Shown here in pieces: positions 1 through 64,000 of a stretch of DNA of 64,000 nt (the first letter of the stretch is position 1; the number at the start of each line of letters is the position of its first letter). The position numbers and the translations under genes are program-made. Origin of the DNA: Niastella koreensis GR20-10 (lineage in GTDB: Bacteria > Bacteroidota > Bacteroidia > Chitinophagales > Chitinophagaceae). The notes beneath the pieces are model-generated. The model made no database searches, had not been told where the DNA came from, and worked only from the letters and a program-made list of their open reading frames with translations. The stretch is from NCBI RefSeq assembly GCF_000246855.1, contig NC_016609.1, positions 7,762,744 through 7,826,743 on the forward strand. The letters are read 5' to 3'.

Positions 1-540
1 TGCCCCGGGTTCTATTTCGCCGGTACGGATGTGAGATGTTTTATTGAGCGTATACGCGTATTGAATACTGAAGTGCATGGTACCACCGGGCGCCAGCGAA
101 GGAACCGGCACCATCATATTGGTGCCATCTATCCGTAAGCGGTTGCTGTCGATGGCAGCACTGTTAACCTGAAAGGAGGAAATACGTACGCCATCGGTAA
201 TATCGTGTGCTCTTACCGACATCATGCGCATGCTTCCCTTTTTGTAAATATTGGGATACAGCTTGAAAACGATCTGCTGTAATGTGTTTGGACTATTATT
301 TACGTAATCAATGTCAACCTTGCCGGTCAGCAGCCGGGTTTCGGGATTAAAGTTGATATCGAGGTTATAGGTCCCGGTATTCTGCCAGTATTTGCTGCCC
401 GGTTCCCCGCTGTTGGTACGGGTGCCTTTTTCATATGCGGCCGGCAAATTACGGGGCATGCTCAATGTTTCCTGGGCATTTACCTGTACGCTGCCAATCA
501 ATGCCAGTATTACCAGTGACCGTTTAATCAACATACTCAT
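1..540 (-). CDS. M1 family metallopeptidase, N-terminal part (cut by window edge)
   Basis: The reverse strand is open from an ATG at 540 to position 1, giving the first 180 residues. A signal peptide of about 22 residues ends in VNAQ. The mature part contains NSGEPGSKYWQN followed by a beta-rich stretch with FNPETRLLTGKVDIDYVNN and IVFKLYPN, which resembles the N-terminal saddle domain of Bacteroidota M1 (gluzincin) aminopeptidases. The catalytic HExxH region lies outside the window, so activity cannot be judged. Inference: an exported zinc aminopeptidase. An alternative start is the ATG at 534. Confidence 0.75.
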   Translation of the reverse strand, partial: MSMLIKRSLVILALIGSVQVNAQETLSMPRNLPAAYEKGTRTNSGEPGSKYWQNTGTYNLDINFNPETRLLTGKVDIDYVNNSPNTLQQIVFKLYPNIYKKGSMRMMSVRAHDITDGVRISSFQVNSAAIDSNRLRIDGTNMMVPVPSLAPGGTMHFSIQYAYTLNKTSHIRTGEIEPGA

Positions 541-605
541 CGTTTAATTATAGATAAATATACAAACCTCATTGGCTATTTCCCTGCCATTCATAAAAAG
601 CAAAA

Positions 606-632
606 TCCTCCCGATGCATCGGGAGGACTTTA
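606..632 (-). terminator. Intrinsic terminator after the 655-2205 gene
   Basis: A perfect 22-nt palindrome at 606-627 (arms TCCTCCCGATG / CATCGGGAGGA) is followed on the reverse strand by a T-rich run. It sits between the end of the 655-2205 gene and the start of the M1 peptidase gene. Confidence 0.8.
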
Positions 633-654
633 CCTATTCTATATAAAACTATAA

Positions 655-2205
655 TTAACGCCGGTGTTTACTTTGTAAATATTTCCCATATACGATTTCC
701 TGCATGGGTTTCTGGTAAACTTTACTTTCCGTCCACGAAATAATATCCAGGTAAGCGAAGGCCCGTGTTTCGTACGGGTTCTTTTCCAGGTGTTTGATCT
801 TATTTAAGAATTTTTCCAATTCAGGTTTTAATTCCCGCGGACTGATGCCAAAAGAATGGCGAAGGAATTTCAGCATTTCTTCTTCTACCACGGTAATGTT
901 CTTCATGCGGGCCATAAACCGGAAAACCGATTTGCTCAGCGATTCCATCAATTCGAAATTGCCCATTTCATAGTGGGCCAGCATGTGCAGCAACCTGGCG
1001 TAACATTGCAGGTCAATGCGCATATCGAGCGGTCCGTTAATAATGCGTTGCAGGTAATCGATCGCTTTTTCAAAATCACCATTCCCGAAATGCAGGGTGG
1101 CAATTTTGTAATTGAATACCAGGATGCGGTGCTGATCAACAAACAGCGCATATTCTTCCAGCTTTTCTTCAATTTCGGGAACCAGTGCCAGACCTTCCTT
1201 AAAAGTGCCCTGCATCAGGTGCTGGTTGATCTTGGCGCCATTTATATAAATAAACGTATGCGTGCGAAAATTGTCGTGGTGAGTAGCTACCGGTGTTTTG
1301 GAAAACTCTTCAAACTGATTCAGCGTAATTTCAAATTGTTTGAAATTACGCAGGTCAAAATGGGCATTCAGCAGGTTGTGCATGCCTTTTATATAGTGGC
1401 CCGTTTCTACTTCCTTCATTTCCGGATGCTCATTGTACAGGTCTATCCATTTTTGACCATAGCGGTAATACATCAAAAAATCCTGTTTGATAAATGCATA
1501 CCAGTTATAGCTCTGGTACAGGTACAGCCTCTCGTAAAAGCCATCTACCGCATTTTGATCGCTAGGCAAATAATCTTTCAGGTATTTTTTAAGCGCCTGC
1601 TCATCTTCCGGATTGCGGGCATGCCCGTTTAAGACGAACCAACGGTAAAGGAGCAGTGCCAGGTTCGATAAACGTGTTACCCGGTCGATATGGCTGCTGA
1701 TCTCCTGGGCTTCTTCAGCCAGGATAGCTGTTTTTTCGGTGGAACTTCTTGTAATGTGAAGCGTTTCAATCTTTTTTTCGAGGGAAATTACCTGGGCCAG
1801 AAAATTGAATTTCTGGTTGGCGCGTGCGATTTCCTTAGCCCTTTCAAGAATTTTAAGGCTTTGCAGTTTTAATCCCTTATTGTATAGCACCCGCGCATGA
1901 TCAAGGTGTTCACTAAGTTGAAGATCAATGTTTTCGGTGGCTTTTAACAGCCTAAGGCTGCCAAGTAACTGTTTATATAAATGGGTCTTTATGTTGGCAA
2001 GCTGCGGCTTCTGAATGTCTGGAAGTTTTTTAAGTAACAACTTTTCGTCATACTCTGGTAATTTATCCAACGCGTCGAACAGTCGTATGATCTTCAAGTC
2101 TTCATTAGCCGAACTCCTTTTTATATAAAGTTTAAAGTGCCTTTTTTCCGACTTCTCCAGCGAGTGAACCAATTGAAACAACGCATCTGTAAATCGGTTG
2201 GACAT
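655..2205 (-). CDS. Hypothetical helical-repeat protein, 516 aa
   Basis: Not recognised as a named family. The protein is charged and predicted almost wholly alpha-helical, with helix pairs of the kind seen in TPR-like repeat proteins (for example around RLYLYQSYNWYAFIKQDF and LLHMLAHYEMGNFELMES). There is no signal peptide or membrane segment, so it is probably cytoplasmic. It begins at an ATG with no strong ribosome-binding site, stands alone between a terminator at 606-632 and a long upstream region, and is transcribed away from the Pif1-like helicase gene. Inference: a scaffold or protein-binding role; no catalytic motif is visible. Confidence 0.75.
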   Translation of the reverse strand: MSNRFTDALFQLVHSLEKSEKRHFKLYIKRSSANEDLKIIRLFDALDKLPEYDEKLLLKKLPDIQKPQLANIKTHLYKQLLGSLRLLKATENIDLQLSEHLDHARVLYNKGLKLQSLKILERAKEIARANQKFNFLAQVISLEKKIETLHITRSSTEKTAILAEEAQEISSHIDRVTRLSNLALLLYRWFVLNGHARNPEDEQALKKYLKDYLPSDQNAVDGFYERLYLYQSYNWYAFIKQDFLMYYRYGQKWIDLYNEHPEMKEVETGHYIKGMHNLLNAHFDLRNFKQFEITLNQFEEFSKTPVATHHDNFRTHTFIYINGAKINQHLMQGTFKEGLALVPEIEEKLEEYALFVDQHRILVFNYKIATLHFGNGDFEKAIDYLQRIINGPLDMRIDLQCYARLLHMLAHYEMGNFELMESLSKSVFRFMARMKNITVVEEEMLKFLRHSFGISPRELKPELEKFLNKIKHLEKNPYETRAFAYLDIISWTESKVYQKPMQEIVYGKYLQSKHRR

Positions 2206-2877
2206 AATTATGAAATTTGCCTTAAACTCAATACCGGCAAGGGTTTTAGGATTTCTTTCACACTCTTGGCATAATTAAACCGGTACCAACATGTTTTGAA
2301 AGGTACCAATTTACATCCTACTTTTGAATAAGCAAATGAGCAAAATGGTAATGGGAAGCAATCGTTAGCGTGTATAGCAATCATTAGAGGCTCAAAAAAG
2401 AATACGGCAAGATAATATGCAGTATTCAAAAAGACAAATTAGATTTATCTCTTTTTTCATATGGCAAGCAATCGTTAGAGGCCAGCTGTTTCTACAGGTG
2501 GCTTTTTTCATTTAGCCACTGCTAATATAGGTCATTTCTACAATTCACCCCATTTTTTATTGTGCAAGTCATACAAAAAATGCGTTTTTTCGCATTTAAG
2601 TACTTAAAATATGACATTAAAGCTCCTCCAGTTTGTAATATTTCCTTCAAAATTCAGCAAGAATAACCTTTTAGCATCGGTACCTGGTGGATATAAAAAC
2701 ATTTAATGCGAGACTCCAAAATAAGAAGGAAGCAGGTATTAAAAAAGATCAAAAGTTGAAACTACGTCGCGAAACGGGAGTGAGAAAATTGCATTACGAG
2801 CTGAAAAACAATCATTTACAACACGGCAGCTTCTTTCAATGGTCATAATCAATTGAAAAAGAGTTGTTTAATGAGCC
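2206..2877. other. Intergenic region with a threefold short repeat
   Basis: No convincing gene. The motif AGCAATCRTTAG occurs three times on the plus strand, at 2357, 2376 and 2467, and the last two copies extend to AGCAATCRTTAGAGGC. A 53-codon frame (GTG at 2687 to TAA at 2848), rich in Lys and Arg, is open here but has no promoter or ribosome-binding site that supports it. Confidence 0.5.
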
Positions 2878-2978
2878 TTCCCTGTGTCAACCATGTGTGA
2901 AACATGTGTGTTTCATTGGAGAAGTACCCTATTTGACACATGGTCGACACATGGTTGACACAACGTTCACACATGGTT
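2878..2978. repeat. Divergent array of 11-bp phased elements upstream of the helicase
   Basis: On the plus strand, four consecutive 11-bp units start at 2935, 2946, 2957 and 2968 (consensus SACACATGGTT). On the minus strand, two good units (2900-2910 and 2889-2899) and one degenerate unit (2878-2888) read the other way. A 24-bp spacer (2911-2934) separates the arms. Part of the structure is a perfect 15-nt inverted repeat, 2884-2898 against 2947-2961. Inference: a cluster of regulator binding sites. Confidence 0.7.
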
Positions 2979-3044
2979 TAGCCAACCTGAGCCCCGTAAA
3001 ACTTGCTTGGCATCATTTATAATTGCCCTTTCTGCCCCATTACT

Positions 3045-3052
3045 TATCTTGC
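3045..3052 (+). promoter_or_regulatory. Candidate -7 element of the helicase gene
   Basis: TATCTTGC lies 18 nt upstream of the ATG at 3071. It resembles the Bacteroidota -7 consensus TAnnTTTG with one T fewer. Its position makes the internal ATG at 3071, not the alternative start at 3023, the likely translation start. Confidence 0.45.
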
Positions 3053-3070
3053 CGCAAAGTGAGTGTGACC

Positions 3071-5317
3071 ATGGCTTTTTCTACCGATACATCCAATCAT
3101 TTATTTCAACTGGCTGTTCGGTTTGTGAATCAAACAAACCGCCACCTTTTCTTAACCGGAAAAGCAGGCACCGGCAAAACCACCTTTTTAAAATACATCC
3201 GGGAAAACACCTTTAAAAAACTGGCGGTAGTGGCGCCCACAGGCGTGGCCGCCATTAATGCCGGCGGAGTTACCATGCACTCCTTTTTTCAGCTGCCCCA
3301 TGGTTCGTTTTTACCCGCCCAGCCCAGTGGCTGGAATAGTAATAGTGCGTTCAACACCCCGCATACTTTGCTGGCAGGCTTGCGGCTTAACAACGATAAA
3401 AAGATCCTGCTGCAGGAACTGGAACTGCTGATCATCGACGAGGTAAGTATGCTGCGGGCCGATATCCTCGACGAAATTGATTGCATTCTCCGCCATGTTA
3501 GAAGAAAACAGTTCGAGCCCTTTGGGGGCGTGCAGATGCTGTATATCGGTGACCTGTTTCAATTGCCGCCGGTAGTGAAAAATGAAGAATGGGACCTGTT
3601 GAAACATCAATATAAAAGCCCCTTCTTTTTCGACGCCCAGGCCCTGCAACAAAAACCGCCATTGTACCTGGAGTTAAAAAAGATCTACCGCCAGCACGAA
3701 CAGGAGTTCATTGGTGTGCTCAATAATATCCGAAATAATAAGGTTACTGCTGCCGACCTTGATCTTTTGCACCAGCATTACCTGCCGGGGTATGAAAGTT
3801 CACATAACGAAAGCTATATCACGCTTACCACACATAATGCAAAGGCCGATACTATTAACCAGAATCAACTGGAAAAACTCGCCAGCCAATCCAGCGAGTA
3901 CAAGGCCGAGATCACGGGCGATTTTAATGAACGTGCCTACCCGGCCGACCAGGTTCTTCAATTAAAAGTAGGCGCCCAGATCATGTTCATCAAAAACGAT
4001 AAGGGTGAATCACGACGGTTCTTTAATGGCAAGATCGCCACCATTTCCCGCATCGGCGGCGGGGAGGTATATGTGCGATTTGAAGGGGATGAACACGATA
4101 TGCTGTTAGAAAAAGAAACCTGGCGGGCCATTCGTTACCAGTATAACAATGAAGATGATAAAATTGAAGAAGAAGAGATTGGTTCTTTTAAACAATACCC
4201 GGTACGGCTTGCCTGGGCCATCACCATTCATAAAAGCCAGGGGCTCACTTTTGAAAGAGCCATCATCGACGCCGGCGCATCCTTTGCTCCCGGACAGGTA
4301 TATGTAGCCCTTAGCCGGCTTACCTCGCTGGCTGGCCTGGTGCTTTATTCCCGCATTCACCCATCCAGCATAAACACCGATACAAGGGTTATTGAATTTA
4401 CCCGGCTGGAGCAGGAAGAAGATCAGCTGGCACAGGAATTACAGCAGGAACAACAGTTGTTTATTACCCGCTCCCTGGTGCAAACTTTCGACTGGCTAAA
4501 GCTGGGCGAAGGCGTTCAAATTCATTATGATGATTACGAAAAACGCACAATACCCGATAAAAACGCCTGTATCCTTTGGGGTCAGCACTTGTTGGATGCC
4601 GTTTTAAAACAGCAGGAGATGGCCGATAAGTTCACCCGGCAATTGGAACAACTGTTACCCAATGCCCAACAGGATGGCTACCAGTTTCTTCACCAACGGG
4701 TATCGGCCGGCAGCACCTGGTTTTTACAGGCTATGGATGAAATAGAAACATCCATTATCAATCATATAGCAGAAGTAAAACCCAAACCCAAGTCAAAAAA
4801 ATACGTTATCGCCTTACAGCAGTTACTGTTGCTGGCACAACGAAAAAAATTATTGCTTCAACAGGCTGTTCAAATTACTGATGGACTGGTAAAAGGCGCA
4901 AAGGCAACTGACCTGCTGCAACTGGTAGAAGACCAGAAAAGAGCCGACAACATAAAAACAGCTGAAGAAGCGGAAAAGAAAACATCCAAAGCACAAAAAG
5001 GAGATTCGAACCGGATAAGCCTGCAGTTGTTTAAGGAAGGTAAGGACATTGCCGAAATAGCGAACCTGCGACAACTGGCTCCCTCAACCATTGAAACTCA
5101 CCTGGCTTCTTTTATCAGAACGGGTGAACTGGATGTAAAGGAACTCGTTGCTGAAAATAAAATAACCGTTATTCTCCAAACCGTTGAAGAATTGAATTTG
5201 CAAACTGCCGCTACCACCCCGGTTAAAGAAAAACTGGGTGACACCTATTCATATGGCGAAATAAGAGCAGTTTTATATTACAGGGAATGGTTACAGGAAA
5301 GCAAAGCCGCTGGTTAA
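3071..5317 (+). CDS. Pif1/RecD-like superfamily 1B helicase with C-terminal HTH domain
   Basis: ATP-dependent DNA helicase, 748 aa from the ATG at 3071 (a longer frame starts at 3023 but lies upstream of the likely promoter). Visible motifs: Walker A GKAGTGKTT at residues 30-38, Walker B IIDEVSM at 121-127, motif III GDLFQLPP at about 160-167, and a late motif with HKSQGLTF. These match the Pif1-like helicases common in Bacteroidota. The C-terminal region (about 650-740) contains LAPSTIETHLASFIRTGEL, a helix-turn-helix of the type found at the C-terminus of RecQ-like helicases. A Lys/Glu-rich linker precedes it. The upstream region carries the 11-bp phased array. Inference: a role in replication-fork or recombination processing. 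Confidence 0.88.
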   Translation: MAFSTDTSNHLFQLAVRFVNQTNRHLFLTGKAGTGKTTFLKYIRENTFKKLAVVAPTGVAAINAGGVTMHSFFQLPHGSFLPAQPSGWNSNSAFNTPHTLLAGLRLNNDKKILLQELELLIIDEVSMLRADILDEIDCILRHVRRKQFEPFGGVQMLYIGDLFQLPPVVKNEEWDLLKHQYKSPFFFDAQALQQKPPLYLELKKIYRQHEQEFIGVLNNIRNNKVTAADLDLLHQHYLPGYESSHNESYITLTTHNAKADTINQNQLEKLASQSSEYKAEITGDFNERAYPADQVLQLKVGAQIMFIKNDKGESRRFFNGKIATISRIGGGEVYVRFEGDEHDMLLEKETWRAIRYQYNNEDDKIEEEEIGSFKQYPVRLAWAITIHKSQGLTFERAIIDAGASFAPGQVYVALSRLTSLAGLVLYSRIHPSSINTDTRVIEFTRLEQEEDQLAQELQQEQQLFITRSLVQTFDWLKLGEGVQIHYDDYEKRTIPDKNACILWGQHLLDAVLKQQEMADKFTRQLEQLLPNAQQDGYQFLHQRVSAGSTWFLQAMDEIETSIINHIAEVKPKPKSKKYVIALQQLLLLAQRKKLLLQQAVQITDGLVKGAKATDLLQLVEDQKRADNIKTAEEAEKKTSKAQKGDSNRISLQLFKEGKDIAEIANLRQLAPSTIETHLASFIRTGELDVKELVAENKITVILQTVEELNLQTAATTPVKEKLGDTYSYGEIRAVLYYREWLQESKAAG

Positions 5318-5338
5318 CTGGCATTAACTGAATAGCAT

Positions 5339-6049
5339 ATGACACAAATCGATCTGTCGCCCCAGAAAAAGAAAGTAGCCGACAAAGTAGTCATTCTGTC
5401 AAAAGAACTGATTATCCTGCTTGTTGTATTTACGATCAGTCTTTTCAGCTTTTTGTTCATTGCTTACCGGGTTTTTTACCTTGATAAAACCGGCGCCGAT
5501 GAAAAAGCCTTTGCTTTTGCCCACTCGCTGGTAAGTAATGATATGACCGAAATTATGGAGGTCATTACTTTTTTTGGCTCCCACTATTTTCTGATCCCCG
5601 CCAATGTGTTGTTGTGTATTTATTTCCTGGTTAAAAAAAGGGGGCGGTATTCAATAAAAGTAAGCGCCATTGCGCTCAGCAGTGTATCTATTATGTTTGG
5701 GTTGAAACTCCTGTTCAACCGTCATCGCCCGCTGATCCCATTACTCGCACCAGCCAAAGGACTTAGCTTTCCCAGCGGTCATGCTTTTATGAGCGTTTGT
5801 TTTTATGGCTTGCTGATGATCATTATCTGGAAAGAAGAAAAAGCCCACCCGGTTTTAAAATGGACGTTGCTGCTGTTGGTAATAGCTTTGTTGTTGAGTA
5901 TTGGCTTTAGCCGGATCTATTTACGGGTACACTATTTTACAGATGTACTGGCGGGTTATTCCATTGGCTCCCTGTGGCTGTTTCTTAGTTCCTATATTAT
6001 TGACAGAATAAAACCCGCCGGTTTGACGAGCGCCCCTCAGGCGCCCTGA
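5339..6049 (+). CDS. PAP2-family membrane phosphatase
   Basis: Integral membrane lipid phosphatase, 236 aa, with about six hydrophobic segments. All three PAP2 signature motifs are present: K123 to RP at 130-131 (KLLFNRHRP), PSGH at 145-148, and SR at 191-192 with H198 and D202. The substrate is likely a lipid pyrophosphate or phosphatidyl phosphate (undecaprenyl-PP or PgpB-like); the sequence does not decide. It starts 21 nt after the helicase stop and may be cotranscribed. The last eight residues (LTSAPQAP) are encoded by a GC-rich repeat-like stretch that contains the stop codon. Confidence 0.87.
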   Translation: MTQIDLSPQKKKVADKVVILSKELIILLVVFTISLFSFLFIAYRVFYLDKTGADEKAFAFAHSLVSNDMTEIMEVITFFGSHYFLIPANVLLCIYFLVKKRGRYSIKVSAIALSSVSIMFGLKLLFNRHRPLIPLLAPAKGLSFPSGHAFMSVCFYGLLMIIIWKEEKAHPVLKWTLLLLVIALLLSIGFSRIYLRVHYFTDVLAGYSIGSLWLFLSSYIIDRIKPAGLTSAPQAP

Positions 6050-6062
6050 GCGCAGTTGAAGG
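6044..6062. repeat. Short repeat-like element over the PAP2 stop codon
   Basis: CCCTGAGCGCAGTTGAAGG resembles a dispersed Bacteroidota intergenic element known to me as CCCTGAGCGCAGTCGAAGG. Here it supplies the TGA stop of the PAP2 gene. Only one copy is seen in this window, so its repeat status is inferred. Confidence 0.35.
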
Positions 6063-6063
6063 T

Positions 6064-6561
6064 TTAGGTTTTATTTACCACCGGTTTTGGCGTTACTTTT
6101 CGCGTCCAGCGTGATAACTCTGTTTGATCGAATAGCAGGATCAGAGTGCCGCTTTGAAGTTTATAACTGTTGGTACGCAGCAGGGTTTCCAAAAACGCCT
6201 TTTCGTTATAACCAACGCAGGCCATTTTTGTAGTGATAATGCGCTGATTAAACTGCAGCGTTGAATCGGTAAAATCAAACTGCCCGCTCATATTGTTACA
6301 ACCGGTATTGCCGGTGAACTTTTTGGTAGAAAGATCAAAAACCAACCGGGGAATTTTGCCCGTAGCGGTATCTGAAGCCAGCACAGGCTGTAAAAACCAT
6401 TGTCCGCCCAGCTTTGTGGTATCTTTTTCAGGCCCAGGGGCCTGTGCCGCAGGTGTATCTGTTATAGCAGGTTGTGTACTGTCTTGCCTGGGTAAATTGT
6501 TGCCAGGGGAACCATTACAAGACAGTACCCAAATGCCTACTAAAAAAGTAAACGGTCTCAT
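6064..6561 (-). CDS. META-domain (HslJ-like) lipoprotein
   Basis: Exported lipoprotein, 165 aa. The N-terminus ends in a lipobox with Cys at residue 15 (WVLSC). A Pro/Thr-rich linker follows to about residue 48. The rest is a META domain: GGQWFLQPV, then FTGNTGCNNMSGQFDF and a conserved TTKMAC motif, the usual order in HslJ/META proteins. Members are linked to envelope stress or heat-shock tolerance, but the molecular role is unknown. It lies downstream of the YpfJ-type protease gene on the same strand, 42 nt away, and converges with the PAP2 gene. Confidence 0.85.
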   Translation of the reverse strand: MRPFTFLVGIWVLSCNGSPGNNLPRQDSTQPAITDTPAAQAPGPEKDTTKLGGQWFLQPVLASDTATGKIPRLVFDLSTKKFTGNTGCNNMSGQFDFTDSTLQFNQRIITTKMACVGYNEKAFLETLLRTNSYKLQSGTLILLFDQTELSRWTRKVTPKPVVNKT

Positions 6562-6603
6562 GCCGGTATTATCATAAAAAACAATGCCAGGTGGCGGAAG
6601 AAA

Positions 6604-7455
6604 TTAATTTAATGATGGATCATTAAAGGTGTTACCCTGACTTACATCGCCGGTTTCAAATCCTTTTTTAAACCAGTACACACGTTGTGCTGAAGTACCG
6701 TGGGTAAATGATTCAGGAACTACCCGGCCCTGGGCTTCTTTCTGCAACCGGTCGTCGCCAATAGCATTGGCGGCATTCAGCGCCTCTTCGATGTCATTTG
6801 CGTCCAGGATGTTCTTCATTTTTTGGGCGTGATGGGCCCAAACACCGGCCAGGAAATCGGCCTGTAATTCCAGCTTTACGGAGTATTTATTGTATTCTTC
6901 TTCGCTCAATTGCCGACGCAGGCGGTCCATTTTATCACTGGTGCCATTCAGCTTTTGAATATGATGTCCTACTTCATGGGCAACCACATATGCCATGGCA
7001 AAATCGCCGGGGGCATGTAAATGCTCCTGCATTTCTTCAAAAAACGACAGGTCGATATAGAGCTTCTGGTCGCCTGGGCAATAAAAGGGCCCGGTGGCTG
7101 AGCCGGCCATACCGCAGGCGCTTTGCACAGATTCTCTAAAAAGTACCAGGGTGGGATCGGTATAGGTTTTACCCGCATCTGAAAACAGCTTACCCCATAC
7201 ATCTTCGGTATCGGCTAACACCACTTTTACAAAGCTGGCGCGTTCATCGTCCTTCTTTTGTTCTTCAGCGCTCATTTCTTTGGCAGGTCCGCCCTGTGGC
7301 AATACCTGGTTCAGGTCGGAGGTATCTCCACCCAGGAACACTTTCAATAAAATAACAATTACGCCAACAATGCCGCCGCCAACTGCGAGTCCACCGCCGG
7401 AAAATCCTCTGCGGTCTTCAACATTGGTGCTTTCGCGCCGTCCAGCCCATTTCAT
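6604..7455 (-). CDS. ypfJ: YpfJ-family neutral zinc metallopeptidase
   Basis: Membrane-anchored zinc peptidase-like protein, 283 aa. An N-terminal RRESTNVEDRRG stretch precedes one glycine-rich membrane segment (about residues 20-42). The zinc-binding HEVGHH motif is at 160-165, followed by LELQADFLAGVWAHHA with the third metal ligand region. The pair of motifs CGMAGSATGPFYCPGDQ and QADFxAG is characteristic of the YpfJ/KPN_02809 family. Its natural substrate is unknown. A perfect -7 element lies 16 nt upstream of the ATG. Confidence 0.9.
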   Translation of the reverse strand: MKWAGRRESTNVEDRRGFSGGGLAVGGGIVGVIVILLKVFLGGDTSDLNQVLPQGGPAKEMSAEEQKKDDERASFVKVVLADTEDVWGKLFSDAGKTYTDPTLVLFRESVQSACGMAGSATGPFYCPGDQKLYIDLSFFEEMQEHLHAPGDFAMAYVVAHEVGHHIQKLNGTSDKMDRLRRQLSEEEYNKYSVKLELQADFLAGVWAHHAQKMKNILDANDIEEALNAANAIGDDRLQKEAQGRVVPESFTHGTSAQRVYWFKKGFETGDVSQGNTFNDPSLN

Positions 7456-7471
7456 GTTAAATGATTTATTA

Positions 7472-7479
7472 CAAAAATA
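7472..7479 (-). promoter_or_regulatory. -7 promoter element of ypfJ
   Basis: Read on the minus strand this is TATTTTTG, a perfect TAnnTTTG match, 16 nt upstream of the ypfJ start codon. Confidence 0.55.
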
Positions 7480-7502
7480 GGTAGAATAATGTGATGGGAA
7501 GA

Positions 7503-9869
7503 TTACCTCAGATGTTTGAGCAGAACCCGGAATAATTCATCGGGATTGAATGGTTTCACTACTATATCGGTAAGGCCTGCGCTTTGCACATCTTTTTCCA
7601 CCTCGGCCGGCAGGCTGGCGGTGAGTGCAATCACTGGCAATGTAATGCCACGGGCACGCAAGTGGCGGGTAGCTTCAAACCCATCCATAACAGGCATATT
7701 CAGATCCATTAAAACCAGATCGTATTTTCCCGGTTGAATTTTTTCAAGTGCTTCTTCCCCATTGGTTGCTACTTCTACTATAGCCCCGCTGCGTTCAAGC
7801 AACGATTGTGCCACCATAATATTAAAGGGATTGTCTTCCACTACCAAAATGTGTTCACCCTGCAATTGTTTATCTGAAATGTGGTCTTTTTTGTACTGCC
7901 CTTCGGTATTTACCGGTTCATTACTAAGGTCAAAATTCTGGGAGAAATAAAACGCCGATCCTTTTCCCGGTTCACTTCGTAAATTCAACACCACGCCCTG
8001 CAGTTCCAGTATTCGCTTTGTGATAGCGAGGCCCAGCCCGGTTCCACCATAACTACGCGAAGTAGAGGAGTCGGCCTGCGTAAAACGATCGAAGATCAAT
8101 TGCTGTTTGTCAGGTTCAATTCCAATACCCGTATCGGTCACTTTTATAGTTAGGGTTATTTTATCGCCGGTGATCTTCTCTGCCTGTATCGATAATTGTA
8201 CCGATCCCTGTTCGGTGAACTTGATGGCATTATGCACCAGGTTATAAATTACCTGTGAAGTGCGGGTAGGATCGCCGATTACTTTATGGGTAATGCGGCT
8301 GTCGATGATGGTATCTAATGTAATGTTTTTTTCAACGGCTTTGCTGCTTAACCCACCAGTGATATGCTGAGCGATGGAGGTAATGTCCATCGGCACCATT
8401 TCAAAATTGATTTTTCCGGCCTCGATCTTGTTATAATCCAGGATGTCGTTAACGATAGAAAGCAGGTTATTGGCCGAGAACAGCAATACATTCAGGTTCT
8501 TTTCCTGGTCGCGGCGCGGAGTGCTCCGCAGCATCAGGTGCGCCATACCTATAACCACGTTTAACGGGGTACGTATTTCATGCGACATGGTAGAAAGAAA
8601 CTCTGTTTTGGTTTTTAACCCCTGTTGAGCTTCATCGGCGGCTTTGCGCAGGGTATAGGCAAACCGGTGCGATAACACCAGTGATTGTAAAAAGAAGAAG
8701 AGTACATAACCTATGAAAACGATCCACTTTTCTGTTCCTATTACCTGGAAGTAATTCAGGTTGATGATTAAAAACACCAGCAGCATAACCCCGCAACTCA
8801 TTAGAGCGAATGCAGCCCCCACCCGTTTGAATTTAACCGCCCTTACACAAATGAATAAGGCAAAGGCGATATAGAAGAACATCACGCCCAGAAACGGCAT
8901 TATTCCCTGGGTAAATATCCGGGGTGGCGTTGCCAGGATCACCAGGCTATAAAGCAGGCAGATGTAAACAACCGCATTCACGATAAACCGGTTGGCATCT
9001 TTAGGATACACGCTTTGAAAATATCGGGAGAACAGAGCAACGCCCAGGGTAAGACTTAAATATTCCAACCGGATAGTTAAAAACCAGCTGAGGTTGGGAA
9101 ATACGGCATGTAATACATACTGGCTGGTACCTACCATGCGGTAACTGTAAACGATACAGAACAACGAGAAATAAAGGATGGCTTTATCACGGCTGCCAAA
9201 GGCATAAAAACCAAAAAAGAACAACCCACCCATAAACAAACAGCCTGCCAGCAGGATATCATAAGCCCTATCGCGTTGAAGGTTTAAAGTGAGCTTGTTG
9301 TTTTCGCCGATATATAACGTTTTGTAAGTACCACCCTTGGTATGCCAGAAGTTGGCTACCTGTAACAACAAATGCAGGGTATCAGTATTGTCGGGCAGGT
9401 TAACGGCTTTTGTGCACCAGAAAGGAACAGCTGTTTCACGGGAGGTATCAGGCTTCCCATTAGCGGACAGTAAAGAATCATTTATAAATAACCGGTACGA
9501 ACAGTATACATCGGTCATCAACATGGCCAGGTGCGGCCGCCTTTTGGGAAGCAGCACCGTAAGCGAATAGGTAGCATATCCTTCAACAGGCAAATAATGT
9601 CCGCGTAGTTTTATCTTGTTCCAAAGAGAAGGGTAGTTAACATAGTCCGGCGAAGCGGAAGCAGTATCGCCTGGTTGCAATAACCGGAGCCAGTAAAATT
9701 GCCATTCACCAATTAAAGGAGCTGAATATTCCTGCAGGTTTGCTGATCGAAGATCTAAAACACCCTGATGAGCTGTTACAGCGGTCAATGGTCCATCCTT
9801 TGCCAGGCAGGCAGGCAAACAGCCCCCTATAAAAAGGGCAACAAGAATGATCCATAGTGCGTGTTTCAT
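7503..9869 (-). CDS. Hybrid sensor histidine kinase with 7TMR-DISM sensor
   Basis: Membrane signalling kinase, 788 aa. Order of parts: signal peptide, periplasmic 7TMR-DISM extracellular-2-type domain (about 30-200), seven membrane helices (about 205-405), HisKA domain with FLSTMSHEIRTPLN carrying the phospho-accepting His, HATPase with N-box NLVHNAIKFTEQG and G-box DTGIGI, and a C-terminal receiver domain with phospho-acceptor Asp in VLMDLNMP and conserved Lys in VVKPF. There is no DNA-binding output domain, so the signal must pass to a partner by phosphorelay; no partner is adjacent. The DISM ectodomain suggests sensing of a carbohydrate-like ligand (family inference). Confidence 0.9.
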   Translation of the reverse strand: MKHALWIILVALFIGGCLPACLAKDGPLTAVTAHQGVLDLRSANLQEYSAPLIGEWQFYWLRLLQPGDTASASPDYVNYPSLWNKIKLRGHYLPVEGYATYSLTVLLPKRRPHLAMLMTDVYCSYRLFINDSLLSANGKPDTSRETAVPFWCTKAVNLPDNTDTLHLLLQVANFWHTKGGTYKTLYIGENNKLTLNLQRDRAYDILLAGCLFMGGLFFFGFYAFGSRDKAILYFSLFCIVYSYRMVGTSQYVLHAVFPNLSWFLTIRLEYLSLTLGVALFSRYFQSVYPKDANRFIVNAVVYICLLYSLVILATPPRIFTQGIMPFLGVMFFYIAFALFICVRAVKFKRVGAAFALMSCGVMLLVFLIINLNYFQVIGTEKWIVFIGYVLFFFLQSLVLSHRFAYTLRKAADEAQQGLKTKTEFLSTMSHEIRTPLNVVIGMAHLMLRSTPRRDQEKNLNVLLFSANNLLSIVNDILDYNKIEAGKINFEMVPMDITSIAQHITGGLSSKAVEKNITLDTIIDSRITHKVIGDPTRTSQVIYNLVHNAIKFTEQGSVQLSIQAEKITGDKITLTIKVTDTGIGIEPDKQQLIFDRFTQADSSTSRSYGGTGLGLAITKRILELQGVVLNLRSEPGKGSAFYFSQNFDLSNEPVNTEGQYKKDHISDKQLQGEHILVVEDNPFNIMVAQSLLERSGAIVEVATNGEEALEKIQPGKYDLVLMDLNMPVMDGFEATRHLRARGITLPVIALTASLPAEVEKDVQSAGLTDIVVKPFNPDELFRVLLKHLR

Positions 9870-10104
9870 AACAACCGGTAAGGGCGATTTCTACAGGGTT
9901 TCGATATTCAAACGAATCACAATTAAAAAAATGATCGAAAGGCGGACAAATTATCACATATATAGGGAATGAAGAAATATTAGCAGGCTGGCAGGATAAA
10001 ATTAAATATCATTCAACCATTTTTAGGTAAAATCACTTAAAACAATAGCCTTACAGGTAAGCATGCGGTTTTCTTCGGGCAGAAGATTAGAATTGCATTA
10101 AAAT

Positions 10105-10132
10105 TAAAAAGCCCTCCGTTTGATCGGAGGGC
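10105..10132 (-). terminator. Intrinsic terminator of the OmpA-family gene
   Basis: Stem GCCCTCCG (10111-10118) with CGGAGGGC (10125-10132), followed on the reverse strand by a T run. It lies just past the end of the 10160-11026 gene. Confidence 0.75.
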
Positions 10133-10159
10133 CTTTCACATATTCAATATCTGTTAGAA

Positions 10160-11026
10160 TTATTTCTTGGGCTCAAGCAATTTGAAGAACTGATCGAGCT
10201 GAGGTAAAATCACGATCCTTGTTCTGCGGTTGGCGGCACGGCCGGCAGGTGTATCGTTTGGTGCTACAGGTAAATATTCCCCGCGACCGGCGGCAGCAAT
10301 ATGGGCTGGATTTAAACCATATTTATTTTGCAGTATCCTTACTACGGCTGTAGCCCTGTGCACACTCAGGTCCCAGTTGTCGAGCAAAACGCCTTTAGCA
10401 AATTTCACGTTATCGGTATGGCCTTCTACCATGAACTCGATATCGGGTTGCGCTTGTAATACCTTGGCTACTTTACCTAATACTTCAGTTGCCTGTGTAG
10501 TGATTACGTAGCTGCCGCTGTTGAAAAGCAGTTTGTCGGAGATATCGATGTATACCACACCTTTATCAACTTTGATATTGATGTCCTCATCGGCCAGGTT
10601 GCCAATGGCGCCTTTAAGGTTCATCACCAGGGCCATGTTCAATGAATCTTTACGCGCCATAGAAGCTTGCAAATCCTGGATGTAGGCGTCTTTAGCGCCA
10701 ATGTTCTCCAGTGATTTTTTTATACTTTCGGCTTGTGAAGAAGAAATAACTGAAAGGTCCTGCAGCTGTTTCAATGCCTGTGTATTGTTCTGCTTCAGGA
10801 ATTCATTTTGCTTTTTCAGATTGTCGATTTCATTTTCCAGGCTTGTTTTATTGCGGGCATATTCAGCTTTTGCATCTTCGCAACCTTTAAGATCACCCTG
10901 CAATTTGGTATAGTTACCGCTCAGCTCATTATATTTTGCTATCTCACCTTTATATTTTTTTGAGCTTACACATGAAAAAAGTAACAGAGAAGACAGTCCT
11001 GTAAATAACACCTGTTTACAATTCAT
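10160..11026 (-). CDS. OmpA-family peptidoglycan-associated lipoprotein with coiled coil
   Basis: Outer-membrane lipoprotein, 288 aa. The lipobox ends at Cys 19 (LLFSC). Residues about 25-130 are a long heptad-rich coiled coil (for example NEIDNLKKQNEFLKQNNTQ). The C-terminal domain (about 160-280) is OmpA-like and binds peptidoglycan in this family: it has FNSGSYVIT, VEGHTDN, LSVHRATAVVRIL and GRGEYLPVAPNDT with NRRTRI. Overall it resembles the envelope-anchoring OmpA/MotB proteins of Bacteroidota. It is a single-gene unit with its own terminator and faces away from the recA upstream region. Confidence 0.88.
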   Translation of the reverse strand: MNCKQVLFTGLSSLLLFSCVSSKKYKGEIAKYNELSGNYTKLQGDLKGCEDAKAEYARNKTSLENEIDNLKKQNEFLKQNNTQALKQLQDLSVISSSQAESIKKSLENIGAKDAYIQDLQASMARKDSLNMALVMNLKGAIGNLADEDINIKVDKGVVYIDISDKLLFNSGSYVITTQATEVLGKVAKVLQAQPDIEFMVEGHTDNVKFAKGVLLDNWDLSVHRATAVVRILQNKYGLNPAHIAAAGRGEYLPVAPNDTPAGRAANRRTRIVILPQLDQFFKLLEPKK

Positions 11027-11500
11027 ATATATGTTGTTTTAATTGTTTTATCCAATACCTCAGGTTCGCTCCTCCTCGTATACTGGCCCCAGTACGCAAG
11101 TATTGTGCCGGTAGCCGCAAAGGTATTGATGAAACGCATTTACACCTTTGCAAACTTATATAAATCCTTAATTTAAGTTTACTTTAATAAATATACTGGT
11201 GCTAACCCGTGCTATACTACGATTGTGGCAATAATTTATCAACCTGTGCAACCAGCGGGTAGCAGAATCAGTCATGTTTAAATGACGCCGATGGATTTCC
11301 ATTTAAAGGCAGCCACCTTAACTAACGGGAATTATTAAACGGCAATTCGTTTTCAACTCCACGAATATATCATAACCTGTAAACTTCCTGCAAGATCCGG
11401 AACTTCATTCCGGCCCCTGAACAAATCACCTTTCCCACCTCCGGTAACTGCCAAAAACATATAACAAATAAATATATAAATCAGGCTGAGTGTTAAAAAC

Positions 11501-11515
11501 TACCACTAAGTGGTA
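11501..11515. promoter_or_regulatory. Dyad upstream of the candidate RNA
   Basis: TACCACT A AGTGGTA, perfect 7-bp arms around one base. It lies about 30-45 nt before the presumed start of the candidate RNA, a position typical for an operator. No known regulator is assigned. Confidence 0.4.
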
Positions 11516-11544
11516 TTGATTGGTAATGGGAATATTTGTCACTT

Positions 11545-11643
11545 TGTTCTCCCACATGGTTTCGGCCATTGCCTTTTCCTGAAGTAGTTTTCTCAGAAAT
11601 TTCATGTGGGTAACCCTGCTACGTCGCGCTGGCAGGGTTTTTT
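11545..11643 (+). ncRNA. Candidate structured small RNA, about 100 nt
   Basis: CCCACATG at 11551-11558 pairs with CATGTGGG at 11603-11610, and TTTC (11560-11563) with GAAA (11596-11599) extends the stem inward. An intrinsic terminator (11612-11643) follows at once. No open frame precedes this terminator on the plus strand for over 500 bp, so it must end a non-coding transcript or a leader. A near-consensus -7 element (AATATTTG, 11531-11538) gives a start near 11545. I could not match it to 6S, SRP, tmRNA or a known riboswitch. The start is inferred. Confidence 0.4.
11612..11643 (+). terminator. Orphan intrinsic terminator upstream of recA
   Basis: AACCCTGC (11612-11619) pairs with GCAGGGTT (11632-11639) and is followed by a T run. 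No protein-coding gene on this strand ends here. Confidence 0.75.
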
Positions 11644-11677
11644 GTTGCCGCGTCCTTCCTTTTTCTTTCCTTTCCCC

Positions 11678-11743
11678 ACTACCCCAACACTACCCATTTA
11701 CCAGCGAAATACTACCTTTTTACTACCCATTTACTACCCCCGT
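11678..11743 (+). repeat. Six-slot 11-bp array of ACTACC elements upstream of recA
   Basis: ACTACC starts at 11678, 11689, 11711, 11722 and 11733; the slot at 11700 holds the degenerate ACCAGC. The step is exactly 11 bp throughout, so all copies lie on one face of the helix. Inference: binding array for an OmpR/PhoB-type or other oligomerising regulator. Confidence 0.6.
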
Positions 11744-11772
11744 ACCTATAAAAAAGGTAATAGAGGGGTCGT

Positions 11773-11802
11773 CCTGAAACGGTTCAGGAACGAACCCTGA
11801 AC
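11773..11802. promoter_or_regulatory. Alternating CCTGAA/TTCAGG half sites upstream of recA
   Basis: CCTGAA (11773), TTCAGG (11783) and CCTGAA (11796) form two overlapping dyads. The inner one, GTTCAGG/CCTGAAC (11782-11788 with 11796-11802), has perfect 7-bp arms. It lies about 90-120 bp upstream of the recA promoter. An SOS-type operator is possible, but no Bacteroidota LexA consensus was matched. Confidence 0.4.
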
Positions 11803-11836
11803 GGTAAAAGGGTATGGGGAAGTTAGTCACACCACC

Positions 11837-11871
11837 AAAATAATTAGTTCTGCAATACTAAAATAATTAGT
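11837..11871 (+). repeat. 12-nt direct repeat before the recA promoter
   Basis: AAAATAATTAGT occurs at 11837-11848 and again at 11860-11871, a 23-bp step (about two helical turns). The second copy ends about 20 bp before the recA -7 element. Confidence 0.5.
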
Positions 11872-11891
11872 GTTGATAATATAATTTTCTC

Positions 11892-11899
11892 TACATTTG
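11892..11899 (+). promoter_or_regulatory. -7 promoter element of recA
   Basis: TACATTTG, a perfect TAnnTTTG match. A TTG about 16 bp upstream could serve as the -33 element. Transcription would begin near 11905, downstream or at the edge of the alternative TTG start at 11913, which supports the ATG at 11937. Confidence 0.6.
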
Positions 11900-11936
11900 G
11901 CAATCGGTAAATTTGAAAGCATTAAAACAACCCATT

Positions 11937-12941
11937 ATGGCAGAAAACGAAAAAGCAAAAGCGCTCAAGCTAACTATAGATAAAATTGAAAAAGATTTTG
12001 GTAAGGGCAGTGTGATGATGATGAACGAAAAGTCAACGGAACCGATGGAGGTAATCTCTACCGGCTCCATTGGTTTGGATGTAGCTCTCGGTATCGGCGG
12101 TTTACCAAAAGGCCGTATCGTTGAGATCTACGGACCTGAATCTTCCGGTAAAACCACCATCGCCATCCACGTTATTGCAGAAGCCCAGAAAAAAGGCGGC
12201 ATGTGCGCCATCATCGATGCGGAACATGCATTTGACAGCCTGTACGCTAAAAAATTGGGTGTTGATGTAGATAACCTGCTTATCTCTCAACCAGACTACG
12301 GTGAGCAGGCCCTGGAGATCGCTGACCGCCTTATTTTATCAGGCGCCCTGGATGTAGTGGTAATTGACTCTGTGGCCGCCCTGGTGCCTAAAGGCGAGCT
12401 GGAAGGCGAAATGGGTGACAGCAAAATGGGTTTACAAGCCCGTTTGATGTCTCAGGCCCTGCGTAAGCTTACCGCCACCATCAATAAAACAAATACCATT
12501 TGCATCTTTATTAACCAGCTGCGTGAAAAGATCGGCGTAATGTTCGGTAACCCCGAAACCACTACCGGTGGTAACGCCCTGAAATTCTACGCATCGGTTC
12601 GTTTGGATATCCGCCGTAGCGCACAAATTAAAGACGGTGACGAAGCCATCGGTAACCGGGTTAAAGTAAAAGTGGTAAAAAATAAAGTAGCTCCTCCTTT
12701 CCGCGCCGCAGAATTTGACATTGTATTTGGCGAAGGCATTTCAAAAATGGGTGAAATAATCGATATGGGTGTGGAACTGGGTATTGTAAACAAAAGCGGA
12801 AGCTGGTTCAGCTATAACTCTGATAAGCTCGGCCAGGGCCGTGACGCGGTTAAAAACTTATTACAGGACAATCCTGAGCTGGCGAACGAAATTGAGACTA
12901 AGATCAGAGAAAAGGTTAAAGAAATGCGGGAAGCTTCTTAA
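11937..12941 (+). CDS. recA: Recombinase RecA
   Basis: Strand-exchange ATPase of homologous recombination, and coprotease for SOS repressors where these exist. 334 aa from the ATG at 11937; a longer frame would use TTG at 11913. Walker [10 protein letters not shown], Walker B region [14 protein letters not shown]1/L2 loops with [18 protein letters not shown] and [15 protein letters not shown], and the C-terminal [18 protein letters not shown] all match RecA. The acidic tail seen in E. coli RecA is short here. Monocistronic: own promoter, terminator at 13023-13053. The upstream region is unusually long and rich in repeats. Confidence 0.98.
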
Positions 12942-13453
12942 GTGAAAAAAAGCAGATGATTTCTAAGCGGTTTTCATTTGCACTTTTTCCAGGTTCAGTT
13001 GAATTTATATGGGTTAGTAAGTAAAACGTCCCGGTTCGGCCGGGACGTTTTTATTTTACAAATAACTTATATAAGGGATCTATATCGGGTAGGTTAGTAC
13101 GGCAGTGCTATAAAATAAAAAAGGGGTCTGAATAGAAATTCAACCCCGCTTTTAAAATCCAATATCCTATGAAAAACCGAGGTAAAAATAGCGTTGAAAT
13201 CTGATATCTGCAATACCATTTTGTGGTAATAGTAAAAATACCAAGTTAATTCGGAGATTTAATAGCTGTTTCTGCGTATAAATACATGCAATATTTATCT
13301 GTATAACAAAAAGGGGATCAAGTAATTACATATTACTAAACAGCTTCGGTTTGCAGAAAACTGATGATGAGCAGGAAAGTTATTGACATTTTCAAATATA
13401 AGGCGCTTTCGACTGCTAGTATCGGTTGAGCATATCCCCCGGGAACCCTTTGT
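12942..13453. other. Gene-free region after recA
   Basis: Apart from the recA terminator it contains a second hairpin at about 13117-13154 (AAGGGGT with ACCCCGCTT, A and T runs on both sides), which may act in either direction. I see no gene in the AT-rich remainder. Confidence 0.5.
13023..13053 (+). terminator. recA terminator
   Basis: ACGTCCCGG (13026-13034) pairs with CCGGGACGT (13040-13048), flanked by A and T runs. Confidence 0.85.
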
Positions 13454-14083
13454 TTAGTTCTTCACCAGTTTTTCCTGGGTTAGCAAACCCGTGGTGTGGT
13501 TGTTTATACGCAGAAAGTAAATGCCCTTTTCAAGCATGGTTACATTCAGGGTTTGTAACCCCTGCAGGTTATTTATATTCATCCGTTGCTTGCCTGTGGC
13601 ATCAACAATTTGAATATCGGCTACCGCCTCAGACCGTACAATTAAGATGTTATCTACCGGGTTGGGGTAAAAGCGAAAAGAGATATCGCCTGCCACCAGC
13701 GCTTCCTTCGATTTTGAGAACGCCTGTTGAAACCCGTCCTTACCGGAAAAGCGTACCCGGTATAAACTACGGCCCCGGGCCGGTGAATCGTCTACCCACT
13801 CATTGTCGGGTTTAATGTCTGATTGCTTTATAACGGCCACCACCTCAAACTCACGGCCACCACTGCTTCTTTCTATGGAAGCAAAGGTATACGTTGTATC
13901 TTCCGGCTGTTTCCAGTTTAAAACAACCTTTGAATTTTCGCGAATGTTCAATGTAAGATCAGTGATAAAAGAGGAAGTATCTGTAGAATCAGCAATGGTC
14001 ACCGGTGCTGCCGGTGGAACTTCCTGCGCTGTACATACATGTACAAGCAGGCAAATTAAATATACCAGTACGCCTTTCTTCAT
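13454..14083 (-). CDS. Type IX secretion cargo protein with C-terminal sorting domain
   Basis: Secreted protein, 209 aa from the ATG at 14083; a longer frame begins with GTG at 14116 but would bury the signal peptide. The signal peptide ends in CTAQ. The middle is a fibronectin-III-like fold (VVLNWKQPEDTTYTFASIER, SLYRVRFSGKDG). The C-terminal 75 residues form a type A T9SS sorting domain: FYPNPVDN, VDATGKQRMN, LEKGIYFLRINN and a final KLVKN. It is exported through the inner membrane by Sec and across the outer membrane by PorU/PorV-type machinery (family knowledge). No enzymatic domain is present; function unknown. Confidence 0.82.
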   Translation of the reverse strand: MKKGVLVYLICLLVHVCTAQEVPPAAPVTIADSTDTSSFITDLTLNIRENSKVVLNWKQPEDTTYTFASIERSSGGREFEVVAVIKQSDIKPDNEWVDDSPARGRSLYRVRFSGKDGFQQAFSKSKEALVAGDISFRFYPNPVDNILIVRSEAVADIQIVDATGKQRMNINNLQGLQTLNVTMLEKGIYFLRINNHTTGLLTQEKLVKN

Positions 14084-14247
14084 TGAATTTAATGGGTCAA
14101 ATTTCTGGAACTTCACTATTTACAATTACTATGCCCGTTTGTGGAAAACGTTTAACACGCTAATAAAATTCAACGCAGGCAGTTAAAGTTTTTCAAAAGT
14201 CAATTACCTTGTTCCCGCTTATATAATACAACCAAGAACATAAGTCT

Positions 14248-14700
14248 ATGCTTAGAGTAAGAAAGTTAAATGCCCGTAAACGTATTGCCTTAGTAGCGCA
14301 CGACAACAAGAAGAAAGACCTGATAGAATGGGCAGAGTTTAATAAGACCGTACTGGCACGGCATGAATTATTTGCCACGGGTACAACCGGCAAGCTGCTC
14401 GAGAACAGCCTCGACCGCCCGGTGAAGGCCTTACTTAGCGGGCCTTTGGGCGGCGATCAGCAAATTGGCGCCCTCATAGCCAGCGGCGACCTGGATATGC
14501 TGATCTTCTTCTGGGACCCCATGGAAGCACAACCGCATGACAGCGATGTTAAAGCTTTGTTACGGGTAGCCATTGCCTGGAACATAATTGTGGCCAACGA
14601 CCGTGCTACTGCCGATTTTATTCTCACTTCGCCTCTCATGAATGAGGAGTATATGTTGAACATCCCTGATTATACCTCTTACCTGAACCGGAAAATTTAA
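14248..14700 (+). CDS. mgsA: Methylglyoxal synthase
   Basis: Cytoplasmic lyase that converts dihydroxyacetone phosphate to methylglyoxal and phosphate, a bypass of lower glycolysis. 150 aa, the normal length. Signature residues: the phosphate-binding TGTTGKLL motif, GPLGGDQQIG with the catalytic Asp, and DLDMLIFFWDP followed by QPHDSDVKALLR with the active-site His and Asp. It lies between the type IX cargo gene (divergent) and uvrB (same strand, 168 nt downstream). Confidence 0.95.
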   Translation: MLRVRKLNARKRIALVAHDNKKKDLIEWAEFNKTVLARHELFATGTTGKLLENSLDRPVKALLSGPLGGDQQIGALIASGDLDMLIFFWDPMEAQPHDSDVKALLRVAIAWNIIVANDRATADFILTSPLMNEEYMLNIPDYTSYLNRKI

Positions 14701-14785
14701 CGTTTAGTATAGACTGCCTCCTAACCGGAAGCAAATACAAGCCGAACTTTTAAAAGCCAGAATCGTTTATATTAATCCGCACCCT

Positions 14786-14809
14786 TTCCAAAGTTTACAC
14801 ACTTTGGAA
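14786..14809. promoter_or_regulatory. Dyad overlapping the uvrB -33 region
   Basis: TTCCAAAGT (14786-14794) and ACTTTGGAA (14801-14809) are perfect 9-bp arms with a 6-nt spacer. The right arm contributes the TTTG that would act as the uvrB -33 element. No T run follows, so an operator is more likely than a terminator. Confidence 0.5.
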
Positions 14810-14822
14810 GGGGTTAAGGCGG

Positions 14823-14830
14823 TAAATTTG
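14823..14830 (+). promoter_or_regulatory. -7 promoter element of uvrB
   Basis: TAAATTTG, a perfect TAnnTTTG match 38 nt before the uvrB ATG, 16 nt after a TTTG. Confidence 0.6.
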
Positions 14831-14868
14831 AGTACAGTTTTATACCTTATTCCAGTTTTAACTATACT

Positions 14869-16908
14869 ATGGCTTTTAAATTACATGCACCATACCAACC
14901 ATCCGGCGATCAGCCGGAAGCCATTCGCCAGCTTGTAACCGGGCTGCGCGAGGGCGAACCCTTTCAAACCCTGCTGGGGGTAACCGGTTCCGGTAAAACC
15001 TTTACCGTCGCCAATGTTATTCAGCAGGTTCAAAAACCTACCCTTGTACTTACCCACAACAAAACCCTGGTGGCCCAGTTGTACGGTGAGTTCAAACAAT
15101 TCTTTCCCGAGAATGCGGTAGGGTATTTTGTAAGTTATTACGATTACTACCAGCCCGAAGCTTACATGCCTGTAAGCGATACTTATATTGAAAAAGACCT
15201 GAGTATCAACGAAGAACTGGATAAACTGCGGCTGCAGGCCACTACCGAACTGCTCAGCGGCCGCCGCGACATTATTGTGGTAGCCTCGGTAAGCTGTATA
15301 TATGGTATTGGTAACCCTGCTGAGTTTGAGAACGGGATCATCCGCATTCACCAGGGACAGGTAATTTCGCGCCAGGGCTTTTTGCACGCACTGGTAAACA
15401 GCCTGTACATGCGCAGTACGATCGACTTTAACCGGGGTAATTTCCGCGTGCAGGGCGATACAGTTGACATTAACCTGCCTTACGTTGACTTCGGCTATCG
15501 CATTACTTTCTTTGGCGATGAAATTGAAACCATCGAAACCATTGATATAAAGACCAATAAGCGCATTGGAATAGTGGAGAACGCTGCCATCTTCCCGGCT
15601 AACCTGTATTTAGCTCCCAAGGACATGATCCAACAGATCCTGGCCGAAATTCAGGACGAAGCCGCCGCCCAGGTAGAATACTTTAAAAGTGTGGGTAAAT
15701 TCATTGAGGCCCAACGTCTTAATGAACGGACCAACTATGATATAGAAATGATCCGCGAGCTGGGATATTGTAATGGGGTAGAAAACTATTCCCGGTTCTT
15801 TGACCGCCGCTATCCTGGTACCCGGCCGTTCTGTTTGATCGATTACTTTCCCAAAGACTTTTTATGTGTGATCGATGAAAGCCACCAAACCGTTCCACAG
15901 GTGAGCGGCATGTATGGGGGCGACAGAAGCCGTAAACTGGTGCTGGTTGATTATGGGTTCCGCCTGCCTTCCGCATTGGATAACCGGCCCCTGAACTTCC
16001 ATGAGTTTGAGTCCATGCTCGACCAAACCATCTTTGTTTCGGCCACCCCCGGCGATTATGAGCTGGAAAAAACCGGTGGCGTGGTGGTGGAGCAGGTAGT
16101 TCGTCCCACAGGTTTATTGGACCCGCCAATTGAAATTCGCCCCAGCGTGAATCAGATTGATGACCTGCTGGATGAAATTGATAAACGCGTTACGAAGGGC
16201 GACCGAGTGCTGGTAACCACCCTTACCAAACGCATGGCCGAGGAAATGGACAAGTACCTGCACCGGATTAATATTAAGTCGAAATACATTCACAGTGAGG
16301 TGGATACCCTGGAACGGGTAGAGATCTTACGCCAGTTGCGCCTGGGCGAAATTGATGTACTGGTAGGGGTGAACCTGTTAAGGGAGGGCCTCGACCTGCC
16401 GGAAGTTTCCCTGGTTGCCATCCTGGATGCTGACAAAGAAGGGTTCCTGCGTAATGAAAAATCACTGACCCAAACAGCAGGCCGTGCAGCCCGTAACGTT
16501 GACGGTTTGGTGATCTTTTATGCAGACACCATGACAGAAAGTATGCAGCGCACTATTGATGAAACCACCCGCCGCCGCGAAAAGCAAATAGCCCATAACA
16601 CGCTACATGGCATTACACCCAAAACAGTAATTAAATCACGCGACCAGGTATTTGCCCAAACATCGGTTTTGGATATTAAAGGATATGATCCCAACAACCC
16701 GCATGCAATTGCGCCGAGTGAAGACCTGGTAACCTATGCAGCGGAAGAGCAAGTGGTGTATCAAACCATTCCCCAAATGGAAAAAGCCATTTCCAAAACG
16801 AAGAAGGAAATGGAGAAAGCCGCGCGTGACCTGGATTTCATGGAAGCTGCCCGCCTGCGCGATGAAATGTTTGCGCTGCAAAAACAGCTACAGGAAATGA
16901 AAGGTTAA
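14869..16908 (+). CDS. uvrB: Excinuclease ABC subunit B
   Basis: DNA-damage-verifying helicase of nucleotide excision repair; receives DNA from UvrA and recruits UvrC. 679 aa, full length. Walker A GVTGSGKTFT near the N-terminus, the strand-separating beta-hairpin YYDYYQPEAYMP, VIDESHQTVPQ, helicase motifs VSATPGDYE and QTAGRAARN, and a C-terminal UVR motif (LDFMEAARLRDEMFALQKQL) that contacts UvrC. uvrA and uvrC are not in the window. It has its own promoter with a strong dyad over the -33 region, consistent with regulated expression. Confidence 0.98.
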   Translation: MAFKLHAPYQPSGDQPEAIRQLVTGLREGEPFQTLLGVTGSGKTFTVANVIQQVQKPTLVLTHNKTLVAQLYGEFKQFFPENAVGYFVSYYDYYQPEAYMPVSDTYIEKDLSINEELDKLRLQATTELLSGRRDIIVVASVSCIYGIGNPAEFENGIIRIHQGQVISRQGFLHALVNSLYMRSTIDFNRGNFRVQGDTVDINLPYVDFGYRITFFGDEIETIETIDIKTNKRIGIVENAAIFPANLYLAPKDMIQQILAEIQDEAAAQVEYFKSVGKFIEAQRLNERTNYDIEMIRELGYCNGVENYSRFFDRRYPGTRPFCLIDYFPKDFLCVIDESHQTVPQVSGMYGGDRSRKLVLVDYGFRLPSALDNRPLNFHEFESMLDQTIFVSATPGDYELEKTGGVVVEQVVRPTGLLDPPIEIRPSVNQIDDLLDEIDKRVTKGDRVLVTTLTKRMAEEMDKYLHRINIKSKYIHSEVDTLERVEILRQLRLGEIDVLVGVNLLREGLDLPEVSLVAILDADKEGFLRNEKSLTQTAGRAARNVDGLVIFYADTMTESMQRTIDETTRRREKQIAHNTLHGITPKTVIKSRDQVFAQTSVLDIKGYDPNNPHAIAPSEDLVTYAAEEQVVYQTIPQMEKAISKTKKEMEKAARDLDFMEAARLRDEMFALQKQLQEMKG

Positions 16909-17081
16909 TCAGCGGTGCAATAACTCCCCTTACAACGGGACAGGTTATGCTAACGTGCTAATGGAAATGTTAACAGGAAAAATACTGTGTACCATATACT
17001 AATTTACAAGTAGTGCGCGTTTTTAATGCGTTCAAATTCAACCCCTAAATCCAATACTTTGTGAATATGAGAGCCCGTCGT

Positions 17082-17243
17082 ATGCGTCGCCGCTTATTTA
17101 ATTTATTTGCATTTGCCTGCCTGGCATTTGCCCTGTACCTGATAAAATTTTCAAAGCCAGAAGCAGCCACTCCACATTTTACCCCAGCAAAAGTTATTCA
17201 GGAGCCTAATGGTGCAACTGCAGCTTTACACAGGGTACATTAA
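17082..17243 (+). CDS. Small single-pass membrane peptide (tentative)
   Basis: A 53-aa frame from the ATG at 17082 (60 aa if a GTG at 17061 is used). The N-terminus is strongly basic (MRRR), followed by about 18 hydrophobic residues (LFNLFAFACLAFALYLIKF) and a polar tail, the layout of a small membrane or exported peptide. A promoter-like TACTTTG at 17055-17061 lies just upstream, and a long hairpin with T run (17323-17390) follows. I do not recognise it. It could also be chance. Confidence 0.4.
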   Translation: MRRRLFNLFAFACLAFALYLIKFSKPEAATPHFTPAKVIQEPNGATAALHRVH

Positions 17244-17322
17244 TTAAACCAAAAGAAGTAGGTATTCAAGTAATTGTTCTCCTTAAACCTGGCTGGCAAC
17301 AGGTGGGAAAACTCCAATATAA

Positions 17323-17390
17323 GGTTAATTAGCCATCGGGGCACATACCGGTTAACTATCGGGCCGATGGGCTAATTAACCAATTTTTTT
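17323..17390 (+). terminator. Long-stem terminator upstream of polA
   Basis: A 17-nt arm at 17323-17339 (GGTTAATTAGCCATCGG) pairs with 17364-17381, with a single bulged G. AATTTTTTT follows. It would end transcription from the small membrane-peptide region before polA. Confidence 0.7.
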
Positions 17391-17445
17391 AGCAATTTAG
17401 TCCCTAACTTCGGGGCAATTGTGAATTTTAATTGGAGGATACCAT

Positions 17446-20307
17446 ATGGAGAATCAATCTACTGAAAAGAAAGTTTTTTTGCTCGACGCCCTGGCGCTGA
17501 TCTTTCGTGCATACTATGCATTGATCCGCAACCCACGAATTACTTCAAAAGGAAAGAACACCAACGCCCAGTTTGGTTTCATCAATACCCTGCTCGATCT
17601 CATAAACAATCAAAAGCCAACGCATATGGCTGTTTGTTTTGACACGCAGGCCCCTACTGAACGGCATACTGAATTCAGCGAGTATAAGGCAAACCGCCAG
17701 GAATCGCCAGAAGACCTGATGGCGGCCATTCCCGATATAAAAAGAATTATCCGTGGTTTTAACATCCCCGTGCTGGAAGTAGATGGGTTTGAAGCCGATG
17801 ATGTTATTGGCACCCTGAGTAAAAAAGGAGCTGCTGCCGGCTATGTAGTGTACATGGTAACGCCAGATAAAGATTATGGTCAGTTGGTAGATGGTAACAT
17901 TAAAATTTACAAACCCGGTTACCAGGGCGGTGATGCTGAAATTCTGGGCGCAAAAGAAGTTTGTGAAAAATGGAACATCAAAGAAGTGCACCAGGTTATT
18001 GATATTCTCGGTTTAATGGGCGATGCAGTGGATAACATTCCAGGTATTGCCGGTGTAGGAGAAAAAACAGCCGCTAAACTGCTGGCGGAATACGGTACGC
18101 TGGAAAATGTGCTTGAAAATGCCGACAAAATAAAAGGGGCCCTGGGTGAAAAAGTGCGTAATGGCAGAAACGCCGCCATCCTTTCTAAAAAGCTGGCTAC
18201 TATTATTACGGATGTGCCCATTGAGTTTCATGAGGAAGATTTCAAGTTAAAAGAATGGAACCGCGATCTGCTGAAAGAAGTGTTTACCGAGTTGGAATTT
18301 AAAACAGTTGCCAAACGCATTCTGGGCGAAGAGATCTCCATAGTACCCGGCGCAGTACCACAAGGAGTTCAAACCGACTTGTTTGGCCAGCCGGTAGAAG
18401 CAGGAAAAACAAAGCCCGCTAAATCAGAACAAACAGAAGTGGCAGGCGATACCGACCGGGCCGAAGATGGCGACATTGTTCATGCGGGTAAAAACATTCA
18501 TAATACCGCTCACCAATACCGCACCATCCAGGAAGACGCGGCTATCCAAAGTCTCATAAAAGAATTACTCGAGGAAAAAGAAATCTGCTTCGACACCGAA
18601 ACCACAGGCATAGATGCCAATGATGTAGAGCTGGTGGGTATGAGCTTCTCCTTCAAACCCGGCGAAGCTTATTACGTTCCCTGCCCGGCCGATCAGCAAG
18701 CCGCACATGCTTTACTGAAGCAGTTTGAACCTGTTTTCAACAGACCGGATGTACTGTGGATTGGCCAGAACCTGAAATACGATATGCTGGTGTTGAAGTG
18801 GTATGGTTATGAATTAAAAGGCGAAACTTTTGATACCATGCTTGCTCACTATGTAATTGAGCCCGACGGCAAACGCAGCATGGACATGCTCAGCGCCCAA
18901 TTTCTGGGTTATGAGCCCGTTCACATTGAAGAATTGATTGGCAAGAAAGGCAAGAACCAGTTGAACATGCGCGATGTAGCCATTGATAAGATCAGTGACT
19001 ACGCCGCCGAAGATGCCGATATTACTTTACAGTTGAAACAGGTGCTGGCGCCGCTTATAAAGACCAGGGAAGTAGAAAAAGTTTTCAGTGAGGTGGAAAA
19101 CCCATTGGCGAAAGTGCTCATGGGAATGGAATATGAAGGCGTTAAAGTGGACGTAGATTTCTTACGCGACTATTCAAAGGAGCTGGAACGCGAAGCCGCC
19201 AAGGCAGAAGACAGCGTGTATGAACAGGCTGGCGTTAAATTCAACCTGGCTTCGCCCCGTCAGTTGGGTGAAGTACTTTTTGAAAGATTAAAGCTCGATC
19301 CCAAAGCAAAAAAAACAAAGACCGGCCAATACGCTACTGGTGAAGATGTATTGTTAAAACTCGCCAGCCAGAACAAGATCGTGGAAGACATCCTGGCGTT
19401 CCGTGAACTCACCAAATTGAAATCAACCTACGTAGACTCACTGCCTGAACTTATTAATCGTAAAACGGGAAGAGTGCATACTTCCTACGCACAAGCCGTT
19501 GCGGTAACGGGCCGCCTCTCCAGCAACAACCCCAACCTGCAAAACATTCCTGTTCGTACAGAAAGAGGCCGCGAGATTCGCAAAGCATTTGTACCACGCG
19601 ATAGCAACCGCGTATTGATCTCCGCCGACTATTCGCAAATTGAATTGCGTATTGTTGCCGGTATCAGCGGCGACCCCGCTATGTGCGAAGCCTTTAAAAA
19701 GGGAGTTGACATTCATACCGCTACTGCCGCAAAAGTATATGGTGTGGAAGAGTCGGCAGTAACCAAGGAACAACGCTATAAAGCCAAGAGCGTGAACTTT
19801 GGTATCATCTATGGCCAGGGGGCGTTTGGTTTGGCCGATAACCTGGGCATCAGCCGGACTGAAGCAAAAGAAATTATCGATAATTATAAAAAACAGTTTG
19901 CCGGCATTCAAAAGTATATGGATGACACCATCAACTTTGCCCGCGAAACCGGTTACGTGCAAACAATCATGGGGCGTAAACGTTGGTTGCGCGATATTGG
20001 TTCTTCCAACTTTACCGTGCGTGGTTTTGCAGAACGAAACGCCATCAACTCTCCTATTCAGGGAACGGCGGCTGATATGATCAAGCTGGCGATGGTGAAG
20101 ATCTACCATGAATTCCGCAAGTATAATTTTGAATCAAGGATGATCTTGCAGGTGCATGACGAATTGGTTTTTGATGCAGTGAAAGAAGAAGTGGAGACCA
20201 TCAAACCCATTATCCTTGAATGTATGCGCAGCGCACTGCCATTACCCAATGAAGTGCCTGTGGAAGCAGAAATAGGATCAGGCACCAACTGGCTGGAAGC
20301 GCATTAA
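17446..20307 (+). CDS. polA: DNA polymerase I
   Basis: Repair and Okazaki-fragment-processing polymerase, 953 aa. The ATG is preceded by TTGGAGG, one of the few strong ribosome-binding sites here. Parts: 5' nuclease domain (about 1-305), a linker, 3'-5' exonuclease (about 365-555) with FDTETTG, NLKYDMLVL and YAAEDADITL, and the polymerase domain with motif A DYSQIELRI, motif B KAKSVNFGIIYG and motif C VHDEL. All three exonuclease motifs keep their acidic residues, so proofreading should be active, unlike in some Pol I enzymes. A terminator lies between it and the convergent tmk. Confidence 0.98.
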   Translation: MENQSTEKKVFLLDALALIFRAYYALIRNPRITSKGKNTNAQFGFINTLLDLINNQKPTHMAVCFDTQAPTERHTEFSEYKANRQESPEDLMAAIPDIKRIIRGFNIPVLEVDGFEADDVIGTLSKKGAAAGYVVYMVTPDKDYGQLVDGNIKIYKPGYQGGDAEILGAKEVCEKWNIKEVHQVIDILGLMGDAVDNIPGIAGVGEKTAAKLLAEYGTLENVLENADKIKGALGEKVRNGRNAAILSKKLATIITDVPIEFHEEDFKLKEWNRDLLKEVFTELEFKTVAKRILGEEISIVPGAVPQGVQTDLFGQPVEAGKTKPAKSEQTEVAGDTDRAEDGDIVHAGKNIHNTAHQYRTIQEDAAIQSLIKELLEEKEICFDTETTGIDANDVELVGMSFSFKPGEAYYVPCPADQQAAHALLKQFEPVFNRPDVLWIGQNLKYDMLVLKWYGYELKGETFDTMLAHYVIEPDGKRSMDMLSAQFLGYEPVHIEELIGKKGKNQLNMRDVAIDKISDYAAEDADITLQLKQVLAPLIKTREVEKVFSEVENPLAKVLMGMEYEGVKVDVDFLRDYSKELEREAAKAEDSVYEQAGVKFNLASPRQLGEVLFERLKLDPKAKKTKTGQYATGEDVLLKLASQNKIVEDILAFRELTKLKSTYVDSLPELINRKTGRVHTSYAQAVAVTGRLSSNNPNLQNIPVRTERGREIRKAFVPRDSNRVLISADYSQIELRIVAGISGDPAMCEAFKKGVDIHTATAAKVYGVEESAVTKEQRYKAKSVNFGIIYGQGAFGLADNLGISRTEAKEIIDNYKKQFAGIQKYMDDTINFARETGYVQTIMGRKRWLRDIGSSNFTVRGFAERNAINSPIQGTAADMIKLAMVKIYHEFRKYNFESRMILQVHDELVFDAVKEEVETIKPIILECMRSALPLPNEVPVEAEIGSGTNWLEAH

Positions 20308-20313
20308 TATTTC

Positions 20314-20345
20314 AACTCCGCTCAGACTTCTGAGCGGAGTTTTTT
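20314..20345 (+). terminator. polA terminator
   Basis: AACTCCGCTCA (20314-20324) pairs with TGAGCGGAGTT (20331-20341), then a T run. No comparable T run exists on the other strand. Confidence 0.85.
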
Positions 20346-20346
20346 G

Positions 20347-20976
20347 TTAAGTAAGCATTGACGCTACTTTTTGCCAGATATCTCCAGCAATCAACTCTGG
20401 GGTACGATTGCCATCAACAGAATATATATATTCATCTCCCTTTAATTTTTCAAAAGCCTCCATATACTTCGAACGCACCAGCTTCAGGTTATCGAGCGTT
20501 TCAAACAACTCTATAGTATCCCTGTTGGCGTGTAAACGCTGCATGCTTATTTCGGGAGCAACATCAATAAAGATATTTACATCCGGGCGAAGAATGCTGG
20601 CGCTCATGGCATTTGCCTGTATCACCCAGTCAATATCCATATGCGCGCCCTGGTAGGCGTAGGAAGAAAAATAATAGCGGTCCATAATCACCGTATAGCC
20701 TTCCGCCAGTTTTTTCACAATCCCATACTCCTCGTTTAACAAATGGTCGAGACGATCGGCCACAAACAAACCGGCAATGATCCGGTAATCGGCTTTGGTA
20801 TTTCCTTTCAGAATATCTCTGATCAGTTTACCAATCTGGTTGTTGGTGGGTTCAAAAGTGCTGTATACTTTATGTCCCTGGTTTGTTAATTGCTCTGTCA
20901 GTAATTTTGTCTGGGTGCTTTTTCCGCTGCCGTCTATTCCTTCGAGGGCAATAAAAAGATTATTCCGGTGTTTCAT
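20347..20976 (-). CDS. tmk: Thymidylate kinase
   Basis: Phosphorylates dTMP to dTDP for DNA synthesis. 209 aa, the usual length. P-loop EGIDGSGKST near residue 12, the DRYYFSSYAYQGA segment with the DRY-type catalytic motif, and a lid region near the C-terminus. It converges with polA. A perfect -7 element ends only 8 nt before its start codon. Confidence 0.95.
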   Translation of the reverse strand: MKHRNNLFIALEGIDGSGKSTQTKLLTEQLTNQGHKVYSTFEPTNNQIGKLIRDILKGNTKADYRIIAGLFVADRLDHLLNEEYGIVKKLAEGYTVIMDRYYFSSYAYQGAHMDIDWVIQANAMSASILRPDVNIFIDVAPEISMQRLHANRDTIELFETLDNLKLVRSKYMEAFEKLKGDEYIYSVDGNRTPELIAGDIWQKVASMLT

Positions 20977-20984
20977 AACTCGTT

Positions 20985-20992
20985 CAAAAATA
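20985..20992 (-). promoter_or_regulatory. -7 promoter element of tmk
   Basis: TATTTTTG on the minus strand, a perfect consensus match with only 8 nt to the ATG, implying a very short or absent leader. Confidence 0.55.
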
Positions 20993-21204
20993 CACGGAAA
21001 AGACTAAATGACAGTGCTCACCGGCAACCTTGTTAAAAAGTCATTAAATTGGCACTGAAACTGCCCCCCTTTAACGTTTGTTTTGTCTAATATTTTGTAA
21101 AAGCCGGGATCATTGACAAACCCCTAACCAAAAGTTCCGTCTAATGGTGGTAAATTAACATAACAAACGCCCTGTTCAATTCTATAAAAAATAAAAATTC
21201 CCGT

Positions 21205-23664
21205 ATGAAGATCTTTACACTGGTGGCCGTGTTGATGGGTAGTATGATAACTCATCTGGTGATGGCCCAGGAAAACTGGCCCAAAACAGCAACTACTTCT
21301 GATGGGACCATCCTAAAGCTATATCAATGGCAACCTGAATCATTTGAAAGCAATACATTAAAAGCGCATGCCGCTATTTCTGTTTTGGAAAATGGTAAAA
21401 CAGAACCTGTGTTTGGGGTAGCCTGGTTAAAAGCCACTACCGAAACCGCAGGCTCTCAGGTTAACGTTAAAAGCATTTACATCACCAACATTAAATTGCC
21501 TGGTGAAACAAATGACGATAAGCTGGAAACCATAGCCAATACCCTGGAGGATAAAACACCGGCCTGGGATATTTCATTTCCACTCAATGATCTGCAAACC
21601 TCGCTCGACCTGAATAAACAGCAAACGAACCTGGCCGGTCAGATCAACAACAATCCGCCAAAAGTTATTTACACCAATGTTCCTTCCATCCTGGTGTCAA
21701 TCGATGGTGATCCTAAATTGCAGGCGAATAAAGACTGGGGAGTTGACGCCGTGGTGAATACACCGTTCGTGTTGGTGAAAAATCATGACAGCAAATATTA
21801 CTTATACGGTGGCAAGCACTGGTATACAGCGCCTGGCGTTGATGGCCCTTATAAGATCATCACTGAAATTCCTTCCAACCTGGCTAAAATTGAAACCCAG
21901 ATCAAAGAAGCCGATAAGAAAAACAATACAGATCAGGGAAAAGAAACCGACGATAATACCATTTACAATATTGTGGTAACAACCCAGCCTGCTGAATTGA
22001 TCCAGTCAAAAGGCGAAGCCAATTTTGCGGCAGTGGAAGGCACCGGTTTACTGTATGTGGCCAACTCTGAGAACGATATTTTCATGGACATTAATTCACA
22101 ACAGTATTATGTGTTGCTTTCAGGACGTTGGTACACTTCTAAAACCCTTAGCGGTAACTGGCAATATGTAGATGCAGACAAACTGCCTGCTGAATTTGCC
22201 AAGATCCCTAAAGGTTCACCCAAAGACAATGTACTGGCCAGTGTAGCCGGAACCGAACAGGCGAATGATGCTGTTACCGATGCTCAGATACCACAAACAG
22301 CGAAAGTTGAACGCAACAAAGCAAAAGCAGATATCACCTATGATGGCGATCCCCAGTTTGACCCAATTGACGGCACCGACATGTCATATGCTACCAATAC
22401 ACCCGGGTCAGTGATCCGCTGGCATGGCAGGTACTACACTGTTGACGATGGGGTTTGGTTTGAATCTCCTAATGCAGTTGGTCCATGGGTAGTTAGTGTG
22501 GCCCGTCCTACAGCCGTGGCACTTATTCCACCCAGTTACCCGGTGTATTACATGAAATACGTGGACATTTATGATGTAACACCTGATTATGTGTATATGG
22601 GTTACACGCCCGGTTATTTGAATGCCTATGTATACGGACCAACCGTAGTATATGGTACCGGTTATTATTATCGTCCCTGGCATGGACATTACTATTATCC
22701 ACGTCCATACACCTGGGGTTTTGGTGTCCGTTACAATCCCTGGTTTGGTTGGGGCTTTGGAGTTGGTTTCGGGTTCGACTGGTTTAATGTAAACATCGGC
22801 TTTGGTAGTGCATATCCCTGGGGTTATGGGTATGGTTGCGGTGGCTGGTGGGGCCCACGGGTATATACCCCCTGCTACTACGGACCTTCTTATTACTACC
22901 GCGGTGGTTACTATGGCCGCAACAGCTACTATGCTTATCGCAGTCATACCAACGTAACTATTGTAAATAATTATTACTCTAATACAAATATCTACCGTAA
23001 CCGGGGTGGTGTAGTAACAAGACCCTATACGGGCGGATACAACAGGCCTTATACCGGTGGCCGTTATGCTGCCGGAAATTCATATGGTGGCCGCAGCGGC
23101 TTTGCCAACAACAACGGTGATCGCTTTGGGACAAGAGGCTATAATAATAACGGAGGCTATAACAGCGGAGGCTTTACAAGAAACAACCCCGGAGGCAGAA
23201 CAGTTACAGCCCCGGCACCAGGTGGCAGATTCGCCACATCGCCCAATGGCAATGACAGAGGATGGAGTAATCCACGTAACACAACGGGGATGTCAGCACC
23301 ATCAAGCCCGGGTCGCACCTTTAACAATGGCAATAACCAGCCTCGTACAACCGGACGTTTTCAGTCGCCCAGCCAATCAGTAACAAGAACTTTTGATCAG
23401 GGAGGCAGCCGTCCACAACGCACATACGACATGCCAGCCCAGAGCGGCAGGGTTAACGGTGGCTGGAGTGGAAGCAATCGCAGTTTCGAGCCACCAAGAG
23501 TAAGCCGTCCGGTTCAACAACCACAAGGCAATATTTCTGCCCCACGTGGTGGTGGTAACTTTGGAGGCGGTGCTCCATCAAGAACTTATAGCCCACCAAG
23601 CCGCGGCAGTTCATCAGGAGGTGGCGGAGGTAATGGTGGTAGCCGTCCTGGCAGACGTTGGTAA
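21205..23664 (+). CDS. Large exported Gly/Tyr-rich protein with YYxLxSGRWY modules
   Basis: Secreted or surface protein, 819 aa, with a signal peptide ending in VMAQ. Residues about 130-435 hold repeated modules of the form KYYLYGGKHWY, QYYVLLSGRWYTS and GRYYTVDDGVWFES, each followed by a GPW/GNW turn; proteins of this type have been labelled carbohydrate-binding family V/XII. Then comes a Tyr/Pro/Gly/Trp-rich stretch (about 440-590) and a low-complexity tail rich in Gly, Asn, Ser and Arg ending GGSRPGRRW. There is no catalytic motif. A terminator follows. Inference: a cell-surface or matrix protein; the tail could be intrinsically disordered and nucleic-acid binding. Confidence 0.75.
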   Translation: MKIFTLVAVLMGSMITHLVMAQENWPKTATTSDGTILKLYQWQPESFESNTLKAHAAISVLENGKTEPVFGVAWLKATTETAGSQVNVKSIYITNIKLPGETNDDKLETIANTLEDKTPAWDISFPLNDLQTSLDLNKQQTNLAGQINNNPPKVIYTNVPSILVSIDGDPKLQANKDWGVDAVVNTPFVLVKNHDSKYYLYGGKHWYTAPGVDGPYKIITEIPSNLAKIETQIKEADKKNNTDQGKETDDNTIYNIVVTTQPAELIQSKGEANFAAVEGTGLLYVANSENDIFMDINSQQYYVLLSGRWYTSKTLSGNWQYVDADKLPAEFAKIPKGSPKDNVLASVAGTEQANDAVTDAQIPQTAKVERNKAKADITYDGDPQFDPIDGTDMSYATNTPGSVIRWHGRYYTVDDGVWFESPNAVGPWVVSVARPTAVALIPPSYPVYYMKYVDIYDVTPDYVYMGYTPGYLNAYVYGPTVVYGTGYYYRPWHGHYYYPRPYTWGFGVRYNPWFGWGFGVGFGFDWFNVNIGFGSAYPWGYGYGCGGWWGPRVYTPCYYGPSYYYRGGYYGRNSYYAYRSHTNVTIVNNYYSNTNIYRNRGGVVTRPYTGGYNRPYTGGRYAAGNSYGGRSGFANNNGDRFGTRGYNNNGGYNSGGFTRNNPGGRTVTAPAPGGRFATSPNGNDRGWSNPRNTTGMSAPSSPGRTFNNGNNQPRTTGRFQSPSQSVTRTFDQGGSRPQRTYDMPAQSGRVNGGWSGSNRSFEPPRVSRPVQQPQGNISAPRGGGNFGGGAPSRTYSPPSRGSSSGGGGGNGGSRPGRRW

Positions 23665-23690
23665 AATAACATTATAAAAACTTACTTTAC

Positions 23691-23723
23691 AGTCCTCCCG
23701 TTAACCCGGGAGGACTTTTTTTA
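23691..23723 (+). terminator. Terminator after the Gly/Tyr-rich protein gene
   Basis: AGTCCTCCCG (23691-23700) pairs with CGGGAGGACT (23707-23716), followed by seven T. Confidence 0.85.
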
Positions 23724-23788
23724 TGTGAGCCGGTAAAGCCAATTTTAAAATGCGTTATAAATACCTGTAACACTACCAGTAGTATATT

Positions 23789-24370
23789 ATGCAATTTGAA
23801 CATCTTATCCCCGGGCGCTTTATTGATCTGGAAAGATTTACCAACGTTCACATTCCTGAACTGGAATCAATTGCCATGGATGTAAAGATCTGGCAAAATC
23901 TTCCCTATAATATTAAGGGCAAAGCCGGTTTTGATGTTTTTGTAAAAGAGTTACAGGCAAAAAATCTGCACAACCAGACGATTACGTATGTGATCCGGAA
24001 TAAAGCAACCAGGAAGGTTTGTGGCAGTACAGGTTTTATTAACATAGATGCAATTAATCAACAATTGGAAATAGGGCCTACCTGGCTTTCGCCAATTGTT
24101 TGGGGCACAAAGGTTAATATAGAAAGTAAATATTTATTGTTGACTAATTGCTTTGAACAATTGCATATTATGCGGGTTGAGCTCCGGACAAGGCCAGCCA
24201 ATAAACGATCGCAAAAAGCCATAGAAAAGATCGGTGGCATCAAAGAAGGTGTGCTTAGATGCCATCGTAAAAATGATGATGGAACATTCCGTAACACAAT
24301 TATGTACAGCATAATTCAACCAGAATGGCCGACTACAAAAATGAATCTGGAAGTATTGATTAGTAAATGA
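23789..24370 (+). CDS. GNAT-family N-acetyltransferase (RimJ/RimL-like)
   Basis: Predicted acetyl-CoA-dependent transferase, 193 aa. It has the RimJ/RimL-type layout: N-terminal LIPGRFIDLERFT, central VCGSTGFINIDAINQQLEIGP, and the late RVELRTRPANKRSQKAIEKIG motif, where the family usually reads R-x-N-x-R-S-x-x-A-I-E-K-x-G. The substrate cannot be read from the sequence. No signal peptide. Monocistronic by spacing. Confidence 0.85.
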   Translation: MQFEHLIPGRFIDLERFTNVHIPELESIAMDVKIWQNLPYNIKGKAGFDVFVKELQAKNLHNQTITYVIRNKATRKVCGSTGFINIDAINQQLEIGPTWLSPIVWGTKVNIESKYLLLTNCFEQLHIMRVELRTRPANKRSQKAIEKIGGIKEGVLRCHRKNDDGTFRNTIMYSIIQPEWPTTKMNLEVLISK

Positions 24371-24439
24371 TTGCTAAAGGTTTTTTTAAGTAAACATTTC
24401 ACTTTACCAGAAATATTTTTGATCTTTCGGCGTTCTTTT

Positions 24440-24459
24440 TACAGAAACTCGTTTCTGTA
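24440..24459. promoter_or_regulatory. 20-bp palindrome upstream of the 24482 gene
   Basis: TACAGAAAC and GTTTCTGTA, perfect 9-bp arms separated by two bases, 22 nt before the ATG at 24482. There is no T run, so an operator is likely. A related hairpin (25024-25060) containing GAAACGG/CCGTTTC lies at the other end of the gene. Confidence 0.5.
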
Positions 24460-24481
24460 ATTATACCCTTAATCTTATACT

Positions 24482-24994
24482 ATGAAACGAATTTTGGCTT
24501 CATGCGTAGTTTGCTTTTTTTTCATTTACACACTATACGCCCAATACGACACCTCGCAGTTTACGGGTTTGTGGGTACTGCAGTCTGTTAAATTCAAAAA
24601 ACCTGTTGATCTTAATAAAGATGGTTATCGTTCATCCGATGCCTTTTGGGAATTTGATGAATGCAGAAAAGACCAGCAAATAGAATTGTTCCCCGATTAC
24701 AGTGCTAAAACTTATTTAGGTACTTCCAAAAGCGGATGCACCAATGAAATAAAGCAATACCGGTGGAACCTGAAAGAAGAACTGGTTAAAGAAGTGAAAT
24801 ATGAATTAGGTAAAAGAGTGGTAGATGAAAGACGGCCTACTGTATTAAAGTTGAATGATGTTACAGGCAACGATGCCAGAGTTTTTGTCGTAATAGGTGT
24901 TGATGAAAATATTCTTACCCTGAAAGGATTGGTTAAAACCGGTGTCAATACAACTGAAGAAGCCATTCTTATTTACAGGAAACGAAAGAAGTAA
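24482..24994 (+). CDS. Exported lipocalin-like hypothetical protein
   Basis: 170 aa with a signal peptide (FIYTLYAQ). The mature part has the pattern TGLWVLQSVKF ... AFWEFDECRKDQQIELFPDY ... YRWNLKEE ... VIGVDENILTLKG, which resembles the small lipocalin-like (DUF4923/lipocalin_5-type) exported proteins of Bacteroidota: an 8-strand barrel with an opening GxW motif. Two Cys residues near 60 and 80 could form a disulfide. The ligand is unknown. It is flanked by a palindrome upstream and a hairpin downstream. Confidence 0.65.
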   Translation: MKRILASCVVCFFFIYTLYAQYDTSQFTGLWVLQSVKFKKPVDLNKDGYRSSDAFWEFDECRKDQQIELFPDYSAKTYLGTSKSGCTNEIKQYRWNLKEELVKEVKYELGKRVVDERRPTVLKLNDVTGNDARVFVVIGVDENILTLKGLVKTGVNTTEEAILIYRKRKK

Positions 24995-25023
24995 TAAGTA
25001 AAAAATATATCATACTACTATCG

Positions 25024-25062
25024 GAAACGGCTATCTGTGTTTTGCATAGATAGCCGTTTCTG
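25024..25062 (+). terminator. Strong hairpin after the lipocalin-like gene
   Basis: GAAACGGCTATCT (25024-25036) pairs perfectly with AGATAGCCGTTTC (25048-25060). The T run that follows is weak. Confidence 0.55.
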
Positions 25063-25099
25063 TTAAGATTGAAAGTATAAATGTAATTTCACGTTAAAT

Positions 25100-25756
25100 A
25101 TGGACCCAGTAATCTTTTATTGTTACGATGCTTATTGCAACTGGTGTTATGCATTCAGCCCCATTATGCAACGGATAGCAGCAACGTATAGCAACCAGGT
25201 ACAATTTGAAGTGCTTTCAGGCGGCATGATCCTGCCTGAAACCCCGAAGCCAATAAGCATAATGGCTGAATATTTTTTAACCAATTGCAAAGCAGTAACA
25301 GAAGCTACGGGCACCATATTTGGTGATGACTTTCTTTGGCATATTAAAAACCCGGAACTGAGCGATTGGTTCCCCAACTCTGAAAAACCAGCCATTGCCT
25401 TGTGCGTATTCAAGGAATACCATCCTGATAAACAGGTGGCCTTTGCAGCCGATCTGCAATACGCTTTACAATATGAAGGTCGCGACCTGGATGACAACGA
25501 GGCTTATCGTCATTTACTTGAAAAGTATGCAATACCTGTTGATGAGTTTTATAACCTTTTGAAAGACCCTGCCTGTAAAGAAAAAGCACACGAAGAATTC
25601 GGGATCTGCAAACAATTACACGTAGAAGGTTATCCACAAGTGTTATTGCAGGTGAATGAGTCCAGGTTTATTTTGCTGGCATCGGGTTATACCGAATACG
25701 AAGTGCTAAAAGAAAGGCTGGAAAGCGCCCTGCACGACATAACTGCGACCAAATAG
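25100..25756 (+). CDS. DsbA-family thioredoxin-fold protein
   Basis: 218 aa, cytoplasmic (no signal peptide). It begins with a thioredoxin strand and the redox motif CNWC at residues 13-16 (DAYCNWCYAFSP), followed by a helical insertion (about 50-170) and the cis-Pro loop GYPQVLLQ. This is the FrnE/DsbA-like oxidoreductase arrangement. Likely roles are dithiol-disulfide exchange or polyketide/glutathione-linked isomerisation; the sequence does not discriminate. It precedes the amidohydrolase gene by 64 nt on the same strand. Confidence 0.82.
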   Translation: MDPVIFYCYDAYCNWCYAFSPIMQRIAATYSNQVQFEVLSGGMILPETPKPISIMAEYFLTNCKAVTEATGTIFGDDFLWHIKNPELSDWFPNSEKPAIALCVFKEYHPDKQVAFAADLQYALQYEGRDLDDNEAYRHLLEKYAIPVDEFYNLLKDPACKEKAHEEFGICKQLHVEGYPQVLLQVNESRFILLASGYTEYEVLKERLESALHDITATK

Positions 25757-25820
25757 CGTCTTTTTTACTACCGGTTTTTGATTTTTGCCAAATGCCCCTA
25801 ATTTGGTAAAAATTCTTTGT

Positions 25821-26915
25821 ATGCGGAAGCTGTATCTACTTGCCGGTTCTTTAATTACACTCCATACTGCCTGTGCACAAACTTCAACGCACATGGATTT
25901 TGAAAAATATACGCCCACCTCTACCCTGGTGGTGCCGGAGCATAAATTAACCCACGCCCGTTATCCGTTTATCGATGTACACAATCACCAGAGTAACATG
26001 TCGCCGTCAACACTCAGGGACCTGGTAAAGGACATGGATAAACTAAACATGGCGGTTATGGTAAACCTCAGTGGCGACAACGGCAAAAGCCTTCAAAACA
26101 AGCTCGACAATATTCGTTCCACCAGTCCCAAACGGTTTATTGTTTTTGCCAATATCAGTTTCGGTGGCATTGGTGAGCCTGGCTGGACGGAAAAAGCCGT
26201 AAAACAACTGGAAGAAGATGTAAAGTATGGCGCCAATGGCCTTAAAATATTCAAGAACCTGGGCCTTTCGGTAAAAGACAATACCGGCAAACGCGTGACT
26301 GTTGACGATCCACGACTCGATGCCATTTGGGAAAAATGTGGTGAACTAAAAATACCCGTGCTCATACATACAGCCGATCCCAAGCCCTTTTGGGACCCGG
26401 AAGACGAACACAATGAACGCTGGTTGGAGATTGCCTCGCATCCAGGCCGTAAAAGAGGGGATGATGATCCGGCGCCCTGGGAAGTGCTGATTGAAGAACA
26501 ACACCGGATGTTTAAAAAACATCCTAAAACCACTTTCATTGCTGCACATTTTGGCTGGTATGCCAATAACCTGGGCAAGCTGGGGCAGTTGTTGGATGAG
26601 ATGCCAAACGTTGTTGTGGAGTTTGGCGCCGTGATTGCCGAACTGGGCCGCCAGCCACGTATGGCCCGTCAGTTCTTCGGGAAATACCAGGACCGGATCT
26701 TATTTGGAAAAGACAGCTGGGTGCCTGAAGAATATACTACCTACTTCAGGGTGTTGGAAACAGAAGATGAATACTTTCCTTACCACAAAAAATACCATGC
26801 TTTCTGGGCTATGTATGGCATGGGCCTGCCTGATTCAATTTTGAAGAAAGTGTATTACAAAAATGCCTTGCGCATTATTCCCAATATTGATAGGTCAGCA
26901 TTTCCTGTTGATTAA
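25821..26915 (+). CDS. Exported amidohydrolase (amidohydrolase-2 family)
   Basis: Metal-dependent TIM-barrel hydrolase or decarboxylase, 364 aa. The longer frame from TTG at 25785 is rejected because the ATG at 25821 opens directly onto a signal peptide (ending TACAQ). Metal ligands: HNH at 54-56 (DVHNHQS), a later IHTADPKPFW, AAHFGWY and the terminal Asp in LFGKDSW. The substrate is unknown; family members act on cyclic carboxylates and amides. Gene order with the DsbA-like gene suggests possible cotranscription. Confidence 0.85.
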   Translation: MRKLYLLAGSLITLHTACAQTSTHMDFEKYTPTSTLVVPEHKLTHARYPFIDVHNHQSNMSPSTLRDLVKDMDKLNMAVMVNLSGDNGKSLQNKLDNIRSTSPKRFIVFANISFGGIGEPGWTEKAVKQLEEDVKYGANGLKIFKNLGLSVKDNTGKRVTVDDPRLDAIWEKCGELKIPVLIHTADPKPFWDPEDEHNERWLEIASHPGRKRGDDDPAPWEVLIEEQHRMFKKHPKTTFIAAHFGWYANNLGKLGQLLDEMPNVVVEFGAVIAELGRQPRMARQFFGKYQDRILFGKDSWVPEEYTTYFRVLETEDEYFPYHKKYHAFWAMYGMGLPDSILKKVYYKNALRIIPNIDRSAFPVD

Positions 26916-27059
26916 ATACATTACAATTCTTTCTTCGGGTAGCATGCCCCGTGTCTTTTTCATCGGGCCGCCTTACGGCTTCGTCAGGGATTAATTGATA
27001 TTAATCAGTTTTCGCATTGGTACTTTTTTTGATATAGTACATTTATAAAAACTAACAGC

Positions 27060-27632
27060 ATGAAAAAGCTCACCATTGCGGCCTTAGCCGTACTGTTTGT
27101 AATCAACAGTTTTACTGCCAGTGCACAAACTCAGGACCAGATGAAAGCATGGACAGATTATATGACGCCCGGTGATGTTCATAAAATGATTGCGAAATGG
27201 GATGGTAAATGGAATGGCGATGTAACTATGTGGATGCAGCCCGGCGCAGCTCCCATGAAGAGCAAATCAACCTGTATAAACAAAATGGTAATGGGCGGCC
27301 GCTATCAGCAAAGCAACCACTCCGGCAACATGATGGGTAAACCCTTTGAAGGCCAGGGCACCCTTGCCTGGGACAATGCCCGTAAAATGCTAATCAGTAC
27401 CTGGATAGATAATATGGGAACCGGCATTATGTATATGGAAGGAACCTGGGACGATGCTTCAAAAAGCGCCACCTTCAAAGGCAAAACGGTTGACCCCGGT
27501 ACAGGTAAGGATATGGATGTAAAACAGGTCTTTACTGTAATGAACGACAACTCACAGAAACTGGAAATGTTTATGTCGCAGGATGGACAGGAGTTCAAGA
27601 CCATGGAAATTTTGTTTACCAGGGCCAAATAA
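27060..27632 (+). CDS. DUF1579-family exported protein
   Basis: 190 aa with a signal peptide ending in ASAQ. The mature protein matches the DUF1579 pattern: an opening GxW (WDGKWNGDVTMWMQPGA), GGRYQQSNHSGNMMGKPFEGQGTLAWDN, then ISTWIDNMGTGIMYMEG and a C-terminal MEILFTR. Family function is not established; a lipocalin-like barrel is expected. A bidirectional terminator separates it from the convergent DUF1761 gene. Confidence 0.88.
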   Translation: MKKLTIAALAVLFVINSFTASAQTQDQMKAWTDYMTPGDVHKMIAKWDGKWNGDVTMWMQPGAAPMKSKSTCINKMVMGGRYQQSNHSGNMMGKPFEGQGTLAWDNARKMLISTWIDNMGTGIMYMEGTWDDASKSATFKGKTVDPGTGKDMDVKQVFTVMNDNSQKLEMFMSQDGQEFKTMEILFTRAK

Positions 27633-27652
27633 TTAGGACGCTATATTGTCAT

Positions 27653-27686
27653 AAAAAGGCATCCCGATACATAGGGATGCCTTTTT
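27653..27686. terminator. Bidirectional terminator between DUF1579 and DUF1761 genes
   Basis: AAAAAGGCATCCC pairs with GGGATGCCTTTTT, with A and T runs on both sides of the stem. Confidence 0.85.
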
Positions 27687-27718
27687 ACTTTCATGACTAT
27701 ACTGAAGGTTTTTAGATG

Positions 27719-28153
27719 TTATTTCCAAGCACCAATGATGGCGCCCATCAGAATAAGGGCTACTATACTGTAAAATCCATTTATAAAGATCAACCGCCAG
27801 GGTTTTAATTCAAACAAACTATGAATAGCAATGGCGCAAAAGGTCCAGATGCCGGCGAGGAAGCCGGCAGTTGCGCCCCACGCTATATCGGCTTTGGCGG
27901 CACAATTAGCAGGGCAGTCAGCTGGCGTTGACAGGAACATGGCCAGGTTAACAGACATCAATAAAGAGAATATGAGGGTAAAGCCAAAGATCTTTCCTTT
28001 GTTGCCACCCTTTTTTATTTGTTCTTCCGTAAAATTGTTATCCTTCATCCAGGCCCTGCCAAACAAACCGGGCGAGTACCATACGCCGCCTACTACAAAA
28101 GCGGAGATACCGGCCACCAGTACCGCCCACCAGTTTATTCCGTTCATTGCCAT
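27719..28153 (-). CDS. DUF1761-family membrane protein
   Basis: 144 aa with four membrane segments. The family signature is visible: an N-terminal WWAVLVAGISAFVVGGVWYSPGLFGRAW and a late WGATAGFLAGIWTF with HSLFELKPWRLIFING. The function of the family is unknown. The start is ATG at 28153, with a second in-frame ATG at 28147. Confidence 0.88.
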   Translation of the reverse strand: MAMNGINWWAVLVAGISAFVVGGVWYSPGLFGRAWMKDNNFTEEQIKKGGNKGKIFGFTLIFSLLMSVNLAMFLSTPADCPANCAAKADIAWGATAGFLAGIWTFCAIAIHSLFELKPWRLIFINGFYSIVALILMGAIIGAWK

Positions 28154-28342
28154 AAGAAATTAGTTTTGAAAATGATCACCCGCCTTAACTGGTTTATGGT
28201 AATTTCAAATCTATTTCCTAATTTTTACCCAATCAACTAAAAGGGAATCAGACTGGAAAAGCAGGCGATCAATAGCAATAATAAGCCGATTAAAAAAACC
28301 ACGGGTGTTGAGCGGTTAAATGATATCGGGTTCAGGATAATA

Positions 28343-29332
28343 TTGATCCCGGCATTTGGTGTTGCCATTCCATTGGTGTCGGGTATGATGAGTCCCCTGG
28401 CATTAAATCACTGGAAGTTCAAGCTCAGCTTTCTGTTCACCACTGGTATTTCTTTTCTTATCTGGGAAGGGAACCGTTATTTGCTATTCACGCTGCGGAG
28501 TTATTTCGACTGGTTCAATAAACCGGTTAGAAAGATAGTTGTGCTGGTGCTGGCCATTTCTTTTTATACCATCCCCATTACGGCCCTGCTACTCGTAATC
28601 TGGTATCACCTGTTTAATGAAGGCGTGGTGAACTGGGACCAGATAAAAACCACCAGCCTGGTGGTTATGGTTTGTGTATTGTTCATTACTCATATATATG
28701 AAACGGTTTTTTTAGTACGCGAAGCAGAAAGTGAAAAATTAAAGAAGGAGCAACTGGAAAGGGCCCGGGCAGAAGCGGAACTGGAAGCGCTCAAGAACCA
28801 GATAGATCCTCATTTTATTTTTAATTCGTTGAATACGCTATCGCATCTGATCGGGAAGGATGCAGCCAAGGCAAAACAGTTCAACGATAACCTGGCGGAT
28901 GTGTATCGCTATATTCTTCAAAACAAAGCGCGTGAATTGGTATTGCTGCAGGAAGAATTGTTATTTCTGAACGATTATTTTTCTTTGTTGAAGATCCGGT
29001 TTGAGCAGGCGGTGCAGTTGCACATCCATATCGACCCGGTTGCACACGATCTGTATCTTATACCACCTATCTCATTGCAGATCCTGGTTGAAAACGCCAT
29101 CAAGCATAATGAGTTTTCCGATGCCATTCCCCTGGTAATTACGATTGAAATGCAGGGGGAGGAATTGATAATACACAACCAGGTACGGAAAAAGATTTTA
29201 CGAAAAGCATCTTCGCGCATTGGTTTACATAACCTGGGCGAACGCTATAAATTAACTACCAGTAAAGAGATCAGTGTGATAGAATCGGCCAGCGATTTTA
29301 CTGTTTCCTTACCAATTTTAAAAATTGCCTGA
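28343..29332 (+). CDS. LytS-type sensor histidine kinase (start uncertain)
   Basis: Membrane kinase of the LytS/YehU class. Four membrane segments (about residues 5-125), a short coiled linker, the His_kinase domain QIDPHFIFNSLNTLSHL with phospho-accepting His at about 157, and a HATPase core with LVENAIKHN and SRIGLHNLGERYKL. The start is unclear: the frame is open from 28241 and the upstream stretch (VERLNDIGFRIILIP) looks coding, yet it holds no ATG. TTG at 28343 is the first common start; CTG at 28253, 7 nt after AAGGGA, is an alternative. The response regulator follows directly. Confidence 0.82.
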   Translation: MIPAFGVAIPLVSGMMSPLALNHWKFKLSFLFTTGISFLIWEGNRYLLFTLRSYFDWFNKPVRKIVVLVLAISFYTIPITALLLVIWYHLFNEGVVNWDQIKTTSLVVMVCVLFITHIYETVFLVREAESEKLKKEQLERARAEAELEALKNQIDPHFIFNSLNTLSHLIGKDAAKAKQFNDNLADVYRYILQNKARELVLLQEELLFLNDYFSLLKIRFEQAVQLHIHIDPVAHDLYLIPPISLQILVENAIKHNEFSDAIPLVITIEMQGEELIIHNQVRKKILRKASSRIGLHNLGERYKLTTSKEISVIESASDFTVSLPILKIA

Positions 29333-29333
29333 T

Positions 29334-30098
29334 ATGAACTGTGTAATAATAGAAGATGAAAAACCAGCAGCAGAAAAATTACTCTCGTTATTGGCGCTAT
29401 GCAATCAGCAGGTATTTGTTGAGGTGGTATTGGGCAGTGTTAAGGAGGCCATCAGCTGGTTGCAGGAACATGCTGCCCCGGAATTAATATTTATGGATAT
29501 CGAGCTCAGCGATGGATTATCCTTTAAGATCTTTGAAGAAATAAATGTGGAGTGCCCGGTTATTTTTACCACGGCCTATGACGAATACTGGCAGGAAGCC
29601 TTTGAATATAACAGCATCGATTATTTGCTGAAACCTATTAAGCCGGAGAAACTGGAGGCAGCCCTTAATAAATACCAGAAGTTAAAACAGCATTTTACCG
29701 GTTACAAGGCCCTGGCCAACTGGCCGGTAACCCAGGCGAACCAAACGCCAACAGGTGGGTTTAAAAAGCGGTTCCTGGTAAAACGAGGCACCGATTACAT
29801 CAGTATCAAGGCAGAAGAGGTAGCCTATTTTTATGCCACCCACAAGCTGGTGTGCATGGTTGACAGCAGCGGCCAAAAGTTTATTATGGACCAGTCCCTG
29901 GCCGATATTGAAACCCAGGTTGACCCGGCCGCTTTTTACCGGGTTAACCGGAAATACCTGGTAAATATGAGCGCCATCAGGCGCATAAAGAGCTATCCCA
30001 AAAGCAAGTTGTTGCTGGAGGTAGTGCCCCTGGTCACGGAAGAAATTATTATCAGCCAGGAGAATGCAGCCGCGTTTAAACAATGGATGGGGCAGTAG
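29334..30098 (+). CDS. LytTR-family response regulator
   Basis: 254 aa from the ATG at 29334, one base after the kinase stop codon; the TTG at 29325 would overlap the kinase gene. Receiver domain with acidic pocket IIEDE, phospho-acceptor D55 (IFMDIELSDG), TTAYDEY and the conserved Lys in YLLKPI. The C-terminal LytTR DNA-binding domain (about 140-250) has VKRGTDYISIKAEEVAYF and FYRVNRKYLVNMSAI. It is the partner of the adjacent LytS-type kinase. LytTR regulators usually bind direct repeats spaced by about one helical turn. Confidence 0.92.
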   Translation: MNCVIIEDEKPAAEKLLSLLALCNQQVFVEVVLGSVKEAISWLQEHAAPELIFMDIELSDGLSFKIFEEINVECPVIFTTAYDEYWQEAFEYNSIDYLLKPIKPEKLEAALNKYQKLKQHFTGYKALANWPVTQANQTPTGGFKKRFLVKRGTDYISIKAEEVAYFYATHKLVCMVDSSGQKFIMDQSLADIETQVDPAAFYRVNRKYLVNMSAIRRIKSYPKSKLLLEVVPLVTEEIIISQENAAAFKQWMGQ

Positions 30099-30099
30099 T

Positions 30100-30232
30100 T
30101 CAATAGGCAATTGGCAAAGGACAATTGGCAAATTATCTCTATCAGTCATCAATTTGGCTGCAAACGAACACTCCGCGATAGCTAAATATTGCATTTTGTC
30201 TATTGCCTATTGGCCATTGCCAACTGCCAGTT
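30100..30232. repeat. Intergenic repeat built on TTGGCAATTGGC words
   Basis: CAATAGGCAATTGGCAA and ACAATTGGCAAATT occur at 30101-30133, and inverted relatives (TTGCCTATTGGCCATTGCCA) at about 30203-30223, with 70 bp between them. Such words are typical of dispersed repeats between genes in Chitinophagaceae (established only from memory). Confidence 0.5.
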
Positions 30233-30252
30233 AGGAGCACTCATTTCCTAAT

Positions 30253-30283
30253 AAAAAAACCCTGATGGTAAAACCACCAGGGT
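30253..30283 (-). terminator. Terminator of the 30312-30743 gene
   Basis: ACCCTGATGGT and ACCACCAGGGT form the stem; a run of seven T follows on the minus strand. Confidence 0.8.
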
Positions 30284-30311
30284 ACATCCTATAACGTGTG
30301 CATCAAAGCCA

Positions 30312-30743
30312 TTAGTTGTTGCCGCCGCCATTACCACCACGACCGCCGCCACCTCCACCGCCGCCGCGTTGTGGACGGGTAGTAGGTTCAATCGTTTCTT
30401 TCCACTTCTTGTACTGGTCGTCGGTATAAATCTTTTTCAGCTTATCATCGCGCTCACCGGCCAGTTTCATCATTTTTTCGCGGATGGCATCCCGGTCAGG
30501 GGCGCCGCCACCGGCACGCATTTCTTCAAATATCTTATCCTGAGCCCTGAAGTAATCCATAAAGGCGCTGTCACTTTTAGGGGCCTGGTCTTTATCCAGG
30601 TTCAGATCAACCAGCTTTTCTTTTACCATTTTTAACCTTTCCTCGGGGGTACGGCGCTGAAAACCGCCACCGCCGCCCTGCTGGGCCTGTACGGCCACTA
30701 CGCCGGAAATGGCAATAACTAATAATAAGATCGCTTTTTTCAT
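30312..30743 (-). CDS. Small exported Spy-like protein with Gly-rich tail
   Basis: 143 aa. A signal peptide ends in AVQAQ, then a Gly tract. The core (about 28-115) is helical and charged: RRTPEERLKMVKEKLVDLNLDK and KKIYTDDQYKKWKETIEP, an LTxxQ-like pattern similar to the periplasmic Spy/CpxP group and to Bacteroidota DUF4890-type proteins. The tail (about 122-143) is Gly/Arg/Asn-rich. Likely periplasmic; a chaperone or metal-binding role is inference. It has its own terminator. Confidence 0.75.
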   Translation of the reverse strand: MKKAILLLVIAISGVVAVQAQQGGGGGFQRRTPEERLKMVKEKLVDLNLDKDQAPKSDSAFMDYFRAQDKIFEEMRAGGGAPDRDAIREKMMKLAGERDDKLKKIYTDDQYKKWKETIEPTTRPQRGGGGGGGGRGGNGGGNN

Positions 30744-30947
30744 GCTATGAGATTTAGTTTAAGTAAAGTGTTTGCATATTGGAAGGCGCTTTGGCCCAAA
30801 ACCTGCGTTTTGCCGGAAATTATTGCCCAAAATTCAAAAAAAATTTCAGGGGCCGTTTAGGAGGTAAAAATGCCGGGTTGGCAGTCCGGACGGTGCCCTG
30901 TCACTATCTTTCAGACTATTTTGGAACACGGTTTGCCAAAATCAGAT

Positions 30948-30955
30948 TATCTTGC
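30948..30955 (+). promoter_or_regulatory. Candidate -7 element of the DUF5606 gene
   Basis: TATCTTGC, 25 nt before the ATG at 30981; the same octamer precedes four other genes in this window. Confidence 0.45.
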
Positions 30956-30980
30956 AACTCCTTAAAAATTTTGAATTGAT

Positions 30981-31667
30981 ATGGAATACGCTAAAATTGT
31001 CGCAGTAACGGGCTTGCCAGGATTATTCGAATTGGTAAGCAGTAAATCAGATGGCGCAATCGTAAAGTCACTGGATGACAAAAGCACAAAATTCGTTTCG
31101 AGCAGAATACATAACTTTTCTCATCTCGAAAGCATTGAAGTATATACAGTTCGCGATAACGTGAACCTGGTGGATATTTTCACTGCCATGGACCAGAGCG
31201 GTGAAAAAGCACCTGATGAAAAAGATAATTCTGCTGTTAAAAAATATTTCGAGAAAGTATACCCCGACCTCGACTTCGACCGTGTATACTCGAGCGATAT
31301 GAAGAAGATGGTTAAATGGTTCAGTGTGCTGAAATCGAATAATGTTGAAATCAAATTAAGAGAGATCACCGAAGAAGCACCCGCTGATGAAACTGATGTT
31401 GCCGAAGAAGTAGCCTCTGCTAAGGAAGAAAAACCAAAAGCAGCCAAGGCAGCTAAAGAAGAAGCAACTGAAGAAAAGAAAGAAGCAGCGCCTAAGAAAA
31501 AAGCAGCGCCTAAAGCTAAAAAAGAAGATGGCGAAGGCGAGGCTGAAGAGAAAAAAGAAGCAGCTCCTAAAAAGAAAGCGGCTCCAAAAGCCAAGAAGGA
31601 AGACGAAGAAGGTGATGCCGAAGCACCTAAAAAGAAAGCAGCTCCTAAAAAAGAAGCCAAAAAGTAA
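30981..31667 (+). CDS. DUF5606 protein with histone-like Lys/Ala/Pro tail
   Basis: 228 aa. Residues 1-135 match DUF5606, a Bacteroidota-specific cytoplasmic domain: ITGLPGLFELVSSK-type opening, SSRIHNFSHLESIEVYT and YFEKVYPDLDFDRVYSSDMKKM. From about 140 the protein becomes a low-complexity tail with near-identical repeats of EEKKEAAPKKKAAPKAKKED, ending APKKEAKK. Such tails resemble histone H1-like segments and may bind nucleic acid (inference). A strong terminator follows. Confidence 0.88.
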   Translation: MEYAKIVAVTGLPGLFELVSSKSDGAIVKSLDDKSTKFVSSRIHNFSHLESIEVYTVRDNVNLVDIFTAMDQSGEKAPDEKDNSAVKKYFEKVYPDLDFDRVYSSDMKKMVKWFSVLKSNNVEIKLREITEEAPADETDVAEEVASAKEEKPKAAKAAKEEATEEKKEAAPKKKAAPKAKKEDGEGEAEEKKEAAPKKKAAPKAKKEDEEGDAEAPKKKAAPKKEAKK

Positions 31668-31689
31668 TTTTAACAACTTTACTGAACAT

Positions 31690-31740
31690 AAGCTACAGGC
31701 TTCTGGTTTTATTACCTGAAGTTTGTAGCTTTCTTATTTT
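31690..31740 (+). terminator. Terminator of the DUF5606 gene
   Basis: AAGCTACA (31690-31697) pairs with TGTAGCTT (31724-31731), with inner pairing of CTTC/GAAG and GGT/ACC, then a T-rich run. Confidence 0.8.
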
Positions 31741-31754
31741 AAAACACTGATCTA

Positions 31755-33485
31755 ATGAATTATACTGCAGACATAAAAAAGGTGCCCCGTCACTTTTTAC
31801 CGGAGGATTTTACCGTGACCACCTGGGATAACCTGGAGCCTTATTTCAAGGACCTGCTCGACAGACCCATTAACAGGGAAGCTGATCTGGAAAAATGGCT
31901 GCACGACATGAGCGAGCTGGAAGCTGTGGTGAGTGAAGATGCCTGCTGGCGCCAGATTAAGATGACCTGCGATACCGAAAATAAGGCGCTGGAAGAAGCA
32001 TTTGTTTTCTTTGTGACCGAAATTCAACCTAAAATTCAGCCTTATGCCGATAAGCTGAATAAAAAACTGGTAGAAAGTCCCTTTACCGCGGGGCTTGACC
32101 AGAAAAAATACTTCACCTACCTGCGTAGCGTTCGAAAAAGCATCGAGCTGTTCCGCGAAGAGAATATTTCCCTGCAATCTGAACTGGCCGTACTGGCTCA
32201 ACAGTTTGGCACCATTGCCGGTAAAATGACCATTGAGGTAAACGGTAAGGAGTACACTTTGCAACAGGCAGCAAAATTCCTGGAAAGCCATGACCGTAAT
32301 TTGCGCGAATCGGTTTACCGCAAGATCAACGAACGGCGCTTACAGGATAAAGATGCACTCAATGACCTGTACACGCAGCTGATTCAAAAAAGACACCAGG
32401 TAGCTAAAAACGCCGGTTTCGATAATTACCGCGATTATAAATTCAAGGAGCTCGGCCGTTTTGATTATACCAAGGAAGATTGCTTTCAATTTCATGAGGC
32501 AGTAAAACAACACATTCTGCCGCTGGTAAATATCATCAACGAACGGAAAAAGAAAAAACTGAACCTCCCCACGTTACGCCCCTGGGATTCTGAGGCCGAA
32601 CCAGAAGGAGTTACGCCACTAAACCCCTTTAGCAATGCCAGTGAGTTATTGGAAAAGAGTATAAAATGCTTTGACCAGGTTCACCCGTTCTTTGCAGACT
32701 GTTTGCGTAAAATGGGCGAAATGAAACGCCTCGACCTGGACAGCCGTAAGGGTAAAGCACCCGGTGGGTATAATTGCCCGCTGGCTGAAACCGGCGCTCC
32801 TTTTATATTCATGAACGCGGCTGGACAAATGAGTGATGTTACCACCATGGTGCACGAAGGCGGCCATGCGGTACATTCCTTCCTCGCGCATCCATTGGAG
32901 TTAACTTCCTTTAAGGAGTACCCCATGGAAATAGCCGAAGTGGCAAGCATGTCGATGGAACTCTTCAGCATGGATTCGTGGGATGTATTCTTTAATAAAG
33001 AAGAAGACCTGATACGGGCCAAGGAACACCAGCTGGAAAGGGTGATCACCATTTTCCCCTGGATTGCCACGATTGACAAGTTCCAACACTGGGTATACGA
33101 AAACCCAAATCACACGGTAGAGGAAAGAGCTAAAAAGTGGAAGGAGATCCTGAATGAGTTTTCGAGCGATGTAATTGATTGGGAAGGTCTTTCAGAATAC
33201 CGCACCTACGCCTGGCAACGGCAGCTGCATTTGTTTGAAGTGCCTTTATATTACATCGAATACGGCATTGCCCAATTAGGCGCCATTGGCCTTTGGATGC
33301 AGTTCAGAAAAAATAAAGAAGCAGCATTAAACAACTATATGACGTCTTTACAATTGGGTGGTACTAAAACATTGCCCGAGCTGTACAGCGCAGCCGGACT
33401 GGTATTTAACTTTTCGCCCGACTATATAAAACAGTTGATGCAATTTGTTAAGGAAGAAATGGACAAACTAAACGTTCATCCATAA
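31755..33485 (+). CDS. M3-family oligoendopeptidase (PepF-like)
   Basis: Cytoplasmic zinc oligopeptidase, 576 aa, normal for the PepF/oligoendopeptidase F group. The zinc motif HEGGH is at 367-371 (MVHEGGHAVHSF), with the third ligand Glu in MEIAEVASMSMELF about 25 residues later. The N-terminal half is all-helical, and a late YIEYGIAQLGA motif matches the family. It should cleave short peptides. It follows the DUF5606 terminator by 14 nt and has no clear promoter of its own. Confidence 0.93.
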   Translation: MNYTADIKKVPRHFLPEDFTVTTWDNLEPYFKDLLDRPINREADLEKWLHDMSELEAVVSEDACWRQIKMTCDTENKALEEAFVFFVTEIQPKIQPYADKLNKKLVESPFTAGLDQKKYFTYLRSVRKSIELFREENISLQSELAVLAQQFGTIAGKMTIEVNGKEYTLQQAAKFLESHDRNLRESVYRKINERRLQDKDALNDLYTQLIQKRHQVAKNAGFDNYRDYKFKELGRFDYTKEDCFQFHEAVKQHILPLVNIINERKKKKLNLPTLRPWDSEAEPEGVTPLNPFSNASELLEKSIKCFDQVHPFFADCLRKMGEMKRLDLDSRKGKAPGGYNCPLAETGAPFIFMNAAGQMSDVTTMVHEGGHAVHSFLAHPLELTSFKEYPMEIAEVASMSMELFSMDSWDVFFNKEEDLIRAKEHQLERVITIFPWIATIDKFQHWVYENPNHTVEERAKKWKEILNEFSSDVIDWEGLSEYRTYAWQRQLHLFEVPLYYIEYGIAQLGAIGLWMQFRKNKEAALNNYMTSLQLGGTKTLPELYSAAGLVFNFSPDYIKQLMQFVKEEMDKLNVHP

Positions 33486-33535
33486 CCTAAAAAAAATACC
33501 CAGTTCATGGTATGCAAAATATTAATGCATTCTAT

Positions 33536-33543
33536 TATATTTG
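33536..33543 (+). promoter_or_regulatory. -7 element of a candidate small RNA
   Basis: TATATTTG, a perfect TAnnTTTG match with no protein gene downstream on this strand. Confidence 0.5.
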
Positions 33544-33549
33544 TAACGC

Positions 33550-33657
33550 AAAGAATAATTTGATCTGGTAGTTCATACTACCTCCATCATAAAATAGCTA
33601 CTAATCAGAGCCTTAACCAAAAGTCCCGGTGTTTCTACATCGGGGCTTTGTGTTTTT
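33550..33657 (+). ncRNA. Candidate small RNA, about 108 nt
   Basis: Bounded by a perfect -7 element (33536-33543) and an intrinsic terminator: AAAGTCCCG (33620-33628) with CGGGGCTTT (33641-33649) and a T run. There is no open frame of useful length inside. No known RNA family was recognised. It could instead be residual readout from the M3 gene, but the perfect promoter element argues for an independent transcript. Confidence 0.4.
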
Positions 33658-33947
33658 ATATATCTAAGGTTTTTGTTAATAGCTGCTATCCGCGCAAAAT
33701 CACTCTGCTGGCGGCTTTCATTTGTTCAGGCAAAATTGATATAGCTTTAATAATTCGTAAATCTCTAAGGCTGTTCTAATAAATCTTTAACCTGTTATAA
33801 CTAATAATTTTGAAGAAATCCTGAAAAACCGGTTATGGCGCGCCGGCATATTTGCAAGTGCAGTAAATACATCGTTACCGGTTAACCGGAGAAGAAAATT
33901 CAGATGATTATGATCAAGTTCTTTTGCCAGCCAGTAGTACTCGTGTG

Positions 33948-34364
33948 CTAGCGACACTCGGCACACAAACCGGTTACTACCATCTGGTATTCCTGAGGCA
34001 GGAACCCGCCTGGTAATTTAACCTGGGGTACGTGTACATCGGCCAGGCAAATGGTTTTACCACATTTGTCGCAAATAAAATGAACGTGGTTGTCGTGGTG
34101 GTGGCCTTCTGTGCAGTCGTCTTTACACAATGCGTACAGAACCGAATTATCGGAGGTAGGGATGGTGTGAATAATGCCTTTTTCCAAAAACGTTTGCAGG
34201 GTACGATATACGGTAACCCGGTCGAATTTTTCCCCGGTTTTCCTCTCAATATCGCCATGCGCCAGGGCTCCGTTGCTCATGAGGAACAACTCCAGGATCC
34301 TTTTGCGGCTACCGGTTACACTCAATTGATTTTTCTTAAGTATTTCGTCTATCTGCGCTTCCAT
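33948..34364 (-). CDS. Fur-family metal-responsive transcription regulator
   Basis: 138 aa from the ATG at 34364; the longer version would use GTG at 34382. Winged-helix DNA-binding half (TGSRKRILELFLMSNGALAHGDIERK, RVTVYRTLQTFLEKGII) and a metal-binding half with HHHDNHVHFICDKC and CAEC near the C-terminus: two CxxC pairs for structural zinc and several His for the sensing site. It may sense zinc, iron or peroxide; the linked MerC and SCO genes favour zinc or another transition metal (inference). It lies 26 nt downstream of the sco gene on the same strand and is probably cotranscribed. Confidence 0.9.
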   Translation of the reverse strand: MEAQIDEILKKNQLSVTGSRKRILELFLMSNGALAHGDIERKTGEKFDRVTVYRTLQTFLEKGIIHTIPTSDNSVLYALCKDDCTEGHHHDNHVHFICDKCGKTICLADVHVPQVKLPGGFLPQEYQMVVTGLCAECR

Positions 34365-34390
34365 TATAAAATCATTAAACACAGGCAGTC

Positions 34391-35041
34391 TTAGCTGCCA
34401 AACATATTATTTGAAAAACGATCGCCGGGATTGTGTTCTTTCAACAATCTTTTTATGTCTTTCTTTAATTCTTCTATTTCGTCTTTTTTCAGGCCATCGT
34501 AAATTTTACGAACCTTCCCGCTTCTGTCAACCAAGGCAAAAAACTGGGTATGCAAAAACTGCTCGTTTATGTTCTGCAGGTTGTTCTGGGGATCATCGAG
34601 CAGGTAGCTGTTCCGGGCTGTTTTATACAGACTGTCTTTTCTGCCGGTTAAAAACTCCCATTGTTTGGTATTTACCTTCATAGAGTCGGCATACCATTTT
34701 AACCGGGCCACATTATCGTTATCGGGGTCAACGGTGTGCGACAGGATCATGAACCCCGGCTCATCCTTATAGGCTTCATAGATCTTCTTCATATTGGTGT
34801 TCAGCATGGGGCAAATGCTGGGACAGGTGGTAAAAAAGTATTCGGCCACATATACCTTGCCTTCCACACTCTGTTGATTTACTTGTTGCCCGTCCTGATT
34901 GGTAAAACTAAAGGGTTGAACCCTGTTTACGATCGGTAGCTTTACATCTCCAAAACCCGGTATAACCTGGGTTAATGCCACATAAAAGGCAATACACAAT
35001 ACCACAAAAAAGCCAACATAAAAGATCACTTTCCGGCGCAT
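34391..35041 (-). CDS. SCO1/SenC-family copper protein
   Basis: 216 aa, membrane-anchored by one N-terminal helix (about 6-25). Thioredoxin fold with copper-binding CPSIC at 73-77 (FFTTCPSICPML) and the conserved His in LHTQFFALVD near 165. Family role: copper delivery to the CuA site of cytochrome c oxidase, or thiol redox control. First gene of a two-gene unit with the Fur-family regulator. Confidence 0.92.
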   Translation of the reverse strand: MRRKVIFYVGFFVVLCIAFYVALTQVIPGFGDVKLPIVNRVQPFSFTNQDGQQVNQQSVEGKVYVAEYFFTTCPSICPMLNTNMKKIYEAYKDEPGFMILSHTVDPDNDNVARLKWYADSMKVNTKQWEFLTGRKDSLYKTARNSYLLDDPQNNLQNINEQFLHTQFFALVDRSGKVRKIYDGLKKDEIEELKKDIKRLLKEHNPGDRFSNNMFGS

Positions 35042-35064
35042 AATTAATATGGTTTTTCAGGCAA

Positions 35065-35072
35065 CAAAGGTA
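35065..35072 (-). promoter_or_regulatory. -7 promoter element of the sco-fur unit
   Basis: TACCTTTG on the minus strand, perfect match, 23 nt before the sco ATG. TTGG about 18 bp further upstream may be the -33 element. Confidence 0.55.
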
Positions 35073-35120
35073 CGTTTACACCTTCCGACACCAATGAATT
35101 TATTTTATAACGAAACTTTT

Positions 35121-35135
35121 TGCAACAAAGTTGCA
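35121..35135. promoter_or_regulatory. Candidate Fur-family operator between sco and merC
   Basis: TGCAACAAAGTTGCA: perfect 6-bp arms around AAA. It lies in the 125-bp divergent promoter region, overlapping the expected -33 zone of merC and just upstream of the sco promoter. The regulator encoded at 33948-34364 is the obvious candidate ligand (inference). Confidence 0.55.
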
Positions 35136-35166
35136 TGCGAAGTAATTTACTTCTTATCTTCGGGCC

Positions 35167-35559
35167 ATGAATTTTAGAGTAAACTGGGATGCGATGGGTG
35201 TGGCGGCTTCTCTTGCCTGCGCCATCCATTGTGCAATTTTACCCCTGCTGATAACCAGTTTGCCTGTTTTAGGCATAAATATCATTGAAAATGTGGCGTT
35301 TGAGTATTTTATGATCTTCCTGGCTTTTGCCATTGGAGTATATTCTTTGCGTCATGGTTATAAAAAACACCATCACAACAGCTTGCCCATCATCATCTTC
35401 TCTATTGGCTTTACCGGCTTGATTGCCAAGCAAATATGGCATCAATACCAGCTGTGGATCCTGCCAGTAGCTGTTTTACTGATCGTAACTGCCCATTTAA
35501 TAAACTTCAGGGCCTGCCGGGTTCATAATCACGCCCATGAAGATGACTGCGATCATTAA
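35167..35559 (+). CDS. MerC-domain membrane protein
   Basis: 130 aa with four membrane helices. The first helix contains the MerC-type Cys motif SLACAIHCAILPLL; a His-rich loop (YKKHHHN) and a His/Asp/Cys-rich C-terminus (CRVHNHAHEDDCDH) could bind metal. MerC proteins carry mercury in Tn21-type operons; in Bacteroidota relatives next to Fur-family genes, zinc or another metal is more plausible (inference). TATCTTC at about 35156 may be the -7 element, 5-11 nt from the ATG. Confidence 0.85.
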   Translation: MNFRVNWDAMGVAASLACAIHCAILPLLITSLPVLGINIIENVAFEYFMIFLAFAIGVYSLRHGYKKHHHNSLPIIIFSIGFTGLIAKQIWHQYQLWILPVAVLLIVTAHLINFRACRVHNHAHEDDCDH

Positions 35560-35641
35560 AATGTCCTTACCAGCCTGCATTGTACCTTTCTGCCGGCTCC
35601 AAAGATTTTCAAAATAAGAAACATTTGCAGCGGGCATTTGT

Positions 35642-35649
35642 TATTTTTG
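35642..35649 (+). promoter_or_regulatory. -7 promoter element of the nifU-like gene
   Basis: TATTTTTG, perfect consensus, 28 nt before the ATG at 35678. Confidence 0.55.
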
Positions 35650-35677
35650 TATTCAACTTATTAAAAGAGGAAGTATC

Positions 35678-36274
35678 ATGATCAAAACAGGAAGCCCTGT
35701 CATTAGTATTTATACAGAAATGACGCCTAATCCGGAAACAATGAAATTTGTTGCCAACAAACTGTTGTATCCGGGTAAAAGCATTGATTTTCCGGATCTG
35801 GAAAATGCCAAACCTTCCCCTCTGGCTACAGAACTGTTCGGTTTCCCCTTTATCAGGGCCGTGTTTATTGCCAGCAACTTTGTTACCCTTACAAAAACTG
35901 TGGAAACCGATTGGAACGATGTAATTCCTACCATTCGCCAGTTTTTAAAAGAATACCTGGAAGAAGGAAAAGTGGTGATCAATGAAGATGAAATAGCTAC
36001 CGTTAAACAGGAAAGCACCAATGTGGTTGCTGCCGATGATGACGATGTGGTAAAACGTATTAAAGAACTGTTGGAAAACTATGTGAAACCAGCCGTTGAA
36101 ATGGATGGTGGCGCAATACAGTTTAAAAGCTACAACGACGGCATTGTTAACCTGATGTTGCAAGGTTCATGCAGTGGCTGTCCTTCATCAATGATCACAC
36201 TGAAGGCAGGTATTGAAGGAATGATGAAGCGAATGATCCCCGAGGTGAAAGAAGTAGTGGCTGAAGCAGAATAA
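35678..36274 (+). CDS. NifU-family Fe-S scaffold (Nfu-type)
   Basis: 198 aa, cytoplasmic. The N-terminal Nfu_N domain has YTEMTPNPETMKFVAN; the C-terminal NifU domain (about 115-190) has VKPAVEMDGGAIQF and the cluster-binding CSGCPSS. It carries a 4Fe-4S cluster and passes it to client proteins (family knowledge). Own promoter and terminator. Confidence 0.94.
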   Translation: MIKTGSPVISIYTEMTPNPETMKFVANKLLYPGKSIDFPDLENAKPSPLATELFGFPFIRAVFIASNFVTLTKTVETDWNDVIPTIRQFLKEYLEEGKVVINEDEIATVKQESTNVVAADDDDVVKRIKELLENYVKPAVEMDGGAIQFKSYNDGIVNLMLQGSCSGCPSSMITLKAGIEGMMKRMIPEVKEVVAEAE

Positions 36275-36303
36275 TACTAATTGCAATATTTCAAAAGCTT
36301 GTG

Positions 36304-36331
36304 GACCTTCTCCAATGGGGAAGGTCTTTTT
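36304..36331 (+). terminator. Terminator of the nifU-like gene
   Basis: GACCTTCTCC pairs with GGGGAAGGTC (one G-T pair), followed by five T. Confidence 0.8.
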
Positions 36332-36435
36332 AGTGCCTGCACTATAAAGAATGAGTAAACGATTTCACGGGTAAAACATTAAACCAACTTGGCTGTCTTA
36401 TGGGAATTCAGTAAATTCAGTAAAACAGCAGGTTT

Positions 36436-36954
36436 ATGACCTTTCTGTATATTTTGGGCATATTGGTGGTGGTGATAGTGCTCTTGCTGATCATCGCCCT
36501 GTTTTTACCAGATGGATATTTTATAGAGAAATCAGCCATCATTAAAAAGCCATGCGGGTATGTAATGGATAAGGTGGCCGACTTCCATAACTATATTCAA
36601 TGGAACCCCTGGCAGCAAAAAGGCGACAAAAGCGATATTACCGGGTTATCAAAAAGACCTGGCCATAAGTATTCCTGGAAGGGAAGCAAACGCGGCACGG
36701 GCAGCCTCACCCTACGCGATATTGACGAGCACCATCTTAACTTCGATCTTGAATTTATAACCCCCGTAAAGACCATCGCCCGCGACAACTGGCTATTTGA
36801 AGACTGGGGCAGCGATGAAACAAAAGTAACCTGGCAGAATTTTGGCGCGCTGCCATACCCTCTGGGCCGTTTAAAGGGATATATGTTTCACAAAAACCTC
36901 AACCGCCAGTTTACTGAAGGTATCCGAAACCTGAAAAAGCTCTGCGAAAGATAA
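36436..36954 (+). CDS. SRPBCC-family protein (polyketide cyclase-like)
   Basis: 172 aa with one N-terminal membrane helix, then a START/SRPBCC fold: ADFHNYIQWNPWQQKGD, GTGSLTLRDIDEHHLNFDLEF and WQNFGALPYPLGRLKGYMF. This matches the SRPBCC proteins usual in Bacteroidota, which bind hydrophobic ligands; no function is proven. It converges with the SDR gene at a 5-nt gap and shares no visible terminator. Confidence 0.85.
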   Translation: MTFLYILGILVVVIVLLLIIALFLPDGYFIEKSAIIKKPCGYVMDKVADFHNYIQWNPWQQKGDKSDITGLSKRPGHKYSWKGSKRGTGSLTLRDIDEHHLNFDLEFITPVKTIARDNWLFEDWGSDETKVTWQNFGALPYPLGRLKGYMFHKNLNRQFTEGIRNLKKLCER

Positions 36955-36959
36955 GCGCC

Positions 36960-37760
36960 CTAGTGCGGCACTGCCTTTTTAAAGATATTGATGGCCATCG
37001 TTGGAAACAATCGCATCATATGAATAGCCATCCATTCCTGTGAGAAAGGCTTACCCACAAATTTTTCATATTTCCCTTTTTGTATCGCCTTCAGGATCTG
37101 CTGCGCCGTTTTATCGGGAGCAAAGCCTCCGCCAATATTTTTACTCAGCTGGTTCAATTTCTCGCCCGAAGCCGTAACCGCATTCATAGAAACCTGGGTG
37201 CGGATATAGCCAGGCATAATCAGGGTAACCTTTATGTTATCCTGCCAAACCTCGGCCCGCAAACAATCGAAAAAGCCATGCAGGGCATGTTTGGCAGCCG
37301 CATAGGCCGAACGCAGGGGCGTCCCTATTTTTCCCATCACACTGCTGATGGCCACTATATGGCCCGATTTACGTTGCAGCATATGTGGCAATAACAGCCT
37401 GGTCAGTTCTATATAGCTGAAGTAATCGATCTCCATCACCTTACGCTGTACAGCCGGTAGGGTGTCTTTGGCCGTACCGCGGTTACTGATACCTCCGTTA
37501 TGGATCATTACATCTATTTGCGCAAATGCACCAATGGCTTCCTGCACTTTGGCAGGAAAGGTAGCAGACGCTTCCAGGTCCAGGGGGAGCACATATACAT
37601 TTGATGAACCTGCCGCTTCCTGCACGCGTTTCAGTTCTGCTGAGCGGCGGGCTGAAATAATAACTTTGGCGCCCTGTTTTACCAGTTCATAGGTAAGCGC
37701 TTCCCCAATTCCTGACGAGGCGCCGGTGATCCATACGGTCTTATTAGTAAAATAACTCAA
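36960..37760 (-). CDS. Short-chain dehydrogenase/reductase
   Basis: NAD(P)-dependent oxidoreductase, 266 aa. Cofactor motif TGASSGIG at about 12-19, NNGG-equivalent MIHNGGIS, catalytic Ser in ISSVMG and YAAAKHA with the Tyr and Lys pair. The layout fits the DltE/YqjQ-like classical SDRs. The substrate is unknown. An Arg in the first loop (SARRSAEL) hints at NADPH preference (inference). Confidence 0.9.
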   Translation of the reverse strand: MSYFTNKTVWITGASSGIGEALTYELVKQGAKVIISARRSAELKRVQEAAGSSNVYVLPLDLEASATFPAKVQEAIGAFAQIDVMIHNGGISNRGTAKDTLPAVQRKVMEIDYFSYIELTRLLLPHMLQRKSGHIVAISSVMGKIGTPLRSAYAAAKHALHGFFDCLRAEVWQDNIKVTLIMPGYIRTQVSMNAVTASGEKLNQLSKNIGGGFAPDKTAQQILKAIQKGKYEKFVGKPFSQEWMAIHMMRLFPTMAINIFKKAVPH

Positions 37761-37803
37761 TGGGTATGTATTTATCGGCCAAATATCGGAAACCGGTTTT
37801 GAT

Positions 37804-37811
37804 TATCTTGC
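37804..37811 (+). promoter_or_regulatory. Candidate -7 element of pnuC
   Basis: TATCTTGC, 11 nt before the ATG at 37823. Its position rules against the longer frame beginning at 37760. Confidence 0.45.
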
Positions 37812-37822
37812 ATTTTTATAAC

Positions 37823-38464
37823 ATGACGTACGATGAAATCATAAAGCAATTTGTGGAGGGCATGCGTAACACCACATTGCTTGAATATATTGCGGTTTTT
37901 GCGGGCATTGCAAGTGTATTTTTTTCAAGAGTGGAGAACATTTGGGTATACCCCGTTGGTCTTATAAGTACAATAATTTATATATTTCTGAGTACCGAAG
38001 GCCACCTTTTCGGTGAAGCAAGCGTAAACCTCTATTATACCATCATGAGCATTTACGGCTGGGTACTTTGGTTGAAAAAAGACAAACAGGAACATTACGT
38101 AGTAACCGTGCAATTTTCTACCCGGCGGGAATGGGTGCAGCAATTGTTATTCTGCGCGTTCTTTTATATCGCCATCTTCAGTGCCTTGACCTGGTTAAAA
38201 ACCGCCTTTTATGCTGCCACCATACCCTGGGCAGACGCTCTTGCTTCTTCCACCGCTTTTACCGGTATGTGGCTGATGGCCAAAAAGAAAGTAGAAAGCT
38301 GGTTCTGGTGGATAGTAACCAACATTGCCTCCATACCATTATACTTTGTAAAGCATTATGTGTTCACCAGCGTATTTTACCTTATCCTGTTTGTAATGGC
38401 CGTTTTTGGTTTGCTGGAATGGATGAAACGAGCCCGGAATTTGCAAGCTAATACACAAGCATGA
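37823..38464 (+). CDS. pnuC: Nicotinamide riboside transporter PnuC
   Basis: 213 aa with about seven membrane helices. Typical PnuC features: EYIAVFAGIASVFFSRVENIWVYPVGLIST and the YGWVLW and W-rich motifs (FTGMWLMAKKKVESWFWWIV). It imports nicotinamide riboside by facilitated diffusion. Its stop overlaps the next start by 4 nt (ATGA), so uptake and phosphorylation of nicotinamide riboside are translationally coupled. Confidence 0.93.
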   Translation: MTYDEIIKQFVEGMRNTTLLEYIAVFAGIASVFFSRVENIWVYPVGLISTIIYIFLSTEGHLFGEASVNLYYTIMSIYGWVLWLKKDKQEHYVVTVQFSTRREWVQQLLFCAFFYIAIFSALTWLKTAFYAATIPWADALASSTAFTGMWLMAKKKVESWFWWIVTNIASIPLYFVKHYVFTSVFYLILFVMAVFGLLEWMKRARNLQANTQA

Positions 38465-38988
38465 AAAAGGTAGTTGTAATAGGTCCCGAATCAACAGGCA
38501 AAAGCACGCTGTGCGAGCAATTGGCCAAATATTATAAAACCACCTGGGTACCGGAGTATGCAAGGGAATACCTGACGGTAAATGGTATGAACTATACTTT
38601 CGAAGATCTGCTCACTATTGCACAGGGTCAGGTAGCGTTAGAAGAAAGCTATATCGAAAAAGCGAAGGATGCATCACTATTGTTTATTGACACAGATCAG
38701 TATGTAATGAAAGTATGGGGTGAGTTTGTATTTGGCAAATGTCACCAGTGGACACTCGATCAGATTACAAAAAGAAAATATGACTTATACCTTTTATGCA
38801 ATATAGATCTGCCCTGGGCTTATGATGTATTACGTGAATATCCCGACCCCGGTCCGCGCAAGAAATTATATAATATATACAGGAATATTTTGCTCAACCA
38901 ATCTGTTCCCTGGGTAGAGATCTCAGGAAATTATGATGAACGGTTCCAGAAAGCCATCAACGCCGTTAACGATTTATTTGCACAATAG
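38461..38988 (+). CDS. NadR-type nicotinamide riboside kinase
   Basis: 175 aa P-loop kinase with GPESTGKST at about 8-16, EYAREYL, FIDTDQYVMKVW and a C-terminal lid. This is the kinase domain of NadR without its N-terminal NMN adenylyltransferase or HTH domain. It phosphorylates nicotinamide riboside to NMN, trapping substrate brought in by PnuC. Overlap with pnuC strongly supports a shared pathway. Confidence 0.92.
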   Translation: MKKVVVIGPESTGKSTLCEQLAKYYKTTWVPEYAREYLTVNGMNYTFEDLLTIAQGQVALEESYIEKAKDASLLFIDTDQYVMKVWGEFVFGKCHQWTLDQITKRKYDLYLLCNIDLPWAYDVLREYPDPGPRKKLYNIYRNILLNQSVPWVEISGNYDERFQKAINAVNDLFAQ

Positions 38989-39020
38989 AACTCTTTTTAT
39001 AATTGTTCTGTTGAGCAGTT

Positions 39021-40694
39021 ATGCGAAGCGTACTGCAAAAACATCATCGACTGTTGTTTTATGTAGCGTGGGTTTCGATTAGTGTTATTCAGGCTGCTAA
39101 CACAGAACTATTCGATGACGAAGCCTATTACTGGGTATACTCCCGCTTTATGGATTGGGGATATTTCGATCATCCTCCAATGATCGCAGCGTTGATAAAA
39201 GCAGGTTATGCAATTTTTCATAATGAGTTGGGCGTACGCTTTTTCATCCTGCTATTCAATACAGCTACCCTCTTTCTTGTTCAGCAACTAACTTGTAAAA
39301 AAGATGACCGCTTGTTTTATGCGGTAGTGCTGTCTATAGCTGTTGCACAAATTGGTGGCATACTCGCAGTGCCTGACACGCCTCTTCTATTTTTCACAGT
39401 GCTGTACTTTTGGTTGTACCAGCGGTTTCTACAAAAAACCAATCTTACAAACGCCATGCTAATAGGCATGGGTATGGCATGTTTGTTATACAGTAAGTAT
39501 CATGGAATACTGATCATTGTGATGGTGCTGTTATCGAACCTGAAATTGCTGAGCAACAAATACACATATGTAGCAGGAGCATTTTGCCTGGTTCTGTTTG
39601 CGCCTCATATCTATTGGCAGTACAAACATAATTTTCCCTCCATACAGTTTCATTTGTTTGAAAGAAATGCCTCCGGTTACCAATTTTCTTTTACTACAGA
39701 ATACATCCTGGGACAAATAGCATTTGCCGGACCAGTAATAGGCTGGCTGCTGTTGTGGGCGGCATTTATGTACCGGCCAGTATTGGCAGTGGAACGGGCC
39801 ATGAAATATTCGTTGATTGGAATTTACACGGCATTCCTGCTAAGCACCTATAAAGGTAGGGTAGAAGCCAATTGGACAGTGGCTGCATTCATCCCGTTAA
39901 TGGTGTTAAGTCACCGGTACCTGGTACAACATTATCAATTGCAAAAATGGGTTTATCGAAGCGTGGCTATTACGCTGTTGTTGGTGTTAGCCGGCCGGTT
40001 GTACCTTATGAGTTGGTTCCCGGCGGTTTTACCTATAAAACAAAACGAGTTTCATGGTAACCGCGAATGGACAGCCGGGATACATCTGCAAGCCGGGAAT
40101 TTACCAGTGGTTTTTGTGAATACGTATCAACGTGCTGCCAAATACTGGTTCTATACCGGTACGCCGGCTTTCTCTCTGAATTCGCCAGACTATCGCCGCA
40201 ATAATTTTAATTTATGGCCCATTGAAGATTCGCTGATCGGCAAAACAGTGTATATGGATTTGCCAGGTAATAATGAAGGCTATCGACAGCGTTTTCAACT
40301 CCATGGCTGGCGTTTTCCACAAGACGGTGTGCAGACAAATTATTATTCCTTTTCACGGGTGTTGTTTTCAACAATCAGGTGTACCTGTCAGCAGCAACGA
40401 TCCATCCAAATAAACGCAAACGTTACAATTCCCCAAAACTATCAGGCGCTTTTTCAACAACCTGTTTACGGCGCAACACCTATTTGGCTGGTGTTATACA
40501 TTGATGGCGATGTACATGACTTTATTAATACCGGTATTACTGTTAAACAGTTAATCGGCAAAAGACTTATGCATACCATTCCCATTCCCCCGGAGATCAT
40601 AAAGGGAGCATATACGGCCCGCCTGTGCATAGGCTCGGTTATTCCGGGATTTCCAACCATCAACAGTACCGAGTTTGAATTGAGTGTGCAATAA
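39021..40694 (+). CDS. GT39/ArnT-like glycosyltransferase
   Basis: Membrane mannosyltransferase-type protein, 557 aa, with about 11-12 hydrophobic helices. The first periplasmic loop carries the family motif LFDDEAYYWVYS, followed by FDHPPMIA, as in PMT_2/ArnT proteins that move a sugar from a polyprenyl phosphate carrier. A soluble domain forms the last 150 residues. The acceptor (lipid or protein) is unknown. Its stop codon abuts the stop codon of mtgA on the other strand. Confidence 0.9.
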   Translation: MRSVLQKHHRLLFYVAWVSISVIQAANTELFDDEAYYWVYSRFMDWGYFDHPPMIAALIKAGYAIFHNELGVRFFILLFNTATLFLVQQLTCKKDDRLFYAVVLSIAVAQIGGILAVPDTPLLFFTVLYFWLYQRFLQKTNLTNAMLIGMGMACLLYSKYHGILIIVMVLLSNLKLLSNKYTYVAGAFCLVLFAPHIYWQYKHNFPSIQFHLFERNASGYQFSFTTEYILGQIAFAGPVIGWLLLWAAFMYRPVLAVERAMKYSLIGIYTAFLLSTYKGRVEANWTVAAFIPLMVLSHRYLVQHYQLQKWVYRSVAITLLLVLAGRLYLMSWFPAVLPIKQNEFHGNREWTAGIHLQAGNLPVVFVNTYQRAAKYWFYTGTPAFSLNSPDYRRNNFNLWPIEDSLIGKTVYMDLPGNNEGYRQRFQLHGWRFPQDGVQTNYYSFSRVLFSTIRCTCQQQRSIQINANVTIPQNYQALFQQPVYGATPIWLVLYIDGDVHDFINTGITVKQLIGKRLMHTIPIPPEIIKGAYTARLCIGSVIPGFPTINSTEFELSVQ

Positions 40695-41399
40695 CTATTG
40701 TAGTATCTTTTGAATATCGGGATCGTTTTGCAGAAACGTCATTTGACGCATTACCCAGGGATAACGGTTAGCCACATAGTGCGATAAGGGCTTAACAGTA
40801 AATTTCTTTGGATTGGGCATACAGGAGGCGATCATGGCAGCCTCCTGGCGGGTAAGCCGTTTGGCGGGCTTTTTAAAATAATTCTGTGCAGCCGCTTCAA
40901 TGCCAAAAATGCCAGGCCCCATTTCCGAAACGTTGAGGTACATTTCCATAATGCGGTTCTTACCCCATAACAATTCGATCATAAAGGTGAAATATACTTC
41001 CATGCCTTTGCGGAACCAGCTGCGGCCCTGCCAAAGAAAAACATTTTTAGCAACCTGCTGGCTGATGGTGGAAGCGCCTTTTACGCGGTTGGGTTTTTTC
41101 TTATTGTACTCCATTGCCTTGTTAATGCTTTTCCAGTCGAACCCATTGTGATCGGGGAACAGCTGGTCTTCAGCAGCAATAAACGACAACCGGGCATAAG
41201 AGGAAACATCTTTCATGGGAACGTAGTCGCGCTTCAGTCCATACCCGCTGAACAAACTGCCTAACTGGGTAAGGGTAAATGGCGGATCAACCCACTTTAA
41301 GAGGAGAATATAGAATAACTGGAATATAAACAGAAAGAGGAAAGTCCATTTTATAAAACGCCAAATTTTCCGGGCTTTTTCTTTCAATTTAGTTGACAT
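40695..41399 (-). CDS. mtgA: Monofunctional peptidoglycan glycosyltransferase
   Basis: Polymerises lipid II into glycan strands; GT51 family. 234 aa from the ATG at 41399; the longer frame uses TTG at 41432. One N-terminal membrane anchor, then AAEDQLFPDHNGFDW with the catalytic Glu, KGASTISQQVAKNVFLW, and EMYLNVSEMGPGIFGIEAAAQ. No transpeptidase domain, which fits MtgA rather than a class A PBP. TATCTTGC at 41422-41429 (minus) is a likely -7 element. Confidence 0.94.
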   Translation of the reverse strand: MSTKLKEKARKIWRFIKWTFLFLFIFQLFYILLLKWVDPPFTLTQLGSLFSGYGLKRDYVPMKDVSSYARLSFIAAEDQLFPDHNGFDWKSINKAMEYNKKKPNRVKGASTISQQVAKNVFLWQGRSWFRKGMEVYFTFMIELLWGKNRIMEMYLNVSEMGPGIFGIEAAAQNYFKKPAKRLTRQEAAMIASCMPNPKKFTVKPLSHYVANRYPWVMRQMTFLQNDPDIQKILQ

Positions 41400-41479
41400 G
41401 AGTAGGGAACTGCTTTGGCTTGCAAGATACAATTTTGATTGCTGTTCCTTTAAACGTAGTAGGGAGTGACTATATTTTC

Positions 41480-42067
41480 CTATTTGGAATTTTTCACATA
41501 AACTACCTTATACTTTCCCCCGGCCTTATCGGCTTTGTTTTGAAAATAGGTAATGGCAAATCCGGTAGCGGCCACACCGGCTGCAATGCCCAGGGAAACC
41601 AGTTTATTATCGGCTGATATAGATTCCTTTCTGTAAGCAGTATTGAACAATTCAAGTACTATAAATCCAATACCGCCAATTTTCATTAACCTGGGTATGG
41701 TCACTTCAGCAAAACCTCTTTTGCGACCCCAGGTATACTGGCTGGTATAATGAAAAGTTTTTATCTCGTGATAATCCACACCCATCACGTAAGAAACTGT
41801 ATCGAGCGTAGTACCAAACTCGGTTCCTACCAATTGTCGCTGCTGTTGCAATATAATCACCGAGTCGTTCCTGATATCTTTAATAAACCCGTTTACGGAA
41901 AAACCATTATATGTAGTGGCCGAAATAAAAGCGCCGGGATAATAAGTCTTTAAGGGTTTGTTGTTACGCTTTCTTAAAACAATAAAATCAGAGGGTATGT
42001 TTTGGGATTGGGATAAGGATGCTTCTGCTATAGATACCAGTAATATGAAAAGTATGGTTTGCTTCAT
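41480..42067 (-). CDS. Exported hypothetical protein
   Basis: 195 aa, not recognised. A signal peptide ends in SLSQSQ. The mature part has a beta-rich first half (FISATTYNGFSVNGFIKDIRND) and one likely membrane helix near the C-terminus (LVSLGIAAGVAATGFAITYF). Similar short exported proteins occur across Chitinophagaceae, but I know no function for them. Between mtgA and the LysE gene, same strand, spaced widely enough to be separate units. Confidence 0.65.
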   Translation of the reverse strand: MKQTILFILLVSIAEASLSQSQNIPSDFIVLRKRNNKPLKTYYPGAFISATTYNGFSVNGFIKDIRNDSVIILQQQRQLVGTEFGTTLDTVSYVMGVDYHEIKTFHYTSQYTWGRKRGFAEVTIPRLMKIGGIGFIVLELFNTAYRKESISADNKLVSLGIAAGVAATGFAITYFQNKADKAGGKYKVVYVKNSK

Positions 42068-42146
42068 GCGGTAACAAGTTACACAGGGCCCTTTTGTTAT
42101 TTCACTAATAATTTGTTAAAGGCTGCAATAAGAACGGTTTACCCGG

Positions 42147-42785
42147 TTAATGCTTGATGATATTGTAATAGGAAGTAATAAAAAGTGCTATACCGAAGCA
42201 GCCCAGTATTATGCCTGAGATCTTATTTATTATGGAAATGTTATGCAGGGTAAGCTTGTTGCGTAATTTCCCCGCCAGCATTACTTTTAAGATATCAGCG
42301 GCGATATTTAAGGCCAGGCAAACGGCGAAGATCAGCAGCCGTTGACTGAGGTCATATTTTGAAAAGGCAGAAGCGGTTCCCAGCCAAAAGAAGAATACAC
42401 TGGGATTAAGGGTATTTAAAAAAAATCCGCTCGACATGATCTTGAATATATCACGCTTGCGAAACTTGATGGCATTGCCTTCAGCATCTGTACGAAGGGT
42501 CACTTTTTTAAAGAACAAATAATAAACACCCACGCCCACCAGGAAAACGCTTCCCAAATACCCGATCACGTGACTGTATTCTTCCAGCAAAGTTGCTACC
42601 AGGGCAGAGAACACGTTACTGATTACTACCAGAATAATATCACTCAACCATACTCCCGCAACAAAGCTTAACCCTCCGGTATGACCGTTGTTTATACTTT
42701 GCTTTATAATAGTAAATATGACGGGCCCTACAGAGAGGGCAAGAATACATCCCAGCGTTAACCCACTTATTATGGCTTGCCACAT
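42147..42785 (-). CDS. LysE-family exporter
   Basis: 212 aa from the ATG at 42785; the longer frame to 42920 adds a polar stretch that overlaps the GH3 gene end and is rejected. Six hydrophobic helices with the LysE/RhtB opening (ISGLTLGCILALSVGPVIFTIIKQSI) and a GFFLNTLNPSVFFFWLG motif matching the conserved NPK/NPS region. It probably exports an amino acid or related small molecule. Confidence 0.87.
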   Translation of the reverse strand: MWQAIISGLTLGCILALSVGPVIFTIIKQSINNGHTGGLSFVAGVWLSDIILVVISNVFSALVATLLEEYSHVIGYLGSVFLVGVGVYYLFFKKVTLRTDAEGNAIKFRKRDIFKIMSSGFFLNTLNPSVFFFWLGTASAFSKYDLSQRLLIFAVCLALNIAADILKVMLAGKLRNKLTLHNISIINKISGIILGCFGIALFITSYYNIIKH

Positions 42786-42879
42786 GCTTACGTCCTTATA
42801 GATATTCCAATTTAATATACGTGTACCGCAAGGTAGGAAAACATATCGGGGATTCCGAACGTATTGAAATATAAGGTCA

Positions 42880-44406
42880 TTAAAGGGCGCCGGTTTCAAT
42901 AAACTTCTGCCAGTCCTCAAACATCTTACCTTTCATAACACGTGGAAATTTATGCTGTCCGCCGATCTTTCCTTTCAGGTGCATAAACTCCATGAATTTT
43001 GAAACGGGCAATATGTTCAGGTAAACATCTTTCAATGCGCTGTTTCTTTCCACCGCATAATCATCGTTGATGTCTTTCAGACAATTGTCTATTTTCTGAC
43101 GCAACAGCTCTTTATCAACCGCATCGTCGCAGGCAATCCACCATTGATGCGCAAAGAATAAACCATGCGGTATGCCGGCCACCGTGTATTCGGGAATGTT
43201 TACATTCATTTCCTCACTGGCCAGCTTAATGGCTTTATTCATATTGTCAACACTCAGGTGTTCACCCACAAGGCTCAGGAAGTGTTTGGTGCGGCCTGTA
43301 ATAATTATTTCACAACGCTCTTTATCAACAAACCGAACCGTGTCGCCAATTAAATAGCGCCAGGCGCCGGCTGTGGTGCTCAGCAGGATCGCATAGTCCC
43401 TGCCTTCTTCTACCTGGTGTATCATCAATGCCTCGGGGTTTTCAACCAGGTTGCCATCTGCATCGAAGTTATCCCCGTTAAAAGGCACAAATTCAAAAAA
43501 GATATGATCGTTCAGGGCCAGTTTCATGCCCGGCGAATCCTGGCGGTCCTGGTAGGCGATAAAACCTTCAGAAGCCAGATAGGTTTCAATAAACGTAAGT
43601 GGGCGGGCCACCAGTTTATTAAAGCCTTTTTTATAAGGTTCAAAAGAAACGCCGCCATGAACAAAGAAGGCCAGGTTTGGCCACATGTCGTGGATGGAAT
43701 TGAGCTGATAGCGCTCGATGATCTTTTCCATGCACATTTGGATCCAGGCCGGAACACCCACAACAAAGCCAATATCCCAGTTGGGGGCTTCCTCAACAAT
43801 AGCCTCAATTTTGCTGTTCCAGTCCTTGGTGCGGGCTATCTTTTTTCCGGGTTTATAGAACGGGCTAAACCAGAAGGGCACTTTTTTAGCAGTAATGCCG
43901 CTCAGGTCGCCGGCGTAATAACCAGGACCTTTCTGCAGGTCGGTGCTACCGCCCAGCATTAACCAGCCTTTGCCAATACTTTTTACCGGAATATCGTGAT
44001 AGGTGCGTAAGGACAGCAGTTGTTTGATCATAACGATGCGGTTACCGCGCATCAGATCATTGGTGATGGGTATATATTTACTTGCAGCCTCGGAGGTTCC
44101 GGAGCTGAGGGCAAAATATTTGATCTTTCCAGGCCAGCAAATGTCCCTTTTTCCCTCGAGCGTTTTATGCCACCACTCCCCATAAATTTTGTTGTAATCA
44201 TAGGTAGGGACCAGTTGCTGGAATTTTTTCCCGGCATGTTTACTCAACAGGATCTCATCGAACCGGTATTTTTGACCGAATTCGGTAAACCGGGCTTTTT
44301 TCAGCAATTTCTTTAACACCCTGATCTGCTGCCGTCTGGGACTTTTAGCAGGTAATCGCAACGCTCGGGCAACCGACCGGGGTAAAGAGATATCAATTAG
44401 GGCCAT
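42880..44406 (-). CDS. GH3-family acyl-adenylating enzyme
   Basis: 508 aa. Contains the adenylation motif YFALSSGTSEAASKYIPIT, FIETYLASEGF and YRIGDTVRF-like YLIGDTVRFVD, in the order seen in GH3 proteins of plants and their Bacteroidota relatives. Plant GH3 enzymes join amino acids to acyl acids such as auxin; bacterial members have no settled function. The leader contains a 6-bp hairpin close to the start codon. Confidence 0.9.
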   Translation of the reverse strand: MALIDISLPRSVARALRLPAKSPRRQQIRVLKKLLKKARFTEFGQKYRFDEILLSKHAGKKFQQLVPTYDYNKIYGEWWHKTLEGKRDICWPGKIKYFALSSGTSEAASKYIPITNDLMRGNRIVMIKQLLSLRTYHDIPVKSIGKGWLMLGGSTDLQKGPGYYAGDLSGITAKKVPFWFSPFYKPGKKIARTKDWNSKIEAIVEEAPNWDIGFVVGVPAWIQMCMEKIIERYQLNSIHDMWPNLAFFVHGGVSFEPYKKGFNKLVARPLTFIETYLASEGFIAYQDRQDSPGMKLALNDHIFFEFVPFNGDNFDADGNLVENPEALMIHQVEEGRDYAILLSTTAGAWRYLIGDTVRFVDKERCEIIITGRTKHFLSLVGEHLSVDNMNKAIKLASEEMNVNIPEYTVAGIPHGLFFAHQWWIACDDAVDKELLRQKIDNCLKDINDDYAVERNSALKDVYLNILPVSKFMEFMHLKGKIGGQHKFPRVMKGKMFEDWQKFIETGAL

Positions 44407-44414
44407 TAATTAAC

Positions 44415-44432
44415 TGCCCGTTTGGTCGGGCA
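44415..44432 (-). promoter_or_regulatory. Hairpin in the leader of the GH3 gene
   Basis: TGCCCG and CGGGCA pair across a 6-nt loop, starting 8 nt before the ATG at 44406. It lies between the -7 element (44439-44446) and the start codon, so it is in the mRNA and could mask the ribosome entry site. Confidence 0.4.
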
Positions 44433-44438
44433 TTAAAC

Positions 44439-44446
44439 CAAAATTA
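44439..44446 (-). promoter_or_regulatory. -7 promoter element of the GH3 gene
   Basis: TAATTTTG on the minus strand, perfect consensus match. Confidence 0.5.
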
Positions 44447-44512
44447 AAGGTTTTTAGCCTGATATATTGAACATTTTGCAAAGATTACGGTTCGCTGCAT
44501 GGGTTAAAAGAA

Positions 44513-44539
44513 AAAAACCCGCCTGTTAGTCGGGTTTTT
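44513..44539 (-). terminator. Terminator of the 44580-45821 gene
   Basis: AAAAACCCG and CGGGTTTTT pair; both strands give T runs, but the only gene ending here is on the minus strand. Confidence 0.8.
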
Positions 44540-44579
44540 GAAATTTTGGTTATTAACGAAAAATCTATCTCTACTTTAT

Positions 44580-45821
44580 CTACTTATTAACAATAAATTT
44601 ATATGTCTGTAGCGAGGACTTACTCATAAAGGATAAAAAATATACTCCATTATTTAAAGAAGAGACATCAACTGTAATCTTATTGGGCGTAGTTTTTAGG
44701 GTTTTCGTTCGAATTTTTCTTCCCAAATTATCTGTAACAAATATTTGATTGATCATTATATTCTCTTTTAGCAGCACATTTAATTCGGTCCTGGCTGGGT
44801 TAGGGAATAAGACCACCTTATTATAAAAAGTAGAATCTATGGGACGATTATTTACGTTCTGGTTTGTCGCTACTCTTAATGGTTCTCCATCCTTGCACCT
44901 TCCTATTGAAGCTCTAATTATTCCATTAGTTCCAACTGAGCCATGAAACCCTGGTTTAAGAAATATATTATTATTACTTACGATCCTATACATTCCATTA
45001 GAAATATGGATATTGGATACAACAGTGGTTGAATAATAAGAACCCATAGTAGCTGCCCAATAAGGCCCAGAAGGAGGATTAGCAAAATCCCAATCTATAT
45101 CAAAACCTATGGTTACATTTCTATCATTACATAGATTATCAGTAGACTGAGTTGTACCCTCTTGAATAGATACGCTATAAATCAGTAGGTAGCTATTGTT
45201 TACAGCTGGATTATTGGGTATAGGTGGATTGGGGTCTAATGTGTTTCTGCACCTTACTTTAACTTTTGACAAATTTACATTCGTTGTTATATAATTTGCC
45301 TGATAAGTTGTAGGGCTGTAAGAGGTAGGTGTAAATGAAAGAACAACAGTTCCATTATTTTTTTGAAAATCGAACTGATCGGGAGAACAACCATTCGTAT
45401 TTTGTGTTGAATATTGCGAACCTAGGATCACTTCTCCGCCCGCAATAACATTAGTTCCATTATTATCTTTCAACCCTGAAACGGTTACACTAATTAAATA
45501 GTTCCGATTGGGTTTAAATATATATTCAAACTCAAACCCTTCATCAACATCCACTTTAACCCCATTAACTTCCGATTTGGTTCCAGTTAATTTTACCACT
45601 TGGTTAACCGTAGGAGTACCCGAATTATCCCACGTATAATTCATTAACTTAGGAGCCCCATACATTGTTTGAATTGACCCATTACCACAGGTAAATGGCG
45701 AAATAAATGCATTACATGCTGTTTGATTTCCCGGACAGAGCTTGAAGTTAACATCAAAAAATTGGGAAAAGCAATTTGTAATAATTAGTAGAAATATAAT
45801 TAGAATATTAAATTTTTTCAT
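44580..45821 (-). CDS. Type IX secretion cargo protein, AT-rich
   Basis: 413 aa from the ATG at 45821; two codons longer if GTG at 45827 is used. The signal peptide ends in NCFSQ. The body holds beta-rich, Asn/Thr-rich sequence with several Cys (GNQTACNAFISPFTCGNG) and no family I recognise. The C-terminal 75 residues are a T9SS type A sorting domain: VVLFPNPARTELNVLL, VTDNLGRKIRTKTL, LNNGVYFLSFMS and KFIVNK. Base composition is clearly more AT-rich than neighbours, a possible sign of transfer. It begins 5 nt after the stop of the upstream gene, so the two are an operon. Confidence 0.85.
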   Translation of the reverse strand: MKKFNILIIFLLIITNCFSQFFDVNFKLCPGNQTACNAFISPFTCGNGSIQTMYGAPKLMNYTWDNSGTPTVNQVVKLTGTKSEVNGVKVDVDEGFEFEYIFKPNRNYLISVTVSGLKDNNGTNVIAGGEVILGSQYSTQNTNGCSPDQFDFQKNNGTVVLSFTPTSYSPTTYQANYITTNVNLSKVKVRCRNTLDPNPPIPNNPAVNNSYLLIYSVSIQEGTTQSTDNLCNDRNVTIGFDIDWDFANPPSGPYWAATMGSYYSTTVVSNIHISNGMYRIVSNNNIFLKPGFHGSVGTNGIIRASIGRCKDGEPLRVATNQNVNNRPIDSTFYNKVVLFPNPARTELNVLLKENIMINQIFVTDNLGRKIRTKTLKTTPNKITVDVSSLNNGVYFLSFMSKSSLQTYKFIVNK

Positions 45822-45826
45822 TGCCA

Positions 45827-46561
45827 CTAGTTTTTATTCTTCATCAAACGTTTTTTTACAGCTTTGTTCTCTTTTTCCAGTTTTTCTACTTTTTTATTGA
45901 TCTCAATAATATAAAGTGACAATTCTTCTACTTTTTCCAACAGCTTCCTGTTCATTTCGCCTAGTTCGATGCCGCCATTCTTTTCTACGTCAGCTGCAGA
46001 AGGCACATTTGGTAAATGTTTGTTTTGATTGATGTAATTCTCCAGGCTGGAAAGATTTCTCAATTTGTATTTTGAATCAAATACATAATCGGGGAAATTA
46101 TTACTTGACGTAACCAGAATTTCACGGGCGGCAATTTTACCTTCAACAGCCAGTTGAAATGAACCAGGGTTGGTAGTACCAATCCCAACTTTACCGTCTC
46201 CGGTTATTCGCATCGTTTCAGTGTACGCTCCTGTGCTTTCCAAAATCCTCCCGAAAGAAATTTTACCACTTACACCGTCATTGGAAGGATGAAAAATTGT
46301 CAACTCCCGACCTCCTGTATTAGACATATCTATTCCAAAACCCGATTGAACATTAGTGGCAGGATTATCATAAACCAGCAGTCTTTTACCAACATTACCA
46401 GCACCCAGACTCAATCCCGCCCTTGGGGTTGTAGTACCAATGCCCACATTTCCAAACCTATAGGTATCAACATTGAGATCATTTCCGTTCCATGCTTGCG
46501 CAAATGCGCCATTAGAAATAATTAGTAAGCCAATAGCAAATTGTAAAGCTTTTTTCTTCAT
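45827..46561 (-). CDS. Exported tail-fibre-like protein with VGIGTTxP repeats
   Basis: 244 aa, signal peptide ending in GAFAQ. It has two VGIGTT repeats (RFGNVGIGTTTPRAGLSL and GKVGIGTTNPGSFQLAV), known from phage-tail-fibre-like and adhesin-like proteins of Bacteroidota. The C-terminal module starts YKLRNLSSLENYINQNKHLP, continues NVPSAADVEKNGG, and ends in a parallel coiled coil (about 200-240). The overall shape suggests a trimeric stalk. It is cotranscribed with the type IX cargo gene. Its leader carries a perfect 9-bp hairpin (46601-46623). Confidence 0.8.
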   Translation of the reverse strand: MKKKALQFAIGLLIISNGAFAQAWNGNDLNVDTYRFGNVGIGTTTPRAGLSLGAGNVGKRLLVYDNPATNVQSGFGIDMSNTGGRELTIFHPSNDGVSGKISFGRILESTGAYTETMRITGDGKVGIGTTNPGSFQLAVEGKIAAREILVTSSNNFPDYVFDSKYKLRNLSSLENYINQNKHLPNVPSAADVEKNGGIELGEMNRKLLEKVEELSLYIIEINKKVEKLEKENKAVKKRLMKNKN

Positions 46562-46874
46562 AAAAGAATATTTAGTGGTTTTTTAAGCAATAGAAATCCT
46601 CATCAGCTAAAAAATAGCTGATGACTTAATATAATCGTAACAGTGTAGTGCTATCTGAATTAATTCAACTAGGTCTGAAAGAAGATCGCCTTTAATAAAT
46701 TAATAGAAACAAAACGGAGAGGATGTTGCTATAACTAAAAGGAAAAGCAGCTATTCGTATATCAGGCCTAATTGGCCAGACAAATGTATTTAGAAAGAGA
46801 TTATCGCCTAATGAATTTTAGTATCCGTGCAGTTTAGCCAATAAGCGTGCAGAAATAGCCGATAACCGTGTATG
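46562..46874. other. Gene-free AT-rich region
   Basis: No gene. Contains the hairpin CATCAGCTA/TAGCTGATG (46601-46623) upstream of the tail-fibre-like gene, and three roughly 20-bp-spaced CGTGCAG-type repeats at 46826, 46846 and 46867. Confidence 0.5.
46826..46872 (+). repeat. Three CGTGCA repeats spaced 20-21 bp
   Basis: CGTGCAG at 46826 and 46846 and CGTGTA at 46867; the last two are preceded by TAGCCRATAA. The spacing is two helical turns. Confidence 0.4.
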
Positions 46875-48043
46875 TTACCCCATCACAATCGCATACCCAC
46901 GCTGATCTTTGGAGTGGCTGCCTACAATAGTGTAAGTACCATTGGCGTGAATAAATGTTTTTAACCAGGGCGGGCAGGTCTTCATTTGTTCAATGATCTG
47001 CCTGAACAAAAAAGTAGAGCCTTCACAAAAGATCCATTCCCTGGCTTTTTCGTTATCCTCGGTAATGGAATACTCCGGAAAAGAACTGAGCACCGAGCGC
47101 ACTTCATTGGCGCTTTTTTCATCACCGGCCAGGTAAAAGGTGGGAGTACCCTGGTATTTGATGGATAGTTCTTTGTGTTCCCGGCTTACAAAAGTTACAG
47201 CCGCCCGCAGGTAGATCACCGCTTCCAGCAGGCCCGTATATAACCAGGCCATTTCGCCATGAAAATGTTTTTGTACAAACTGCACCATGGCTTTGTAAAA
47301 CTGTTTTACATATTTATTGTCTTTACGGGTGCTTTCACCCTTGAAATGTATTATGGTGCAATCTGGAAAATAGTAGTTGTAACTGCCCGCCTGTTGCAGG
47401 CGGTAACTAAGATCAATATCCTCGCCATACATAAAGAATTGCTCATCGAAACCTCCCGTTTATCGAGCAGGGATTTTCTCACCATCATATAAGCGCCGGA
47501 TAAAATATCTACCTTATTCACCTCCTGGTTGCTCAAATGCCCCATGTAGTAGCGCGCAAATAGTTTGGAAGAAGGGAACCAGCGGGTTAATCCACTCATT
47601 TTACAAAACGATACCCACATAGAAGGAAAACCGCGCTTCGATTCTTTCAGGTATTGTCCGGTACCATCGATCATTTGCACACCCAGCGCCCCTGCATCGG
47701 GTGTGGTTTCCATAAACGCCAAACAACTCGTAAAAGCATCTTCCGGTAAAATGGTATCGGGATTCAGAAACAGGATGTATTTTCCCCGGGCTTTCTGCAG
47801 CGCCTGGTTATTGGCTTTTGAAAACCCCTGGTTAACCGGATTCTTTATAAACTGTACAAAAGGAAACAGGAGTTGCAGGTACTCGATGCTGCCATCCTTT
47901 GAATTATTGTCTACCACCCAAACTTCCACGTTATTTGCTCCCGTAGCCACACTCATTTGCCCAATAGCTTTCCTTACCGAGCATAAACACTGCTCCAGGA
48001 AGTATTTCACGTTGTAATTAACAATGATGACCGACAACAGCAT
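46875..48043 (-). pseudogene. Family 2 glycosyltransferase split by a frameshift
   Basis: Two reading frames together encode one GT2 enzyme of about 389 aa. The first (48043 to about 47462) has the GT-A start VIIVNYNVKYFLEQCL, the nucleotide-binding VVDNNSKDGS and the metal-binding LNPDTILPEDAF. The second (about 47460 to 46875) resumes with GGFDEQFFMYGEDIDLSYRL, the acceptor-site motif that normally follows KSLLDK without a break. The break lies at the short T run 47459-47461 (AAA on the coding strand): one extra base there would restore the frame. A real single-base deletion or a base-calling error are both possible. TATCTTGC at 48051-48058 (minus) is a likely -7 element 7 nt before the start. 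Confidence 0.85.
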
Positions 48044-48063
48044 AGATTACGCAAGATACAAGG

Positions 48064-48178
48064 TTAAGACACAAGCAACAAGACGCAAGGCACAAGCCCT
48101 TAAATCTGAGCTATCTGAGATTTTTCGGGCACGCTAAAATCAACCCTTGTGCCTTGAATCCTGAGCCTTGTGCCTTAG
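48064..48178. repeat. Intergenic repeat built on CTTGTGCCTTG words
   Basis: CAAGGCACAAG at 48086-48096 is the exact inverse of CTTGTGCCTTG at 48146-48156, and a third copy, CTTGTGCCTT, is at 48167-48176. It fills most of the region between the GT2 gene and the divergent inositol-phosphatase gene. Confidence 0.55.
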
Positions 48179-48184
48179 CTATCT

Positions 48185-48192
48185 TATCTTTG
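48185..48192 (+). promoter_or_regulatory. -7 promoter element of the IMPase gene
   Basis: TATCTTTG, perfect consensus, ending only 4 nt before the ATG at 48197; the transcript is probably leaderless or nearly so. Confidence 0.55.
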
Positions 48193-48196
48193 CGCC

Positions 48197-48973
48197 ATGT
48201 TAAAAGAAACTTTAATAAATGCCACCGAAGCAGGCGCCAAAGTAATGCAGCATTACTTCAACTCAAAAAGTCTGCTCATCAGCAATAAGGAAGGAATTAA
48301 CAACCTGGTGACCGAAGCCGACCACGCTTCTGAAAAAGCCATCATTGATACCATTAAAGAACAGTTTCCCGACCATTTCATCTTAAGTGAAGAAGCCGGC
48401 GAAATTAAAATGGACAATGAATACAAATGGATCATCGACCCTATTGATGGTACTGTAAACTATGCCCATGGTATTCCCATTTGCTGCGTTTCCATTGGCC
48501 TGGAACACAACGGTATCATGATTATGGGCGCGGTGCTGAACCCATTCATTAAAGAATATTATTTCGCCGAAAAAGGAAAAGGAGCAACCCTCAATGGAGA
48601 ACCTATTCACGTGAGCATGGAAAGCGATGTAATGAAATCATGCCTGGTAACCGGCTTCCCTTATACTTATATCAACAATCCCAACGGTCCGCTCGAAGCA
48701 TTTTCGCGCTTTATCAGGGCCGGGGTGCCTGTTCGCCGTTTAGGTTCTGCCGCTATGGACCTTTGCTGGGTTGCTGCCGGCCGTTTTGACGGGTTCTACG
48801 AGCATAAATTACAGGCCTGGGACAGCGCCGCCGGATTTTTGATCGTGGAAGAAGCTGGTGGTAAAGTAACTGATTTTGAAGGCAAACCGTATTCACCGTA
48901 TCAGCCCCATATTGCCGCTACCAACGGTAAAATACACGACGATTTGTTAAAATGGGTGAACGACAAAGCCTAA
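48197..48973 (+). CDS. Inositol monophosphatase family protein (SuhB-like)
   Basis: 258 aa, cytoplasmic. Magnesium-binding motifs of the family are intact: EEAGE, then WIIDPIDGTVNYAHG, and late WDSAAGFLIVEEAGG. It should dephosphorylate inositol phosphate or a related sugar phosphate; a SuhB-like role in ribosomal RNA antitermination is not known in this phylum. It is divergent from the GT2 gene across a repeat region. Confidence 0.92.
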   Translation: MLKETLINATEAGAKVMQHYFNSKSLLISNKEGINNLVTEADHASEKAIIDTIKEQFPDHFILSEEAGEIKMDNEYKWIIDPIDGTVNYAHGIPICCVSIGLEHNGIMIMGAVLNPFIKEYYFAEKGKGATLNGEPIHVSMESDVMKSCLVTGFPYTYINNPNGPLEAFSRFIRAGVPVRRLGSAAMDLCWVAAGRFDGFYEHKLQAWDSAAGFLIVEEAGGKVTDFEGKPYSPYQPHIAATNGKIHDDLLKWVNDKA

Positions 48974-49030
48974 AAAGCGCGCCTCCGGCGTGCTGCCGAA
49001 TAATTCGATAACTTTATTGTCCTTTTTCAA

Positions 49031-49057
49031 CTCCGCCTTTGCTTAGCGAAGGCGGAG
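49031..49057. repeat. GC-rich hairpin upstream of thiL
   Basis: CTCCGCCTT and AAGGCGGAG pair with a further GC pair in the loop. The form resembles dispersed hairpin repeats of Bacteroidota; it may also act as a terminator for the IMPase gene. Confidence 0.45.
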
Positions 49058-49095
49058 CATTGCTATTTATTTTAAAAGAACATTATATCAGCACC

Positions 49096-50130
49096 ATGAG
49101 CGAAAGCAGAACAGAAATAAGTTCCCTGGGTGAATTTGGCTTAATAGAACATCTTACCAGAAATATAGAACTGCAAAACGCCTCCTCCATTGTGGGTGTG
49201 GGGGACGATGCGGCTGTTATTGACCATTTTGGCAAACAAACCGTAGTTACTACCGATCTGCTGGTGGAGGGTATTCATTTCGATCTTATGTACACCCCCC
49301 TGAAGCACCTGGGGTATAAAAGCGTGGTGGTGAACCTGAGCGACATCTACGCCATGAATGCGACCCCTACGCAAATAACGGTGAGCATTGCCTTCAGCAA
49401 CCGCTTTAGTGTGGAAGCACTCAGTGAGTTCTATGAAGGTATTTACGCAGCCTGCGAAAAATATGGGGTCGACCTGGTAGGCGGCGATACCAGTTCCTCT
49501 CAAAAAGGTTTTGTGATCTCGGTTACCGCCATTGGCGAGGTAGCACCGGGGAAATATGTAAGAAGAGATACCGCCAAAAAAGGCGACCTCATCTGCTGCA
49601 GTGGCGACCTGGGCGCCGCCTACGTTGGACTGTTGTTCCTGGAACGCGAAAAACAGATCTACCTCGAGAGCCCACAGGTACAGCCCGATCTGGAAGGCGA
49701 AAGCTATGTAATTGGCCGCCTGTTAAAACCCGAGGCCCGCAAAGACATTGTGGAATTTCTTGAAGTTCATAATATTATGCCTACATCCATGATGGACATT
49801 AGCGATGGGTTAAGCTCTGAAATACTGCACATTTGCGAACAAAGCCAGCTGGGATGCGTATTGTATGAGGAAAAACTGCCCATTGCCGAGGAAATGCGGA
49901 AGGCAGCCTTTAAATTTGAAATAGACCCAACCGCCTGTGCGTTGAGTGGAGGTGAAGATTATGAATTACTGTTCACGATGTCACAATCTGATTACGAAAA
50001 GATCGTTTTAAATGAACAGATTAGCGTCATTGGTTACATGACCGATGCAGCAGAAGGAATGAAAATCAATACCAGGGGCGGACAGGTTCATCCCATTACA
50101 GCGCAGGGATGGAACGCCTTTAAAAAATAA
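49096..50130 (+). CDS. thiL: Thiamine-monophosphate kinase
   Basis: Makes thiamine pyrophosphate from thiamine monophosphate and ATP. 344 aa from the ATG at 49096; the frame beginning at 49039 runs through the hairpin repeat and is rejected. Motifs: GVGDDAAVI with metal-binding Asp pair, TTDLLVEGIHFD, GGDTSSS and MMDISDGLSSE, then LSGGEDYELLFT. All match ThiL of the PurM-like superfamily. The S41 gene follows after 12 nt. Confidence 0.95.
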   Translation: MSESRTEISSLGEFGLIEHLTRNIELQNASSIVGVGDDAAVIDHFGKQTVVTTDLLVEGIHFDLMYTPLKHLGYKSVVVNLSDIYAMNATPTQITVSIAFSNRFSVEALSEFYEGIYAACEKYGVDLVGGDTSSSQKGFVISVTAIGEVAPGKYVRRDTAKKGDLICCSGDLGAAYVGLLFLEREKQIYLESPQVQPDLEGESYVIGRLLKPEARKDIVEFLEVHNIMPTSMMDISDGLSSEILHICEQSQLGCVLYEEKLPIAEEMRKAAFKFEIDPTACALSGGEDYELLFTMSQSDYEKIVLNEQISVIGYMTDAAEGMKINTRGGQVHPITAQGWNAFKK

Positions 50131-50142
50131 ACCAGTGATAGC

Positions 50143-51660
50143 ATGATGCGGAAGTTAGCCTACGTTTGTCTTGTCGTATGTATTTCAGGTCTTTGGGGCT
50201 GCTCTGCATCACGCCAAACATTTGATCCCCAGCATAAGTATTCCAAAAAGCAATTACAAAAGGACTATACTGTTTTTCGTAATGTGCTGGAAGAATCGCA
50301 TCCCAGCCTGTATTGGTTTACCCCCAAAGACAGCATGGATTACTTTTTCAATGATGGGTACAGGCACATCAGCGATTCCATGACCGAATTGCAGTTCCGC
50401 AATATTCTTTCCTATGTGGTAAGCAAGATCCATTGCGGGCATACAGCGGTTAAATATTCCAAACAATACGGTAAGTACCTCGATACAGCTAAATTAAAGA
50501 TGTTTCCCCTGAGCTTTAAGGTGTGGAGCGACTCCATGGTCATTACTGCCAATATCAACCGAAAGGATTCCATTTTGAAATACGGCACCATAGTTACAGC
50601 TATCGATGGATACAGCACCCGGCAGCTCACCGATTCATTCATGAACTATGTTTCCGGCGATGGCAACAGCATAAGCGGTAAATACCAAAGCCTCAGTAAC
50701 AGTGGAGCCTTTGGCAGCCTGTACCGGAATGTAATAGGCATGAAAGACCAGGTGGCCATAACATATATTGACAGCACCGGTACCCAACAAACTGTAAGTG
50801 TACCGGTGTTTGACCCCTCAGTAAAAGATACAACCGAAAAAGCACCCGGAAGTAATAAACCTGGCGCTAAACAGCCTAAGGAGCCCAAAGAAAACCACCA
50901 TCTCCAGTTCGCTTCCCGGTATGTTCAAATAGATACTACGTTGTCCTCGGCTTACATGACGCTGCACACATTTGCAAGAGGGAATAAATTACGGTCTTTT
51001 TACCGGCAGGTTTTCCGGGAGCTGGACCGTCGCAATATTCAACACCTGGTGGTGGACGTGCGCACCAATGGCGGGGGCGATGCCGGCCTTTCTACCCTCT
51101 TAACCCGTTACCTGGCCGATAAGAAGTTCAAACTCGCTGATTCATTATACGCCGTTCGCCGCAGCAGCAAATACGGCAAATACATTTCCTGGCAGCCGTT
51201 TTACTGGTCGCTGTCGCAGTTTGTAACTCATAAAGAAAAAGACGGCAACTATCACTTTGGTTATTTTGAACGCCATTACTTTCATCCCAGGAAAAAACAT
51301 CACTACAATGGGGATATTTACCTGGTAACAGGCGGCAATTCTTTTTCGGCCACAACCTTGTTTGTAAAAGTGCTGCAGGGCCAGCCGAATGTAAAAATAA
51401 TTGGGGAGGAAACGGGTGGCGGCGCCTATGGCAATACAGCCTGGATGATCCCCGATGTTACACTGCCTAACACCAAAGTGCGTTTCAGGCTGCCTAAATT
51501 CAGACTGGTGATGGATGAAAAACTGGTAAAAGATGCCCGGGGAATTATGCCCGATATCCAGGTATCACCAACACGGGAAACCATTCGCCAGGGTATCGAT
51601 CCCAAAGCGGCCGTTATCCGCGGAATGATCCTGCACAAAATTGGCGTGGCTCAACAGTAA
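50143..51660 (+). CDS. S41-family (tail-specific protease-like) lipoprotein
   Basis: 505 aa with a lipobox (LWGC, Cys at about 20). After an N-terminal helical part and a PDZ-like stretch (about 110-220), the S41 core has VVDVRTNGGGDAG, the catalytic Ser in GGNSFSATTLF, and GEETGGGAYGN. A Pro/Lys-rich loop (about 225-250) interrupts the PDZ-like region. It is membrane-anchored in the periplasm or at the surface and likely processes proteins. It overlaps the 3' end of nagA by 10 nt, tail to tail. Confidence 0.88.
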   Translation: MMRKLAYVCLVVCISGLWGCSASRQTFDPQHKYSKKQLQKDYTVFRNVLEESHPSLYWFTPKDSMDYFFNDGYRHISDSMTELQFRNILSYVVSKIHCGHTAVKYSKQYGKYLDTAKLKMFPLSFKVWSDSMVITANINRKDSILKYGTIVTAIDGYSTRQLTDSFMNYVSGDGNSISGKYQSLSNSGAFGSLYRNVIGMKDQVAITYIDSTGTQQTVSVPVFDPSVKDTTEKAPGSNKPGAKQPKEPKENHHLQFASRYVQIDTTLSSAYMTLHTFARGNKLRSFYRQVFRELDRRNIQHLVVDVRTNGGGDAGLSTLLTRYLADKKFKLADSLYAVRRSSKYGKYISWQPFYWSLSQFVTHKEKDGNYHFGYFERHYFHPRKKHHYNGDIYLVTGGNSFSATTLFVKVLQGQPNVKIIGEETGGGAYGNTAWMIPDVTLPNTKVRFRLPKFRLVMDEKLVKDARGIMPDIQVSPTRETIRQGIDPKAAVIRGMILHKIGVAQQ

Positions 51661-52748
51661 ACCCGTTGCAGTTCCAACGCATCATCAAACACTACAAAAT
51701 CGGCGCGATAACCGGGTTCCATTTTACCCAGCATACTACCAGCCATTAATTGGGCTGGATAAGCGGATGCCATCCGTAAGGATTCTTCCAGCGAAATACC
51801 TACATGATTAACTGCATTCTTTACACATTGCAGCATGGTGAGGGCGGAACCGGATAAGGTACCATCAGGCAATGCATACCGGTCACCCCGGAACAGGTGC
51901 TGGTATTCACCGTTGGTGGTTTCGGCCACCGCATCGGTGATAAAGAACAGGCGTTGCTGCAATACTTTTTTGGCAATATGTACCGCTGCATAATCCACAT
52001 GCACGCCATCACAAACAATACTGCTCATGGCTGTAGGATGATTCATAATAGCGCCTACCACGCCAGGCTCCCGGTGTTGCAGGGGCGACATGGCATTAAA
52101 CATATGCGTGGCGGCCGGTATGCCTTTATTAAACGCATCCAGGGCCTGTTTGTAAGTAGCATTGGAATGCCCTATGGAAAGAATGATATTGTGTTGTTGT
52201 AATAGTTTTATAACAGCGTCATCACATTGTTCGGGCGCCAGGGTCATCATTTTAAATACATCCTTACCCTTCTCCAGCAACAGGCTTACTTCCTGGATGG
52301 TTGGCTTTTTTACACAGTTTGCCAGGTGGGCGCCTCTTTTTACCGGGTTAATGTAGGGCCCTTCCAAATGCAAACCCAGCAATCCTTTACCACCCTGTTC
52401 CCAGTAAGCCCGCACCACTTCAAATCCCTGCAGGAATTTTTCAATGGTATTGGTGGCCATGGTGATCATAAAATGCGCACAGCCGCCCGTTAAACAATAT
52501 TCATAGGTGGCTTTCAATGATTCCACCGTGAGGTCCTGTGAGAACAGTTTGCCATTTCCGCCGTAGATCTGCATATCGATAAACGCCGGCGCCAGGGTAA
52601 ACCCTTTCAGGTCTTCTGTTCTGTATTGAGAGGGAATGGCATTCGCGTTAACCACGCCAACAATAACTTCGTTATTCGTTAAAACCGCTTTGTTCTCTTC
52701 AATCTTTTCTCCGTTAAATATTTTTCCGTTGGTGTATGCTACAGACAT
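51651..52748 (-). CDS. nagA: N-acetylglucosamine-6-phosphate deacetylase
   Basis: Removes acetate from GlcNAc-6-P during amino-sugar recycling. 365 aa. Metal and active-site residues: HLEGPYINP with the catalytic-site Glu, SIGHSNATY, THMFNAMSP and FITDAVAET with the general acid-base Asp. The N-terminal DMQIYGG motif matches the family. nagB is not in the window. Such an enzyme fits a chitin- or peptidoglycan-recycling soil bacterium. Confidence 0.94.
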   Translation of the reverse strand: MSVAYTNGKIFNGEKIEENKAVLTNNEVIVGVVNANAIPSQYRTEDLKGFTLAPAFIDMQIYGGNGKLFSQDLTVESLKATYEYCLTGGCAHFMITMATNTIEKFLQGFEVVRAYWEQGGKGLLGLHLEGPYINPVKRGAHLANCVKKPTIQEVSLLLEKGKDVFKMMTLAPEQCDDAVIKLLQQHNIILSIGHSNATYKQALDAFNKGIPAATHMFNAMSPLQHREPGVVGAIMNHPTAMSSIVCDGVHVDYAAVHIAKKVLQQRLFFITDAVAETTNGEYQHLFRGDRYALPDGTLSGSALTMLQCVKNAVNHVGISLEESLRMASAYPAQLMAGSMLGKMEPGYRADFVVFDDALELQRVYC

Positions 52749-52814
52749 AGGTAAGATTTCGAAACTGATTAAATTAAATATTGGTGGAATGCCCGAATAT
52801 CAGCATCCCATTCA

Positions 52815-52830
52815 TCCGCCAGCTGGCGGA
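52815..52830. repeat. 16-bp perfect palindrome, dispersed-repeat type
   Basis: TCCGCCAGCTGGCGGA is fully self-complementary. It lies in the 94-bp gap between nagA and the nitrilase-type gene. Confidence 0.45.
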
Positions 52831-52842
52831 CCGATTGCCGAT

Positions 52843-53721
52843 TCACGCAATTATAAAACGATCGGCGTCTTTCAAAAATGGTAATTTATTCCGTACTTCC
52901 TCCAGGGAATCTTTTTGCAGGGTGATGGTGAAAACATCTTCGTCCTGCGCCTTAGTGTACAATGGTGCGCCCATGGCATCAACAATCATTGTGTCTCCAC
53001 TGTAGTGGTGGCCCATTCCATCGGTTCCTACGCGGTTTACGCCAACTACATAACATTGGTTTTCTATGGCTCTTGCCTGCAACAAAGTTTTCCAGGCATG
53101 GTTGCGTTTTTCGGGCCAGTTGGCCACATACACCAGCACATCATATTCGGGCGTTGTATCGGTAATGGATGAACCGACTTCCTCCGGTGGCGGCATAGGC
53201 AGATCGCGTGCTTCCATTTCCGAAGCTACCAGGTCGGCCAGGGAGCTGGCTGCAAGTTTTTGCCTGGCCCATACCGGAAAACGCAGATCGTAGCACACCA
53301 GCAGGTTCAGCTTCCAGCCCTTTACAGATGCAATTAATCTTTTATTGCCGGGTGTGTAATGCTGGTCTTCATCAGCGTAGGCAAACAGATGCCGTTTATC
53401 GTAATAACCGTATTGGCCGTTAGGCAGCATCCATATCAGGCGGTTGTAATAGTTTCCCTCCTCTTCAATTATCAAACTGCCTGTGATAATGATCTTTCTT
53501 TCAGCCGACAGGTTCTTCATCCAGCTCACGGTGGCGCCATCCATTTTTTCGGCCAGCTTTTCCACATTCATGCTAAAACCGGTGCTGAACATTTCGGGCA
53601 GAATTACCACTTCGGTTCGCTGCTGCAACCCGCGGATCTTTTCTTCAAAATGCTGCAGGTTGGCGGTTTTATCTTCCCACTGCAAATTGCTTTGTATGGT
53701 GGTGATGGTTAGTGTTGACAT
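52843..53721 (-). CDS. Nitrilase-superfamily amidase (YafV/Nit2-like)
   Basis: 292 aa, carbon-nitrogen hydrolase fold. Catalytic triad E43 (ILPEMFSTG), K109 (YDKRHLF) and C143 (LLVCYDLRF). Relatives with this signature are omega-amidases acting on alpha-ketoglutaramate or ketosuccinamate. Odd feature: residues about 155-191, between PVWARQ and EYDVLVYVANWP, form a Pro/Glu-rich insertion not usual at this position. The triad is unaffected. A perfect -7 element lies 16 nt upstream of the ATG. Confidence 0.9.
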   Translation of the reverse strand: MSTLTITTIQSNLQWEDKTANLQHFEEKIRGLQQRTEVVILPEMFSTGFSMNVEKLAEKMDGATVSWMKNLSAERKIIITGSLIIEEEGNYYNRLIWMLPNGQYGYYDKRHLFAYADEDQHYTPGNKRLIASVKGWKLNLLVCYDLRFPVWARQKLAASSLADLVASEMEARDLPMPPPEEVGSSITDTTPEYDVLVYVANWPEKRNHAWKTLLQARAIENQCYVVGVNRVGTDGMGHHYSGDTMIVDAMGAPLYTKAQDEDVFTITLQKDSLEEVRNKLPFLKDADRFIIA

Positions 53722-53737
53722 GATTAGAATTAGACCG

Positions 53738-53745
53738 CAAAGGTA
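53738..53745 (-). promoter_or_regulatory. -7 promoter element of the nitrilase-type gene
   Basis: TACCTTTG on the minus strand, perfect match, 16 nt before the ATG at 53721. Confidence 0.55.
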
Positions 53746-53777
53746 ATTGTATTTTTAATGAGTATTTTTAAACTACC

Positions 53778-54227
53778 ATGAACGATAATTCAACCATCAT
53801 CCGGCTGGCGACAGCAAAAGACGTACCCGACCTGGCCAACCTGATGAATATACTGGGATACCCCACAACGGTGGCAGAAATGCAACAACGGTTTGAATTG
53901 TTACAATCTAATCCGGATTACCTTACCTGGGTTGCGGTTTGTAATAACGAGGTTGCCGGAATGATCGGTCTTGTGCGAAATATCTATTTCGAGAAAAACG
54001 GCCTGTACATCCGCGTAGGAGCGCTGGTGGTGAACAACGCATTCCGTAAAATGGGTTTGGGCAAGGCATTACTGCAAAAGGCAACAGACTGGGCTATAGA
54101 ATGTGGTATAACCCAGATCTATTTAACCAGCGGCAACCGCGAAGAAAGGATCGATGCGCATGCTTTTTATAAACACCTGGGGTTTGAACCCCGCTCTACC
54201 GGTTTTGTAAAAACACTACAACCCTGA
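53778..54227 (+). CDS. GNAT-family N-acetyltransferase
   Basis: 149 aa single-domain GNAT. The acetyl-CoA site is visible as VVNNAFRKMGLGKALLQKA (R-x-x-G-x-G), with the late HAFYKHLGFE motif. The substrate cannot be inferred. Divergent from the nitrilase-type gene across 56 bp. Confidence 0.9.
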   Translation: MNDNSTIIRLATAKDVPDLANLMNILGYPTTVAEMQQRFELLQSNPDYLTWVAVCNNEVAGMIGLVRNIYFEKNGLYIRVGALVVNNAFRKMGLGKALLQKATDWAIECGITQIYLTSGNREERIDAHAFYKHLGFEPRSTGFVKTLQP

Positions 54228-54268
54228 TTGTTCCCATACTACATTCTTTTAAATACAATCTCTACAGT

Positions 54269-54276
54269 TATTTTTG
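54269..54276 (+). promoter_or_regulatory. -7 promoter element of the 54282 gene
   Basis: TATTTTTG, perfect consensus, ending 5 nt before the ATG at 54282. Confidence 0.5.
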
Positions 54277-54281
54277 CAATT

Positions 54282-54758
54282 ATGAGAAGCGCTACCGTTC
54301 ATGAACTGAAACAGGAATTATTGAACATGCCTGCCGCAGAATTAACTGAACTTTGCCTGCGGCTGGCAAAATATAAAAAGGAAAACAAGGAGTTATTAAC
54401 GTACCTGTTGTTTGAAGCGCACAACGAACAGGGTTTTGTGCAATCTGTTAAAAAAGAAATAGATGAGGAATTTGCACAGATCAATCACAACAATTTGTAT
54501 TACGTAAAGAAAACGTTGCGAAAGATCTTGCGCATCATCAATAAACACATAAGGTATACCGGTTCCGCCCAGGCAACCGTTGAATTGCTGATCTATTTTC
54601 TACACTCAATAAAAGATGCAGGTATTCCCATTCAGAAAAATCCCATCATTGCCAATTTGTACAAAGGCCAGTTGGAGAAGATCAATAAAACTTTACTAAA
54701 TCTGCACGAAGACTTACAATACGATTATTCCAGGTCAATAGTTGCTTTGGAATTGTAA
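54282..54758 (+). CDS. Hypothetical helical protein, 158 aa
   Basis: Not recognised. The ATG at 54282 is preferred over the longer frame from 54228 because a perfect -7 element lies between them. The protein is all-helical, charged and cytoplasmic (ELKQELLNMPAAELTELCLR, YYVKKTLRKILRIINKHIRY). It may be cotranscribed with the preceding GNAT gene (54 nt gap) or read from its own promoter. Homologues of this size appear in other Bacteroidota as uncharacterised proteins. Confidence 0.72.
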   Translation: MRSATVHELKQELLNMPAAELTELCLRLAKYKKENKELLTYLLFEAHNEQGFVQSVKKEIDEEFAQINHNNLYYVKKTLRKILRIINKHIRYTGSAQATVELLIYFLHSIKDAGIPIQKNPIIANLYKGQLEKINKTLLNLHEDLQYDYSRSIVALEL

Positions 54759-54967
54759 ATGCTTGTTGTAGTTTGTTATATGGAAAACCTTTTCACGCAG
54801 CATCTCGTATATATACAGGGCTTTACTAACCATTAACAAAATCTTGATTATTCACATACAACTTATCGCTGCTTTGCGTTATCTTAATAGTAGTCGTAGT
54901 TGTATGTTCAAGACATGCCAACAGAGTGGTTCGTAATTTGTATATTAACTTACGTAATGCTAGTACA

Positions 54968-55486
54968 ATGAACATTTCAATACGGCCTGAGCAACCGGCC
55001 GACATAGATAACATTTATGAACTCAACACATCAGTGTTTGAGCAGGAGAATGAAGCCAGACTAGTTGATCAAGTGCGCCAGGGATCACATTTCATCCCTG
55101 AGTTATCACTGGTGGCTTATTCAGATGACAAATTAATCGGATATATTTTATTTTCCGGGATCACCATCACAAATGGCGACTACCATTATCAAAGTTTGGG
55201 TTTAACATCAATGGTAGTTGATCCGGCTTATCAAAAACAAGGAGTTGGGGCTAAATTAATTACCAGCGGTTTACAAAAAGCTGCAGGGCTTGGGTATACT
55301 GCTGTGTTTGTTTTTGGTCATGAATTTTACTTTCCAAAATTCGGATTTCTTCCCGCCGCGCGCTGGAACATCAAACCACCATTTGAAGTGCCGGCAGAAG
55401 TTTTTATGGCGTTGGAATTAATCCCCAACGCGCTGGAATACGTGTCGGGGATTGTAGAATTTCCTATCGAGTTTTCTGTTATGTAA
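54968..55486 (+). CDS. GNAT-family N-acetyltransferase (YhbS-like)
   Basis: 172 aa from the ATG at 54968; the longer frame begins at GTG-type codon 54926 before a promoter-like TAATTTG. Signature VVDPAYQKQGVGAKLI for acetyl-CoA binding, and VFVFGHEFYFPKFGF typical of the YhbS-type group. A SLVAYSDDKLIGYILFSGI strand precedes it. The substrate is unknown. It converges with a PAP2-type gene at a 9-nt gap. Confidence 0.88.
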   Translation: MNISIRPEQPADIDNIYELNTSVFEQENEARLVDQVRQGSHFIPELSLVAYSDDKLIGYILFSGITITNGDYHYQSLGLTSMVVDPAYQKQGVGAKLITSGLQKAAGLGYTAVFVFGHEFYFPKFGFLPAARWNIKPPFEVPAEVFMALELIPNALEYVSGIVEFPIEFSVM

Positions 55487-55495
55487 AATTCTTTC

Positions 55496-56365
55496 TTACA
55501 ATTTGTACAGAACCGCTAAGCCATGCGATTGACCGGTAAACGGTAAAATGGTGAAATTGGGATTTTTGATCCATTTTGTTCTGTGCAGGCGAGGCACCAA
55601 TAAGCCAGTCAATGTGCCTTGCACTGTTCCCAGCAATATATCTGATGGGAAATGCAGTCCACCCCGATGCCGCATATAGCCTGTGTAGGCAGTAGCAGCG
55701 CCTGCTACACTATAAAATACCCATTTGGCTTTGGAGTCCGGATGATAGTCTGCCCATACCTGTGCAAAGAAAAAAGTAGAAGTAGCTACCAACGCTACGT
55801 GCCCGGCATAAAAGGAATTCTTACCACCACCCCGCGTACGATAATCCATTGGCGTTTCTTCACTATATACATATGGCCGGTACCTGTTAGTAAGATAGCT
55901 CGATCCGGTATACAGGATGCCGGTTACCGACATCGCTTCCAGGTACAGAAATGATAACTTGAAGAAATCCTGTCGCATTCTTTTATCAAACAAAAAGAAC
56001 ACCGGCATTGGCATAGAAGCATAGAAAGGTATATAGCTCAATTGATCAACCTTTTTATTATACGGCCGTATACCCCAGCGATCAAAACCATTTACATTGC
56101 TTTTATTTAATCCTGAAATGGTTTCAGGATCTGATGGATCCTTATCATAAATTTTCGAGAAGGCATATAACGACCATCCTGTACCTATAGCCGTAATTGG
56201 TATATCGGCGCCCAGGTTTAACTTGTACACTTCTCCAGGTTTTTCTTTTTTTTCCGGCTGTTGAAAGGGTAATGTATCACGAGTTAGACTTGCAGAATCG
56301 TTCTGAGCAAAGACTGTTGCGGATACAAAAAGGACAGCCGGAACTATTAGAACTAACTTCTTCAT
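55496..56365 (-). CDS. PAP2-family phosphatase, exported form
   Basis: 289 aa from the ATG at 56365, which opens directly onto a signal peptide (ATVFAQ); the longer frame adds a non-conserved 17 residues. Several membrane segments and a degenerate PAP2 signature: TNRYRPY, NSFYAGH in place of PSGH, and RHRGGLHFPSD with the catalytic His and Asp. Related exported PAP2 proteins in Bacteroidota act on lipid A or undecaprenyl pyrophosphate in the periplasm (family inference). It shares no close similarity with the PAP2 protein at 5339. Confidence 0.85.
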   Translation of the reverse strand: MKKLVLIVPAVLFVSATVFAQNDSASLTRDTLPFQQPEKKEKPGEVYKLNLGADIPITAIGTGWSLYAFSKIYDKDPSDPETISGLNKSNVNGFDRWGIRPYNKKVDQLSYIPFYASMPMPVFFLFDKRMRQDFFKLSFLYLEAMSVTGILYTGSSYLTNRYRPYVYSEETPMDYRTRGGGKNSFYAGHVALVATSTFFFAQVWADYHPDSKAKWVFYSVAGAATAYTGYMRHRGGLHFPSDILLGTVQGTLTGLLVPRLHRTKWIKNPNFTILPFTGQSHGLAVLYKL

Positions 56366-56451
56366 AGCTATCCTTTTATGTATATAATATGTGACTGTAC
56401 AATAACAGTTATACAATGTTTATGCCATGGCGCCAGGTGGGGAATGCACAT

Positions 56452-56483
56452 AAAAAAGCCCTCCCGATGTATCGGGAGGGCTT
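56452..56483 (-). terminator. Terminator of the GH gene
   Basis: AAGCCCTCCCGAT pairs with ATCGGGAGGGCTT over a 2-nt loop; the minus strand continues into a T run. Confidence 0.85.
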
Positions 56484-56499
56484 GTATCTTATTGTACTG

Positions 56500-59127
56500 C
56501 TATTTTTTCTCCGCAGGTGATGATAAGGAGTGTACCAACTCAGCTACCAACGCTGTCCAACCGGTTTGGTGACTGGCGCCTAAACCGGCACCAGTTTCCC
56601 CATGAAAATATTCATAGAACAAAATGAGATCGGCATTTTCTGAACGTTGATAGAACCAGCTGTAAGCCCCGTGTGCCGGCCGTTTGCCATGCTGGTTAGG
56701 TTGGAACAACGTAATCAGCCGGCGCGTCAATTCTTCTGCCACCTGTTTCAGGTTCATCTTATTACCGCTGCCAATGGGGCATTCTACTTCCAGTTCATCT
56801 CCATAAAATTCACCAAAGTGGCGAATGGATTGAATGATGATATAATTGATAGGCATCCACAACGGACCACGCCAGTTGGAGTTACCACCAAACATATCAG
56901 AGGTTGAATCGCCCGGTTCATAATGAATTTTATATTCAACTCCCCGGATGGTTACCGAGAACGGATGGGTTTCGTGGTACTTCGACAAAGCGCGTATACC
57001 CCAGGGTGCGAGAAACTGTGTTTCGTCTAACAACCGCTGTAATAAGAACACCACTCTTTCTTTTGGCACCAATGATAACAACGTGCTTTTGCCATCATGC
57101 CTTTCTTCATTAGGCCAGTACTTGTTATTTTTCTTCCGGTATTCTTCAAACCAGGTAATGCGTTTATTGAAATCACCTAGTTTATCCAGCACCCGCTTTT
57201 CAATAGTTGATACTGCAAAAAGCGAGGTAAGCCCTACTATAGAGAAAATGCGCAAATGCAGGGGTTCGGAACCGGCAATAGATAATGTATCGTAGAAGAA
57301 CTTGTCTTCCTGGTTCCACATGCCCTGCTCATTCAACGCTTCTGCAATTAATACAAAGTGTTCAAAGAATTTGGTGGCCGTGTCTTCAAATGAAACATCG
57401 TGCATGGCAATTTCCAATGCCATATCCATCATATTCAATGCATACATCCCCATCCAGCTGGTGCCATCCGCTTGCTCCAGTTCCATATCGTTATGCACAA
57501 GGTGACTGCGGTTAAATACCCCGATGTTATCCAATCCCAGGAAGCCGCCCTGGAACATGTTGTTGCCATTGGAGTCTTTGCGGTTTATCCACCAGGTAAA
57601 GTTGATGATGAGCTTTTGGAAGATGCGTTTCAGGAAAGTGATATCCCCCTTCCCGGTTTGTTGTTTTTCAATGCGGTACACTTCCAGTGCCGCCCAGGCC
57701 TGTACCGGCGGATTTACATCACTGAAGTTCCATTCGTAAGCCGGCAGCTGCCCATCGGGTTTCATGTACCACTCCCGCATAATGAGCGTAAGCTGGTGCT
57801 TGGCAAAAACCGGGTCAACCATAGCCATGGGAATGCACTGAAAAGCCAGATCCCAGGCGGCATACCAGGGATATTCCCATTTATCGGGCATACAAATGAT
57901 GTCCTGGTTCTTGAGGTGCTTCCAATCGTGGTTACGGCCCGTTAACCGGCCCGCGCTTGGCGGAGTGAGTCCGTCGCCACTCGTGAGCCATTTTTCTATA
58001 TCGAAGTGATAATACTGTTTGCTCCATAATAACCCGGCCAGCGCCCGGCGTTGAATTTTTGCCAGTCCCGGGGTTTTCGTATTCGACAATACTTTGGCGT
58101 AAAAAGCATCTGCTTCTTCTTTTCGTTGTGAAAAGATGTCTGCAAAGCCAGGATGAAAAGGATTGTCGATGACCTTATTGCTGAGACGAAGATAAACAGT
58201 TTCAGAGCGGCCACCCTGAACCCGTAATTTATATACAGGGGCAAACTTAGTCCCTGCTTTCTTTTGACGAAGGGCTTCTACATTCTCCCCTTTTATAATA
58301 GCGCCATGAAAAGCATCTTTGGTAAAAGGCGATAAATTCGGTTTGCCATTTACTTTTTCAAAATTAGTTTCGTTCTCCGTAAAGAGCGTATTATGTGGCG
58401 ACTGAAAATATAAATAATAAGTTCCTAACCGGTGATGCATTGCTTTTACCGAATTCTTATCCCGCCACGAGATGGATGGCTTTTTCCTGGAGGAGTCATG
58501 TTCCCAGCGATTGTAAAACCACAGGGTAGGTAACAGCGTTATTTCGGCTGACTTGGTATGGTGGTTATGAATGTTGATCCTGATGCAAATATCCTTCGAA
58601 TTGTGTTTGGCGTAGGTTACATTAACATCAAAATATTCATTGTTATTAAACACACCGGTATCGAGGAGCTCATATTCCGGTTCGGTACGTGAGCGTTGGC
58701 GGTTTACAGCCAGCAGGTCGTCGTAAGGAAATTTCTGCTGGGGGTATTTATACAAATACTCCATGTAATAGTGAGTAGGCAAATTGTCGAGGTAGTAATA
58801 CAGTTCTTTTACATCCTCACCGTGATTACCCTCATAGTTGCCAAGGCCAAACAGGCGTTCTTTCAAAATGGAGTCCTTTCCATTCCATACAGTGATCGCA
58901 AAACAAAGATTTTGAAAGAAATCGGAAATACCTGCAATTCCATCTTCGCCCCATCGGTAGGCACGAAAACGGGCCTGGTCGTGGGTAAGATAATTCCAGG
59001 CATCACTATTTGGACTAAAATCTTCCCTGACAGTTCCCCATTGGCGTTCGCTTAAATACGGTCCCCATTGTTCCAAAGGGATTTTCCTTGTGGAATTAAC
59101 CGCAAGTCGTTGATGTTCTGCACTCAT
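56500..59127 (-). CDS. MGH1-like/GH63-type glucosidase
   Basis: 875 aa, cytoplasmic (no signal peptide). An alpha/alpha-toroid glycosidase: opening SERQWGTVREDFSPNSDAWNYL, a beta-sandwich half (about 140-360), then the catalytic barrel with RNHDWKHLKNQDIICMPDKWEYPWYAAWDLAFQ, PVQAWAALEVYR, and a late GNSNWRGPLWMPINYI with the family's conserved Asp/Glu. Relatives of this class hydrolyse alpha-glucosides such as mannosylglycerate or glucosylglycerate; the exact substrate cannot be read off. It ends at a strong terminator and has no sugar-utilisation neighbours. Confidence 0.88.
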   Translation of the reverse strand: MSAEHQRLAVNSTRKIPLEQWGPYLSERQWGTVREDFSPNSDAWNYLTHDQARFRAYRWGEDGIAGISDFFQNLCFAITVWNGKDSILKERLFGLGNYEGNHGEDVKELYYYLDNLPTHYYMEYLYKYPQQKFPYDDLLAVNRQRSRTEPEYELLDTGVFNNNEYFDVNVTYAKHNSKDICIRINIHNHHTKSAEITLLPTLWFYNRWEHDSSRKKPSISWRDKNSVKAMHHRLGTYYLYFQSPHNTLFTENETNFEKVNGKPNLSPFTKDAFHGAIIKGENVEALRQKKAGTKFAPVYKLRVQGGRSETVYLRLSNKVIDNPFHPGFADIFSQRKEEADAFYAKVLSNTKTPGLAKIQRRALAGLLWSKQYYHFDIEKWLTSGDGLTPPSAGRLTGRNHDWKHLKNQDIICMPDKWEYPWYAAWDLAFQCIPMAMVDPVFAKHQLTLIMREWYMKPDGQLPAYEWNFSDVNPPVQAWAALEVYRIEKQQTGKGDITFLKRIFQKLIINFTWWINRKDSNGNNMFQGGFLGLDNIGVFNRSHLVHNDMELEQADGTSWMGMYALNMMDMALEIAMHDVSFEDTATKFFEHFVLIAEALNEQGMWNQEDKFFYDTLSIAGSEPLHLRIFSIVGLTSLFAVSTIEKRVLDKLGDFNKRITWFEEYRKKNNKYWPNEERHDGKSTLLSLVPKERVVFLLQRLLDETQFLAPWGIRALSKYHETHPFSVTIRGVEYKIHYEPGDSTSDMFGGNSNWRGPLWMPINYIIIQSIRHFGEFYGDELEVECPIGSGNKMNLKQVAEELTRRLITLFQPNQHGKRPAHGAYSWFYQRSENADLILFYEYFHGETGAGLGASHQTGWTALVAELVHSLSSPAEKK

Positions 59128-59490
59128 GGTCCGGTTTTCTTCTAACTTTTAATATTAATTCGCTGGCAAGCGACCGGCGGTAAGCAATATTGATTAATGG
59201 TACAAATTACCATTATGAAGTTAGGGCATAGGATGCATTTAATAAAAGAATATGCAATTGTTTATGAAAGGAAAATAGTGGGAAATACCTATCCGCGGAT
59301 TATGTATTTATGGGGATTATTAACAAAATCGGTCAGATCAACTTTTGCAAGCATTTCATTGGCTCGCTTTAATTTTTTTTAAGAAAGCTTTTTACCCTTT
59401 TTTCCAGTCATATATTAAATATAATTATTCCCCTTAATTAAAAAGCAAGATAGACATCGCTACTAACGTGCCCGTAATTTTTGATTTAGT
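59128..59490. other. Gene-free region upstream of the GH gene
   Basis: AT-rich. A 61-codon frame on the plus strand (59197-59382) has no support from composition, start context or similarity. I see no clear repeat or terminator. Confidence 0.5.
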
Positions 59491-60258
59491 TCATGTGTTC
59501 TTATCCAGGTTCAAAAATGGTTTTACCAGATCTATAGGCACAGGGAAAATAGTGGTTGAATTATTCTCTGTAGCAATTTCCCTTAGCGTTTGCAGATAGC
59601 GTAATGTAAGGGCGCTTGGCTGTTCGCTTAGAATACGGGCCGCATCGGCCAGGCGTTGCGAGGCCTGATATTCCCCTTCTGCCGCAATCACTTTCGACCG
59701 GCGTTCCCGTTCTGCTTCTGCCTGTTTGGCCATAGCGCGCTGCATCTCCTGTGGCAGATCAATTTGTTTTACTTCTACGTTTGAAACCTTGATGCCCCAT
59801 GGTTCCGTATGGGTATCTATGATCTGTTGTAGTTTCTGATTTATTTTTTCGCGTTGCGAAAGCAGGTCATCCAGTTCTGATTGTCCCAATACACTTCGTA
59901 AAGTTGTTTGTGAAAACTGTGAAGTGGCAATGAGATAATTCTCTACTTCTACAATTGCTTTCTGTGGTTGCAACACGCGGAAATACACCACTGCATTTAC
60001 TTTTATAGATACGTTGTCTTCAGTGATGATGTCCTGCGGCGGCACATCCATCACTACTGTGCGCAAACTTACCTTTACCATTTTATCAATAACAGGTATT
60101 AAGATAATCAGGCCCGGGCCACGAACAGAAATCAACCGGCCTAACCGGAAAACAACTCCACGCTCATATTCACGTAAGATGCGAATGGCACTGCTCAGTA
60201 CAAACACTGCGAACAACACAATTACGATTGCCGAAGCTGAAATTGGTATAGCGTTCAT
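59491..60258 (-). CDS. Slipin (stomatin-like SPFH protein)
   Basis: 255 aa from the ATG at 60258. One N-terminal membrane helix, then the SPFH/PHB domain ([49 protein letters not shown]) and a coiled-coil tail ([22 protein letters not shown]). It belongs to the slipin-2 group, which forms large ring or cage assemblies with NfeD proteins. The nfeD gene lies directly upstream on the same strand, 11 nt away. Confidence 0.92.
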
Positions 60259-60269
60259 ATAAAACAAGT

Positions 60270-61559
60270 TTATGCTGATGATTCATTATACTGTTCTACC
60301 TGCAGCGTGAGATTCAAAAATCCGGTCACGATCACTTTCACACCTTCGGGAATCAGGCCTTCTGCAGAGAAAGCTTTCCATATTTCTCCATGCATCCGCA
60401 CCGTGCCGGCGGGATTCAATTCACTTAACGACTGACCAATTTCCCCGATCATTGCTTCCAACCCCATTGCAGGTTTTATCCGTTGCGCCTTCAATCCCAG
60501 TCCTACAACAAACAGAAAGAAGAGGGCAGAAACACCAACTGCCGTTATGATCACCGCCCATGAAAGCCCTGTCACTGCGGATGTTCCACCGGTTCTTATG
60601 AGCATCATGGAACCAAGCAATAAAGAAACAACTCCGCCTATGGCCAGCAAACCATGACTTACAATTTTTATCTCGAGCAGAAACAGGATGATCCCAAAAA
60701 CGATCAATGCTAACCCTGCATAGTTCACAGGTAAGGTATGCATGGTGTACAAAGCAAGGATCATACAAATGCCGCCAATGATGCCTGGGAAAATAGCGCC
60801 GGGACTGTATAATTCAAAGATGAGTCCGTATAAACCAAGTAAGAATAAAATGTATGCTACATTGGGATCACTCAAAATATTCAGCATCTTTTCACCCCAG
60901 CCCATTTCGAGGGTATGAACTGTTGCATGTTCTGTTTGCAGGGTGACCGTTCCTGAACTAACGGTTACTTTTTTTCCATCGATCTTATTGAGTAACTCCT
61001 GTTCGTTGCTTGCTATCAGATTGATGACATTATTCTCCAACGCTTCGGTTTCTGTTAGCGACACACTGTTGCTAACTGCCTGCACAGCCCAGGTTACATT
61101 TCGATCCCGCTTTTTGGCAATGGACCTGATAAACGCCATGGCATCATTCGTAGCTTTTGCACTCATGATGGTGTCCATTTCGCCTTGTGTGGTTACCGGG
61201 TGAGCCGCACCAATATTGGTACCGGGCGCCATGGCGGCAATGTGTGCTGCCATCGTAATGAATACACCGGCTGAACCAGCATGCGCACCACCGGGTGAAA
61301 CATATACCACAACAGGCACCGGCGATTCCAGCATGTCACTTACAATAATGCGGGTGCTTTGCAATAAACCACCTGGTGTATTAAGATGAATGAGTAAACA
61401 GGTTGCCTTTTCATTTTGTGCAACTTCAATGGCGCGATGAATAAAATCTGCGGTGGCCGGATTTATTGTTGCATCTAATTTTATAGAGAGCACTTTTTGT
61501 GCATACAGCGGCCTGGCAATAAATACAAGCAGGAAGCAATATAGTAGAAGACGCTTCAT
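60270..61559 (-). CDS. NfeD-family protein with ClpP-like protease domain
   Basis: 429 aa from the ATG at 61559, with a signal peptide ending in LYAQ. Long-form NfeD: an N-terminal ClpP-class serine protease domain (about 25-230) with [16 protein letters not shown] carrying the nucleophile and a Lys region ([21 protein letters not shown]), then four to five membrane helices (about 235-370), and a C-terminal OB-fold ([20 protein letters not shown]). Long NfeD proteins pair with slipins and cleave their C-termini (established for archaeal relatives). The gene order nfeD-slipin is the classic one. Confidence 0.92.
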
Positions 61560-61712
61560 AACATTCAAATAGCTGCAACATGGGTCTACTGTAATTTACT
61601 AAAAATAGGCCGCATCCCCAATTTTATAATTGACGCTGAAAATATAAAAATCATATATGACAGGAAGGCGAAGAAAAGGTGTATTTGCGTTTATCCCTTA
61701 AGCGTTGAGCGT

Positions 61713-62987
61713 TTAGCCTTGATATAAATGAAATACCCAACCGAGCAGCAGGCAAATAATCACAATAACAGGCGAGGGGAGTTTTGTAAATGAAAGCATG
61801 GCCCAGGTTCCGGCAATAACAAAAAGGTTTACTATACTAACGGTATGGAAACCGATCACCGAAACATCGCGCATCATATAAATAGTACCCGCCATCATTA
61901 TACCCACCACCACCGCATTGATGCCTTCCAATGCACGGTATACAATTACATAACGTTGCAGGTTGTGCCAGATGGGAAAAAAGAAAAGCACTAATAATGC
62001 ACTCGGTAAAAAAATAGCAATGGACCCAATTAAACAACCCAGTATTTGCCAGGTGGTGCCTTTGTCTTTCATTGCCATACCACCCATAAAAGAAGCGATG
62101 GAAAATACGGGCCCCGGCATGGCGCGAACAATCCCGGCGCCGGTATAAAAATCGTTTCGCTCTATGCTGATTACGTTTCCTTTTTTATTGAGGTTCTTTC
62201 TTATTACCACCGGCGACTTGGGACGTTCAACATATTGCTCATACATCATGGGTATCAGTACCTGTCCGCCGCCAAACACCAAACTTCCGAAGCGATAATT
62301 ATTTTCAAACAGGTTCAATGGGCGGCGATTGGGCCAGTCGTTTTTACGGGCCATTTCACTGACAACCCCTGCCAGCAAAAAGATGATGGCAAACAGCCAG
62401 ATGTTGGCCCATTTTATTTGTTTAACGGGTTGAGCTTTTTCGGGAATGCGTTTGTCGCTGAGATTAGTTATAAACCCACCCAATACCAACAGGATGGGGA
62501 AGATCCACGGCGACTTAAACAACAGGTAAGTTGTGATGGAACTCACCACCATGATGACCCTGGTAATATTATTATGGATTGCCAATTTGAAAGATCGCAT
62601 GGCGGCAAAGGCCAGAAATCCCACGGCCATTGGCTGAATGAATTTGAAAATGCCTTCACTCATTGCTTTACTGTCGAAAAATTCGAGCAGGAAAGAAAAA
62701 GCGCCCATCAAAATACAGGCAGGGGCGATCCAGATGGCCAGGGTAAGAATGGCCAGTGGAATTCCGCCGCGTTTATACCCGATCAATGTTAACACCTGGG
62801 TAGAGGAGGCGCCAGGCAGCAACTGGCAAAAAGAATTGTATTCAAGCAATTCCTGTTCGGTCACATCATGCCGGCGGTGAACAAAAGTTTTCATCACCAT
62901 CCCAAAATGACCCTGCGGCCCGCCAAAGGCAGAAACACTATGCAAAAAAACGGCTTTTAAAAAAGGTATATGGCGCAGGAGGATCAT
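61713..62987 (-). CDS. chrA: Chromate transporter ChrA
   Basis: 424 aa from the ATG at 62987 (TTG at 62993 is the alternative). A two-repeat membrane protein with about 10-12 helices. Family motifs occur in both halves: [13 protein letters not shown] and [13 protein letters not shown] in the first, [12 protein letters not shown] and [15 protein letters not shown] in the second. It should export chromate by proton antiport. The intact double-length form fits the CHR long-chain group. No chrB-like regulator is nearby. Confidence 0.92.
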
Positions 62988-63047
62988 TCGCAATTATTCA
63001 TCATTCCAAAAAATCACAATTTAGGCAATGTGCAACACTTCGACGTC

Positions 63048-63938
63048 TTATAATGATGGTTTCCAGCGCGATCGGGGTTCAAAATAATTCCAGCACAGAG
63101 TAGAGAGTTTTCGGGTCAGTTCCCAGGCTTCATTTGAGTTGTCCCAACTCTGGTCTTTCAGATTTTTAGTTTCCACAGAAAATATATACGGACCATGCGG
63201 CGCCATCACCAATAATATTTCACTTCGCGATGCATTTACACAACCATTTTTTGAGGCCACAAATATGTACGGCGGAATTTCTGCAATCGCTTGCTCGTCG
63301 TTGTAATTTCTTCCCAGTAACCGGATCATTTTTTCACTGGCCTTTTTACTGATTACTTCACCGTTGTAAATTTTTTCCATCAGCGTTCCCATTTCCCGGG
63401 GTGTTGTTTGCGCCCAGCCATATTGATTGCGGTTTGCCTCGCGACCCGGCGTTCTTGAATTCACCCGCATATTTACCAAACCCAACGAATCCAGAATTTG
63501 GTTGATGCGCGTTCCGTTGCCGGCCAAACTCTGCAACCACAAACTGGCGGTATTGTCGCTGGTAGTTAAGCTCAACATCATCACTTTATGCAATCCAATC
63601 TTCTCACCATTTTTGAATGAACCCAGAATATCTTCCCCGGCATAATACAACGAGTCGCGGTATTCGAGTTGCTGATGGTATTCCAGTTCACCTTTTTCAA
63701 TCTTATCTTCTATACCTATTAATATAGTTACCTTCACCATACTGGCAGTTGGGAAAATTGTGTCGGAATTGAACGCGGCCACTTTACCCGTCCGCAGATT
63801 TTTTACATACACCCCAATATCGCCATTCAAGCCTTTTACCGTTTCCTCAATTTTTTGCTGCAACCGGTGATCGATGTTTTGCGCCGAAGCAACACCAATA
63901 ATCAAAAGCAGGAAGAAGGTTATAAGATATTTTTTCAT
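63048..63938 (-). CDS. Exported serine hydrolase (class A beta-lactamase fold)
   Basis: 296 aa with a signal peptide ending in VASAQ. The penicillin-recognising fold is seen from S66-M-V-K69 (nucleophile and Lys), S127-D128-N129, and K230-N231-G232, where class A enzymes usually have KTG or KSG. The omega-loop region (REANRNQYGWAQTTPREMG) has an E-A-N order that does not clearly match the usual ExxLN. It may therefore be a DD-peptidase-like or other serine hydrolase rather than an efficient beta-lactamase. Confidence 0.85.
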   Translation of the reverse strand: MKKYLITFFLLLIIGVASAQNIDHRLQQKIEETVKGLNGDIGVYVKNLRTGKVAAFNSDTIFPTASMVKVTILIGIEDKIEKGELEYHQQLEYRDSLYYAGEDILGSFKNGEKIGLHKVMMLSLTTSDNTASLWLQSLAGNGTRINQILDSLGLVNMRVNSRTPGREANRNQYGWAQTTPREMGTLMEKIYNGEVISKKASEKMIRLLGRNYNDEQAIAEIPPYIFVASKNGCVNASRSEILLVMAPHGPYIFSVETKNLKDQSWDNSNEAWELTRKLSTLCWNYFEPRSRWKPSL

Positions 63939-64000
63939 AATATGATTACATTCAATTATTTCCTCATATGCGAACTGGGGTAACCGGATTATGCCTTGCA

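Follow-up and report, generated by a model that had tools for sequence, protein, structure and literature searches.

A two-armed array of 11-bp units in Niastella koreensis is one of several dispersed copies of a module of about 100 bases, probably a docking array for a regulator

The window, a 64-kb stretch of the Niastella koreensis GR20-10 genome, contains a two-armed array of 11-bp units upstream of a gene for a Pif1-like helicase. The right arm (2935–2978, plus strand) consists of four units, GACACATGGTC, GACACATGGTT, GACACAACGTT and CACACATGGTT, starting at positions 2935, 2946, 2957 and 2968, respectively. The left arm (2878–2910) holds three units on the minus strand: CACACATGTTT at 2900–2910, CACACATGGTT at 2889–2899, and the degenerate outermost unit GACACAGGGAA at 2878–2888. 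Between the arms lies an asymmetric centre of 24 bp, TTTCATTGGAGAAGTACCCTATTT (2911–2934, plus strand). The entire module, model positions 1–101, occupies 2878–2978 on the plus strand. The helicase gene (PF05970, with a C-terminal HTH_40 domain; 3071–5317, plus strand) and its probable promoter region CATTACTTATCTTGCC (3038–3053, plus strand; read by eye) are neighbours outside the module.

The unit coordinates, obtained by direct reading of the sequence and by a unit scan, agree to the base with the original prediction, as do the two opposed arms and the length of the centre. The same prediction held that exact 11-bp steps are unlikely by chance, and the scan bears this out. With up to two mismatches to ACACATGGTT, the window contains a run of four units at exact 11-bp steps on the plus strand and a run of two on the minus strand; of 60 dinucleotide-shuffled versions of the window, 59 have no run longer than one unit and one has a run of two. 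In the whole genome, the two-unit pattern with at most three mismatches has 10 forward and 12 reverse matches, and the backwards pattern used as a control has 0 and 0. No Rfam family reaches its gathering threshold within the window. A blastn search with the 101-bp window copy gave no plasmid, phage or viral-contig match, nor did a search with the exact two-unit pattern, and the titles and abstract openings of the open-access literature consulted contain no description of such an element.

The window array is one of several dispersed copies of a module of about 100 bases found in Niastella and its relatives. The genome of the window (G000, a single contig of 9,033,684 bases) has five arrays, at 1.18, 7.77 (the window), 8.23, 8.48 and 8.70 Mb. 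A 101-column model was built from these five and searched in 13 chosen genomes. The module model R1 matches the window copy at 7765622–7765720 with an E-value of 2.2e-28, which is strong by construction because the window copy is a member of the model. Full arrays were found in G009 (10), G007 (nine plus a half), G004 (three), G006 (three, in a genome that is 61% complete), G082 (five) and G093 (three, one of them diverged); each of four other Niastella genomes has 3–10 full copies of the ~101-bp module, which is also present in other Chitinophagaceae. By the same model, G008 has weak, diverged arrays, G005 has one degraded array, and G001–G003 have none. The genome G093 additionally contains one half array and one array split by an rve-domain transposase gene; at the locus L138 of this genome (about 7380–8880) an element with such a gene separates the two array halves. 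The search of the genome and its relatives for units spaced 11 bp, which the original prediction had proposed, thus recovers arrays at other places in both.

A family-wide search of 147 genomes (two of them from the genus) with stricter filters gave matches at an E-value of 0.01 or better in six genomes. The matches in G015, G031 and G039 are weak (best E-values 0.00075 to 0.0066), and those in G015 and G039 are one-way rows of a different 11-bp unit. These rows, located in L063/L069 of G039 and in L064 and L070 of G015, both from other Chitinophagaceae, are built of a related unit, A(A/T)CCATGCTTT or AAACATGCTTT. An exact two-unit search of named genomes found 14 stretches, in Niastella yeongjuensis, N. 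populi, a Niastella MAG and a Chitinophagaceae MAG, as well as in Flavihumibacter profundi, F. solisilvae and Pedobacter panaciterrae. The Flavihumibacter and Pedobacter arrays have near-identical units in opposed arms, and their centres differ from that of the Niastella module. A SACACATGGTT array in L143 of G082 has, at a distance of about 280 bp, a second two-armed array (about 7680–7870) with a different 11-bp unit, of the GACTGATGGAT type; both have a TTTCCCGTTTAAAC centre, that is, the same design with a different unit.

Thirty-one arrays align without gaps over 101 columns with a mean column identity of 83%. This set stands apart from L126 (an insertion in the model match), the diverged L139, the half or interrupted arrays L129, L138 and L140, the G082 arrays, the diverged G008 arrays and the degraded G005 array. 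The consensus of the left arm, from the outer to the inner unit, is AWCCATGTGTS, AACCATGTGTS and AAACATGTGTG; the 24-nt centre reads TnCATTrGnrAA and ends with TTT; the right arm is GACACATGGWT, CACACAWGGWT, GAGGCCAGGTT or GACACAAGGTT, and CACACATGGTT. Column information falls to background about 4 bp past the right arm. Given a gap-free alignment of 31 copies with an asymmetric consensus that fades past the right end, the module is oriented. The position-specific variants that the copies share make it probable that they derive from each other and did not originate separately.

The module has the same orientation at four orthologous places: the site at 8.23 Mb in G000, shared with G009; the LytTR site described below, in G000, G006, G007 and G009 (diverged in G008); the rpsJ site in G006 and G009; and one site in G007 and G004. 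For nine like-oriented orthologous pairs compared without gaps, a set that leaves out the L128/L135 pair, identity is 88.6% in the arms, 60.2% in the centres and 46% in flanks of 30 bp on each side. Unrelated copies from different genomes (365 pairs) have arms that are 78% and centres that are 62% identical, and copies inside one genome 83% and 71%. Non-orthologous centres thus resemble each other more closely when they come from one genome (0.711) than when they come from different genomes (0.621); none of 5000 label permutations reached the overall difference in centres between same-genome and other-genome pairs. From these values, the arms are kept in place, whereas the centres drift and come to resemble other centres of the same genome. 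In L128 (G007) and L135 (G006) the module lies in the same gap between the same genes in opposite orientations, so descent in place is not universal, and separate insertion or inversion is favoured there. Further places have gained or lost their copy; the helicase site, for instance, is occupied in 1 of 11 genomes.

Many copies carry a promoter beyond the left arm. Seven of the nine full copies of G007 were aligned. Their shared sequence, up to ~300 bp long, stops sharply at the right arm and is surrounded by unrelated DNA; in L120, most of the outermost block is absent. In the direction leading away from the array, the additional part contains a ladder of CGTCCC sites, TCCCATTTTTC and TAnnTTTG. 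TAnnTTTG is the −7 consensus of Bacteroidota. Within 320 bp beyond the left arm, it is directed outward in 18 of 32 arrays (the 31 aligned arrays and L126) versus inward in 2 of 32, about 3.2 being expected from base shuffling; beyond the right arm the counts are 7 outward and 4 inward, with 3.9 expected. The outward box of L137 is the promoter of a tRNA-His gene, which leaves cassettes in 17 of the 32 arrays. In a sample of 1,527,452 bases (with small overlaps between loci, and G003 left out) the motif [TC]CCATTT[TC]-N20-24-TAnnTTTG has 16 matches, all within 400 bp of an array, and none elsewhere; since the motif was derived from these copies, only its absence away from arrays counts as independent. 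It fits 15 of the 17 cassettes (L137 is not among the 17), the exceptions being L012 and L118, and one more promoter located 332 bp from L123. CGTCCC-like sites, with six spellings allowed, were found at −57 from the −7 box in 15 of the 17 cassettes and at −58 in L012; L110 has none there. They recur in 22-bp steps at −35, −79, −120, −142 and −164, not all of them in each copy.

In the remaining 15 of the 32 copies, that of the window among them, no cassette promoter lies within 320 bp (the number falls to 14 if the promoter at 332 bp from L123 is counted), and the 400 bp beyond the left arm of the window copy contain no CGTCCC site. By raw counts, the gaps that hold the 32 arrays are divergent in 10 cases, codirectional in 11 and convergent in 9, with two at contig edges; promoter-bearing gaps are not in excess. 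The nearest open reading frame of at least 100 aa faced by the outward promoter is in the sense orientation in 8 of the 17 cassettes, including a histidine kinase gene (L110) and a cytochrome c gene (L115), and antisense in the other 9. The mixture of orientations and the lack of an excess of promoter-bearing gaps are as compatible with mobile DNA as with regulation. Six of the seven aligned G007 copies (e.g. L126, about 8230–8290) have in common the ~35 nt immediately downstream of the outward −7 box. This stretch comprises, with small changes, a TTCGTACGAA palindrome followed by GTTCTTTGACAT, and it resembles the boxA-like signal of rRNA leaders.

In the best conserved copy, the array is located between a gene for a 127-aa stand-alone LytTR protein (PF04397) and a promoter cassette, and this cassette precedes a strongly conserved block of ~90 nt. 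Past the block, five of six genomes (the exception is G003) have a gene for a MAK(I/V)xxNxLVRG... protein ('MAKIKDNLLVRG'), whose scanned members match no Pfam or NCBIfam family. The trio of the array, the LytTR gene and the 'MAKIKDNLLVRG' gene is kept in G000, G006, G007 and G009, and in G008 with diverged units. The block, with the core CGCTTAATGCCAAACGAGAGGAGCGACTTGAATGGCAT, occurs seven times in the 2.48 Mb examined: at the LytTR site of six genomes, with one further copy at 8.48 Mb in the window's genome, again behind an array. Each occurrence lies just past a TAnnTTTG box (L012, about 7527–7623, plus strand; L011, about 7030–7120, minus strand; L133, L116, L121, L146 and L154). No Rfam family matches the block in L012, L011 or L133 up to an E-value of 1. 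Its predicted fold is slightly better than that of shuffled sequences (z −1.74 in L012, −1.46 in L011 and −1.03 in L121), and an alignment fold of five pieces, two of them short, shows no compensatory change. The block might be drawn as a stem-loop, a reading to which the folding energies lend weak support.

The array was first suggested to be a PhoB-type operator of the Pif1-like helicase gene. Its 11-bp direct repeats do have the geometry of the pho box, for which 11-bp direct repeat units are described in the available part of PMC2605767, and it stops about 90 bp upstream of the probable start codon (3071). However, only one of the 11 Pif1 orthologues examined, that of the window, is preceded by an array; a special tie to the helicase is thus not supported, and a helicase-specific operator was rejected. 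The CATTACTTATCTTGCC region is kept, with small changes in some cases, before the Pif1 genes of nine genus relatives that all lack the array there (by eye, it was not seen before the Pif1 gene of G093). A dependence of the −7 element on the array was not confirmed either, and we consider such an operator highly improbable. What stands of the first suggestion is the class of explanation, a helically phased array of protein-binding sites. The test of conservation in close relatives, on which the suggestion had been staked, divides in the same way: arrays are conserved at several other sites and not at the helicase site. The window array is probably a docking array for a regulator and not a switch for the adjacent gene. 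An overlapping coding sequence as the cause of conservation was rejected, as the neighbours of arrays show no recurring gene family except the LytTR trio; the short open reading frames (70–110 aa) that overlap some arrays differ from copy to copy. A functional RNA hairpin or DNA cruciform formed by the two arms, which had been another proposal, is no more plausible than the helicase operator. Single copies do fold better than shuffled sequences (z −2.8 to −4.9 for five array sequences, including both strands of the window copy), but the arms pair well because both hold the same unit: among the 31 arrays the left arm matches its own right arm at 25.32 of 33 positions and the right arms of other copies at 25.46 (p 0.86), the covariation score is 0.058 versus 0.061 in shuffles, and the innermost unit pair is mismatched in most copies (columns 33–58 unpaired in 25 of 31, and 25–66 in 23). 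Without covariation of the arms a selected hairpin is unlikely, and this form was rejected. A centromere-like or origin-linked site was likewise rejected and seems very doubtful to us, since the clustering of the five G000 copies (Rayleigh p 0.019), four of them within ~0.9 Mb of the sampled GC-skew switch at 7.83–7.89 Mb, is weak and limited to this genome; the five places in the single-contig G093 genome are unclustered (p 0.48), and one G009 copy sits at rpsJ, a gene whose G000 orthologue is at 5.8 Mb. The sampled skew of G093 has no clear switch, so no origin was placed there. In G000, the sampled skew flips just to the right of the window and again near 3.4 Mb, and dnaA begins at base 555; by these positions the replication origin may lie ~1.2 Mb from dnaA.

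A selfish, MITE-like non-autonomous element, whose units would bind a transposase or recombinase supplied in trans and whose effect on promoters would be incidental, is an unlikely but more serious alternative. The abrupt ends of the ~300-bp G007 copies within unrelated flanks are of the kind expected from it; on the other hand, neither the ends of the G007 unit nor the four sites compared (L113, rpsJ, L120 and L126) revealed terminal inverted repeats, target-site duplications or a clean empty site. This comparison has low power: no clean footprint was seen because the surrounding intergenic DNA differs, and at L120 and L126 the neighbouring gene is in place in only three and two relatives, respectively. 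The occupancy of sites in the stretches compared from 10 genomes points to mobility, since G009 alone has a copy at the L113 site and just two genomes, G006 and G009, have one at rpsJ. The greater similarity of centres within a genome points the same way; yet a genome has only 3–10 full copies. Orientation can be read both ways, being opposite in the L128/L135 gap but the same at the four orthologous places. Y1 (REP-type) transposases (PF01797) have one to three matches in each of 12 genomes, with or without arrays, and so do not track them; a REP/RAYT system was rejected on this ground.

The reading that we prefer, with a probability of roughly 55%, is that a promoter cassette has dispersed and the array is its distal operator, the window copy being a solo array. 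Under this proposal, a sequence-specific protein would assemble cooperatively on the two opposed rows of 11-bp sites, spaced at about one per turn of DNA, and the assembly would lie on one face of the helix, extending outward from the conserved 24-bp centre. The full form would continue beyond the left arm with CGTCCC-like sites at about −164, −142, −120, −79, −57 and −35 from the −7 box, followed by a T-rich TCCATTTTYC-like block and a TAnnTTTG box firing away from the array. The window copy consists solely of the array, which may still bind the protein. Protein binding, cooperativity, the activity of the promoter and its control by the array are what we infer from the sequences.

The leading candidate for the array binder is the LytTR protein encoded beside the best conserved cassette. 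As a special case of the distal-operator reading, the array could be the operator of this protein, which would autoregulate its own gene and control the other copies. The conserved trio argues for this tentative proposal, as does the 22-bp site spacing, which agrees with the LytTR sites described in the available part of PMC4847170. Cassette promoters were found in 17 of 27 copies in the four array-bearing genomes with a LytTR orthologue versus none of five copies in G004 and G093, a comparison that does not count the G008 and G082 copies. Among the five LytTR proteins aligned, that of G008 has diverged most (44% to that of the window's genome; G003 was not in the alignment), and the three proximal sites of G008, in 22-bp steps, are all CACCAC; the other genomes mostly have CGTCCC at −79 and −57, whereas their site at −35 is looser and of the CCC/TCC type. 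Neither CGTCCC nor CACCAC sites were found farther out in G008, and in the 2.41 Mb examined the CACCAC trio was seen only at this site (in two overlapping loci of it). A specificity shift of one binding protein would produce such a concerted difference across the three sites. However, a LytTR orthologue is absent from three array-bearing genomes, G004, G093 and G082, meaning that either another protein binds their arrays or these are relics, and G003 has the orthologue with a decayed array at the LytTR site, although its promoter sites remain. On balance, we regard control by this LytTR protein as possible but less probable than not. We further speculate, with still less confidence, that one fast-evolving LytTR-type regulator reads both the 22-bp ladder and the two-armed 11-bp ladder of dispersing cassettes, that its sites change along with it, and that the founding copy drives an undescribed small RNA.

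If the distal-operator reading is right, the cassettes would offer a simple natural system for studying promoter control by cooperative assembly on phased sites, and the joint change of a regulator and its dispersed sites, in a phylum for which little regulatory DNA has been mapped. The analysis further suggests a conserved RNA that may be structured and matches no Rfam family, and corrects the idea of the array as a feature of the helicase gene. With PHO boxes and other OmpR/PhoB sites, the module shares tandem 11-bp direct repeat units, but it differs from them in having two opposed arms around a conserved asymmetric centre. Its unit sequence is presumably unrelated to the pho box, and no phosphate or pho-regulon genes were noticed among the neighbours of the arrays. 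The parC centromere of the ParMRC system of plasmid R1 has 11-bp ParR repeats; there, too, two blocks of 11-bp repeats flank a middle segment, whereas the module described here is chromosomal and multi-copy, with opposed arms and a promoter outside them.

MITEs are short, non-coding, multi-copy elements of 70–300 bp according to the available part of PMC3733652, and the module, with a 101-bp core and a ~300-bp form in G007, is similarly short, non-coding and multi-copy. Like MITEs and the REP, REPIN and BIME elements it is intergenic and partly mobile-looking, but it differs from them in its few copies, in the lack of detected terminal inverted repeats and target duplications, in its internal phased arrays and recurring promoter architecture, and in having no association with Y1 transposases. 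A further likeness is to the binding sites of LytTR regulators such as YpdB, AgrA and VirR, which are direct repeats in ~22-bp steps upstream of a promoter, and a LytTR gene lies beside the best cassette. In the part of PMC4847170 available to us, LytTR sites are described as repeats of 9–11 nt located 11–13 nt apart, a spacing that the CGTCCC-like sites from −35 to −164 show as well. The known sites consist of one pair of repeats in that part of the source, whereas the cassettes described here have up to six sites in 22-bp phase, together with two opposed rows of 11-bp units, and are present in many scattered copies.
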